Shown here piece by piece: positions 1 through 35,187 of a DNA stretch of 35,187 nt. Both the position numbers and the translations under genes were made by a program. Origin of the DNA: Rubrivivax sp. (GTDB lineage: Bacteria; Pseudomonadota; Gammaproteobacteria; Burkholderiales; Burkholderiaceae_C); NCBI GenBank assembly GCA_026125665.1, contig JAHCKS010000052.1, positions 1 to 35,187 on the forward strand, in the 5' to 3' direction. Within the stretch, counting starts at the first letter, position 1; every line of letters starts with the position of its first letter. The notes under the pieces were generated by a model. That model was not told the origin of the DNA, did not search any database, and saw only the letters and a program-made list of their open reading frames with translations.

Positions 1-492
1 ATCACGAGCCAGATGGCGCAGATCAACACCGTCAACGGCATCGAGACGCTGAACAAGACGGTGCAGGGCCTGAACGGCCAGTTCGTGCAGATGCAGGCGC
101 TGCAGGGCGCCTCGCTGGTCGGCCGCCAGATCACGCTGCAGGGCGACCGCCTGGCCGTCGAGGCCGGCACCGGCAGCGGCGGCTTCGAGCTCGCCGGCAC
201 CGCCGACCGCGTGAAGGTCGAGATCCTGAGCCCGGCCGGCCATGTGCTGGACACGCTGGACCTGGGCGCGCAGACCGCCGGCCGCCACCAGTTCCAGTGG
301 CCGGCGGCCAGCCAGCCCGACGGCGCCAACCTGCGCTTCCGCGTCGTCGCCAGCGCCGGCACGGTGGCCGTGCCGGCGACGCCGCTGATGCGCGATCGCG
401 TCGAGGCCGTCGGCGTGGTCGGCGACCGCCTGATGCTCGAGACGCAGCGCAACGGCGACATCGCCTACGCCGACGTCAAGGCCTTCAACTGA
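1..492 (+). CDS. flgD: FlgD, flagellar hook-capping/scaffold protein (5' partial)
   Basis: FlgD caps the growing hook and allows FlgE subunits to polymerise; it is exported and later discarded. The frame is open from base 1, and the first residues (ITSQMAQINTVNGIE) match the conserved FlgD segment that usually follows 'NPMDN', so about 60 N-terminal residues lie outside the window. The internal ATG at 13 is not the true start. The rest is a beta-rich region (about residues 30-160) typical of the FlgD Ig/tudor-like core, ending KAFN. The gene is followed after 50 bases by flgE, the usual order. The family call is firm; the only uncertainty is the missing 5' end. Confidence 0.93.
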   Translation: MTSQMAQINTVNGIETLNKTVQGLNGQFVQMQALQGASLVGRQITLQGDRLAVEAGTGSGGFELAGTADRVKVEILSPAGHVLDTLDLGAQTAGRHQFQWPAASQPDGANLRFRVVASAGTVAVPATPLMRDRVEAVGVVGDRLMLETQRNGDIAYADVKAFN

Positions 493-542
493 ACGCACCC
501 CATCCCGCCCCCGCGGACCCTTCACCCCCCGAGGATGAATCC

Positions 543-1805
543 ATGAGCTTCCAGCAAGGCCTGTCCGGACTCAACGCGACGAGCAAGAACCTGCAGGTGA
601 TCGGCAACAACATCGCCAACGCCAACACCTACGGCAGCAAGGTCGCGCGCGCCGAGTTCGCCGACGTCTACGCGGCGTCGCTCAACGGCGCCGGCGGCAG
701 CAACATCGGCATCGGCACCAACCTGGTGGCCGTCGCGCAGCAGTTCACCCAGGGCAACATCAAGACGACGGAGAACGCGATGGACCTTGCGATCAACGGC
801 GCCGGGTTCTTCCAGGTCACCGACGGCAAGAGCCCGGTGTCCTACACCCGCAACGGCCAGTTCAAGGTCGACCGCTTCGGTTACCTGGTCAACAACTCCG
901 GGCTGCAGCTGATGGGCTACCGCGCCGACGGCCTGGGCCAGATCCAGCCCGGCCAGGCGGTGCCGCTGCAGCTGCCCACCGGCGGCGTCGCGCCGCAGGC
1001 CACCAGCACGATCGCGCTGGAGATGAACCTGGACGCGCGCGGCCGCGTCTCGGCGCCCACCGCCGGCCCGGCGATCGACTTCAACGACGCCGACACCTAC
1101 AACAACGCCACCTCGCTGACGGTCTACGACCAGCTCGGCCAGGAGGTCGCGCTGACCTACTATTTCCAGAAGAGCGCGCCCGACACCTGGAACGTGTTCG
1201 CCACCGCCAACGGCCAGACGGTGGCCGGCACGCCGGGCAACCCGCAGCCGATCACGACCATGGTCTTCCCGGCCGACGGCAGCACGCCGACCTCGCCGGC
1301 CGGCCCGGTGAGCTTCGACGTGCCGCCGACCACCGACCCCTCGCGCGGCGACACGCGGGCCATCAACGGCATCCAGCTCAACCTGCGCAGCGCGACGCAG
1401 TTCGGCTCGTCCTTCGGCGTCACCGACCTGCAGCAGAACGGCTTCTCGGCCGGCGTGCTGACGGCGATCGCGATCGAGCCCAACGGCATCGTCACCGCGC
1501 GCTACAGCAACGGCCAGTCGCGCCCGGCCGGGCAGGTGGAGATCGTCTCCTTCCGCAGCCCGCAGGGCCTGCAGCCGCTGGGCGACAACGCCTGGGGCCG
1601 CACCTTCGCCAGCGGCGACCCCATCGCCGGGGTGCCGGGCGACGGCACGCTGGGCGTGCTGCAGGCCGGCGCGCTGGAGGAGAGCAACATCGACCTCACC
1701 GGCGAGCTGGTCAACATGATCACCGCGCAGCGCATCTACCAGGCCAACGCGCAGACCATCAAGACGCAGGACCAGGTGATGCAGACCCTGGTGAACCTCC
1801 GCTGA
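543..1805 (+). CDS. flgE: FlgE, flagellar hook protein
   Basis: FlgE is the structural subunit of the hook, exported by the flagellar type III apparatus. The 420-residue product starts MSFQQGLSGLNATSKNL and continues with the rod/hook N-terminal motif IGNNIANANTYG. It ends with the paired C-terminal helix (LTGELVNMITAQRIYQANAQ ... DQVMQTLVNLR). Both coiled terminal segments needed for polymerisation are present, with a flgE-type variable beta domain between them. The ATG at 543 is preceded by a GAGG-like ribosome site near 530. The reading frame is open further upstream, but that extension overlaps flgD and has no family support. The length is normal for a short FlgE. Confidence 0.96.
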   Translation: MSFQQGLSGLNATSKNLQVIGNNIANANTYGSKVARAEFADVYAASLNGAGGSNIGIGTNLVAVAQQFTQGNIKTTENAMDLAINGAGFFQVTDGKSPVSYTRNGQFKVDRFGYLVNNSGLQLMGYRADGLGQIQPGQAVPLQLPTGGVAPQATSTIALEMNLDARGRVSAPTAGPAIDFNDADTYNNATSLTVYDQLGQEVALTYYFQKSAPDTWNVFATANGQTVAGTPGNPQPITTMVFPADGSTPTSPAGPVSFDVPPTTDPSRGDTRAINGIQLNLRSATQFGSSFGVTDLQQNGFSAGVLTAIAIEPNGIVTARYSNGQSRPAGQVEIVSFRSPQGLQPLGDNAWGRTFASGDPIAGVPGDGTLGVLQAGALEESNIDLTGELVNMITAQRIYQANAQTIKTQDQVMQTLVNLR

Positions 1806-1807
1806 TG

Positions 1808-1880
1808 GCACCCCCGGGCTCGCTTCGCTCGCCACCCCCCGAGGGGGCCGCGCCGCGGACCGGGGGACCCGGATCCGCGT
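1808..1880. repeat. GC-rich REP-like intergenic repeat between flgE and flgF
   Basis: The flgE-flgF gap holds a strongly biased stretch: CCCCCGGGC, then a near-symmetrical CTCGCTTCGCTCG, then a CCCCCC-GA-GGGGG fold-back, followed by more GC runs. It can form nested hairpins. Similar 'gctcgcttcgctcgcc...cccccgaggggg' units are scattered between genes in Burkholderiales (recalled knowledge, not searched here). A related but divergent unit appears at 10578-10640. There is no U-tract, so it is not a classical terminator. Confidence 0.45.
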
Positions 1881-1912
1881 CGGACCGCTTCGATCCACTT
1901 CACTGACACGCC

Positions 1913-2638
1913 TTGGACAGACTCATCTACCTGTCGATGGCCGGCGCCAAGGCCACGATGCAGCGCCAGGAGGTGCTGGCGAACAACCTCGCCAATGCCT
2001 CGACGACCGGCTTCCGCGCCGAGCTGCAGGCCTTCCGCGCGGTGCCGGTGCGCGGCGAGGGCGCCAGCACGCGTGTCTATGCGCTGGAGTCCACGGTCGG
2101 CCACGACCAGCGGCCGGGCCCGGTGCAGGGCACCGGGCGTTCGCTGGACGTCGCGATGCAGGGCAACGCCTGGCTCGCCGTGCAGTCGCTGGACGGCACC
2201 GAGGCCTATACCCGCGCCGGCGCGCTGCAGGTCGACGCCGAGGGCCAGCTCGTCACGCCCACCGGCCTGCCGGTGCTGGGCGACGGCGGGCCGGTCACGC
2301 TGCCGGCGAATGCCGCGATCGACATCGGCCCCGACGGCACGATCAGCGCGACGGTGGGCAACCAGCGCCCGCAGCAGGTCGGCCGGCTCAAGCTGGTGAC
2401 GCCCGAGGCGCCGCTCGTGCGCGGCACCGACGGCCTGTTCCGCGCCGCCGACGGCGACCTGCCGGCGGATGCCAATGCGCGGCTGCAGGCCGGCGCGCTG
2501 GAGGGCTCCAACGTGAGCCCGGTCGAAACCATGGTCGCGATGATCGCCGCGGCACGCCAGTTCGAGCACCAGATGAAGATGCTGCAGGGCGCCGAGCAGC
2601 GCGAGCAGGCGGCGCAAAAGCTGCTGGGCCAGACATAG
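1913..2638 (+). CDS. flgF: FlgF, proximal rod protein
   Basis: FlgF is a proximal rod subunit of the flagellar basal body. The 241-residue product begins MDRLIYLSMAGAKATMQRQ, followed by the family motif LANNLANASTTGFRAE. It ends with the conserved C-terminal helix (VSPVETMVAMIAAARQFEHQMKMLQ). The start is TTG at 1913, chosen because MDRLIY is the standard FlgF N-terminus and no ATG or GTG fits nearby. A weak start codon would suit the low copy number of FlgF in the rod. A terminator follows at 2666. Confidence 0.95.
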   Translation: MDRLIYLSMAGAKATMQRQEVLANNLANASTTGFRAELQAFRAVPVRGEGASTRVYALESTVGHDQRPGPVQGTGRSLDVAMQGNAWLAVQSLDGTEAYTRAGALQVDAEGQLVTPTGLPVLGDGGPVTLPANAAIDIGPDGTISATVGNQRPQQVGRLKLVTPEAPLVRGTDGLFRAADGDLPADANARLQAGALEGSNVSPVETMVAMIAAARQFEHQMKMLQGAEQREQAAQKLLGQT

Positions 2639-2665
2639 CCGCCCGCGCGCGGCAACGGAAGAAAC

Positions 2666-2688
2666 AGGCGCCTTCGGGCGCCTTTTTT
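2666..2688 (+). terminator. Intrinsic terminator between flgF and flgG
   Basis: A perfect 7-bp stem (AGGCGCC / GGCGCCT) closes a TTCG tetraloop and runs straight into six T residues (2683-2688). This is the strongest intrinsic terminator shape in the window. It lies 28 bases after the flgF stop and 61 bases before flgG, inside what is otherwise a co-directional flagellar cluster. Confidence 0.85.
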
Positions 2689-2704
2689 CCTGCCCTTGCG
2701 CGGC

Positions 2705-2730
2705 TCAAGCGCGGGCGACACTGCCGCGAA
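2705..2730 (+). promoter_or_regulatory. Candidate flagellar sigma-28-like promoter for flgG
   Basis: TCAAG at 2705 and GCCGCGAA at 2723 resemble the FliA consensus (TAAA/TCAA box and GCCGATAA box). The spacing is about one base shorter than the enterobacterial ideal. The site sits directly after the flgF terminator and 18 bases before the flgG start, where a new promoter would be needed. The -10 match is only partial (GCCG..AA), so the call is tentative. Confidence 0.3.
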
Positions 2731-2748
2731 CGACCCTGGAAGGACACC

Positions 2749-3531
2749 ATGATCCGTTCGCTGTGGATTGCCAAGACCGGCATGGAAGGCCAGCAGACCA
2801 AGCTGGATGCGATCTCGAACAACCTCGCCAACGTCGGCACCAACGGCTTCAAGCGCGCCGGCGTTCAGTTCGAGGACCTGATGTACCAGAACCTGCGCCA
2901 GGCCGGCGCCGCCAACGGCGAGCAGGCGCAGCTGCCCACCGGCCTGCAGGTGGGCCTGGGCGTGCGCGTGGCGGCCAGCACGCGCCACTTCGGCCAGGGC
3001 AGCCTGCAGCAGACCGGCAACAATCTGGACATCGCGATCTCCGGGCAGGGCTTCTTCCAGATCCAGATGCCCGACGGCAGCACCGGCTACACGCGCGACG
3101 GCGCCTTCCGGCTGGACGCCACCGGGCAACTGGTGACCAGCGCCGGCCACGCGGTGATGCCGGGCATCACGGTGCCGGCGGACGCGACCAGCGTGACCGT
3201 CGCGCCCGACGGCACGGTCAACGTATCGCTGCCCGGCCAGGCCGGCGTGCAGGCGCTGGGCCAGATCCAGCTCGCCGGCTTCGTCAACCCGGCCGGGCTG
3301 GAGCCGCGCGGCGGCAATGTCTTCGCCGAGACCGCGGCCTCCGGCGCGCCGAATGCCGGCGCGCCGGGCGCGGCCGGGCTGGGTGCGCTGCAGCAGGGCT
3401 TCGTCGAGGGCAGCAACGTCAACGTGGTCGAGGAGCTGGTGGCGATGATCGCCACCCAGCGCGCTTACGAGCTCAACTCCAAGGCCATCCAGACCTCGGA
3501 CCAGATGCTGCAGCGTCTGGGCCAGCTGTGA
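2749..3531 (+). CDS. flgG: FlgG, distal rod protein
   Basis: FlgG forms the distal rod that crosses the periplasm. The 260-residue product begins MIRSLWIAKTGMEGQQTKLDAISNNLANVGTNGFKRA with the exact rod-family signature. It ends with the conserved helix VNVVEELVAMIATQRAYELNSKAIQTSDQMLQRLGQL. The length equals the usual 260-262. A GGAAGG ribosome site precedes the ATG. FlgH starts 14 bases after the stop. Confidence 0.97.
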   Translation: MIRSLWIAKTGMEGQQTKLDAISNNLANVGTNGFKRAGVQFEDLMYQNLRQAGAANGEQAQLPTGLQVGLGVRVAASTRHFGQGSLQQTGNNLDIAISGQGFFQIQMPDGSTGYTRDGAFRLDATGQLVTSAGHAVMPGITVPADATSVTVAPDGTVNVSLPGQAGVQALGQIQLAGFVNPAGLEPRGGNVFAETAASGAPNAGAPGAAGLGALQQGFVEGSNVNVVEELVAMIATQRAYELNSKAIQTSDQMLQRLGQL

Positions 3532-3545
3532 GCGGAGGCACCGCA

Positions 3546-4211
3546 ATGATCCGCACCGTGGTGCTGTCGTGCGCGCTGCTGCTGCTCGGCGGCTGCGCCT
3601 TCTTCGGCCCGCGCGTCGAGGTCGCCGAAACGCGCCCGGTGCCACCGGCACCGATGCCGCAGCCGGCCGTGGCCAGCGGCGCCATCTTCCAGTCGGCCAG
3701 CTACCGGCCGCTGTTCGAGGACCACCGCGCGCGCCTGGTCGGCGACACGCTGGTCGTGCAGATCGTCGAGCGCGTCAGCGCCAGCCAGAAGAGCACCAGC
3801 ACCGTCGACAAGGGCGGCAGCGTCTCGGCCAGTGTCAGCGCGCTGCCCGGCATCCGCCCGAGCGCCTTCGCGCGCGCCGGCGCCGAGGGCAGCAGCAGCA
3901 ACAGCTTCAGCGGCAAGGGCGCCACCGAGAGCAGTAACGACTTCAGCGGCGTCATCACCGTCACCGTGCGCGAGGTGCTGCCCAACGGCCACCTCGTGAT
4001 CGCCGGCGAGAAGCAGATCGGCGTCAACCAGAACGTCGACGTGCTGCGCTTCTCCGGCCAGGTCGACCCGCGCGCCATCCAGCCCGGCAACTTGGTGCCC
4101 AGCGCGCAGATCGCCAACGTGCGGCTGGAGCACCGCGGCCGCGGCGCGCAGGCCGAGGCGCAGGCCATCGGCTGGCTGGCGCGGGTCTTCCTCAGCGTGC
4201 TGCCGATCTGA
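3546..4211 (+). CDS. flgH: FlgH, flagellar L-ring lipoprotein
   Basis: FlgH forms the outer-membrane L-ring bushing around the rod. The 221-residue product has a lipoprotein signal peptide, [17 protein letters not shown], with lipid-acceptor Cys17 in an LLGGC lipobox. The FlgH core follows, including [24 protein letters not shown], a Ser/Thr-rich loop at about 75-125, and [24 protein letters not shown]. The start at ATG 3546 is preceded by a GGAGG-like site. The stop overlaps the flgI start by one base (TGATG), indicating translational coupling of the two ring proteins. Confidence 0.96.
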
Positions 4212-5377
4212 TGGCCCACACGATGAACCCGAGCCCCGATCGCCTGATGCGCTGGACCGTCGTGCTGGCCTTCCTGGCCGCCAGCAGCGCGCTGTGGTGG
4301 CCGCACCCGGCGGCGGCCACCAGCAGCCCCGGCGCCGCCACGCGCATCAAGGAAGTCGCCGCCGTGCAGGGCGTGCGCAGCAACCAGCTCGTCGGCTACG
4401 GCCTCGTCGTCGGTCTCGACGGCACCGGCGACCAGACCACGCAGACCCCGTTCACGACGCAGAGCCTGATGGCCATGCTGCAGCAGATGGGCGTGACGGT
4501 GCCGCCGGGCACCAGCATGCAGCTGCGCAACGTGGCCGCGGTGATGGTCACCGCGCAGCTGCCGCCCTTCGCGCAGCCCGGGCAGACCATCGACGTCAAC
4601 GTCTCCAGCGTCGGCAATGCCAAGAGCCTGCGCGGCGGCACGCTGATCGCGACGCCGCTGAAGGGCGCCGACGGCAACGTCTATGCGCTGGCCCAGGGCC
4701 AGCTCATCGTCGGCGGCGCCGGCGCCGCGGCGGGCGGCTCCAAGGTGCAGATCAACCACCTGTCGGCCGGCCGCGTGCCCGAGGGCGCGACGGTCGAGCG
4801 CAGCGTGCCGACGCCGCTGATGGACGGCGACACGCTGGCGCTGGGCCTCAATGCGGCGGACTTCAACACCGCGCGCGCGGTGGCCGAGGCGATCAACGGC
4901 GCCAAGGGCGCCGGGACCGCGGCGGCGCTGGACGGCCGCACCGTGCGCGTGCGCGTGCCGCAGGCGGCCGAGCACCGCGTGGCCTTCCTGGCCGACATCG
5001 AGAACCTGCCGCTGCGCCTGGCGCGGCCGGCAGCGCGCGTGGTACTCAATGCACGCACCGGCTCGGTGGTCATGAACGAGGCCGTCACGCTGGGCGAATG
5101 CGCGGTCGCGCATGGCAACCTGGCGGTGACGATCAGCACCACGCCGGTGGTCAGCCAGCCCAACCCCTTCGGCCAGGGCCAGACGGTGGCCGGCGAGAAG
5201 AGCGACATCGCGATCTCGCAGCAGGGTGGCGCGCTGGTCGCGATGCCGGCCGGTGCCAAGCTGACCGACGTCGTCAAGGCGCTCAATGCGCTGGGCGCCA
5301 CGCCGATGGACCTGCTGGCCATCCTGCAGGCCATGAAGTCGGCCGGCGCGCTGCGCGCCGAGATCGAGGTCATCTGA
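4211..5377 (+). CDS. flgI: FlgI, flagellar P-ring protein
   Basis: FlgI forms the periplasmic P-ring. The 388-residue product has a Sec signal peptide (hydrophobic stretch about 15-30, cleavage near residue 36 after PAAA). The strongly conserved FlgI start of the mature protein follows: [32 protein letters not shown]. The ending [16 protein letters not shown]-type sequence and the final EIEVI are also typical. The ATG overlaps the flgH stop. Met5 (4223) is an alternative start that would shorten only the signal peptide. Confidence 0.97.
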
Positions 5378-5385
5378 GGCCCGCG

Positions 5386-6288
5386 ATGAACGCGCCGACC
5401 ATCGCCTCCGGCGTGGCCTTCGACACGCGCTCGCTGCAGTCGCTGCAGGCGCGCGCGGCCAGCGACCCGAAGGCCGCCGTGCGCGAGGCGGCGCGCCAGT
5501 TCGAGGCCCTGTTCATGCAGGAGCTGGTCAAGAGCATGCGCGCGACCACGCTGGCCAGCGGAATGCTGGACAACGCCGGCTCGCAGATGGGCGAGCAGAT
5601 GCTGGACACCCAGTTTGCCGGCGCGCTGGCCGGGCGCCCGGGCGGGCTGTCCGAGGCCATCATGCGCCAGCTCGAGCGCCAGATGGGCCTGGCGCCGGGG
5701 CCGATCCCGGCCCTGACCTCGGCCAACACCACGCCGGCGCCGCTGACCGCCGCGGCTGGTAGGCCGGCACCGGTGCGCATCCCGCAGACCGCCGCGCTCG
5801 GCTTCGTGCAGCAGCATGGAGAGGCCGCGCGCAGCGCCGAGGCCGCGAGCGGCATCCCGGCCGCCTTCATGGTGGCGCAGGCGGCGCACGAGACCGGCTG
5901 GGGCCGCAAGGAGATCCGCCATGCCGACGGCACGCCCAGCCACAACCTCTTCGGCATCAAGGCCGGCCCGGGCTGGAAGGGGCCGGTCGCCGAGGTGACG
6001 ACGACCGAATACGTGGACGGCCAGCCGCGCAAGCTGGTCGCGAAGTTCCGCGCCTACGGCAGCTACGCCGAGTCCTTCGCCGACTATGCGCGGCTGATGA
6101 AGACCAGCCCGCGCTACGCCGCGGTGCTGGAGCAGGCACGCGTCGGCGCGACCGCGGGCGCGGCGCAGGCCGCCAGCGGTTTTGCGCAGGGCCTGCAGCA
6201 GGCCGGCTACGCGACCGACCCGGCCTATGCCGACAAGCTGACGCGTGTCATCAACACCACGCTGCGGCTGCAGCGCTCGCTCGCCTGA
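5386..6288 (+). CDS. flgJ: FlgJ, rod cap with muramidase domain
   Basis: FlgJ assembles the rod and cuts a hole in peptidoglycan for it. The 300-residue product has an N-terminal rod-binding domain (about 25-105: REAARQFEALFMQELVKSMRA, EQMLDTQFAGAL). A Pro/Ala linker follows, then a C-terminal glucosaminidase-type domain (about 145-300). That domain contains FMVAQAAHETGWGRKEI, whose glutamate is the likely catalytic acid, and SHNLFGIKAGPGWKG. This is the dual-domain form found in beta- and gammaproteobacteria. Start ATG 5386 lies 8 bases after flgI. Confidence 0.96.
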   Translation: MNAPTIASGVAFDTRSLQSLQARAASDPKAAVREAARQFEALFMQELVKSMRATTLASGMLDNAGSQMGEQMLDTQFAGALAGRPGGLSEAIMRQLERQMGLAPGPIPALTSANTTPAPLTAAAGRPAPVRIPQTAALGFVQQHGEAARSAEAASGIPAAFMVAQAAHETGWGRKEIRHADGTPSHNLFGIKAGPGWKGPVAEVTTTEYVDGQPRKLVAKFRAYGSYAESFADYARLMKTSPRYAAVLEQARVGATAGAAQAASGFAQGLQQAGYATDPAYADKLTRVINTTLRLQRSLA

Positions 6289-6300
6289 CGAAAGCCCGCC

Positions 6301-8265
6301 ATGAGCTCCTCACCGCTGATGTCGCTGGGCATCAAGGCCATGCAGGCGAACTATGCGTCGCTGCAGGTCACCGGCCACAACATCGCCAATGCCAACGTCG
6401 CCGGCTATTCGCGCCAGCAGGCCGAGCTGGCGACCAGCCAGGGCCAGTTCACCGGCGCCGGCTTCTTCGGCCGCGGCGTCAACGTGGTCAGCGTCACGCG
6501 ATCGCACGACGCCTTCCTGACGCGCGAGGCCGACTACGCCCGCTCGCTGGCCGCCACCGACAGCGCCAAGCTGCAGATGCTGCGCCGCCTGGAGAGCATC
6601 TTCAAGGGCGGCGAGCAGGGCCTGGGGCACGCGGCCAACGAATTCCTCGGCGCGATGACCGACCTGACGACGCGCCCCGACGACCTCGCGGTGCGGCGTG
6701 TCGTGATGGCGCGCGCCGGCGACCTGGCGGCGCGCTTCGCCGAGGCCGGTCGCTCGCTGGACGACGTGCAGGCCGGCGTCACCGCCACGCTGCGCACCGC
6801 GGTCGCCGAGGTCAACAGCCTGGCCAAGGCGATCGCCAGCGCCAACCAGCGCATCGCCGGGCTCACGGGCCTGGGCCAGCCGGCCAACGACCTGCTGGAC
6901 GAGCGCGAACGCCTGATCTCCAAGCTGTCCCAGCATGTCAGCGTCAGCCGTGTCGAGGCGGCGGACGGCACGCAGGCCATCTTCATCGCCGGCGGCCAGC
7001 GCCTGGTGCTGGGCGCCGAGGCGGCGCAGCTGCAGATGCTGCAGGACCCGGCCGACCCGACCCGCTCGGCGGTCGGCCTGGTGGAAGGCAACGTGCGCCG
7101 GCCGCTGGACGAGAACAGCCTGGCCGGCGGCGACATCGCCGGGCTGCTGCGCTTCCAGAATAGCGACCTCGTGCAGGGGCGCAACCTGGTCGGCCAGCTC
7201 GCCGCGGCGGTGGCGGGCGCGGTCAACGAACAGCAGCAGCGCGGCCTGAACCTGCAGCCGCCGCTCGGGCAGGCGGTCTCGCAGCCGCTGTTCGCGGTCG
7301 GCGCGCCGCAGGCGCTGCCCTATGTCGCGAACGCCCGCGACGCCAGCGGCAACCCGGTCGGCAGCGTGCAGCTCACGGTGACCGACGCCGGCGCGCTGCA
7401 GGCCAGCGACTACGAACTGCGCGAGGACCCGGCCAACGCCGGCCAGTGGACGCTGCTGCGCAAGGCCGACGGCCTGCTGCGCAACGTGGCCGACGGCGAC
7501 GAGGTCGACGGCTTGCGCATCAGCTTCGGCAACCCGCCGCCGCAGGCCGGCGACCGCTTCCTGCTGCAGCCGGTCGCGCGCGCGGCCAACGACATGCGCC
7601 GGCTGCTCGACGACCCGCGCGACCTGGCGGCGGCGTCGCCGCTGGTCGCGACCGCGGACGCCGGCAACACCGGCACCGCGCAGGTCTCGTCGCTGGCGAT
7701 CACGAGCTCGCCGCTGCCGGTGGCCGGCGCCACGGCGCGCGTGAGCTTCACCAGCGACAGCGGCGACTACGACTGGGAACTGGTGGACAGCGCGAACAAC
7801 GTGCTCGCCAGCGGCAGCGGCCAGTGGCAGCCCGGGCAGACCATCCCGGCGCCGCCGCAGGACATCAACGGCTTCGCGCTGCAGCTCTCGGGCGTGCCGC
7901 GCAGCGGCGACCTGCTGACCGTGGCGCCCACGCCGCCGGCCGCGATGGCGTCCAACAACGGCAATGCGGTGGCGCTGCTGGCGCTGCGCGACAGCCCCAT
8001 CGTCGCCGGGCGCACCGCCAGCGAGAGCTGGGGGCTGGCGATGGCCGACGTCGGCGTGCGCGTGCAGAGCGCCGCCTCGGCCAGCGACATCTCCACCGCG
8101 GTGGCCAGCCAGGCCGAGTTCTCGCGCACCTCCAAGTCCGGCGTCAACCTCGACGAGGAGGCGGCGCGGCTGATCCACTTCCAGCAGAGCTACCAGGCGG
8201 CGGCCAAGATGCTGCAGGTGGCGCAGTCGCTGTTCGACACGCTGCTGGACGCCGCGGCGCCCTGA
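6301..8265 (+). CDS. flgK: FlgK, hook-filament junction protein 1
   Basis: FlgK is the first of two junction proteins linking hook to filament. The 654-residue product begins with the HAP1 motif (LMSLGIKAMQANYASLQVTGHNIANANVAGYSRQQ). It ends with the paired helix SGVNLDEEAARLIHFQQSYQAAAKMLQVAQSLFDTLL. The central region carries the usual variable beta domains, consistent with a long FlgK. It is 12 bases downstream of flgJ and 22 upstream of flgL. Junction proteins are late flagellar products in most bacteria, but I see no clear separate promoter here. Confidence 0.96.
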   Translation: MSSSPLMSLGIKAMQANYASLQVTGHNIANANVAGYSRQQAELATSQGQFTGAGFFGRGVNVVSVTRSHDAFLTREADYARSLAATDSAKLQMLRRLESIFKGGEQGLGHAANEFLGAMTDLTTRPDDLAVRRVVMARAGDLAARFAEAGRSLDDVQAGVTATLRTAVAEVNSLAKAIASANQRIAGLTGLGQPANDLLDERERLISKLSQHVSVSRVEAADGTQAIFIAGGQRLVLGAEAAQLQMLQDPADPTRSAVGLVEGNVRRPLDENSLAGGDIAGLLRFQNSDLVQGRNLVGQLAAAVAGAVNEQQQRGLNLQPPLGQAVSQPLFAVGAPQALPYVANARDASGNPVGSVQLTVTDAGALQASDYELREDPANAGQWTLLRKADGLLRNVADGDEVDGLRISFGNPPPQAGDRFLLQPVARAANDMRRLLDDPRDLAAASPLVATADAGNTGTAQVSSLAITSSPLPVAGATARVSFTSDSGDYDWELVDSANNVLASGSGQWQPGQTIPAPPQDINGFALQLSGVPRSGDLLTVAPTPPAAMASNNGNAVALLALRDSPIVAGRTASESWGLAMADVGVRVQSAASASDISTAVASQAEFSRTSKSGVNLDEEAARLIHFQQSYQAAAKMLQVAQSLFDTLLDAAAP

Positions 8266-8287
8266 TCCCGACCCTGCCTGAAGCCCC

Positions 8288-9214
8288 ATGCGCGTCACCA
8301 CCCACAACGCCTTCCAGACCTCGATCGCGAACCTGCAGAAGCGCCAGCAGGCGATGGTCGAGTCGCAGGCCCAGCTCACCAGCGGCAAGCGCGTGCTGCG
8401 CCCCAGCGACGACCCGGCGGCGGCCGCCGCGGCCGAACGGGCGCTGGCCGCCTCGTCGCGCGCCGAGGTGCAGCTGCGCGCGCTGGACGCCAGCCGCAAC
8501 GCGATGACGCTGACCGAGGCCGCGCTGGGCGACGCCGGCGAGCTGCTGGCGCAGATCCGCGAACGCATGATCGCCGCCGGCAATGCCAGCTACAGCGACA
8601 GCGACCGCGCGTCGCTGGCCCAGGCCATGCAGGCCCTGCGCGACGACCTGCTCGCGGTGGCCAACCGCAACGACGGCGCCGGGCGCTTCCTGTTCGGCGG
8701 CCAGGGCAGCGACCGCCCGCCGCTGGTCGACGCGCCGGGCGGCGTCGTCTACGCCGGCACCAGCGGCGAGATGCGCGCCGCCTCCGGCGAGAGCAGCCCG
8801 CTGGCGATCGACGGGCGCGCGGTCTGGCTGCAGGCGCCGGACCCGCGCAACCCGGGCAGCACGCTGTCGCTGTTCGACACCCTGGACCGCGTCGTCGGCG
8901 AGCTGATGACGCCCGGGCGCAGCGGCCCCGACATCGCCGCCACCGTGCGCGACGGCCTGGCCGAGATCGACGCCGGCGCGGCCAACCTGTCGGGCTGGCG
9001 CGCGCGCGCCGGCGAGGCGCTCAACCGCATCGACGGCATCGGCGAGCGGCTGGCCCAGGGCAAGCTCGATGCGCAGCGTGAACGCTCGGAGGCCGAGGAC
9101 CTGGACATGGTCGCGGCGATCGCCGACTTCCAGCAGCGCCAGAGCGGCTACGATGCAGCCCTGAAGACCTATTCGATGGTGCAGCGCCTGTCGTTGTTCG
9201 ACTACCTGCGCTGA
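8288..9214 (+). CDS. flgL: FlgL, hook-filament junction protein 2
   Basis: FlgL joins FlgK to the flagellin filament. The 308-residue product starts [43 protein letters not shown], the flagellin-like N-terminal coiled coil of FlgL. It ends [36 protein letters not shown], the matching C-terminal helix. The length is normal. It closes the co-directional flagellar run; a GC-rich hairpin follows at 9226. Confidence 0.95.
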
Positions 9215-9225
9215 TTCCGCGCCGA

Positions 9226-9246
9226 CCGGCGGGGGCGACCCGCCGG
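9226..9246 (+). terminator. GC-rich hairpin after flgL (no U-tract)
   Basis: An 8-bp perfect stem (CCGGCGGG / CCCGCCGG) with a five-base loop lies 11 bases after the flgL stop. No T-run follows, so termination efficiency is doubtful. It may mark the 3' end of the flagellar transcript or only stabilise it. Confidence 0.4.
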
Positions 9247-9288
9247 CGCAACCTGCCGCCGCAACCTGTCGTCCGGGGCCGCCGACGC

Positions 9289-10575
9289 ATGCAAGACCAT
9301 CCCGTGCTGGGCCAGGTGGCCCTGGGCTACAGCCCGATGATCGACCGCCAGCGCAAGGTCGTCGCGACCCGGCTGACCGTCTTCCCGCAGCAGCCCGACG
9401 CGGTGCCCGACGCCGCGGCGCTGCTGCGCGCGCTGCAGGACGTCTGGCCCGCCGAGACCGGCGACGAGCCGCTGAAGCTGACGCTGCGCCCGCTGGACCC
9501 GGCCGCGGTGGCGGTGTCCAAGGGGGCCGCAGCGGCGGGGCCGGCGCCGCGCGGCCTGGTCTCGCTGAACCTGGCCGGCGAGGGCCTGCTGCGCGCCGTG
9601 ATGGCCGCCGCCCCGGCGCCGCAGCTGATGATCGAGGTGCCGGCCTTCATGGCGGGCGACCCGGCCCATGCGCCGCTGCTGCGCGAGCTGCGCGTGGCCG
9701 GCAGCGTGCTGCTGATCAAGGGCCGCCCGCTGGCTCCGCTGCCGGCCGAGGTGCTGGGCTGCTTCTCGCATTCCATCGTCGATGTCTCCGAGGAGCGGCG
9801 CACCGGCGCGCAGAGCTCGGACCACAAGCGCAGCATCAGCACCGTGCAGTCGGGCACGCGCACCGTGGCCGATGTCACGGCCGCCTTCGAGCGCGGCGCC
9901 GTCGCCGTGCTGGGCTGGCCCTTCGACGACCCGCTGCCCAAGTCCAGCGGCCGCAGCCGCATCCCGACCGACGTCAGCACCGTGATGGAGCTCATGCAGG
10001 GTGTCGAGCGCGAGGACCCGGTGCCCAAGCTGGAAGCCGTGCTCAAGCGCGACCCCACGCTGGCCTTCCGGCTGATGCGCTACCTGAACTCGCCGGCCTT
10101 CGGCCTCAGCGTGGAGATCAACTCCTTCAGCCACGCCCTGATGCTGCTGGGCTACAACCGGCTCAAGCGCTGGCTGGCGGTGCTGCTGGCGACCTCGGTC
10201 AAGTCGGCCAACGCGCACCCGCTGATGCACGCCGCGGTGCGCCGCGGCCTGCTGATGGAGGAGCTGGCCAAGACCCAGGCCGACCCCGAGCTGCGCGGCG
10301 AGATGTTCATCTGCGGCGTCTTCTCGCTGCTCGACCGCCTGCTGGAGCAGCCCTTCGCCGAGCTGCTGGGCAACGTGCCGGTGCCCGAGCGCGTGCAGCA
10401 GGCGCTGCGCGGCGACGGCGGCCCGTTCCAGCCCTTCCTGGACCTCGTGCAGGCCATCGAGCAGGAGTCGGTCTTCGACATCCGCGAGTGCACCGAGCGG
10501 CTGCTGCTGGGCCCGGCGGAGGTCAACCGCGCGCTGCTCGCCGCACTGCAGTCGGCGCGGCAGATCGACGGATGA
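9289..10575 (+). CDS. HDOD signalling protein with degenerate EAL-like N-terminal half
   Basis: The 428-residue cytoplasmic protein has the layout of the YuxH/CdgJ-type family. About residues 1-190 form an EAL-like fold in which no EAL, DDFG or other catalytic motif is visible. About residues 195-400 form an HDOD domain ([46 protein letters not shown] ... [20 protein letters not shown]). Proteins of this layout act through protein contacts rather than c-di-GMP hydrolysis, and CdgJ-type members affect motility; a motility role here is inference from the flgL neighbour. The stop overlaps the next gene's start (ATGA at 10572), so it is coupled to the PAS kinase. Confidence 0.85.
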
Positions 10576-13500
10576 ACGCCCCCTGGGCCGGGGCGTCCCG
10601 GCCCGCCCCCGAGGGCGGATCGGGTCCCCAGGCGCCGGCGGAGCGACCCGGGACGCCAACGGCGGCGGGGCTGCGCGGCAGCGCCGTGCAGCCGGCGCTG
10701 CCGTCCGCCGGGGCCGACGCGCTGCCGCCGCTGCTGCTGCAGGCGCCGGTGCCGGTGCTGCTGCAGGGCGCGGACTTCCGCATCGTCGACGTCAACGAGG
10801 CCTTCGCGGCACTGCTGGCGCTGCCGCGTGCGCGGCTGGTCGGCCGCGACCCGATCGACCTGCAGCCGGCGGAGGACCGCGAGGCCTGGCGCCTCGTGCG
10901 CCAGGAGCTCGCGCAGGCGCTGCGCCGCGGCGAGGCGCCGGCGCCGGTGCAGCGGCGGCTGGTCGACGCCGCCGGGCACGAGCGCTGGTTCAGCGTCAGC
11001 GCCGCCGCCGCCGGCGCGCCCGGCGGGCCGCCGCGCTGGCTGAGCGTGTGGCACGAGCACACCGCCGAGGTCGTTGCGCGCGAGCAGGCGCGGCGTGCGC
11101 AGGACGAACTGGCACAGTGGTTCGAGCTCAGCGGCACCGGCATGCTGGTCTACGACGCGGAAGGGCTGATCCTGCGCTGCAACACCGCGCTCGAGGCGCT
11201 GGTCGACCAGGTGCCCGAGTCGCTGGCCGACGCGGCGCCCGAACTGCAGGCCCTGCTCGGCTGGGACGGCGGCGCACCGGCGGCGGCCCTGGTGCCCGGC
11301 GCGCCGGTGCTCGAGCGCCAGGCCCTGGTGCCGGCGGCCGACGGGCGCCGCCGGCGGCTGTCCGCGCGCCTGTCCTGCCATGGCGGCGACGGCGCCGGCC
11401 GCCGCGTGATGGCCGTCGTGCAGGACCGCAGCGCCGAGGACGAGCGCGACCTCGCGCAGCTCGAGATCGGCATGCTGATGAATACCGCCAGCGTCGGCGT
11501 CGCGACCTACGACCCGGCGCGCGGCTGGCTGGCGCCGCCGCGCGGCAGCGCCGACGCCGGCGGCGGGGGCGGCGCCGGGGCCGGTGCCGCGAAGGGCGGC
11601 GCGCTGCTGGGCATCAGCCGCGAGCTCGTCGACGCCGACTCGCTGCCCGAGTACGAACGCCTGCAGCGTGCGCTGCGCGGCGGCCAGCGCACCGAGGTGC
11701 GCTATGCCGTGCGCCACCCCGAGCTCGGCCTGCGCTGGCTGCTCACGCGCGTCGAGCCCGGCGCGCTGGCCGGCGGCCGCACGACGACCTCGGTGGTGAC
11801 GCTGGACGTCACCGAGCAGGAGACGGCGCAGCGCCGCAACGAGCAGTTGCTGCGCGAGCTGACGACCATCCTGGACAGCTCCACCGCCGGCATCGCCTAC
11901 CTGCGCGGGCCACTGCTGGTGCGCTGCAACCGGCGCTTCGAGCGCATGCTGGGCTTCGAGCCCGGCGCGGCGGCCGGGGCCTCGCTGCAGGAGATCTTCG
12001 GCCGCGCCTTCGGGCCGCTGGACGGCGTGCGCGAGGCGCTGGAGGCGCTGACCCAGGGCCGTCCGTTCGAGGCCGAGCTGCCGCTGGACGGCGGCGTCGG
12101 CGCCGGCCAGTGGTATTCGCTGTCGGTGCGCCGCGCCACGCCGGAAGGCGAGAGCGCCGAGGCCGTCGCGGTACTGACCGACATCACGCGGCTGAAGACG
12201 CAGCAGGCCGAGCTGGAGCGGCTGCTGCGCGACCGCGAGCTGATGTTCAGCCTGTCCGAGGTCGGCATCGTCTACCAGCGCGGCGCGCGCATCGAGCGCG
12301 CCAACCAGGCGATGGCCGACCTGACCGGCTGGTCCAGCACCGAGCTCGCGACGCTGGACGCCGCCGAGCTGCACGAGAGCGCACGCGACTGCGTGGACTT
12401 CGAGGCGCGCGTCGCGCGCGGCCTGCGCGAGCAGGGCCGTTATGTCGCCGAGCGGCGGCTGCGCCGGCGCGATGGCAGCCTGATCTGGGTCCAGGTCGCG
12501 GTGCGGCCGGTCGACGCCGACGACGCCGACGCCGGCGTCATCAGCAGCTTCGTCGACGTCGACGAGCGCCGCCGCGCACGGCAGACGCTGGCCGTGCAGG
12601 CCGAGCGCACGCGCGCGATCCTGAACTCGGTGCTGGTCGGCATCGTCACCGTGTCCGAGCGCGGCATCGAGTGGATGAACCGCTCGGCGCGGCGCATGTT
12701 CGGCGGCGAACTGGCGGACTTCGTCGGCGAGCCGATCAGCATCGTCGCCACCCCCGAGGCCGAGCACCCGCTGCGCCGCACCGACTGGCTGCAGAGCCTG
12801 CAGCCCGGACGCGCCGAGACCTTCGAGTGCCGGCTGACGGCACGCGACGGGCGCGAGTTCTGGGTCGTCGGCAACGCGGTGCTGACCAGCCGCCCGGGCG
12901 GCGAGGGGGGCCACGAGCTGACCTTCGCGCTGCTGGACATCGAGCGCCGCCGCCAGGCCGAGGTGCACATCGCGCAGGCCCAGGCCTCGCTGCGGCGCGT
13001 GATCGAGACGGCGCCGCTGGCGATCGCGCTGTTCGACGCGCGCGGCCTGCGCGTGCAGCAGATCAACCAGACCGCCGGCAGCCTGTTCGGCCGCGACCCG
13101 CAGGCCCTGCTGGGCCTGTCGCTGGCCGAGGCGGCGCCGCCGGCGCTGGCCGAGGCGCTGCGCGGCTGGCTGCACGAGGCCGCCGCGGCCGGGCAGGGCG
13201 CGCAGCACGAGTGGCGCGAACCCGTCGCCGACGGCGCCGACGGCGCGCGCGTGTGGGACTGCCGCATCGCGCCGCTGGACGACGGCAGCGGCGCGGTCAC
13301 CCAGCTGCTGCTGGTGGCCAGCGACGTGACCGAGCAGCGCGCCGCCGAGCAGGCGCGGCTGGCCGCGGCGATCGCGCAGCGCGAGGTGCTGGTGCGCGAG
13401 GTGCACCATCGCATCAAGAACAACCTGCAGGGCGTGGCCGGGCTGCTGCAGCAGACGGCGCAGCGCCGGCCCGAGGTCGCGACCGTGCTGACCGAGGCGG

Positions 13501-13988
13501 TCGGCCAGGTGCAGGCCATCGCGCAGGTCTACGGGCTGCAGGTCGGCAGCGGCGGTCCGCTGCCGCTGGCCGATCTGCTGCGCGCCATCGCCGGCTCGGT
13601 GCAGCGCACCTTCGGCCGCACGATCGAGGTCGCGGTCGACGGCGAGGTGCCGCACCTGCTGCCGGAGGCCGAATCGATCCCGGTCGCGCTGACCGTCAAC
13701 GAACTGCTGACCAACGCCATCAAGCACGGCGACGGCAGCGCCGTGCGCTGCGGCGTCGCCGTGGCCGGTGCGCCAGGCGAGGACGGCGCGGCGGTGCGGC
13801 TGCGCATCGCCGGACGCGGCCGCCTGCCCGAGGGCTTCGACCTCTCGCGGCTGCGCGGCGGCGTGTCCGGGCTCGGCCTCGTGCGTGCGCTGCTGCCCCG
13901 GCGCAGCGCCTCGCTGACCCTCGTGCAGGAGGGCGAGGACGTGGTCGCGACGGTCGAGCTGCGGCCGCCCGGCGTGCGCCTGCCCTGA
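10572..13988 (+). CDS. Cytoplasmic multi-PAS sensor histidine kinase, HisKA_2 type
   Basis: The 1138-residue protein has no evident membrane segment. A low-complexity N-terminus (1-45) is followed by about seven PAS-like modules (roughly 50-165, 175-290, 300-420, 430-545, 555-665, 675-790, 800-925). The phosphoacceptor helix is [12 protein letters not shown] (His945/His946), the HisKA_2 signature. An ATPase region follows with N-box [15 protein letters not shown] and a final [10 protein letters not shown]. The G1 box that should read DxGxG is AGRGR (1080-1084), so ATP binding may be altered. HisKA_2 kinases typically pair with ANTAR response regulators, and one follows at 14056. Start ATG 10572 overlaps the preceding stop. 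The ligand is unknown. Confidence 0.88.
10578..10640. repeat. Divergent REP-like GC repeat inside the kinase 5' end
   Basis: CCCCCTGGGCCGGGG, then GTCCCGGCCCG, then CCCCCGAGGGCGG repeats the layout of the 1808-1880 element (C-run, G-run, symmetrical centre, C-run-GA-G-run). Here it is read as codons and gives residues about 3-23 of the kinase ([17 protein letters not shown]). Similarity was judged by eye only. Confidence 0.3.
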
Positions 13989-14043
13989 CGCGCCGCGCGG
14001 GCGCGCGGCCGCCGCCGGCCGCGGCATCGTGCACCGCTTCGTT

Positions 14044-14049
14044 CACAAT
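14044..14049 (+). promoter_or_regulatory. Candidate -10 element for the ANTAR regulator
   Basis: CACAAT lies six bases before the ATG at 14056. Its position would place the transcription start at or next to the start codon, giving a leaderless or near-leaderless message. No convincing -35 box is visible, so this is a weak call. Confidence 0.3.
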
Positions 14050-14055
14050 GGACCG

Positions 14056-14682
14056 ATGGGCGAGAGCACAGTCAGCGACGGCGCGCCGGCCGGCGCCAAG
14101 GGCCGCATCCTGGTCGTCGACGACGACCGCCTGGTGCTGGCCACCGTGACGCACGGCCTGGCCGAGGCCGGCTACGAGGTCATCGACGCGGACAACGGCG
14201 ACGACGCCATCCTGCTGGCGCGCGAGCACCGCCCGCAGCTGGCGCTGCTGGACATCCGCATGGAAGGCAAGAGCGGCTTCGACGTCGCGGCGACGCTGCG
14301 CGATGCCTACCGCATCCCCTTCATGTTCCTCTCCGCGTTCTCCGACGAGGCCACGGTGGCCGAGGTGCAGCGTCTGGGCGCGCTCGCCTACCTCGTGAAG
14401 CCGCTCGACGTGGGGCAGATCGTGCCGGGTGTCGAGGCAGCCTTCGCGCGCATCCAGGCCGAGCCCGGCCTCGGCGGCGCGGCCTCACCGGCGCCGCGCG
14501 ATGCGCTGGCCGACCCGCTGCCGCTGGCCGTGGGCATCCTGATGCATCGTCACTCGCTGACCCGCACGCAGGCCTTCGCGCGGCTGCAGCGGCTGGCCAC
14601 CGAACTGGGCATCAGCGCGCAGGCGCAGGCCGATCGACTGCTTTCGGCCGTGGAGGAGCTCGCCCGCAGCGGCGAGGGCTGA
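14056..14682 (+). CDS. Response regulator with REC and ANTAR (RNA-binding antiterminator) domains
   Basis: The 208-residue product has a receiver domain (about 15-130: ILVVDDDRLVL, phosphoacceptor Asp66 in LALLDIRMEGKSG, Lys in YLVKPLD). It ends in an ANTAR domain (about 150-205: LAVGILMHRHSLTRTQAFARLQRLATELGISAQAQADRLL). ANTAR regulators such as AmiR, NasT and EutV bind paired hairpins in nascent RNA and prevent termination when active. The adjacent HisKA_2 kinase is the likely partner, as with EutW/EutV. The ATG at 14056 was preferred to the GTG at 14029 because the extra residues are not REC-like. Its RNA target is not evident here. Confidence 0.9.
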   Translation: MGESTVSDGAPAGAKGRILVVDDDRLVLATVTHGLAEAGYEVIDADNGDDAILLAREHRPQLALLDIRMEGKSGFDVAATLRDAYRIPFMFLSAFSDEATVAEVQRLGALAYLVKPLDVGQIVPGVEAAFARIQAEPGLGGAASPAPRDALADPLPLAVGILMHRHSLTRTQAFARLQRLATELGISAQAQADRLLSAVEELARSGEG

Positions 14683-14696
14683 CCCGGACGCCGGCG

Positions 14697-14710
14697 GGCG
14701 CCCGGGCGCC
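14697..14710. terminator. GC palindrome between convergent genes
   Basis: The perfect 14-bp palindrome GGCGCCCGGGCGCC abuts the stop codon of the - strand kinase and lies 14 bases after the + strand ANTAR regulator. The position suits a two-way transcript end, but no T-run is present on either side. Confidence 0.35.
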
Positions 14711-15961
14711 TCAGCCCAGCGTGAACGTGAACGTGGCGCCCTGGCCCGGTCGGCCCTCGGCCCAGATGTCGCCACCATGCCGGCGCACGATGCGCCGCAC
14801 CGACGCCAGGCCGACGCCGTGGCCGGGGAAGTCGTTGGCGCTGTGCAGCCGCTGGAACAGGCCGAAGAGGCGTTCGGCCGAGCGCATGTCGAAGCCCGCG
14901 CCGTTGTCCGACACCTGGAACGCGCGTTCACCACCATGCACGGCGGCGCGCACGGCGATGCGGGCGGCCTCGGTGCGTGCGGTGTACTTCCAGGCGTTGC
15001 CGAGCAGGTTCTCGAGCACCAGGCGCAGCAGCGTCGGGTCGCCGCTGGCCGCGAGGTCGGGCTCGATCTCCACCTGCACGGCGCGCGCGGCATTGCCGCG
15101 CCGGAGGTCGTCGACGACGAAGTGCGCGATCTGCGACAGGTCCACCGGCTGCCGCGCCAGCGGCTGCGCCGACAGGCGCGCCATCGTCAGCAGCGCGTCG
15201 ATCATCAGGTTCATGCGTGCGGCCGCGCCGAGCACGCGGTCGAGGTGCTCGTTGCCGATGCGGTCCAGGTGCGTGCCGTAGTCCTCCTTGACGATGCGCG
15301 TGAAACCCTCGACGACGCGGACCGGCGCGCGCAGGTCGTGCGACAGCGTCGAGCCGAAGATGTCGCCCTCGGTGGCGCCGCCGGCGACCTGCATCAGCAG
15401 GTAGCGCGGCGGCGCGCCGGCAGGGCCCGACAGCATGGCCAGGCGCCAGCCGTCGAAGGTGGTGGCCTGCGCCGGCCGCAGGGACTCGAGCGCGCCGCGG
15501 CTGGCCGGGCTGAGGCCCGCCAGCGTCTCCAGCGGCGACCCCGCACCGGCATGCGGCCACAACGCACGTGCCGGCGCGTTGAGTGCGGCCAGCGCCAGGC
15601 CCTGCGGCTGGCGCTCGGCCACGAAGGCGACGCCGGCCATCGCGTCGACCACCTCCTGGGCATCGAAGCGCAGGGACGTGCTGCCGCCGGCGCGGGCGGC
15701 CTCCAGTGCGGCCGCGGCCGTCTCGGGCGCGACCGGCCCATCGCGGCGGCGCAAGCGTCCGAGCAGCCAGCCCCACGCGAAGAACGCCACGGCGCAGGCG
15801 ACGAAGGCGACCGTGACGAAGAGCCAGGGGCCCTCGGCGGCGCTGCCGGCGCCGGCGGCGACGCTGCCGAAGGCGCCTTCGCCCGCGAAGGCGGCCGTTG
15901 CGGCCGCGATCGGTGCGGCGCGCCGCCGGGTCGGGCGGACAGACTGCAGGCGGCGCGACAT
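14711..15961 (-). CDS. Membrane-anchored sensor histidine kinase
   Basis: The 416-residue product has an Arg-rich N-terminus and at least one membrane helix (about 50-75, GPWLFVTVAFVACAVAFFAWGWLLG). A PAS-like region follows (about 95-190), then HisKA with the H-box TLSHDLRAPVRVVEGF. The ATPase domain is complete (N-box LVLENLLGNAWKYT, G1 VSDNGAGFD, F-box LFGLFQRLHSANDF, G2 GHGVGLASVRRIV). This is the phytochrome-kinase-like subclass of HisKA. Start ATG 15961 lies just after a good -10 box, and longer upstream starts overlap the divergent promoter region. The Hpt gene at 16149 on the other strand may receive its phosphate. Confidence 0.9.
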   Translation of the reverse strand: MSRRLQSVRPTRRRAAPIAAATAAFAGEGAFGSVAAGAGSAAEGPWLFVTVAFVACAVAFFAWGWLLGRLRRRDGPVAPETAAAALEAARAGGSTSLRFDAQEVVDAMAGVAFVAERQPQGLALAALNAPARALWPHAGAGSPLETLAGLSPASRGALESLRPAQATTFDGWRLAMLSGPAGAPPRYLLMQVAGGATEGDIFGSTLSHDLRAPVRVVEGFTRIVKEDYGTHLDRIGNEHLDRVLGAAARMNLMIDALLTMARLSAQPLARQPVDLSQIAHFVVDDLRRGNAARAVQVEIEPDLAASGDPTLLRLVLENLLGNAWKYTARTEAARIAVRAAVHGGERAFQVSDNGAGFDMRSAERLFGLFQRLHSANDFPGHGVGLASVRRIVRRHGGDIWAEGRPGQGATFTFTLG

Positions 15962-15969
15962 GGCGAGAA

Positions 15970-15975
15970 ATTGTA
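15970..15975 (-). promoter_or_regulatory. -10 element of the membrane kinase
   Basis: On the - strand TACAAT ends eight bases before the ATG at 15961. It is a 5/6 match to TATAAT. No good -35 box is visible in the GC-rich upstream. The spacing implies a very short or absent 5' leader. Confidence 0.45.
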
Positions 15976-16148
15976 CGAAGCAGCCCCCCGGCGACCGGCC
16001 GGCCGCGCACCTCAAGTTCGCACGCCATGGGCCGAAACAGGCCGCATGTCGGCGCACCACGCGCCGGGCCGCGGTGCGTGGACAATCCCCGGTCCGATGC
16101 AACGCCGGCTCAGCCGCCGCCTGCCTTGCCCGCTCCGAGCCACCTTCG

Positions 16149-16529
16149 ATGACTTCCGCCACGCCCCAACCCGCCAGCGCCGCGCAGGCGCTGGACGAAG
16201 GCGCGCTGGCGCGGCTGCGCGAGCTCGACCCGGACGGCCAGCGCGGCGTCGTCTCCCGCGTGCTCACGGCGTACGAAACCGCCTTGCTGCGCCAGCTGGA
16301 CCAGCTGCGAGAGCATCTGCCCGCCCCACGCACCGACGCGCTGGCGATGCTGGCGCACACGCTGAAGTCCTCGTCGGCGAGCGTCGGCGCGCTGGCGCTG
16401 GCTCGCGCCTGTGAGGCGCTGGAGCAACGCGTGCGCCAGGGGGCTCAGGCACAAACCCACGATGTGGCCGAGTTGCTGGCCCTGGGCGAGGCAGCCCTCG
16501 CGGCGGCGCGCACTATCCTGCGCCGCTGA
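16149..16529 (+). CDS. Hpt (histidine phosphotransfer) protein
   Basis: This small helical protein of 126 residues carries the Hpt motif MLAHTLKSSSASVGALAL, with His70 as the phosphate carrier. Free Hpt proteins shuttle phosphate between a hybrid kinase's receiver and a final response regulator. It sits 13 bases upstream of the REC-PAS-GGDEF-EAL gene, whose REC domain is the obvious partner, and is divergent from a histidine kinase. The ATG at 16149 gives a normal Hpt N-terminus; the frame is open upstream but without family support. A GACAAT at 16081 is a possible -10. Confidence 0.88.
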   Translation: MTSATPQPASAAQALDEGALARLRELDPDGQRGVVSRVLTAYETALLRQLDQLREHLPAPRTDALAMLAHTLKSSSASVGALALARACEALEQRVRQGAQAQTHDVAELLALGEAALAAARTILRR

Positions 16530-16542
16530 CCGGTCATCGGCC

Positions 16543-18789
16543 ATGACGAGCACGACCCAATCCGCGTACGACGACCTGCCCGAGCGCCCCCAGGTGCTGC
16601 TGGTCGACGACGACGAGGTCAACCTGCTGCTGACCGCCATCGCGTTGCGCGAGCGCGGCTTCGAGATCGCCGAGGCGGCCAGCGGCGAGAAGGCCCTGGC
16701 GCTGCTGGAACAGCGCCTGCCCGACATCGTCGTGCTCGATGCCATCATGCCCGGGCTCGACGGGTTCGAGACCTGCCGCCGCCTGCGCCGCCTGGCCGGC
16801 TGCGAGAACGTGCCGGTGCTGATGCTCACGGGCCTCGACGACGACGCGTCGATCGAGCGGGCCTACGAGGCCGGTGCCACCGACTTCTTCGTCAAGGCGG
16901 CGCAGTGGAGCCTGCTGGCCGGGCGCCTGCGTTACCTGCTGCGCAGCGCCCGCACGCGCATCGAGCTGGAGCGGCGCAAGTCGGAGCTGGCGCGCGCGCA
17001 GGACCTGGCGCGCATGGGCAGCTTCGAGTGGAGGCGCAGCAACACGCACGGCGTGCTGCTGTCGGTGGAGGCGCTGCGCGTGTGCGGCTTCGGCCCGCAC
17101 GAGGACGTGGGCGTGCGGCGGCTGCTGCGCATGGTGCCGGCGGACGAGCGGCGCGCGCTGCTGCGCACGCTGCACGCGGCGCTGCGCCAGAGCGCGATCG
17201 TCGCGGTGGACGTGCCGCTGGCGCTGCGCGACGGCCGCCAGCGCGTCGTGCGGGTCGAGGCCGAGCCGGAGTTCGACGAGCACGGCCATGGCGCCGGCTA
17301 CACCGGCATCCTGCAGGACGTGACCGACCGGCGCCAGGCCGAGGACAAGATCCGCCACCTGGCCAACTTCGACTCGCTCACCGGCCTGCCGAACCGCCGC
17401 CAGCTGATCTGGCGGGCCGAACGTGCGCTCGACGTGGCGCGACGCATGCAGCACCAGTGCGCGCTGCTGCTGATCGACCTCGACCGCTTCAAGAACATCA
17501 ACGACACGCTCGGCCACAGCGCCGGCGACGACCTGCTCGTGGAGGTGGCGCGCCGGCTGCGTGCCTGCGTGCGCCACAGCGACCAGGTGATGGAGGGCAC
17601 CATCGACAGTGTCGGCAGCCGCTCGCACCGGGCGCTGGAGGCCGTCGGGCGCCTGGGCGGCGACGAGTTCGTGGCCCTGCTGCCCGAGGTGGCCGAAGAC
17701 ACCGACGCCGAGGCCGTGGCGCGGCGCATGCTGGAGGCGCTGCGCGACCCCATCTTCCTCGGCGGGCAGGAGTGTTTCGTCACCGCCAGCGTCGGCGTGG
17801 CGCTCTACCCGCGCGACGGCCAGACGGTGGTCGACCTGCTGCGCAACGCCGACGTCGCGATGTACTCGGTGAAGGCGCAGGGCAAGAACGCCACCGCCGT
17901 GTACAGCCCGCACCTGGCGGGCCGCGGGCGCGAGAAGCTCGAGCTCGAGTCGGCGCTGTTCCGCGCCATCGAGCGCAACGAGCTCGTGCTGCACTACCAG
18001 CCGAAGATCGACGTGCGCGCCTCGCGCATGGTCGGCGCCGAGGCGCTGATGCGCTGGCAGCGCGGCGGCAAGCTGGTGCCGCCGGGCGAGTTCATCCCGC
18101 TGGCCGAGGACACCGGCCTCATCGTGCCGCTGTCCGAGTGGGCGCTGCGCGAGGCGGCACGCCAGGCGCGTCAGTGGCAGCAGCAGTTCGGCTTCGACGA
18201 CGCGATCGCAGTCAACCTGCCGACGCACATGTTCGAGCGCAGCGACCTGGTGGAGCACATCCACGAGTGCGTCACCGCGGTCAACGTGCCGCACCGCTCG
18301 ATCCGCCTCGAGATCACCGAGGACAACCTGATGAAGGAATTGCAGAACGTGATTCCTTCGCTGCACCGGCTCAACGAGATCGGCGTCGAGATCGCGATCG
18401 ACGACTTCGGCACCGGGTACTCGTCGCTGGCCTACCTGACGACGCTGCCGATCTCCGAGCTGAAGATCGACCGCAGCTTCGTACGCGACCTGGGCATCAC
18501 GCCGCAGAGCTCGGCGGTGGTGTCGGCCATCATCGCGCTGGCCCGCGCACTCGGCCTGCGCGTCGTCGCCGAAGGCGTGGAGACGCTGCGCCAGATGGAG
18601 GTGCTGCACCGCCTGGGCTGCACGGTGATGCAGGGTTTCCTCTTCAGCCGCGCCGTCGTGCCCGAGGAGCTGACGCGCTGGCTCGAGCAGACCGTGCTGC
18701 CGCGCAAGGCGCCGTGGATCGGCGCCGCGGTCGAGGCCGAGGCGGGCGCGCTGGCCGAGGTGCCCGGCGTCGTGCGGCGCTACCGCTGA
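16543..18789 (+). CDS. Response regulator with REC-PAS-GGDEF-EAL (c-di-GMP turnover)
   Basis: This 748-residue bifunctional c-di-GMP enzyme or regulator has four domains. REC spans about 20-140, with Asp66 in VVLDAIMPG and the switch Lys in FFVKAAQW. A PAS-like segment covers about 150-265. GGDEF spans 275-450, with intact GGDEF at 372-376. EAL spans 460-725, with EALMRW at 500, LEITED, IDDFGTGYSSL, LKIDRSF and EGVET. Both catalytic motif sets look intact, so it could make and degrade c-di-GMP. A 19-residue insertion (about 349-367) separates the usual I-site position from GGDEF. It follows the Hpt gene by 13 bases. Confidence 0.93.
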   Translation: MTSTTQSAYDDLPERPQVLLVDDDEVNLLLTAIALRERGFEIAEAASGEKALALLEQRLPDIVVLDAIMPGLDGFETCRRLRRLAGCENVPVLMLTGLDDDASIERAYEAGATDFFVKAAQWSLLAGRLRYLLRSARTRIELERRKSELARAQDLARMGSFEWRRSNTHGVLLSVEALRVCGFGPHEDVGVRRLLRMVPADERRALLRTLHAALRQSAIVAVDVPLALRDGRQRVVRVEAEPEFDEHGHGAGYTGILQDVTDRRQAEDKIRHLANFDSLTGLPNRRQLIWRAERALDVARRMQHQCALLLIDLDRFKNINDTLGHSAGDDLLVEVARRLRACVRHSDQVMEGTIDSVGSRSHRALEAVGRLGGDEFVALLPEVAEDTDAEAVARRMLEALRDPIFLGGQECFVTASVGVALYPRDGQTVVDLLRNADVAMYSVKAQGKNATAVYSPHLAGRGREKLELESALFRAIERNELVLHYQPKIDVRASRMVGAEALMRWQRGGKLVPPGEFIPLAEDTGLIVPLSEWALREAARQARQWQQQFGFDDAIAVNLPTHMFERSDLVEHIHECVTAVNVPHRSIRLEITEDNLMKELQNVIPSLHRLNEIGVEIAIDDFGTGYSSLAYLTTLPISELKIDRSFVRDLGITPQSSAVVSAIIALARALGLRVVAEGVETLRQMEVLHRLGCTVMQGFLFSRAVVPEELTRWLEQTVLPRKAPWIGAAVEAEAGALAEVPGVVRRYR

Positions 18790-18846
18790 GGCGCTGGCGG
18801 CCGCTCGCGCCCCGCCGGGAAGCGTCCGCGCAGAAGGCACGAGACC

Positions 18847-20451
18847 ATGGCCGCCGACCCCGAGACGGTCCCGGCACCGGCAACGCTGGCCAAGGCGGCG
18901 CTGCGCCGCCTGGCGCAGGCCAGGCTTGAACCGACACCGGAGAACTACGCCCGCGCCTACGCCGAGGAGGCCGGCACGCCGGCGGGCCCGGGGCGCAACG
19001 GAGCTGCACCGGGCTGGCCGGCGCTCGTCGAACGCCTTGCGCGCAACCTGGAGCGCGGCGGCCGGCAGTGGACGACGGCGCGGCGCAAGGAGAGCCTCTT
19101 CCGCCTGCTCGACAGCAGCCGCAGCGACGAGGAACGGTTCGCGCAGCGGCTGCGCTCGTTGCTGCAGGCCTGGGAAGGCGACCGCGCGCTGGACTCGGTG
19201 GAGCCCGCGCAGGGTGCCGATGCCCTCGGGCCGGCGGGGGATGCCATGACCGCGGCGCCTGCCGTGCCGGCCGAAGGCGCCGCCACGCTGCCCCTCGTGC
19301 GCACGCTCGGCGACACGGTCTGCGCCGGCCTCGGAGAAGGCGAGACGCGCGCCGCGGCGCTGGCCGCGCGGTTGCGCGAGGCCACGGCACGGCTGCCCCA
19401 GCCGCCCGAGGAGATCACCACGGCATGCGACGAGGCACGCCGCTGGTTCGGCCGGCAGCACGAGGTGACCCGGCAGCTGAAGTCGCTGTGCGCGGAGCTG
19501 TCGCAGGGGCTCGTCGAGCTGAGCGAGGACGAGAGCTGGTCGCGCGGCCAGTGCGAGGCGCTGCGCCTGCAGCTCGGCGAGGGCATCGACCTGCGCGGCC
19601 TGCGTGCCGCCGGCGCGATGCTCGCCGACACGCGGGCACGACAGGCCGGCGCCAGGCGCGAGCGCGAGGCCGCGCGCGCCGCGTTGAAGCAGGTGCTGGC
19701 CGGCATGATCGGCGAGGTCGGGGCGCTGCAGCAGCAGGCCGGCGGCTTCGAGTCGGCGATCGCCCGTCATGCCGAGGCCGTGCAGGCCGCCGACAGCCTG
19801 GAGGGCCTGGCCAGCGTCGTGCAGTCGATGCTCGCCGAGAGCCGCGAGATGCGCAGCGCCATCGGTGCCTCGCACGAGAGGCTGGTGCACGACAGCCGGC
19901 GCGCCGCCGAGCTGGAGGCGCGCGTGCGCGACCTCGAGACGCAGCTGCGGCGCCTTTCCGACGAGGCGAGCACGGATGCGTTGACGCAGGTGGCCAACCG
20001 GCGCGGCCTGGAGCAGCACTTCGCCGCCGCCAGCGCGCACGCTGCCACGGCCGGCGAGGCGCTCGCCGTCGGGCTGATCGACATCGACAACTTCAAGAAG
20101 CTCAACGACCGCCTCGGCCATGCCGCGGGCGACCAGGCGCTGAAGGCGCTGGCGAGCGAGGTGCGCACGCGGCTCGCGCCGCACGACCAGGTCGCGCGCT
20201 TCGGCGGCGAGGAGTTTGTCGTGCTGCTGCGCGGGCAGTCGGTCGTCGAGGCACAACAGTCGCTGACGAGGCTGCAGCGCAGCCTCACCGCGAGCCTCTT
20301 CCTGCACGAGGGCGAGGAGGTCTTCGTCACCTTCTCGGCCGGTGTCACCGCGTGGCGTCCAGGCGAACCGCTCGAGGCCGCGCTCGAGCGGGCCGACGCC
20401 GGGCTGTACGAAGCCAAGCGCACCGGCAAGAACCGCACCTGCGCCGCCTGA
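18847..20451 (+). CDS. Diguanylate cyclase (GGEEF) with helical N-terminal region
   Basis: The 534-residue cytoplasmic protein opens with KAALRRLAQARLEPTPENYARAYAEEAG, a motif common at the N-terminus of a class of proteobacterial GGDEF proteins. A long helical/coiled-coil region (about 50-370) and a C-terminal GGDEF domain follow: DALTQVANRRGLEQ, IDIDNFKKLNDRLGHAAGDQ and active-site GGEEF at 453-457. The primary I-site RxxD is not conserved (APHD), so product inhibition at that site is unlikely. It follows the REC-GGDEF-EAL gene by 57 bases. An AAGG ribosome site precedes the ATG. Confidence 0.92.
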   Translation: MAADPETVPAPATLAKAALRRLAQARLEPTPENYARAYAEEAGTPAGPGRNGAAPGWPALVERLARNLERGGRQWTTARRKESLFRLLDSSRSDEERFAQRLRSLLQAWEGDRALDSVEPAQGADALGPAGDAMTAAPAVPAEGAATLPLVRTLGDTVCAGLGEGETRAAALAARLREATARLPQPPEEITTACDEARRWFGRQHEVTRQLKSLCAELSQGLVELSEDESWSRGQCEALRLQLGEGIDLRGLRAAGAMLADTRARQAGARREREAARAALKQVLAGMIGEVGALQQQAGGFESAIARHAEAVQAADSLEGLASVVQSMLAESREMRSAIGASHERLVHDSRRAAELEARVRDLETQLRRLSDEASTDALTQVANRRGLEQHFAAASAHAATAGEALAVGLIDIDNFKKLNDRLGHAAGDQALKALASEVRTRLAPHDQVARFGGEEFVVLLRGQSVVEAQQSLTRLQRSLTASLFLHEGEEVFVTFSAGVTAWRPGEPLEAALERADAGLYEAKRTGKNRTCAA

Positions 20452-20643
20452 GCGCCTCGGCCCCGGTGGGCCCCGGCCGCGGGCCGCCAGGGTGCAGGTG
20501 TAAGCAGGTGCGACCGCAGGGCGCCTGCCGTCGCGAGCGGACACACCTGCCGCCGGGCCGGCCCTCAAGCGCTTCCTAGACTGGGTCGAAAGAACCCGCG
20601 AAGGCCGGCATGTGGACCGGCCCCGACGCCCCGAACGACCCCG

Positions 20644-21405
20644 ATGGCTCCACTCTCCCGCTGGCTGGCGCCGGTGCGCCAGATCGCTTCTGCCCTCTTC
20701 CAGCAAGACGTGACGCTGAAGCGCCGCGACGACGGCCAGCTGCATGTCGTGCTCGCCGAGCGCCGCGCGCCCGAGAGGACGACGAAGGTCGATCGGACCG
20801 AGTCCGAGCGCCGGCGCAGACACGAGGAAGCCATGCTCGTGCGCACCGAGCTCGCGGCGCTGCTGAACGAGCTTCCCGAGACGCGCTCGACGATGCGCCA
20901 CCTCGTCTTCGTCGAGCAGGCCATCGCCAAGAAGGGCCTCAAGGTGCTGCACAAGGTGCCGCTGGACGTCCTGCAGCGCGCCCACGAGCAGCTCGAGAAC
21001 CTCGTCGTCAACTGGTCGGCGCCGGGCCTCGCGAACCTGCGCTCGAAGATGGCCGTTGCCATCATCGACCGCGAGCACATGGACCCGAACGCCGAGGCCG
21101 ACGCCTACCGCACGGCCGCGGTGGCCGAGCGCGCCGACGACGCCGGCGACGACGACGGCGACAGCCTGCCGGCGCTGCCGGTGGGCGAAGCGGCGCCGCC
21201 GGACGACGAATCGGCGCTGGCCGCCGCCTACGCCGCGCTGGGCGACCTGGCGCCCACCGGCCACGGCGGGCTCGACACGATCGACGGGCCGCTGCTCGAG
21301 ATGCAGGGCGAGCTGGGTTCGGCCTCGGCGAAGGCGCTGCGAACGATGCCCGGCGCCTTCGACGACAAGCCGGCCGAGATCAGCATCCGCGTGCTGCAGC
21401 CCTGA
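20644..21405 (+). CDS. Protein of unknown function, 253 residues
   Basis: I do not recognise this gene. The N-terminal part is basic (PLSRWLAPVRQIASALFQQDVTLKRRDDGQLHVVL). A helical Arg/Glu-rich stretch follows at about 40-125 (ERRAPERTTKVDRTESERRRRHEEAMLVRTELAALLNEL). The C-terminal third is acidic and low in complexity (DDAGDDDGD). No signal peptide or membrane helix is seen. It lies 192 bases after the GGEEF cyclase. In that gap TCAAG (20565) and GTCGAAAG (20585) weakly resemble a flagellar sigma-28 promoter with poor spacing. A link to motility or c-di-GMP would be inference from position only. Confidence 0.7.
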   Translation: MAPLSRWLAPVRQIASALFQQDVTLKRRDDGQLHVVLAERRAPERTTKVDRTESERRRRHEEAMLVRTELAALLNELPETRSTMRHLVFVEQAIAKKGLKVLHKVPLDVLQRAHEQLENLVVNWSAPGLANLRSKMAVAIIDREHMDPNAEADAYRTAAVAERADDAGDDDGDSLPALPVGEAAPPDDESALAAAYAALGDLAPTGHGGLDTIDGPLLEMQGELGSASAKALRTMPGAFDDKPAEISIRVLQP

Positions 21406-21410
21406 GCCGC

Positions 21411-21434
21411 ACGCCGCCGCGGCTGCGGCGGCGT
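21411..21434. terminator. Hairpin between convergent genes
   Basis: A perfect 10-bp stem (ACGCCGCCGC / GCGGCGGCGT) with a GGCT loop begins 5 bases after the stop at 21405 and lies before the ahpF stop on the other strand. No U-tract follows, but the convergent position and stem strength suit a shared transcript end. Confidence 0.45.
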
Positions 21435-21475
21435 CGTCGGCTGCCTGCCGGACCGGCCTCGCTGCGGTCGAACGC

Positions 21476-23035
21476 TCAGCCGCCGGCGCGGATCAGGTGG
21501 TCGAAGGCCGCCAGCGCCGCCTTCGCGCCTTCGCCGGCCGCGATGACGATCTGCTTGTACGGTGTCGTCGTCGCATCGCCGGCGGCGAAGACGCCGGGCA
21601 CGCTGGTCGCGCCCTTCGCGTCGACGATGATCTCGCCGAAGCGCGTGAGCTCCACCGTGCCCTTCAGCCACTCGGTGTTGGGCACGAGGCCGATCTGCAC
21701 GAAGACACCGGCAAGGTCGATGCGCCGCAGCTCGCCGCCCGCGCGGTCCTTGAAGACGAGGCCGGTGACCTTGCTGCCGTCGCCGGCGATCTCGGTCGTC
21801 TGTGCGTTCACGTGCACGGTGACGTTGGGCAGGCTCTCGAGCTTGCGCACGAGCACGGCGTCGGCCTTGAGCTTGTCGGCGAACTCGACCAGCGTGACGT
21901 GCGAGACGAGGCCCGCGAGGTCGATCGCCGCCTCGACGCCGGAGTTGCCGCCGCCGATCACCGCCACCGCCTTGCCCTTGAACAGCGGGCCGTCGCAGTG
22001 CGGGCAGTAGGCGACGCCCTTGTTGCGGTACTCGGTCTCGCCCGGCACGCCCACGGTGCGCCAGCGCGCGCCCGGCGCGAGCACGACCGTGCGGCCCTTG
22101 AGCTGCGCGCCGCTGGCCAGCGTCAGCACCGCCGCGCCGCCAGGCTCGGCCGCCGGCTCGAAGCTTTGGACACGCTGGCCGTTCATGATGTCGACGCCGT
22201 ACTGGCGCGCGTGCGCTTCCAGCGCCGCGGCGAACTTCGGCCCTTCGGTGGCAAGCACGGAGATGTAGTTCTCGATGCCGAGGGTGTCCAGCGTCTGGCC
22301 GCCGGCGCGCTCGGCGACGATGCCCGTGCGGATGCCCTTGCGCGCCGCGTACACCGCCGCCGCCGCGCCGGCCGGGCCGCCGCCGACGACGAGCACGTCG
22401 AAGGTGTCCTTTCTGGCCAGCGCGGCGGCGTCGCGCGCCGCCGCGCCGGAGTCGATCTTCGCGAGGATCTCGCCGATCTCCATGCGGCCGCTGGCGAACG
22501 GCTTCCCGTTCAGCCACACGCTCGGCACGGCCATGACCTGGCGCGACTCGACCTCCTGCTGGAACAGGCCGCCGTCGACGGCCACATGGCGGATGCGCGG
22601 GTTCAGCACCGCCATCACGTTGAGCGCCTGCACGACGTCGGGGCAGTTGTGGCAGGTGAGCGACATGTAGGTCTCGAAGAGGAAGTCGCCTTCGAGGCCG
22701 CGGATCTGCTCGATGACCTCGGGCTCGAGCTTGGGCGGATGGCCGCCCGCCTGCAGCAGCGCCAGCACGAGCGAGGTGAACTCGTGGCCCATCGGCACGG
22801 CGGCGAAGCGCAGGCCCATGTCGGCGCCCACGCGGCTGATGGAGAACGACGGCCGCCGCCCGTCGCGGCCGTCGAAGCGGGCGGTGACGAGCGGGCTGAG
22901 CGCGGCGATCTGCCCGAGCAGCTCGCGCATCTCGCGCGAGGCGTCGCGCTCGTCGAGCGAGGCGACGAGCTCCACCGGCTGCGTCAGGCGCTGCAGGTAG
23001 GCGGCCAGTTGCGTCTTGAGGGTGTCGTCGAGCAT
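21476..23035 (-). CDS. ahpF: AhpF, alkyl hydroperoxide reductase flavoprotein subunit
   Basis: AhpF passes electrons from NADH through FAD and two redox-active disulfides to AhpC. The 519-residue product matches the family length. It has an N-terminal double-thioredoxin-fold domain with the CHNC pair (Cys128/Cys131), an FAD motif VVGGGPAG (about 217-224), the CPHC pair (Cys344/Cys347) and an NAD motif VIGGGNSG (about 359-366). The ending [28 protein letters not shown] is typical of the thioredoxin-reductase-like core. It is 124 bases downstream of ahpC on the same strand and is probably co-transcribed. Confidence 0.97.
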
Positions 23036-23159
23036 GGTCGTTTCGCAGGAGGAGTCGGGCAGTGATCCGGCCGTGGGCCGGAAAGGCTCCGCCCGCCTGC
23101 GGCTCGTGGCCGCGGGGCAGGGCGGGGCAATGCGGGGGGAGCCGGGAGGTGCCGGCAGG

Positions 23160-23723
23160 TCAGATCTTGCCGACCAGGTCCAGCGAAGGCGTCAGCGCCT
23201 TGGCACCTTCCTGCCACTTCGCCGGGCACACCTGGCCCGGGTTCTTCGCCACGTACTGCGCCGCCTGCAGCTTGCGCAGCGTCTCCTTGACGTCACGCGC
23301 GATGGCGTTGTCGTGCACCTCCGCCGTCTTGACGACGCCGTCGGGGTTGACGACGAAGGTGCCACGCAGCGCGAGGCCTTCTTCCTCGATGTGCACGCCG
23401 AAGGCGCGCGTCAGCTGGTGCGTCGGGTCGCCGACGAGCGGGAAACGCGCCTTGCCGACGGCCGGGCTCGTCTCGTGCCACACCTTGTGCGCGAAGTGCG
23501 TGTCGGTGGTGACGATGTAGACCTCGGCACCCAGCGACTTGAAGGTGTCGTAGTGCTCGGCCGCGTCTTCCACCTCGGTGGGGCAGTTGAAGGTGAAGGC
23601 GGCGGGCATGAAGATCAGCACCGACCACTTGCCCTTGAGCGACTGCTCGGTGACCGGGACGAACTTGCCGTTGTGGAACGCCTGCGCCTTGAAGGGCTGG
23701 ACCTGCGTGTTGATGATCGACAT
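23160..23723 (-). CDS. ahpC: AhpC, 2-Cys peroxiredoxin
   Basis: AhpC reduces hydrogen peroxide and organic hydroperoxides. The 187-residue product begins [16 protein letters not shown]. It has peroxidatic Cys47 in FTFNCPTE and resolving Cys166 in GQVCPAKW, with the conserved [12 protein letters not shown]-like central segment. Start ATG 23723 matches the normal AhpC N-terminus; the open frame upstream is not conserved. In Gram-negative bacteria ahpCF is usually controlled by OxyR. I looked for the repeated ATAG/CTAT pattern upstream and could not call a site. Confidence 0.97.
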
Positions 23724-23960
23724 GGGGCTGGACTCCGTTCGGGTTGAGTTGAAGGCGGTTGATTCCCTGACGAACGGAATTCTGTGTGCGCCGCAGCATT
23801 CAGTGGTTTGATTGGGATGATCTCGGCCATTGAGGACAGCTAACAAAGCGGGCGCGTGCCTTTCGAACCCTGGCGAGACGGAGGCGGCGGTTGGGGGAGG
23901 TGGGCCGGGCTGCGCGTGGGCGCGGCGGCGCGCCTTGGCCGGCCAGGCTCGAGGGTCCCT

Positions 23961-23977
23961 GGCGGAAGCGGTGAAAT
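23961..23977. repeat. Left attachment site (displaced tRNA-Ser 3' end)
   Basis: GGCGGAAGCGGTGA followed by AAT matches 33829-33845 at 16 of 17 bases. The base before it is T (23960), so on the - strand the sequence ends CGCTTCCGCCA: acceptor strand, discriminator G and an encoded CCA. This is the host tRNA's original 3' end, cut off by the insertion. Confidence 0.88.
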
Positions 23978-24060
23978 CTGACAGGCGATCCGAGGCCTTC
24001 CAGACCGTTCCGGCCGACGTGTCCTAACTCGCTGTCGCACATAGGAAAACGGCCCGCACC

Positions 24061-24089
24061 TTGTCTAAGCGCATCCGAGCGCGTACATT
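24061..24089 (+). promoter_or_regulatory. Probable sigma-70 promoter of the integrase gene
   Basis: TTGTCT at 24061 and TACATT at 24084 are separated by exactly 17 bases, each a 4/6 match to consensus. The predicted start is near 24096, about 12 bases before the ATG at 24108. The repeated TGGGT motif overlaps the first codons downstream, so the integrase or AlpA could regulate this promoter (inference). Confidence 0.5.
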
Positions 24090-24107
24090 CCCAGCCGGCT
24101 CCTGGCT

Positions 24108-24131
24108 ATGGGTGTGGACATGGGTAGGCAG
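24108..24131. repeat. Tandem 12-bp TGGGT motif near the left end (candidate integrase arm sites)
   Basis: ATGGGTGTGGAC and ATGGGTAGGCAG stand in tandem with a 12-bp period, followed by a weaker third copy (GTTGGGCGGACT, 24132-region). The first 21 bases match the right-end block at 33766 at 17 positions. The block also encodes the integrase start (MGVDMGRQ). It may be an arm-type binding site at which integrase limits its own synthesis. Confidence 0.4.
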
Positions 24132-25376
24132 GTTGGGCGGACTCTTCACAAGCTGACGGCGAAGGCCGTGGCGGCCGCCTCGCGCCCGGGCTACTACGGC
24201 GACGGCGGTGGCCTGTGGCTGCAGGTGGCGAACGGCGGTACCAAGAGCTGGGTCTTCCGGTTCGCCCGCGCCGGCCGCGCGCGCGAGATGGGCCTCGGCC
24301 CGCTGCACACGCTCGGGCTCGCCGATGCGCGGGGCAGGGCGCAGCAGTGCCGCCAGCAGTTGCTCGACGGGCTCGACCCGATCGAGGCGAGGCGCGCGCA
24401 GCGACTCACAGCAGTGGCCGACGCGGCCAGGCGCATCACGTTCGCCGAGGCCGCGGAGCGCTACGTCGAGGCGCACCGCGCCGGCTGGCGCAACCGCAAG
24501 CACGGCGACCAGTGGACGAACACGCTGACGACCTACGCGGGGCCGGTGTTCGGCGCGCTGCCCGTGCAGGCCGTCGATACGGCGCTCGTGCTGCAGACGC
24601 TCGAGCCGATATGGGCCAGCAAGACCGAGACGGCGAAGCGGCTGCGCGGGCGCATCGAGCTCGTGCTTGACTGGGCCACGGCGCGCGGGTATCGGCAGGG
24701 CGACAACCCCGCGCGATGGCGCGGCCACCTCGACAAGCTGCTACCGGCGCCGAGCAAGGTCCACAAGCGCGAGCATCACGCCGCGCTGCCCTATGCCCGG
24801 ATCGGCGAGTTCATGGCGAAGCTGCGTGCGCAAGAGGGCACCGCGGCGCGCGCCGTCGAGTTCATCATCCTGACGGCTGCACGGACGTCCGAGGCTTTCA
24901 ACGCGACCGCAGGCGAGATCGACCTCGACGCGAAGGTGTGGACGGTGCCGGCCGCGCGGATGAAGGCAGGCAAGGCGCACCGCGTGCCGCTGTCGCGCCA
25001 GGCCGTGAAGCTGCTGCAGGGGCTCGCGGTTGACGAGCACGGCCACCTGTTCCCGGGCGCGAGGGAAGGGCACCCGTTGAGCAACATGGCAGGCCTGAAG
25101 CTGCTGGAACGGATGGGCCTCGGCGACCTGACGGTGCACGGGTTCCGCAGCGCGTTCCGCGACTGGGCCGCCGAACAGACGAACTACGCGCGCGAGGTGG
25201 CCGAGGCCGCGCTCGCGCACGCCATCGGCGACAAGGTTGAGGCCGCCTATCGGCGCGGTGACCTGTTCGCCAAGCGGGCCGCGCTCATGCAGGCATGGGC
25301 CGACTACTGCGACCGGGCGCAGCAGCCCGGGAAGGTGCTGACGATGAAGAACCGCGCCGGGTCGGCTACCCGGTAA
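24108..25376 (+). CDS. int: Tyrosine recombinase, P4-type integrase
   Basis: The 422-residue integrase has an N-terminal DUF4102-type arm-binding region (about 10-90: LTAKAVAAASRPGYYGDGGGLWLQV, WVFRFARAGRAREMGLG). A core-binding helical domain follows (about 110-200), then the catalytic domain (about 225-400). The catalytic set is visible: Arg259 (TAARTSEA), His344 and Arg347 (HGFR), His371 (LAHAIGD) and Tyr381 (EAAYRRGD). This type usually inserts at tRNA 3' ends, which fits the tRNA-Ser boundary. ATG 24108 follows a good promoter; Met5 (24120) is an equally possible start. Confidence 0.96.
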   Translation: MGVDMGRQVGRTLHKLTAKAVAAASRPGYYGDGGGLWLQVANGGTKSWVFRFARAGRAREMGLGPLHTLGLADARGRAQQCRQQLLDGLDPIEARRAQRLTAVADAARRITFAEAAERYVEAHRAGWRNRKHGDQWTNTLTTYAGPVFGALPVQAVDTALVLQTLEPIWASKTETAKRLRGRIELVLDWATARGYRQGDNPARWRGHLDKLLPAPSKVHKREHHAALPYARIGEFMAKLRAQEGTAARAVEFIILTAARTSEAFNATAGEIDLDAKVWTVPAARMKAGKAHRVPLSRQAVKLLQGLAVDEHGHLFPGAREGHPLSNMAGLKLLERMGLGDLTVHGFRSAFRDWAAEQTNYAREVAEAALAHAIGDKVEAAYRRGDLFAKRAALMQAWADYCDRAQQPGKVLTMKNRAGSATR

Positions 25377-25381
25377 CAGGC

Positions 25382-25423
25382 GGGCCGGGGAAGCTGAGTC
25401 AGCAGCGACCCCGGCCCTGACTC
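25382..25423 (+). other. Two mutually exclusive stems downstream of int
   Basis: GGGCCGGGG (25382-25390) can pair with CCCCGGCCC (25409-25417). GAGTCAG (25396-25402), within its loop, can pair with CTGACTC (25417-25423). The two 3' arms share base 25417 and the pairings interlock, so only one stem is likely at a time. They lie between the integrase stop and the ribosome site of the next gene (GAAGGA, 25428). They may simply end the integrase message, or affect its read-through into the next genes. Confidence 0.35.
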
Positions 25424-25442
25424 CCACGAAGGACAGACCATC

Positions 25443-25823
25443 ATGGAAGCTGCGAACCATTCTCCCAAACCCACGCCGACCCGCGAAGAGCACACCACCG
25501 CCGCGGCGAACACCATCTCCACCGACGCGCACTCGGTCATCGAGGTGATCAATACCGCGCTCGCCGAGGGCGAGCCACAGAACCACTACGGCGCACTGTC
25601 GGCGGCGCTGGTCGTGGTCGCAAGGATGGGTGCCCTGGCCGACGCGATCGCGGCTGCAAACGACCCCGGCAGGCCGTGCCCTGAGTCGCTCGCGTCGTGG
25701 ATGTTCCGCGACGCCGACGGCGACTTGACCCGCGCCGGGGAAGCGTTCGAGGCGCTCGAGCGCGAAGGTCAAGCCAAGATCGAAGCTGCGCGCCTGCGCG
25801 ACAGGGAGCGGGCACATGGCTGA
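25443..25823 (+). CDS. Unrecognised small protein, 126 residues
   Basis: I do not recognise the family. The N-terminus is polar and probably disordered (MEAANHSPKPTPTREEHTT). A helical region follows at about 25-75 (HSVIEVINTALAEGEPQNHYGALSAALVVVARMGALADAIAAA). The C-terminus is charged and helical. No membrane or signal segment is evident. An AAGGA ribosome site precedes the ATG. It overlaps the next gene by 8 bases, so the two are translationally coupled. It is the first gene after int, a slot that often holds regulators or anti-phage cargo in satellites, but nothing in the sequence shows either. Confidence 0.7.
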   Translation: MEAANHSPKPTPTREEHTTAAANTISTDAHSVIEVINTALAEGEPQNHYGALSAALVVVARMGALADAIAAANDPGRPCPESLASWMFRDADGDLTRAGEAFEALEREGQAKIEAARLRDRERAHG

Positions 25824-26130
25824 TACCGCAACGCTCACCAAGGAACAGATCGAAGCGAAGGACGATCTGCTGCAACGCTTCGGCGCCTACATCTCCGACC
25901 TCGCCGTCGTGATCGAGCGCGAAACGCGGCAGGGGGTTGCCGACGAGTCGGTGTCCCTCATCCACGCGGCGGCCCTTCGCGTCTACGAGCTCGCGGGCGG
26001 CATCATGGGCCTGAGCGACAACGTGGAGCTCCGGCACCCTGCCAGGGCGCTTGAGAGTGCGGAGGACCTGTTGAAGGGCCCGGATGCCGCCCGGGCGCGG
26101 TCGCGAGCCAGGAACGCGGCCGAGGCGTGA
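25816..26130 (+). CDS. Unrecognised small helical protein, 104 residues
   Basis: The product (MADTATLTKEQIEAKDDLLQRFGAYISDLAVVIERETRQ...) is predicted mainly helical, with a basic tail (GPDAARARSRARNAAEA). I cannot assign a family. It starts inside the end of the 25443 gene, with a GGGAG-type site upstream, and its stop overlaps the next start (TGATG at 26128). The coupling with both neighbours suggests the three products act together. Confidence 0.72.
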   Translation: MADTATLTKEQIEAKDDLLQRFGAYISDLAVVIERETRQGVADESVSLIHAAALRVYELAGGIMGLSDNVELRHPARALESAEDLLKGPDAARARSRARNAAEA

Positions 26131-26771
26131 TGCCCGCGCCCAAGGCGCAACGCAAGGCAACGTCGGGAGACGTGGCCCCGCCGGGCTACTGGCCGCCGCC
26201 GGTCAAGCATCCGAAGTTCACGGACGTCACGCGCCGCGCCCTCTCCGCGCTGCTACGGGACAACGCCGCAGCGGCCAGGATCGAGGCGGCCTGTGTGTTC
26301 GAGGAGGACGTGCAGCGCTACGGAATCGACATGGGTGGTTTCCTCTTCACCCTTGCCCGCGTGGAGAGGGGGGCGGGCGACCTGCTGCAACGGATGCAAG
26401 CGCTTCAACGGATGCACGGGTTTGCGGCCGCCAGTCTCTGCATGCGCCCGGCGTTCGAGCAAGTCGCGCAGCGGCGCCCTTGGCTGCTCAGGGACGAGCA
26501 CACATGGGGAGACGTGCTGGTCCTTCTCGAGGCGCTGGCCGCCGGCGCCACCGACGCGCACGCGCAGTGGAAGAGGCCGGGCAAGCGCGGCCGCAAGCGC
26601 GACCCCGCGACCGACGCACTCGGGCGCGCCATCGTCGCGGCAATCGTCGCGCATGGCGTCCAGCCATCTGCGGCAGCGCGCTCGCGCCTCGTGCGCGCCG
26701 TGGCCATCGTCTTCGCTGCCCTTGGCATCAACCTGCAGGCGCAGAGCTTCGTGGCGTCGGTGCTCGAGTGA
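26130..26771 (+). CDS. Unrecognised protein, 213 residues
   Basis: Residues 1-40 are Pro- and Lys-rich (APPGYWPPPVKHPKF). The middle is helical (about 45-130). A basic patch GKRGRKRDP (about 150) precedes a C-terminal helical segment (DALGRAIVAAIVAHGV ... VRAVAIVFAALGI) with moderate hydrophobicity but no clear membrane helix. I do not recognise it. The ATG at 26130 overlaps the previous stop; a GTG one codon upstream is also possible. It ends 91 bases before the alpA-like gene. Confidence 0.68.
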   Translation: MPAPKAQRKATSGDVAPPGYWPPPVKHPKFTDVTRRALSALLRDNAAAARIEAACVFEEDVQRYGIDMGGFLFTLARVERGAGDLLQRMQALQRMHGFAAASLCMRPAFEQVAQRRPWLLRDEHTWGDVLVLLEALAAGATDAHAQWKRPGKRGRKRDPATDALGRAIVAAIVAHGVQPSAAARSRLVRAVAIVFAALGINLQAQSFVASVLE

Positions 26772-26775
26772 CCGG

Positions 26776-26792
26776 GGGGCCAAATTGGCCCC
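26776..26792. promoter_or_regulatory. Palindrome upstream of the alpA-like gene
   Basis: GGGGCCAA-A-TTGGCCCC is a perfect 8-bp inverted repeat around one base, sitting 4 bases after the previous stop. A possible -35 TTGACC follows at 26806, with a poor -10 (CATCGT, 26828). It could be an operator for the AlpA-like protein or a terminator stem without U-tract. Confidence 0.4.
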
Positions 26793-26862
26793 GCCTTCCT
26801 GCGAATTGACCCCTCCCCGGGGCCGCGCATCGTTCGGCACATTGGCGTCCATCGCAAGCCGC

Positions 26863-27069
26863 ATGGACGCCGACAACATGACCGAGCAACTACTCCGACT
26901 GCCTGCAGTGCAGCAGGCCACCGGCTACGGCCGGTCGAGCATCTATGCGCTCATCAAGCGTGGCGCGTTCCCGCAGCCGGTGAAGCTCGCCGGCGGCGGC
27001 GCGGTGGCTTGGCGCTCGAGCGACGTGCAGCGCTGGATCGCCGGGCAGCAGCCGAAGGCGGCCGCGTGA
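26863..27069 (+). CDS. AlpA-family HTH regulator / excisionase-like protein
   Basis: The 68-residue product has the AlpA/MerR-like winged-helix pattern: LPAVQQATGYGRSSIYALIKRGAFPQPVKLAGGGAVAWRSSDVQRWI. Proteins of this family in P4-like elements activate the integrase or act as excisionases. ATG 26863 gives a short N-terminal extension; Met6 (26878) would also work. Its stop overlaps the next start (TGATG). It probably controls the integrase or the downstream replication genes. Confidence 0.9.
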   Translation: MDADNMTEQLLRLPAVQQATGYGRSSIYALIKRGAFPQPVKLAGGGAVAWRSSDVQRWIAGQQPKAAA

Positions 27070-27287
27070 TGCTGCCCGCGGCCGACGCGCACGCCGCGCT
27101 GGCTCGTGCCGATGCCGAGCGCAAGCGCTTCGCCAGCCTGCAGGCCGCCTACGCGATCGCGGGGCACGAGCTCGTGCGCGGCGAAGGGGGCGAGCTGTTC
27201 GCGTGCAAGTGGGGCATGGCCAAGCGGCTGCGCGACCTCGACGACGCCGAGGCCTTCCTGCAGCGCATCGGGGGCGCGCCGGCGTGA
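27069..27287 (+). CDS. Unrecognised small protein, 72 residues
   Basis: The small, mostly helical, charged protein (MLPAADAHAALARADAERKRFASLQAAYAIAGHELVRG...) has a C-terminal motif FACKWGMAKRLRDLDDAEAFLQRIG. Similar short products occur between alpA and primase genes in satellites, but I cannot name a family. It overlaps both neighbours (TGATG at 27067, GTGA at 27284), so it belongs to the replication run. Confidence 0.7.
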   Translation: MLPAADAHAALARADAERKRFASLQAAYAIAGHELVRGEGGELFACKWGMAKRLRDLDDAEAFLQRIGGAPA

Positions 27288-27490
27288 ACGCGCCCACGCC
27301 TGACACGGTCGCGCGTGCCGCGCGGTGGGGCCTGCTGATCGAGCCGACCGATGCCGGCTGGCGCCTCGTGCGCGCTTCGGGCGAGGTTGTCTTCTCGGGC
27401 ACCGCAGTCGAGGTGCAGTCCAAGCTGATCGCCGCTGACCTGGCCGCCGTTCATGCGCTGCTGAGGCGGGTGAGGGGGCGCGCGTCGTGA
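27284..27490 (+). CDS. Unrecognised small protein, 68 residues
   Basis: A GTG start at 27284 overlaps the previous stop, and the stop overlaps the next GTG start. The product (MNAPTPDTVARAARWGLLIEPTDAGWRLVRASGEVVFSGTAVEVQSKLIAADLAAVHALL) looks like a small alpha/beta domain with a basic C-terminus. The family is unknown. It is supported by tight coupling and by continuity of the operon rather than by homology. Confidence 0.65.
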   Translation: MNAPTPDTVARAARWGLLIEPTDAGWRLVRASGEVVFSGTAVEVQSKLIAADLAAVHALLRRVRGRAS

Positions 27491-28320
27491 TCAACTGGAA
27501 GGAGCGGCGCCAGCCCTGCCCGCAGTGTGGCCGCGAGGGCGAGAAAGGCTCGCGCGGCACGCTCAGCGCCGGCGCGATGCCAGCGGGGACGAAGTACCCG
27601 GGCCGCCTGCATGCGCACTGCCACCGCTGCGGCTTCAACGCCTGGCCGGACGACGTGCAGGCCGAGCTCGACGCGAAGGCCGTGCACGAGCAGGAGAAGC
27701 GGCACGAGCGGCTATCGCCCTTCGGCCACAAGCTGCTGCGGCAGTGCACGCGGCCGCTCGTCGGCACGGCCCGCGCCTACTTGCAGGCGCGCGAATGCGT
27801 GCTGCCACCAGACGACGGCGACCTCTACTGCCACTCGGCGCTGCCGCACAAGCCGAGCGGCACCGTCGCGCCGGCGCTCGTCGCGCTCGTCACCGACGCG
27901 GTGACCGGCGAGCCGTTGACGCTGCATCGCACCTGGGTCCGCAGCGACGGCACGAAGGCGCCGTTCGAGCGGCCGCGGATGCTGCTACCGCGGCACCGCA
28001 AGGCCGGGGGCGCAGTGCGGCTGTGGCCCGACGAGGCCGTGTCGCATGGCCTGGCCATCGCCGAGGGCGTCGAAACGGCGCTGTCCCTCGCGCATGCCTT
28101 CGCGCCTGTGTGGGCCTGCCTCGACGCTCAGAACCTCGCCGCGTTCCCCGTGCTGGGCGGCATCGAGTGCTTGACGATCGCCGCGGACAACGACGAGGCC
28201 GGGCGCGATGCCGCCGATGCCTGCGCGCGCCGCTGGCACGCCGCAGGGCGAGAAGTGCGCATCGTCATGGCGCCCGAGGCCGGCGCGGACCTCAACGACC
28301 TGGCACGGGAGGCCGCATGA
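27487..28320 (+). CDS. Toprim primase-like protein with zinc finger
   Basis: The 277-residue product has an N-terminal four-Cys zinc-binding pattern (Cys11, Cys14, Cys45, Cys48: CPQC ... CHRC), as in bacterial and phage primases. A DUF7146-like middle follows (about 80-175), then a C-terminal Toprim domain (HGLAIAEGVETALSLA with the conserved Glu, and ADNDEAGRDAADAC with the Asp pair). This layout primes DNA replication in satellites and plasmids. The helicase part is a separate gene that starts at the stop codon (ATGA, 28317), so the pair replaces a fused primase-helicase. The start is GTG at 27487. Confidence 0.87.
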   Translation: MINWKERRQPCPQCGREGEKGSRGTLSAGAMPAGTKYPGRLHAHCHRCGFNAWPDDVQAELDAKAVHEQEKRHERLSPFGHKLLRQCTRPLVGTARAYLQARECVLPPDDGDLYCHSALPHKPSGTVAPALVALVTDAVTGEPLTLHRTWVRSDGTKAPFERPRMLLPRHRKAGGAVRLWPDEAVSHGLAIAEGVETALSLAHAFAPVWACLDAQNLAAFPVLGGIECLTIAADNDEAGRDAADACARRWHAAGREVRIVMAPEAGADLNDLAREAA

Positions 28321-29483
28321 CGGTTGCGAAGCTGCTGCAACTCGTCGACGGCGCCGCCGGCTTCGCGCCTGTGACCGCGCCCGCGCCGCTCGCCGAGCTC
28401 GAGGCCTACTTCGCGCGCTTCGTCGCCTACCCGAGCGAGCACGCCCGTGTCGCTCACACCCTGTGGGCCGCGCATGCGCACCTGATGGACGCGTGGCAGT
28501 CCACGCCGCGCATCGCGTTCCTGAGCCCGGAGCCCGCCAGCGGCAAGAGCCGCGCGCTCGAGATCACCGAGACCGTCGTGCCGAACCCGGTGCAGGCCGT
28601 CAACGTCACGCCGGCCTACCTGTTCCGCAAGATCGGCGAAGGCGACACGCTGCCGACCGTGCTATTCGACGAGGCGGACACGGTGTGGGGGCCGCGGGCC
28701 TCGACCGAGAACGAGGAGCTACGCGGGCTGCTGAACGCTGGCCACCGGCGCGGCGCTGTCGCCGGCCGCTGCATCGTCGTCGGCAAGACCGTTCGCACTG
28801 AGGAGCTGCCGGCCTTCTGCGCCGTCGCGCTGGCCGGGCTGGGCGACCTGCCAGACACCATCCTCACCCGCAGCGTCATCGTGCGCATGCGCCGGCGCGC
28901 GCCTCACGAGGCCGTCGAGCCGTTCAGGCCGCGACTGCACGAGGCTGAGGGGCACGCGCTGCGCAATCGCCTGGCCGGATGGGCGGACAGTGTGCGCGCT
29001 GCGATGGCCGAGGCCCTTCCGACGATGCCGCCCGGCGTGTGCGACCGCGACGCGGATGTGTGGGAGCCGCTGCTCGCGGTGGCGGATGCTGCCGGGGGCG
29101 ACTGGCCGCAGCGCGCCCGCGTGGCGGCTGTTGCGCTTGTTGCGGCTGCTAAAGCCGGGACTCCCAGCCTCGGCGTGCGGCTGCTGGCTGACCTTCGAAC
29201 GGTGTTCGGTGACCGTGAGGTGATGAGTACTGTCGAGATCCTGAAGGACCTGTGCGCGATCGAGGAAAGCCCCTGGGCAGACCTGAAGGGGAAAGCGCTC
29301 GACGCGCGTGGACTCTCCAACCGCCTCAAGGCCTACGGCGTGTCACCCACCACCGTGCGGATCGGTGAACACACACCCAAGGGCTACAGAAAGTCTGACC
29401 TATTCGACACGTGGCAACGCTACCTAGGTGGTCCCGGTATAGGAGTCGCAACGTCCGCCACAAACGCAACGGCGGCCGAGTGA
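28317..29483 (+). CDS. DUF3631-type ATPase, probable replication helicase/loader
   Basis: The 388-residue P-loop protein has a Walker A-like PEPASGKS (71-78, lacking the usual first Gly) and Walker B VLFDEAD (115-121), followed by ARG-rich segments typical of DUF3631. Proteins with this domain follow Toprim primases in integrative elements and are thought to unwind or load at the origin. The C-terminal region has a wHTH-like part (LSNRLKAYGVSPTTVRIGEHTPKGYRKSDLFDTW) and ends with a repeated AT[SN] tripeptide. Those codons form the left half of a 9-bp repeat cluster. It is coupled to the primase by ATGA. Confidence 0.87.
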   Translation: MTVAKLLQLVDGAAGFAPVTAPAPLAELEAYFARFVAYPSEHARVAHTLWAAHAHLMDAWQSTPRIAFLSPEPASGKSRALEITETVVPNPVQAVNVTPAYLFRKIGEGDTLPTVLFDEADTVWGPRASTENEELRGLLNAGHRRGAVAGRCIVVGKTVRTEELPAFCAVALAGLGDLPDTILTRSVIVRMRRRAPHEAVEPFRPRLHEAEGHALRNRLAGWADSVRAAMAEALPTMPPGVCDRDADVWEPLLAVADAAGGDWPQRARVAAVALVAAAKAGTPSLGVRLLADLRTVFGDREVMSTVEILKDLCAIEESPWADLKGKALDARGLSNRLKAYGVSPTTVRIGEHTPKGYRKSDLFDTWQRYLGGPGIGVATSATNATAAE

Positions 29484-29510
29484 TGTTGTGGACGTTGCGC
29501 ATGTTGCGGC
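29447..29510. repeat. 9-bp iteron-like cluster in inverted halves (candidate origin)
   Basis: The left half has three 9-bp units: CGCAACGTC (29447), CGCCACAAA (29456) and CGCAACGGC (29465). The right half has three units in opposite sense: TGTTGTGGA (29484), CGTTGCGCA (29493) and TGTTGCGGC (29502). The cluster straddles the ATPase stop codon. Regular 9-bp phasing in both halves and the position directly after the replication genes suit an origin or an operator. The left half could be explained by protein repeats alone; the right half is non-coding. Confidence 0.5.
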
Positions 29511-29595
29511 TCCGGGTCCTGTCCGGACCACCCCGGCCGAGGGTGCGAAACGAGCCCGAAACCGCGCCAGTGACTGGCCCGGGGGTAGGTGAACC

Positions 29596-30015
29596 GTGCC
29601 CCATGTGAACGGCGGGCGCCTGACGCAGACCGCGCTCGCCGCCGCGCTGGGCGTCAGCAAAGCGCGCGTGACGGCGCTGAAGAGGCAGGGCATGCCGGTG
29701 CACGACCTGGGGCTGGCGCTGGCCTGGCGTGGCAGCCACCTCGACCCGGCGCGCACGAAGCAGGGCCGCGCGGACGGGAACACGGGCCTGGCGTTCGGCG
29801 GGCGACCTGCGGCCGAGAAGGTCGCCGACCTGATCGCGCTCGCCGAGGGGGTGGCCGGCGTCATGGTGGACGACGCCGGCCGGCCGCACATCTTCGCCGA
29901 GGGGCTGCCGCATCTGCGCGCACTCCTGCGGGACCTATCGGCCGACGCACTGGCACGCGTGCGCCTACCGCTGCGCTGCTGGCATGCACTGACCGACGAC
30001 GAGGCCGAGACGTGA
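29596..30015 (+). CDS. HTH protein resembling a phage terminase small subunit
   Basis: The 139-residue product has an N-terminal helix-turn-helix (LTQTALAAALGVSKARVTALKRQGMPVHDLGLALAWRGSHLD). This resembles Nu1/TerS-type DNA-recognition domains, where 'GMP' and an 'A.AWR..L' helix often follow the HTH. The C-terminal half (about 75-139) is helical. TerS proteins select the DNA to be packaged. No large terminase is encoded nearby, so it could redirect a helper's enzyme. An AGGTG ribosome site precedes the GTG at 29596. A generic transcription regulator is the alternative. Confidence 0.6.
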   Translation: MPHVNGGRLTQTALAAALGVSKARVTALKRQGMPVHDLGLALAWRGSHLDPARTKQGRADGNTGLAFGGRPAAEKVADLIALAEGVAGVMVDDAGRPHIFAEGLPHLRALLRDLSADALARVRLPLRCWHALTDDEAET

Positions 30016-30416
30016 CCGACCTGCAGGCCCTGGCCCTCGAGGTGCGCGCACTGCGCGCCGAGCTTGCCGAGGTGGGCGCCGACGTGGCCGACCTCGTGCG
30101 CCGCCAGGCGACCCCCGAGGATCGGCGCGCCGGCGCCGTGCTCGTGCCGCTGGCCGGCGAGGTGATGGGCCCACGGGCCTTCGCGCCTGGCGAGTTCGTG
30201 AAGGCCGCCGGCCGGCGCCGTGATGCCGTCGGCCAGGCCGTGCTCGAGACGCTGCACGAGCGCGACCTGCTCGACGATGACGGCGGCTTTCGCACGCTGG
30301 GGCGCCTGTTCCGCCGCGTGCAGCGCATCGCCTTCGATGGCTTCCGGCTGGTGCCCGAGGGCGGCCGGTGGCGCGTCGTTTCCGTGGCTCGAAACGGCGA
30401 ACAGTGGCCCGGCTGA
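30012..30416 (+). CDS. Unrecognised protein with N-terminal coiled coil, 134 residues
   Basis: Start GTG 30012 overlaps the TerS-like stop (GTGA). Residues 1-38 form a heptad-like helix (LQALALEVRALRAELAEVGADVADLVRRQ). Residues 60-134 look like a small winged-helix domain (PGEFVKAAGRRRDAVGQAVLETLHERDLLDDDGGF...). It lies between the TerS-like gene and the capsid gene, so a packaging or scaffold role is possible, but no family supports it. Confidence 0.68.
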   Translation: MTDLQALALEVRALRAELAEVGADVADLVRRQATPEDRRAGAVLVPLAGEVMGPRAFAPGEFVKAAGRRRDAVGQAVLETLHERDLLDDDGGFRTLGRLFRRVQRIAFDGFRLVPEGGRWRVVSVARNGEQWPG

Positions 30417-30431
30417 CGATCCACCGACACC

Positions 30432-31523
30432 ATGCGCCGCATGAGCTTCGCACCTGACACCCCCATCACGCCAGCGGTCGACGCAGTACTGCGCGCTGCC
30501 GAGAGCCAGTCCCCGACGCTGCGCTATCGCGCACGGCAAGAGGCGCCGCCCTTCAACCTTGCCGCGCTGCTGCTGGCGCGCACGGAAGGCAAGCCGCTGC
30601 CCGAGGACGAAGCGACCATGTGCAGCCTCTGGTCGCGCGCGGCCGGGGAGGCCATGTACCTGGGCAGTCACGACTGGATCGGCTGGGGTGCGCTGGCGCA
30701 GGCCCGGGCCATGTCGGTCGAGAGCGGGCCGAAGGGCGGCTACATGATCGGCGGCGCCGTCGGCCCGATGGTGGAAGCCCTGCGCGGCGACAGCATCGCC
30801 ATCGCGCTCGGCGCGCGCGTCGTCTCGGGGTTGACCGAAGGCGTGACCTTCCCGCGCGAGGTTGTCACCGGCACGGCGTCCTGGATCGCCGCCGGCACCG
30901 CGCCGCCGACCGATGCCGAGCCCACGCTGGGCGGCATCTCGGTTGGCGTGCATACGTGTGTCGCGCTGTCGGACTTCAGCCTGCAGCTGCTGCGCTCCGA
31001 GGCAGGCGCCACCTACGCGCCGCGCATCGTCACCGCCAACGCCGGCGAGGCGCTGGACAAGGCCGTGATCAACGGCGCCGGCGGGGCCGAGCCGCTCGGC
31101 ATCCTCCGCACGCCAGGCGTCACGACGGTATCGGGCGCGTCGATCACGTGGGCCACGATCGCCGGCATGCGCGAGACGTCGCTCGCGGCAGGCGCGCGTG
31201 AGGATGCGCTCGTGTGGCTCGGTGCGCCGAACGTGCAGAAGCTGCTGAGCTCGCGCGAGAAGGCCAGCGGCAGCGGGTTCATCTGGGCCAACGGCGCGAT
31301 CGACGGCATCCGCGCCGTGGCGACCAAGCGCGTACCCGATGGCACGCTCGTGCTCGTGCCGATGGGCACGGTTCTGATCGCTGGCTTCGGCCCCGGCCCG
31401 ACGGTCGAGATGAGCCAAAGCTCCGGCTTCAACGTTGCGAGCGCGACGCTGCGCCAGGTGATCACCGCCGACGTGGCGGCGCTCAACCCGGGCGCGATCG
31501 TCGTCGCCTCGAGCATCACCTGA
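30432..31523 (+). CDS. HK97-fold phage major capsid protein
   Basis: The 363-residue product has an N-terminal delta-like region (about 1-95, PPFNLAALLLARTEGKPLPEDEATM). The HK97-type capsid core follows: GGYMIGGAVGPMVEALRGDSIAIALGARVV, EGVTFPREVVTGTASWIAAGTAPP, then the A-domain hallmark AVINGAGGAEPLGILRTPGVTTV and a C-terminal IDGIRAVATKRVPDGTLVLVPMG strand set. It should form the capsid shell. No portal or classical prohead protease gene is present in the element. RBS support is weak; start ATG 30432 lies 15 bases after the previous stop, with Met4 as an alternative. Confidence 0.9.
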   Translation: MRRMSFAPDTPITPAVDAVLRAAESQSPTLRYRARQEAPPFNLAALLLARTEGKPLPEDEATMCSLWSRAAGEAMYLGSHDWIGWGALAQARAMSVESGPKGGYMIGGAVGPMVEALRGDSIAIALGARVVSGLTEGVTFPREVVTGTASWIAAGTAPPTDAEPTLGGISVGVHTCVALSDFSLQLLRSEAGATYAPRIVTANAGEALDKAVINGAGGAEPLGILRTPGVTTVSGASITWATIAGMRETSLAAGAREDALVWLGAPNVQKLLSSREKASGSGFIWANGAIDGIRAVATKRVPDGTLVLVPMGTVLIAGFGPGPTVEMSQSSGFNVASATLRQVITADVAALNPGAIVVASSIT

Positions 31524-31535
31524 CCCTGCGCACAT

Positions 31536-31916
31536 ATGCGCACAGTAGGACACCTCCGCCCCGGCCGAGACAGCACGCGCATAGGCCGGCGCGGAGAGGG
31601 CGCGAGCCCCGACCGTCACGCGATGCGCGCGCACTGGCCCAGCGGCGCGCCGATGGGGCCCTCGCCAGGCGCTGCGCCGGCCGGCCGTACCTTTCGCGGC
31701 GAGGCGGGCAGTGCGACAGGGGGCGACTCTTCCGCCGGGGGCTTCCGCGTCCGGCTGACGCGGGCCACGATCATCGACGGCAGGCGCTTCGCCGCAGGCG
31801 CGCAGCTTCGCGCCGACGCCGAGGGCGCATTGCGGCTCGTGCGCAGCGGCGCCGCCTACCTCGTCGACGCGAACGACCTGCAGCGGCTGGCCGCGAGTGT
31901 GGAGGCGCCGCGGTGA
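31536..31916 (+). CDS. Small capsid-neighbour protein, 126 residues
   Basis: The C-terminal part (about 70-120: FRVRLTRATIIDGRRFAAGAQLRADAEGALRLVRSGAAYLVDANDLQRL) resembles short proteins often coded beside capsid genes. Those share a pattern of 'v.v..p..v.G....pG..v.l....A..L...G.A'. The first about 60 residues are Arg/Gly/Pro-rich and may be disordered, or the true start may be further in (ATG 31623). Its stop overlaps the next GTG start. The exact structural role is unknown. Confidence 0.6.
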   Translation: MRTVGHLRPGRDSTRIGRRGEGASPDRHAMRAHWPSGAPMGPSPGAAPAGRTFRGEAGSATGGDSSAGGFRVRLTRATIIDGRRFAAGAQLRADAEGALRLVRSGAAYLVDANDLQRLAASVEAPR

Positions 31917-33064
31917 CGCTGCTACATGCCGTCGTGCACCGCGCCCGCGCGTTCTTCGCATCCGACTCGACCGGCTACTACTCGCGCGGCGACACGGCCG
32001 ATGTAGTGCGCTGGCCAGGCGGCGCGCCGCTCAACGTGTGCAAGGCGCGCGCGTTCCCGAACATCGGGTGCGTGCTGCTGGCCGCCGGCCGCATCGGCGA
32101 GCACGCGCGCCAGATCGTCGACGGCGCGCATTCCTTCGAGCATGCAGTGCAGCGGCTGCACGAGCTGCTGCCCGCGTTCGTCGTCGGGCCGGGCTCCTAC
32201 CTCGGCCAGCCGCTGCGGCAGTTCGTCGCCCTGGTGGGACCGAGCCGCGACGGCATGTGCGCGGTGCAGTTCCGCAGCGAGGCGGGCTACCGGCCGGAAT
32301 GGACCTTCCCGCAAGCCGGCGGCGCCGCGTGCGTGTGCACCCCTGCGCCTGTGGCTGACCTCTCCGCGCCCGGGTGCCTCGACAGCATGGCCGCCTTCGC
32401 GCGTGCGGCGATCGAGCAGGCTCGCAAGGCTGATGCAGCGGCGCCCTACGGCGGCGCGCTCGTCGTCGGGTGCGTCGACGCTGACGGCGCGATCACGATG
32501 CGCCGCGCCGGCGACCTCGGCATGCCGCCCCGCAGGCCTGGCGCCGATGACCTCGTGTGCCTGCCGTGGCAGTTCGAGCGGCCGCCGGTGCCGAGCGTGG
32601 CGCAGCTTCTCTACGGCGTGGCCACCGAGACCTACGCCGACGAGGGCTCATCGGACTCCGTCACCGTCGCGGTGGATGGCGTGCTCGCGTCCAAGGTGGC
32701 GACGAGCCGCAGCTACACGAACACGACCTTGCGCACGGTCATGGTGCAGTTCGAGTGCAGCATCTTCGGGCTGTACCACTCGGCGGGCTCGCTCACGGCA
32801 CCGCCGACCGACTATCTGGCGATGCAGTGGGTCATCGAGATCAACAGCACGCCGGTGCTGTCGCAGATCTTCTACCAGTCGCAGGGCTCGATTCCGACCT
32901 CATCGGCGAAGGTGGATGGGCGCGACTTCTGGCAGCGCGAGCTCGCCGCGGGCGACTCGATCACCGTGGAGGTGCGCGCCATCGTGGACAACGAGGGCTC
33001 GAACAGCTCGGCCACGGCTGCCTGGGACAAGTCCCGACTGCGCACGAGCATCATCAAAGCGTGA
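31913..33064 (+). CDS. Putative proteasome/HslV-like Ntn hydrolase fused to a beta-rich C-terminal domain
   Basis: The 383-residue product starts GTG-ACG, giving Met-Thr. If Met is removed, Thr becomes residue 1, and Asp then falls exactly at position 17 (AFFASDST), as in HslV and proteasome beta subunits. The segment CKARAFPNIGCVLLAAGR (about 43-60) matches the catalytic-Lys strand pattern of HslV (K-x-R-x5-8-V-x3-A-G), displaced by about ten residues. Alternating strands and a helix (DSMAAFARAAIEQARKAD), then ALVVGCVDADGAITMR, complete an Ntn-like core to about residue 205. Residues 230-383 are beta-rich, with no recognised family. It directly follows the capsid genes and overlaps the gene before it. 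A role in capsid maturation or particle structure is inference. Confidence 0.5.
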   Translation: MTLLHAVVHRARAFFASDSTGYYSRGDTADVVRWPGGAPLNVCKARAFPNIGCVLLAAGRIGEHARQIVDGAHSFEHAVQRLHELLPAFVVGPGSYLGQPLRQFVALVGPSRDGMCAVQFRSEAGYRPEWTFPQAGGAACVCTPAPVADLSAPGCLDSMAAFARAAIEQARKADAAAPYGGALVVGCVDADGAITMRRAGDLGMPPRRPGADDLVCLPWQFERPPVPSVAQLLYGVATETYADEGSSDSVTVAVDGVLASKVATSRSYTNTTLRTVMVQFECSIFGLYHSAGSLTAPPTDYLAMQWVIEINSTPVLSQIFYQSQGSIPTSSAKVDGRDFWQRELAAGDSITVEVRAIVDNEGSNSSATAAWDKSRLRTSIIKA

Positions 33065-33086
33065 ACCTGCCGACTGCGCCTGTCGT

Positions 33087-33108
33087 CTCCGATGCCATGG
33101 CATCGGAG
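33087..33108. terminator. Perfect 22-bp palindrome between convergent genes
   Basis: CTCCGATGC pairs with GCATCGGAG around the centre CATG, forming a perfect palindrome of 22 bases. It lies 23 bases after the Ntn-like gene stop and 11 bases before the stop of the - strand HEPN-like gene. It lacks a T-run. It may end both transcripts or bind a dimeric protein. Confidence 0.45.
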
Positions 33109-33118
33109 GGGGCAGGGA

Positions 33119-33757
33119 TCATCCTCGAACAACAAACCGCCTTAGATCCTTGGGCACTGGCTCGGGCTGTGTATACCGCCATGGCCTTGCGTCAGGTAGA
33201 GGAGGAAGCGGCTCGCTCTGCTTCCATCGAGGCTTGCGGTGCCTCTCAAGGCGAAGGTCAATCGCCCGCAGGTCACCGCTGATCAAGTCGATGCCGCGTG
33301 CGTCGAATGCAAGGCCCCGATCCTTGGCCGGCTTGTTGAGGCGCCCTACGTTGCTGATGTGAATCTTGTTCTCGTCGTCGAAGAACAGCACGCGGGTTGA
33401 GCCGTAGTGGGCAATGAAGTCCCGCGCCGTGTTGAGCGTGCCCAGGTGATCAAGCAGCGGCCGGAGATCGGCGGCCCGCTCCGGCGGGATGATGTCGTTC
33501 TCGATGAGCGCTCGAAGCGCCCCCCCGAGTACGCTTGCCCGCATGCCAGAGGCGATCGCGCGGCCTACGTTGCTCGGCATCCCCGCGTACATCAGCAGCG
33601 TGAGGTACAGGGAGTGCTCGGCGTCAGAGAACGCAAGCACCATTCGCCCGACGGCGGCATAGAACGCCGCGCTCTCCTCCTGCACCGCTTTGAGCCGCGC
33701 GTTCAGCGCATCGTCGTTGATGCGGCTCGAAAGCGTGAACCCGCCCGCTGCCCTCAT
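33119..33757 (-). CDS. HEPN-like protein with RX4H motif (possible defence RNase)
   Basis: This 212-residue, mostly helical protein has a core of a long N-terminal helix bundle (about 15-85: FYAAVGRMVLAFSDAEHSLYLTLLMYAGMP). A helix at about 103-117 carries LNTARDFIAH, with Arg112 and His117 in the RX4H arrangement of HEPN ribonucleases; the polar residue after Arg is Asp. The C-terminal tail is Pro/Arg-rich. It stands alone, opposite to all other element genes and beside the right att site, a usual position for accessory or defence cargo. Start ATG 33757 has no strong ribosome site. Confidence 0.55.
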   Translation of the reverse strand: MRAAGGFTLSSRINDDALNARLKAVQEESAAFYAAVGRMVLAFSDAEHSLYLTLLMYAGMPSNVGRAIASGMRASVLGGALRALIENDIIPPERAADLRPLLDHLGTLNTARDFIAHYGSTRVLFFDDENKIHISNVGRLNKPAKDRGLAFDARGIDLISGDLRAIDLRLERHRKPRWKQSEPLPPLPDARPWRYTQPEPVPKDLRRFVVRG

Positions 33758-33765
33758 GGCAGGAC

Positions 33766-33789
33766 GTGGGTGAAGACGTGGGTAGGAGT
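33766..33789. repeat. Tandem 12-bp TGGGT motif near the right end (candidate integrase arm sites)
   Basis: GTGGGTGAAGAC and GTGGGTAGGAGT stand in tandem with a 12-bp period, 40 bases inside the right att repeat. They match the left-end block at 24108 at 17 of the first 21 bases. The shared period and location at both ends favour integrase or AlpA binding. The block also overlaps the likely promoter region of the HEPN-like gene. Confidence 0.42.
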
Positions 33790-33828
33790 CATATGCTGGC
33801 CTGCAGGCCCCATGAAATCTGTGTTTCC

Positions 33829-33845
33829 GGCGGAAGCGGTGAGAT
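33829..33845. repeat. Right attachment site (rebuilt tRNA-Ser 3' end)
   Basis: GGCGGAAGCGGTGA then GAT matches the left copy at 16 of 17 bases and forms the acceptor-stem end of the intact tRNA. The base before it is C (33828) rather than T, so the rebuilt gene reads CCG where the displaced host copy reads CCA. A nearby TGAAATCTG at 33813 also occurs across the left core at 23972. Confidence 0.88.
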
Positions 33846-33917
33846 TCGAACTCACGGAGGGGGTGAACCCTCGCCGGTTTTCAAGACCGGTGCCTTCAAC
33901 CGCTCGGCCACGCTTCC
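33831..33917 (-). tRNA. tRNA-Ser (anticodon UGA)
   Basis: On the - strand the gene begins GGAAGCG at 33917 and ends CGCTTCC plus discriminator G at 33831, a perfect 7-bp acceptor stem. The anticodon TGA is at 33881-33883 in a CTTGAAA loop on a CCGGT/ACCGG stem. The long variable arm (CGAGGGTTCACCCCCTC) is diagnostic for serine. The T-arm contains GTTCGAATC. It reads UCA codons (and probably other UCN). The encoded 3' end is CCG, not CCA, because the element replaced it. A -10-like AAAAT lies near 33931-33935 on the - strand. Confidence 0.97.
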
Positions 33918-33968
33918 GGGTTCGCCGATTTTGCCTGCGCCGCGCCGGCGCGGCCGGCCGGCTGCCGC

Positions 33969-35132
33969 TCAGGCCGCCGCCAGCACCACGCGGTCGCGGC
34001 CCATCGCCTTCGCCTGGTACAGGGCCATGTCGGCGCGGGCCAGAAGGCCGTCGAAGCTCTCGTCGCCCGGGTTCAGCTCGGCCACGCCGATGCTCGCGCT
34101 GACGGCGAAGCCCCGCCCCGAGGCCTCGAAGGCCAGTTCGCGGATCGCGGCACGCAACCGCTCGGCCGTGGCCTGCGCACCGGCCAGCTCGGTCTCGGGC
34201 AGGAGGATGCCGAACTCCTCGCCGCCCAGGCGCCCGCAATGGTCGGTGCCGTCGCGCAGCTGGGCCATGCACATCGCGGCCACGCGCGCCAGCACCTGGT
34301 CACCCACGCCGTGGCCGTGCCGGTCGTTGACGCCCTTGAAGTCGTCGATGTCGAGCATGGCGACGGTCAACCCGTGGCCGTAGCGTCGCGCACGCTGGAA
34401 CTCGGCCGCGGCACGCTCCATGAAGGCGCGCCGGCTTGCCGTGCCGGTCAGCGCGTCGGTGTCCGCAAGCTCGCGCAGCTGCCGCGCCAGCGCCTCGGTG
34501 AGGCCGATCTGCGCCTTGAGGGCGGCCTCGCGCTCCTTCAGCTCGTTGATGTCGAGCGCAAAGCCGGCCACCGCGCCACTCGGCGTGGCGAACTTGCACA
34601 CGCGCAACCAGCCGAGACCCGGGTACTCGCGGTCCACGCCCACGCCGTCGGCCACGCGCTGCTGGCGCACGCGCTGCGCCACGTGCGCGGCCACCTCGTC
34701 GGCCGGCAGCGTGGCCTCGGCCGTCACGCGCACGAGGTCGCCGTAAAGCAGCCTGCCCTGCGCGGCCCGGTCGCGCAACCGCCTGAACGCCTCGGCATGC
34801 GTGGCCTCGTAGGCCTTGTTCCAGGCGATGAGATGGTCGCGGTCGTCGTAGACGGCGAACGGCATCGGGTTGTTCTCGACGCTCTCGCGCAGCATGCGGT
34901 GCTCGGCGCTCAGCCGCAGCGCGTCGGCGACGGCCTTGCGCCGCCGCAGCCCGGCCCACAGGCTCCAGGCGCCCAGCAACAGCGCCGTGACGCCGAACGC
35001 GAGCGCCGATGCACCTCGCTCGGCGAGGGCCGCGGCCAGCCCCGCGATCCCCGCGGCGCCGGGCGGCACGATGACGCCCAGGAGCCCCGGGGCTTGCGAG
35101 CCGGAGGAGTCCGGCCTGCGCGCGTCTTCCAT
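33969..35132 (-). CDS. Membrane PAS-GGDEF protein (diguanylate cyclase)
   Basis: The 387-residue protein has two hydrophobic helices near the N-terminus (about 16-35 and 41-63). A PAS domain follows (about 75-195: LRESVENNPMPFAVYDDRDHLIAWNKAYEATHAEAF). A GGDEF domain completes it (about 220-385) with DIDDFKGVNDRHGHGVGDQ and GGEEF at 303-307. The usual LTGLxNRR is LTGTASRR. An Asp lies at the I-site position but the Arg is one residue off (RDGTD), so product inhibition is doubtful. It should make c-di-GMP in response to a PAS-sensed cue. It is upstream of tRNA-Ser on the same strand. Bases 35133-35187 show nothing further. Confidence 0.9.
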   Translation of the reverse strand: MEDARRPDSSGSQAPGLLGVIVPPGAAGIAGLAAALAERGASALAFGVTALLLGAWSLWAGLRRRKAVADALRLSAEHRMLRESVENNPMPFAVYDDRDHLIAWNKAYEATHAEAFRRLRDRAAQGRLLYGDLVRVTAEATLPADEVAAHVAQRVRQQRVADGVGVDREYPGLGWLRVCKFATPSGAVAGFALDINELKEREAALKAQIGLTEALARQLRELADTDALTGTASRRAFMERAAAEFQRARRYGHGLTVAMLDIDDFKGVNDRHGHGVGDQVLARVAAMCMAQLRDGTDHCGRLGGEEFGILLPETELAGAQATAERLRAAIRELAFEASGRGFAVSASIGVAELNPGDESFDGLLARADMALYQAKAMGRDRVVLAAA

Positions 35133-35187
35133 GCGATGTGCCGTGCCGGGGAGAGGAGGGGCGCCGCGCGGGCGGGGCGCCGAACTC

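Follow-up and report, generated by a model that had tools for sequence, protein, structure and literature searches.

What protein is encoded by the last gene of the head operon in a small, capsid-encoding island of Rubrivivax sp., and on what might it act? The window analysed here, a stretch of 35,187 nucleotides from this organism, contains an open reading frame, P0001, that an earlier note had read as a proteasome- or HslV-like Ntn hydrolase fused to a beta-rich domain. That note had proposed that the protein could be either an unusual capsid-maturation enzyme or an inactive fold reused as a component of the particle.

The island and the P0001 gene

A 14-bp direct repeat, with copies at 23961 and 33829, delimits the island, which is about 9.87 kb long. 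Its features are as follows, with the matches or other evidence for each in brackets:

23961-23974, plus strand: attL-like copy of the 14-bp direct repeat (exact match to 33829-33842)
24108-25376, plus strand: tyrosine integrase with arm-binding domain (Arm-DNA-bind_3 8.7e-19, Phage_int_M 1.4e-30, Phage_integrase 3.9e-12)
26863-27069, plus strand: AlpA-type excisionase/regulator (Phage_AlpA 3.2e-16)
27487-28320, plus strand: primase with Toprim domain (Toprim_3 2.8e-18, DUF7146 6.2e-16, phrog_510 primase 3.6e-29)
28317-29483, plus strand: DUF3631 protein, probable helicase partner (DUF3631 1.3e-63)
29596-30015, plus strand: small HTH protein resembling a terminase small subunit, TerS-like (phrog_57 2.6e-7)
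30012-30416, plus strand: small protein (coding-like codon use, 0.321 nats/codon; no PHROG match)
30432-31523, plus strand: HK97-type major capsid protein without a protease domain (Phage_capsid 8.1e-15, phrog_617 1.8e-26)
31536-31916, plus strand: P0003, small protein after the capsid gene (c14 family match; weak codon score)
31901-31905, plus strand: Shine-Dalgarno sequence of P0001, GGAGG (seven bases upstream of the GTG at 31913)
31913-32605, plus strand: N-terminal region of P0001, proposed proteasome-type Ntn domain (translation and anchored profile; the domain border is a guess)
32606-33064, plus strand: C-terminal beta-rich region of P0001, including the stop codon (strands in a very-low-confidence model; no significant database match)
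33119-33757, minus strand: opposite-strand cargo gene with an RX4H motif, RDFIAH (motif only)
33829-33842, plus strand: attR-like copy of the repeat, within the 3′ end of the tRNA gene (exact match to 23961-23974)
33829-33917, minus strand: tRNA-Ser(tga), the integration site (ARAGORN)

The 14-bp repeat was the longest found between the two flanks searched, and because the next-longest was 13 bp, its weight rests on its place at the 3′ end of the tRNA. In the related genome G795, the tRNA-Ser gene likewise adjoins this diguanylate cyclase gene, but the left flank of the island was not found within the 14 kb fetched, and the comparison therefore showed no empty site.

The earlier note had described a capsid gene next to P0001 and no recognisable prohead protease, and this was confirmed. 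Family scans of 14 element ORFs (long antisense ORFs lay outside the scan) recognised no large terminase, portal or prohead protease, and phmmer searches with six phage proteases against all frames of the element found none, the best match having an E value of 0.71. The small protein P0003, whose true start is probably downstream of 31536, matched a small post-capsid family (c14) of the same-clade phages described below, with E values of 3.2e-5 for the whole protein and 5.8e-6 for its C-terminal part; these values come from a six-sequence search with one of about forty profiles, and the C-terminal part was picked afterwards.

The opposite-strand cargo gene gave no Pfam, PHROG or PADLOC match, and its RX4H motif is one that we take to be HEPN-like. 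This gene in the window and L026:12761-13399 (minus strand) each encode 212 residues and occupy the corresponding end of their respective, related islands, and both contain such a motif (RDFIAH and RNSLAH, respectively). The L026 protein gave weak matches to Csm6-HEPN (E 0.13) and CARF-HEPN (E 0.044), and the two genes are possible defence cargo.

P0001 itself is an ORF of 383 aa with a GTG start at 31913, and its translation begins M-T-L-L-H-A-V-V-H-R-A-R-A-F-F-A-S-D-S. P0001 overlaps P0003 by four bases (GTGA), which include the stop codon of the latter, and this overlap together with the strong Shine-Dalgarno sequence couples P0001 to the operon. Codon use in the P0001 frame scored +0.274 nats/codon, and the five other frames of the same stretch were negative; the range for six other element genes was 0.24-0.36 nats/codon (the score having been trained on five of these six), and P0003 scored 0.038. 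Because of the GGAGG sequence, the GTGA overlap and the coding-like codon use in frame, the start codon is well supported, and P0001 is a real gene.

The residues on which the Ntn proposal was founded are Thr2 (codon 31916-31918), Asp18 (31964-31966), which is residue 17 counted from the Thr, and Lys44 (32042-32044), which is residue 43 from the Thr and lies in CKARAFPNIGCVLLAAGR. The Met-Thr start and the Asp at 17 from Thr1 were both borne out by the translation and the evidence for the start, and Lys44 was found where the earlier note had placed it, about ten residues later than Lys33. Residues 1-232 contain two lysines only, at 44 and 172, and by our own estimate the chance of finding some Lys near the place of Lys33 is roughly one in ten.

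Likeness of the P0001 N-terminus to Ntn hydrolases

The likeness to Ntn hydrolases was quantitatively evaluated with start-anchored profiles. Family sets from genomes of the host's order comprised 18 HslV proteins, 30 beta-proteobacterial proteasome homologues (BPH; the 28 with an MTT or VTT start were used) and 31 Anbu proteins, and a phage Ntn profile was made from 92 sequences from which redundancy was not removed. Start codons of the fetched loci and the window, in whichever frame, served as controls, with several per ORF and hence not independent; the loci with known Ntn genes (L001, L004, L067, L082, L103-L195, and L224 upward) were omitted from the controls.

On a three-family profile (HslV, BPH and Anbu; columns 2-22), P0001 ranked tenth of 15,440 starts, itself counted. 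The top start on this profile is that of a real phage Ntn protein (L067:3493-4086), from a phage with a related capsid protein; this protein matched phrog_1040, annotated as 'peptidase HslV family', at 4.2e-19, and a profile of six such phage proteins matched a BPH crystal-structure sequence at 1.6e-5. On the 92-sequence phage profile, the P0001 head (residues 2-21) scored 9.0, a value reached by none of 16,240 controls in a first null and by none of 18,850 control starts in a second, in which the best control scored 3.9. Shuffles of the first 59 residues of P0001 reached 9.0 in 3 of 200,000 cases, or in 14 of 200,000 when T2 was fixed. Thr or Ser is the second residue in 2,652 controls, none of which reached the P0001 score for columns 3-21. 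By comparison, the mean head scores on the phage profile were 13.4 for BPH, 10.5 for HslV and -2.3 for Anbu, which places P0001 close to the first two and above the third. Using the other profiles, the numbers of controls (of 16,240) that reached the P0001 head score were 17 for BPH, 2 for Anbu and 401 for HslV.

Unconstrained hhalign alignments placed residues 1-19 or 1-21 of P0001 in exact register with the BPH, Anbu, combined and phage profiles, and gave no in-register alignment on the HslV profile. The probabilities for the N-terminal half on the family profiles were 0.1-0.7%, all below 1%, and those for the C-terminal half, a negative control, were 0.0-0.5%, so that the N-terminal half differed in register only. 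Known pairs in the same set-up included much better ones (one HslV on BPH, 94%; one BPH on HslV, 32%; BPH on Anbu, 11.6%; Anbu on BPH, 3.5%) and equally poor ones (Anbu and HslV, 0.1% in either direction). Both the anchored profile tests and the in-register hhalign matches, obtained with three of four family profiles (all but HslV), thus support the idea of an Ntn- or HslV-like N-terminus.

This support did not extend to the rest of the domain. When residues 23-205 were scored on a profile of all four families, no signal was obtained: 42 of 150 shuffles did at least as well, as did 198 of 331 control proteins. P0001 was also absent at E 1 from searches with HMMs of the phage, BPH, Anbu and HslV sets with filters off. 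Such tests of the remainder are insensitive for some true relatives, for example Anbu on the phage profile: the median ranks of positive controls on that profile were 0 for BPH, 1,718 for HslV and 6,478 for Anbu. For the block around Lys44, 644 of 16,240 controls reached the P0001 score on the phage profile, with a best offset of 7, whereas Lys44 would require 10. The Anbu profile gave a best offset of 11, which put the Lys of that family on Lys44 with a score at chance (6,569 of 16,240), and BPH was also at chance (11,580 of 16,240). The HslV value of 10,340 of 16,240 is from an unfair test, anchored on the first, non-catalytic Lys (29); the head scores are unaffected by this.

Structure prediction and direct comparison were of limited use. 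AlphaFold gave a pLDDT of 36.6 for the single sequence and 42.3 when 16 phage Ntn sequences were added, and in the latter model the confidence rose in two places only, the first hairpin (block means of 54 and 51) and the stretch of residues 181-210 (63-72). The second run was a biased test because MAFFT, with these 16 sequences, had aligned the P0001 N-terminus alone convincingly and left Lys44 unaligned. In a PDB fold search with the 42.3 model, no entry reached E 0.001 and the 50 best of 143 rows included no Ntn protein, although a fold search with so poor a model says little. Smith-Waterman comparison with six HslV proteins and one BPH gave no match, and z was 2.3 for one Anbu protein, on a non-homologous stretch; such z values mean little because an antisense Ala-rich ORF reached z 3.8.

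P0001 is also an orphan in the collections that were searched. It matched no Pfam, PHROG (E up to 1) or PADLOC model and no PDB sequence, and a single NCBIfam line (E 0.14) is a chance match. In tblastn searches of phages and plasmids with the whole protein, and of phages with its halves, one chance match of 49 residues (E 0.6) was obtained. Pattern scans of viral contigs and genome contigs, the reach of which is close relatives, found P0001 only. No homologue was found in 399 genomes of the order, where two weak spurious matches were antisense to ordinary genes, or in 399 genomes of the family, and the six-frame ORFs of related loci gave no usable relative.

We regard it as rather unlikely that P0001 is an accessory protein of another kind, with a chance resemblance to Ntn proteins in its first 21 residues. 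This reading accords with the silence of residues 23-205 and of ordinary HMM searches, with the lack of a confident model or a homologue, and with the fact that the gene behind the capsid gene differs among sister elements. However, its N-terminus scores well beyond all controls on the phage profile and close to their edge on BPH and Anbu. We therefore consider it likely that P0001 has a proteasome-type Ntn fold with Thr2 as the nucleophile, and take the protein to be a probable, remote proteasome relative that bears an additional domain.

In the host genome (G000), matches to three chromosomal proteasome relatives (BPH, HslV and Anbu) were located at C1:78241-78822, C68:53502-54020 and C221:8482-9216, and the BPH match (C1:78241-78822) has one in-frame TGA. 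The candidate identity of P0001 as HslV itself was rejected: the host has its own HslV, and HslV ranks P0001 worst of the four head profiles.

Ntn genes in phages and islands with related capsid proteins

In the clade to which the capsid protein of the element belongs, phages encode the capsid protein as a fusion with a protease. The capsid scan yielded 71 viral contigs, and 49 of the 76 capsid ORFs in the loci, contig-truncated ones included, are 605-697 aa long. The presence of Peptidase_S78 was confirmed in all five fusions scanned (L067, L082, L224, L225 and L038). In four same-clade phages (L067, L082, L224 and L225), the capsid gene is followed at a short distance by a genuine Ntn gene of the BPH/HslV-like type, and the capsid protein of each of the four is fused to Peptidase_S78. 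The gene order in L067, L082 and L183 (the L224 contig) is capsid, c5, c2, Ntn gene and c6, and in L225 the capsid gene is just upstream of the Ntn gene.

An alignment scan for the phage Ntn family gave 274 relatives, of which the best 80 were retained; 9 of the 77 loci L224-L300 had a clade capsid gene within the fetched stretch. Of ten large phages with an Ntn gene that were inspected, nine are annotated; in these nine, all genes within 1-3 kb of the Ntn gene are listed as hypothetical or have non-structural products, and the annotation names no capsid gene. Because of these two results, we conclude that the link between Ntn and capsid genes is a trait of this clade and not of the whole phage Ntn family.

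Two further arrangements were observed among these loci. In L184 (the L226 contig) and L185, the Ntn gene is located among later structural genes, between families c33 and c34, and the HslV-like gene of Pseudoalteromonas phage J2-1 (L190:1001-2167) encodes 388 residues and also has a long C-terminal extension.

Protease-less capsid genes are present in the satellite-like relatives L025, L026 and L068; L024 is cut by the contig start. All-frame ORFs of L025, L026 and L068 gave no convincing match to the four Ntn HMMs (best E 0.49) or to six proteases (best E 0.02), and no start codon in these three loci, which are part of the 18,850-start null, reached the P0001 head score. The gene after the capsid gene varies among the sisters, being tape-measure-like in L025 and L068, glycosyltransferase-like in L026 (a weak match, E 0.0086, below the cut-off) and an OLD-like nuclease gene in L196. 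The L025 gene, the last of that locus (7566-9614, minus strand), matched Pfam at 3.8e-7 and phrog_8462 at 4.2e-48; L068:7352-8764 (plus strand) is in the same sequence cluster and has no significant family match alone. No large terminase or portal was seen in the L025 and L068 gene calls, and these islands, with a lone capsid gene and a tape-measure-like gene, may set their own head and tail size. The L196 element encodes a DUF3631 protein that is 62% identical, a small terminase subunit, a separate Peptidase_S78, the capsid protein and the OLD-like nuclease, with a second capsid-like fragment at 1420-1968. The AAA-TOPRIM OLD-like nuclease gene (L196:12329-14239, minus strand) ends its contig and is again cargo after a capsid gene.

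These comparisons bear on the proposal that P0001 is a capsid-maturation enzyme that replaces the missing prohead protease and cleaves an N-terminal capsid arm of about 90 residues. Such an arm is suggested by the matches to the nearest other capsid proteins, which begin at residue 82-92, and P0001 is downstream in the same operon of an element in which no Peptidase_S78-like protein was found. Nevertheless, we consider this role very unlikely because the Ntn gene coexists with a prohead protease in all four of the scanned same-clade phages that carry it shortly after the capsid gene, where the Ntn enzyme probably has another job, and because the loss of a recognised protease in the sisters L025, L026 and L068 was not accompanied by an Ntn gene. 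Of the earlier interpretation as a whole, the N-terminus stood in the anchored profiles, the full domain was without sequence support and the capsid-maturation role became disfavoured.

A possible role and its relation to known systems

A further alternative is that P0001 is a catalytically dead Ntn fold that contributes to the structure or decoration of the particle, its C-terminal domain acting as an anchor or fibre. The uncertain alignment of Lys44, the location in the head operon and the beta-rich extension are compatible with this, but the retention of Thr2 and Asp18 in an otherwise extremely diverged sequence suggests selection on catalysis, and we regard a dead fold as quite improbable.

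Our best explanation, on which our judgement is evenly balanced, is that P0001 is a highly divergent accessory Ntn hydrolase of the proteasome type, with a C-terminal beta-rich extension, encoded by the last head-operon gene of a satellite-like island at tRNA-Ser. In Ntn hydrolases, the exposure of the Thr by removal of the Met and the Asp/Lys chemistry are established. In P0001, methionine aminopeptidase would expose the Thr, which would then act as the nucleophile together with Asp17 and Lys43 (counted from the Thr), and the C-terminal domain may dock the enzyme on its target. Translation with the head genes would place the protein in the lytic phase, and it might then cut a host, helper or particle protein, as opposed to the satellite's own capsid arm.

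The nearest phage counterparts are the phrog_1040 proteins of the L067 type, which share with P0001 the N-terminal MT, D18, S19 and G21 in register and, in L067, L082, L224 and L225, are likewise encoded shortly after the capsid gene. In contrast to these proteins, P0001 has double the length, no GFTSSFRMGQ block and some ten additional residues ahead of the candidate Lys, and it does not match the phrog_1040 profile (E up to 1). Two features are common to P0001 and BPH, for example the L121 copy, namely the MT start and, at 16-19, the residues ASDS, although there is no overall sequence match.

The island also resembles satellites. Satellites of the P4-like type have an arm-domain integrase, AlpA, a primase and a tRNA site, all of which are found in the element. 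Unlike them, it carries a capsid gene, and no Psu, Sid or Delta was among its family matches. Capsid-forming satellites are known (PMC10690885, PMC11389934), and the cfPICI and Mulch/Flayer satellites described in PMC10690885 are, as here, small elements with their own capsid gene. The cfPICI definition given there includes a portal, a head protease and both terminase subunits; of these, only a TerS-like gene was recognised among the 14 element ORFs scanned, and no portal, connector, head protease or large terminase.

Phage proteasome homologues, and other proteasome homologues with C-terminal extensions, have already been published (PMC8665760). That article reports 22 new proteasome-like subfamilies, including PPH of phages, RPC and FC4, with a triad of Thr1/Ser1, Asp17 and Lys33, and notes extreme divergence. 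RPC is described there as a PPH-related group from proteobacteria with a C-terminal extension, and FC4 as having C-terminal domains similar to phage tail proteins. P0001 fits this picture of a proteasome-like domain with an extra C-terminal domain, the likeness to RPC and FC4 being one of description and not of sequence. The phrog_1040 proteins of the L067 type perhaps correspond to the AAH group of PMC8665760; the sections of the article consulted assign no function to its phage groups, PPH and AAH. A tblastn search of phages with BPH gave eight records, none of which was usable as PPH.

Among the titles and abstract openings consulted, which cover the literature in part, no paper was found that ties an Ntn- or HslV-like phage protein to a capsid-encoding satellite. 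A broader proposal, which we consider unlikely as it stands, is that a capsid-encoding satellite has a proteasome-type peptidase of its own that is fused to a domain for docking on the particle and works on or inside the virus-like particle.

The element is one of a set of islands whose capsid gene stands alone, no large terminase or portal having been recognised beside it; in two of these islands there is also a tape-measure-like gene. Together, this tiny capsid-encoding satellite and the same-clade phages that have a bona fide Ntn gene in nearly the same place provide a simple setting in which to ask what such enzymes cleave.
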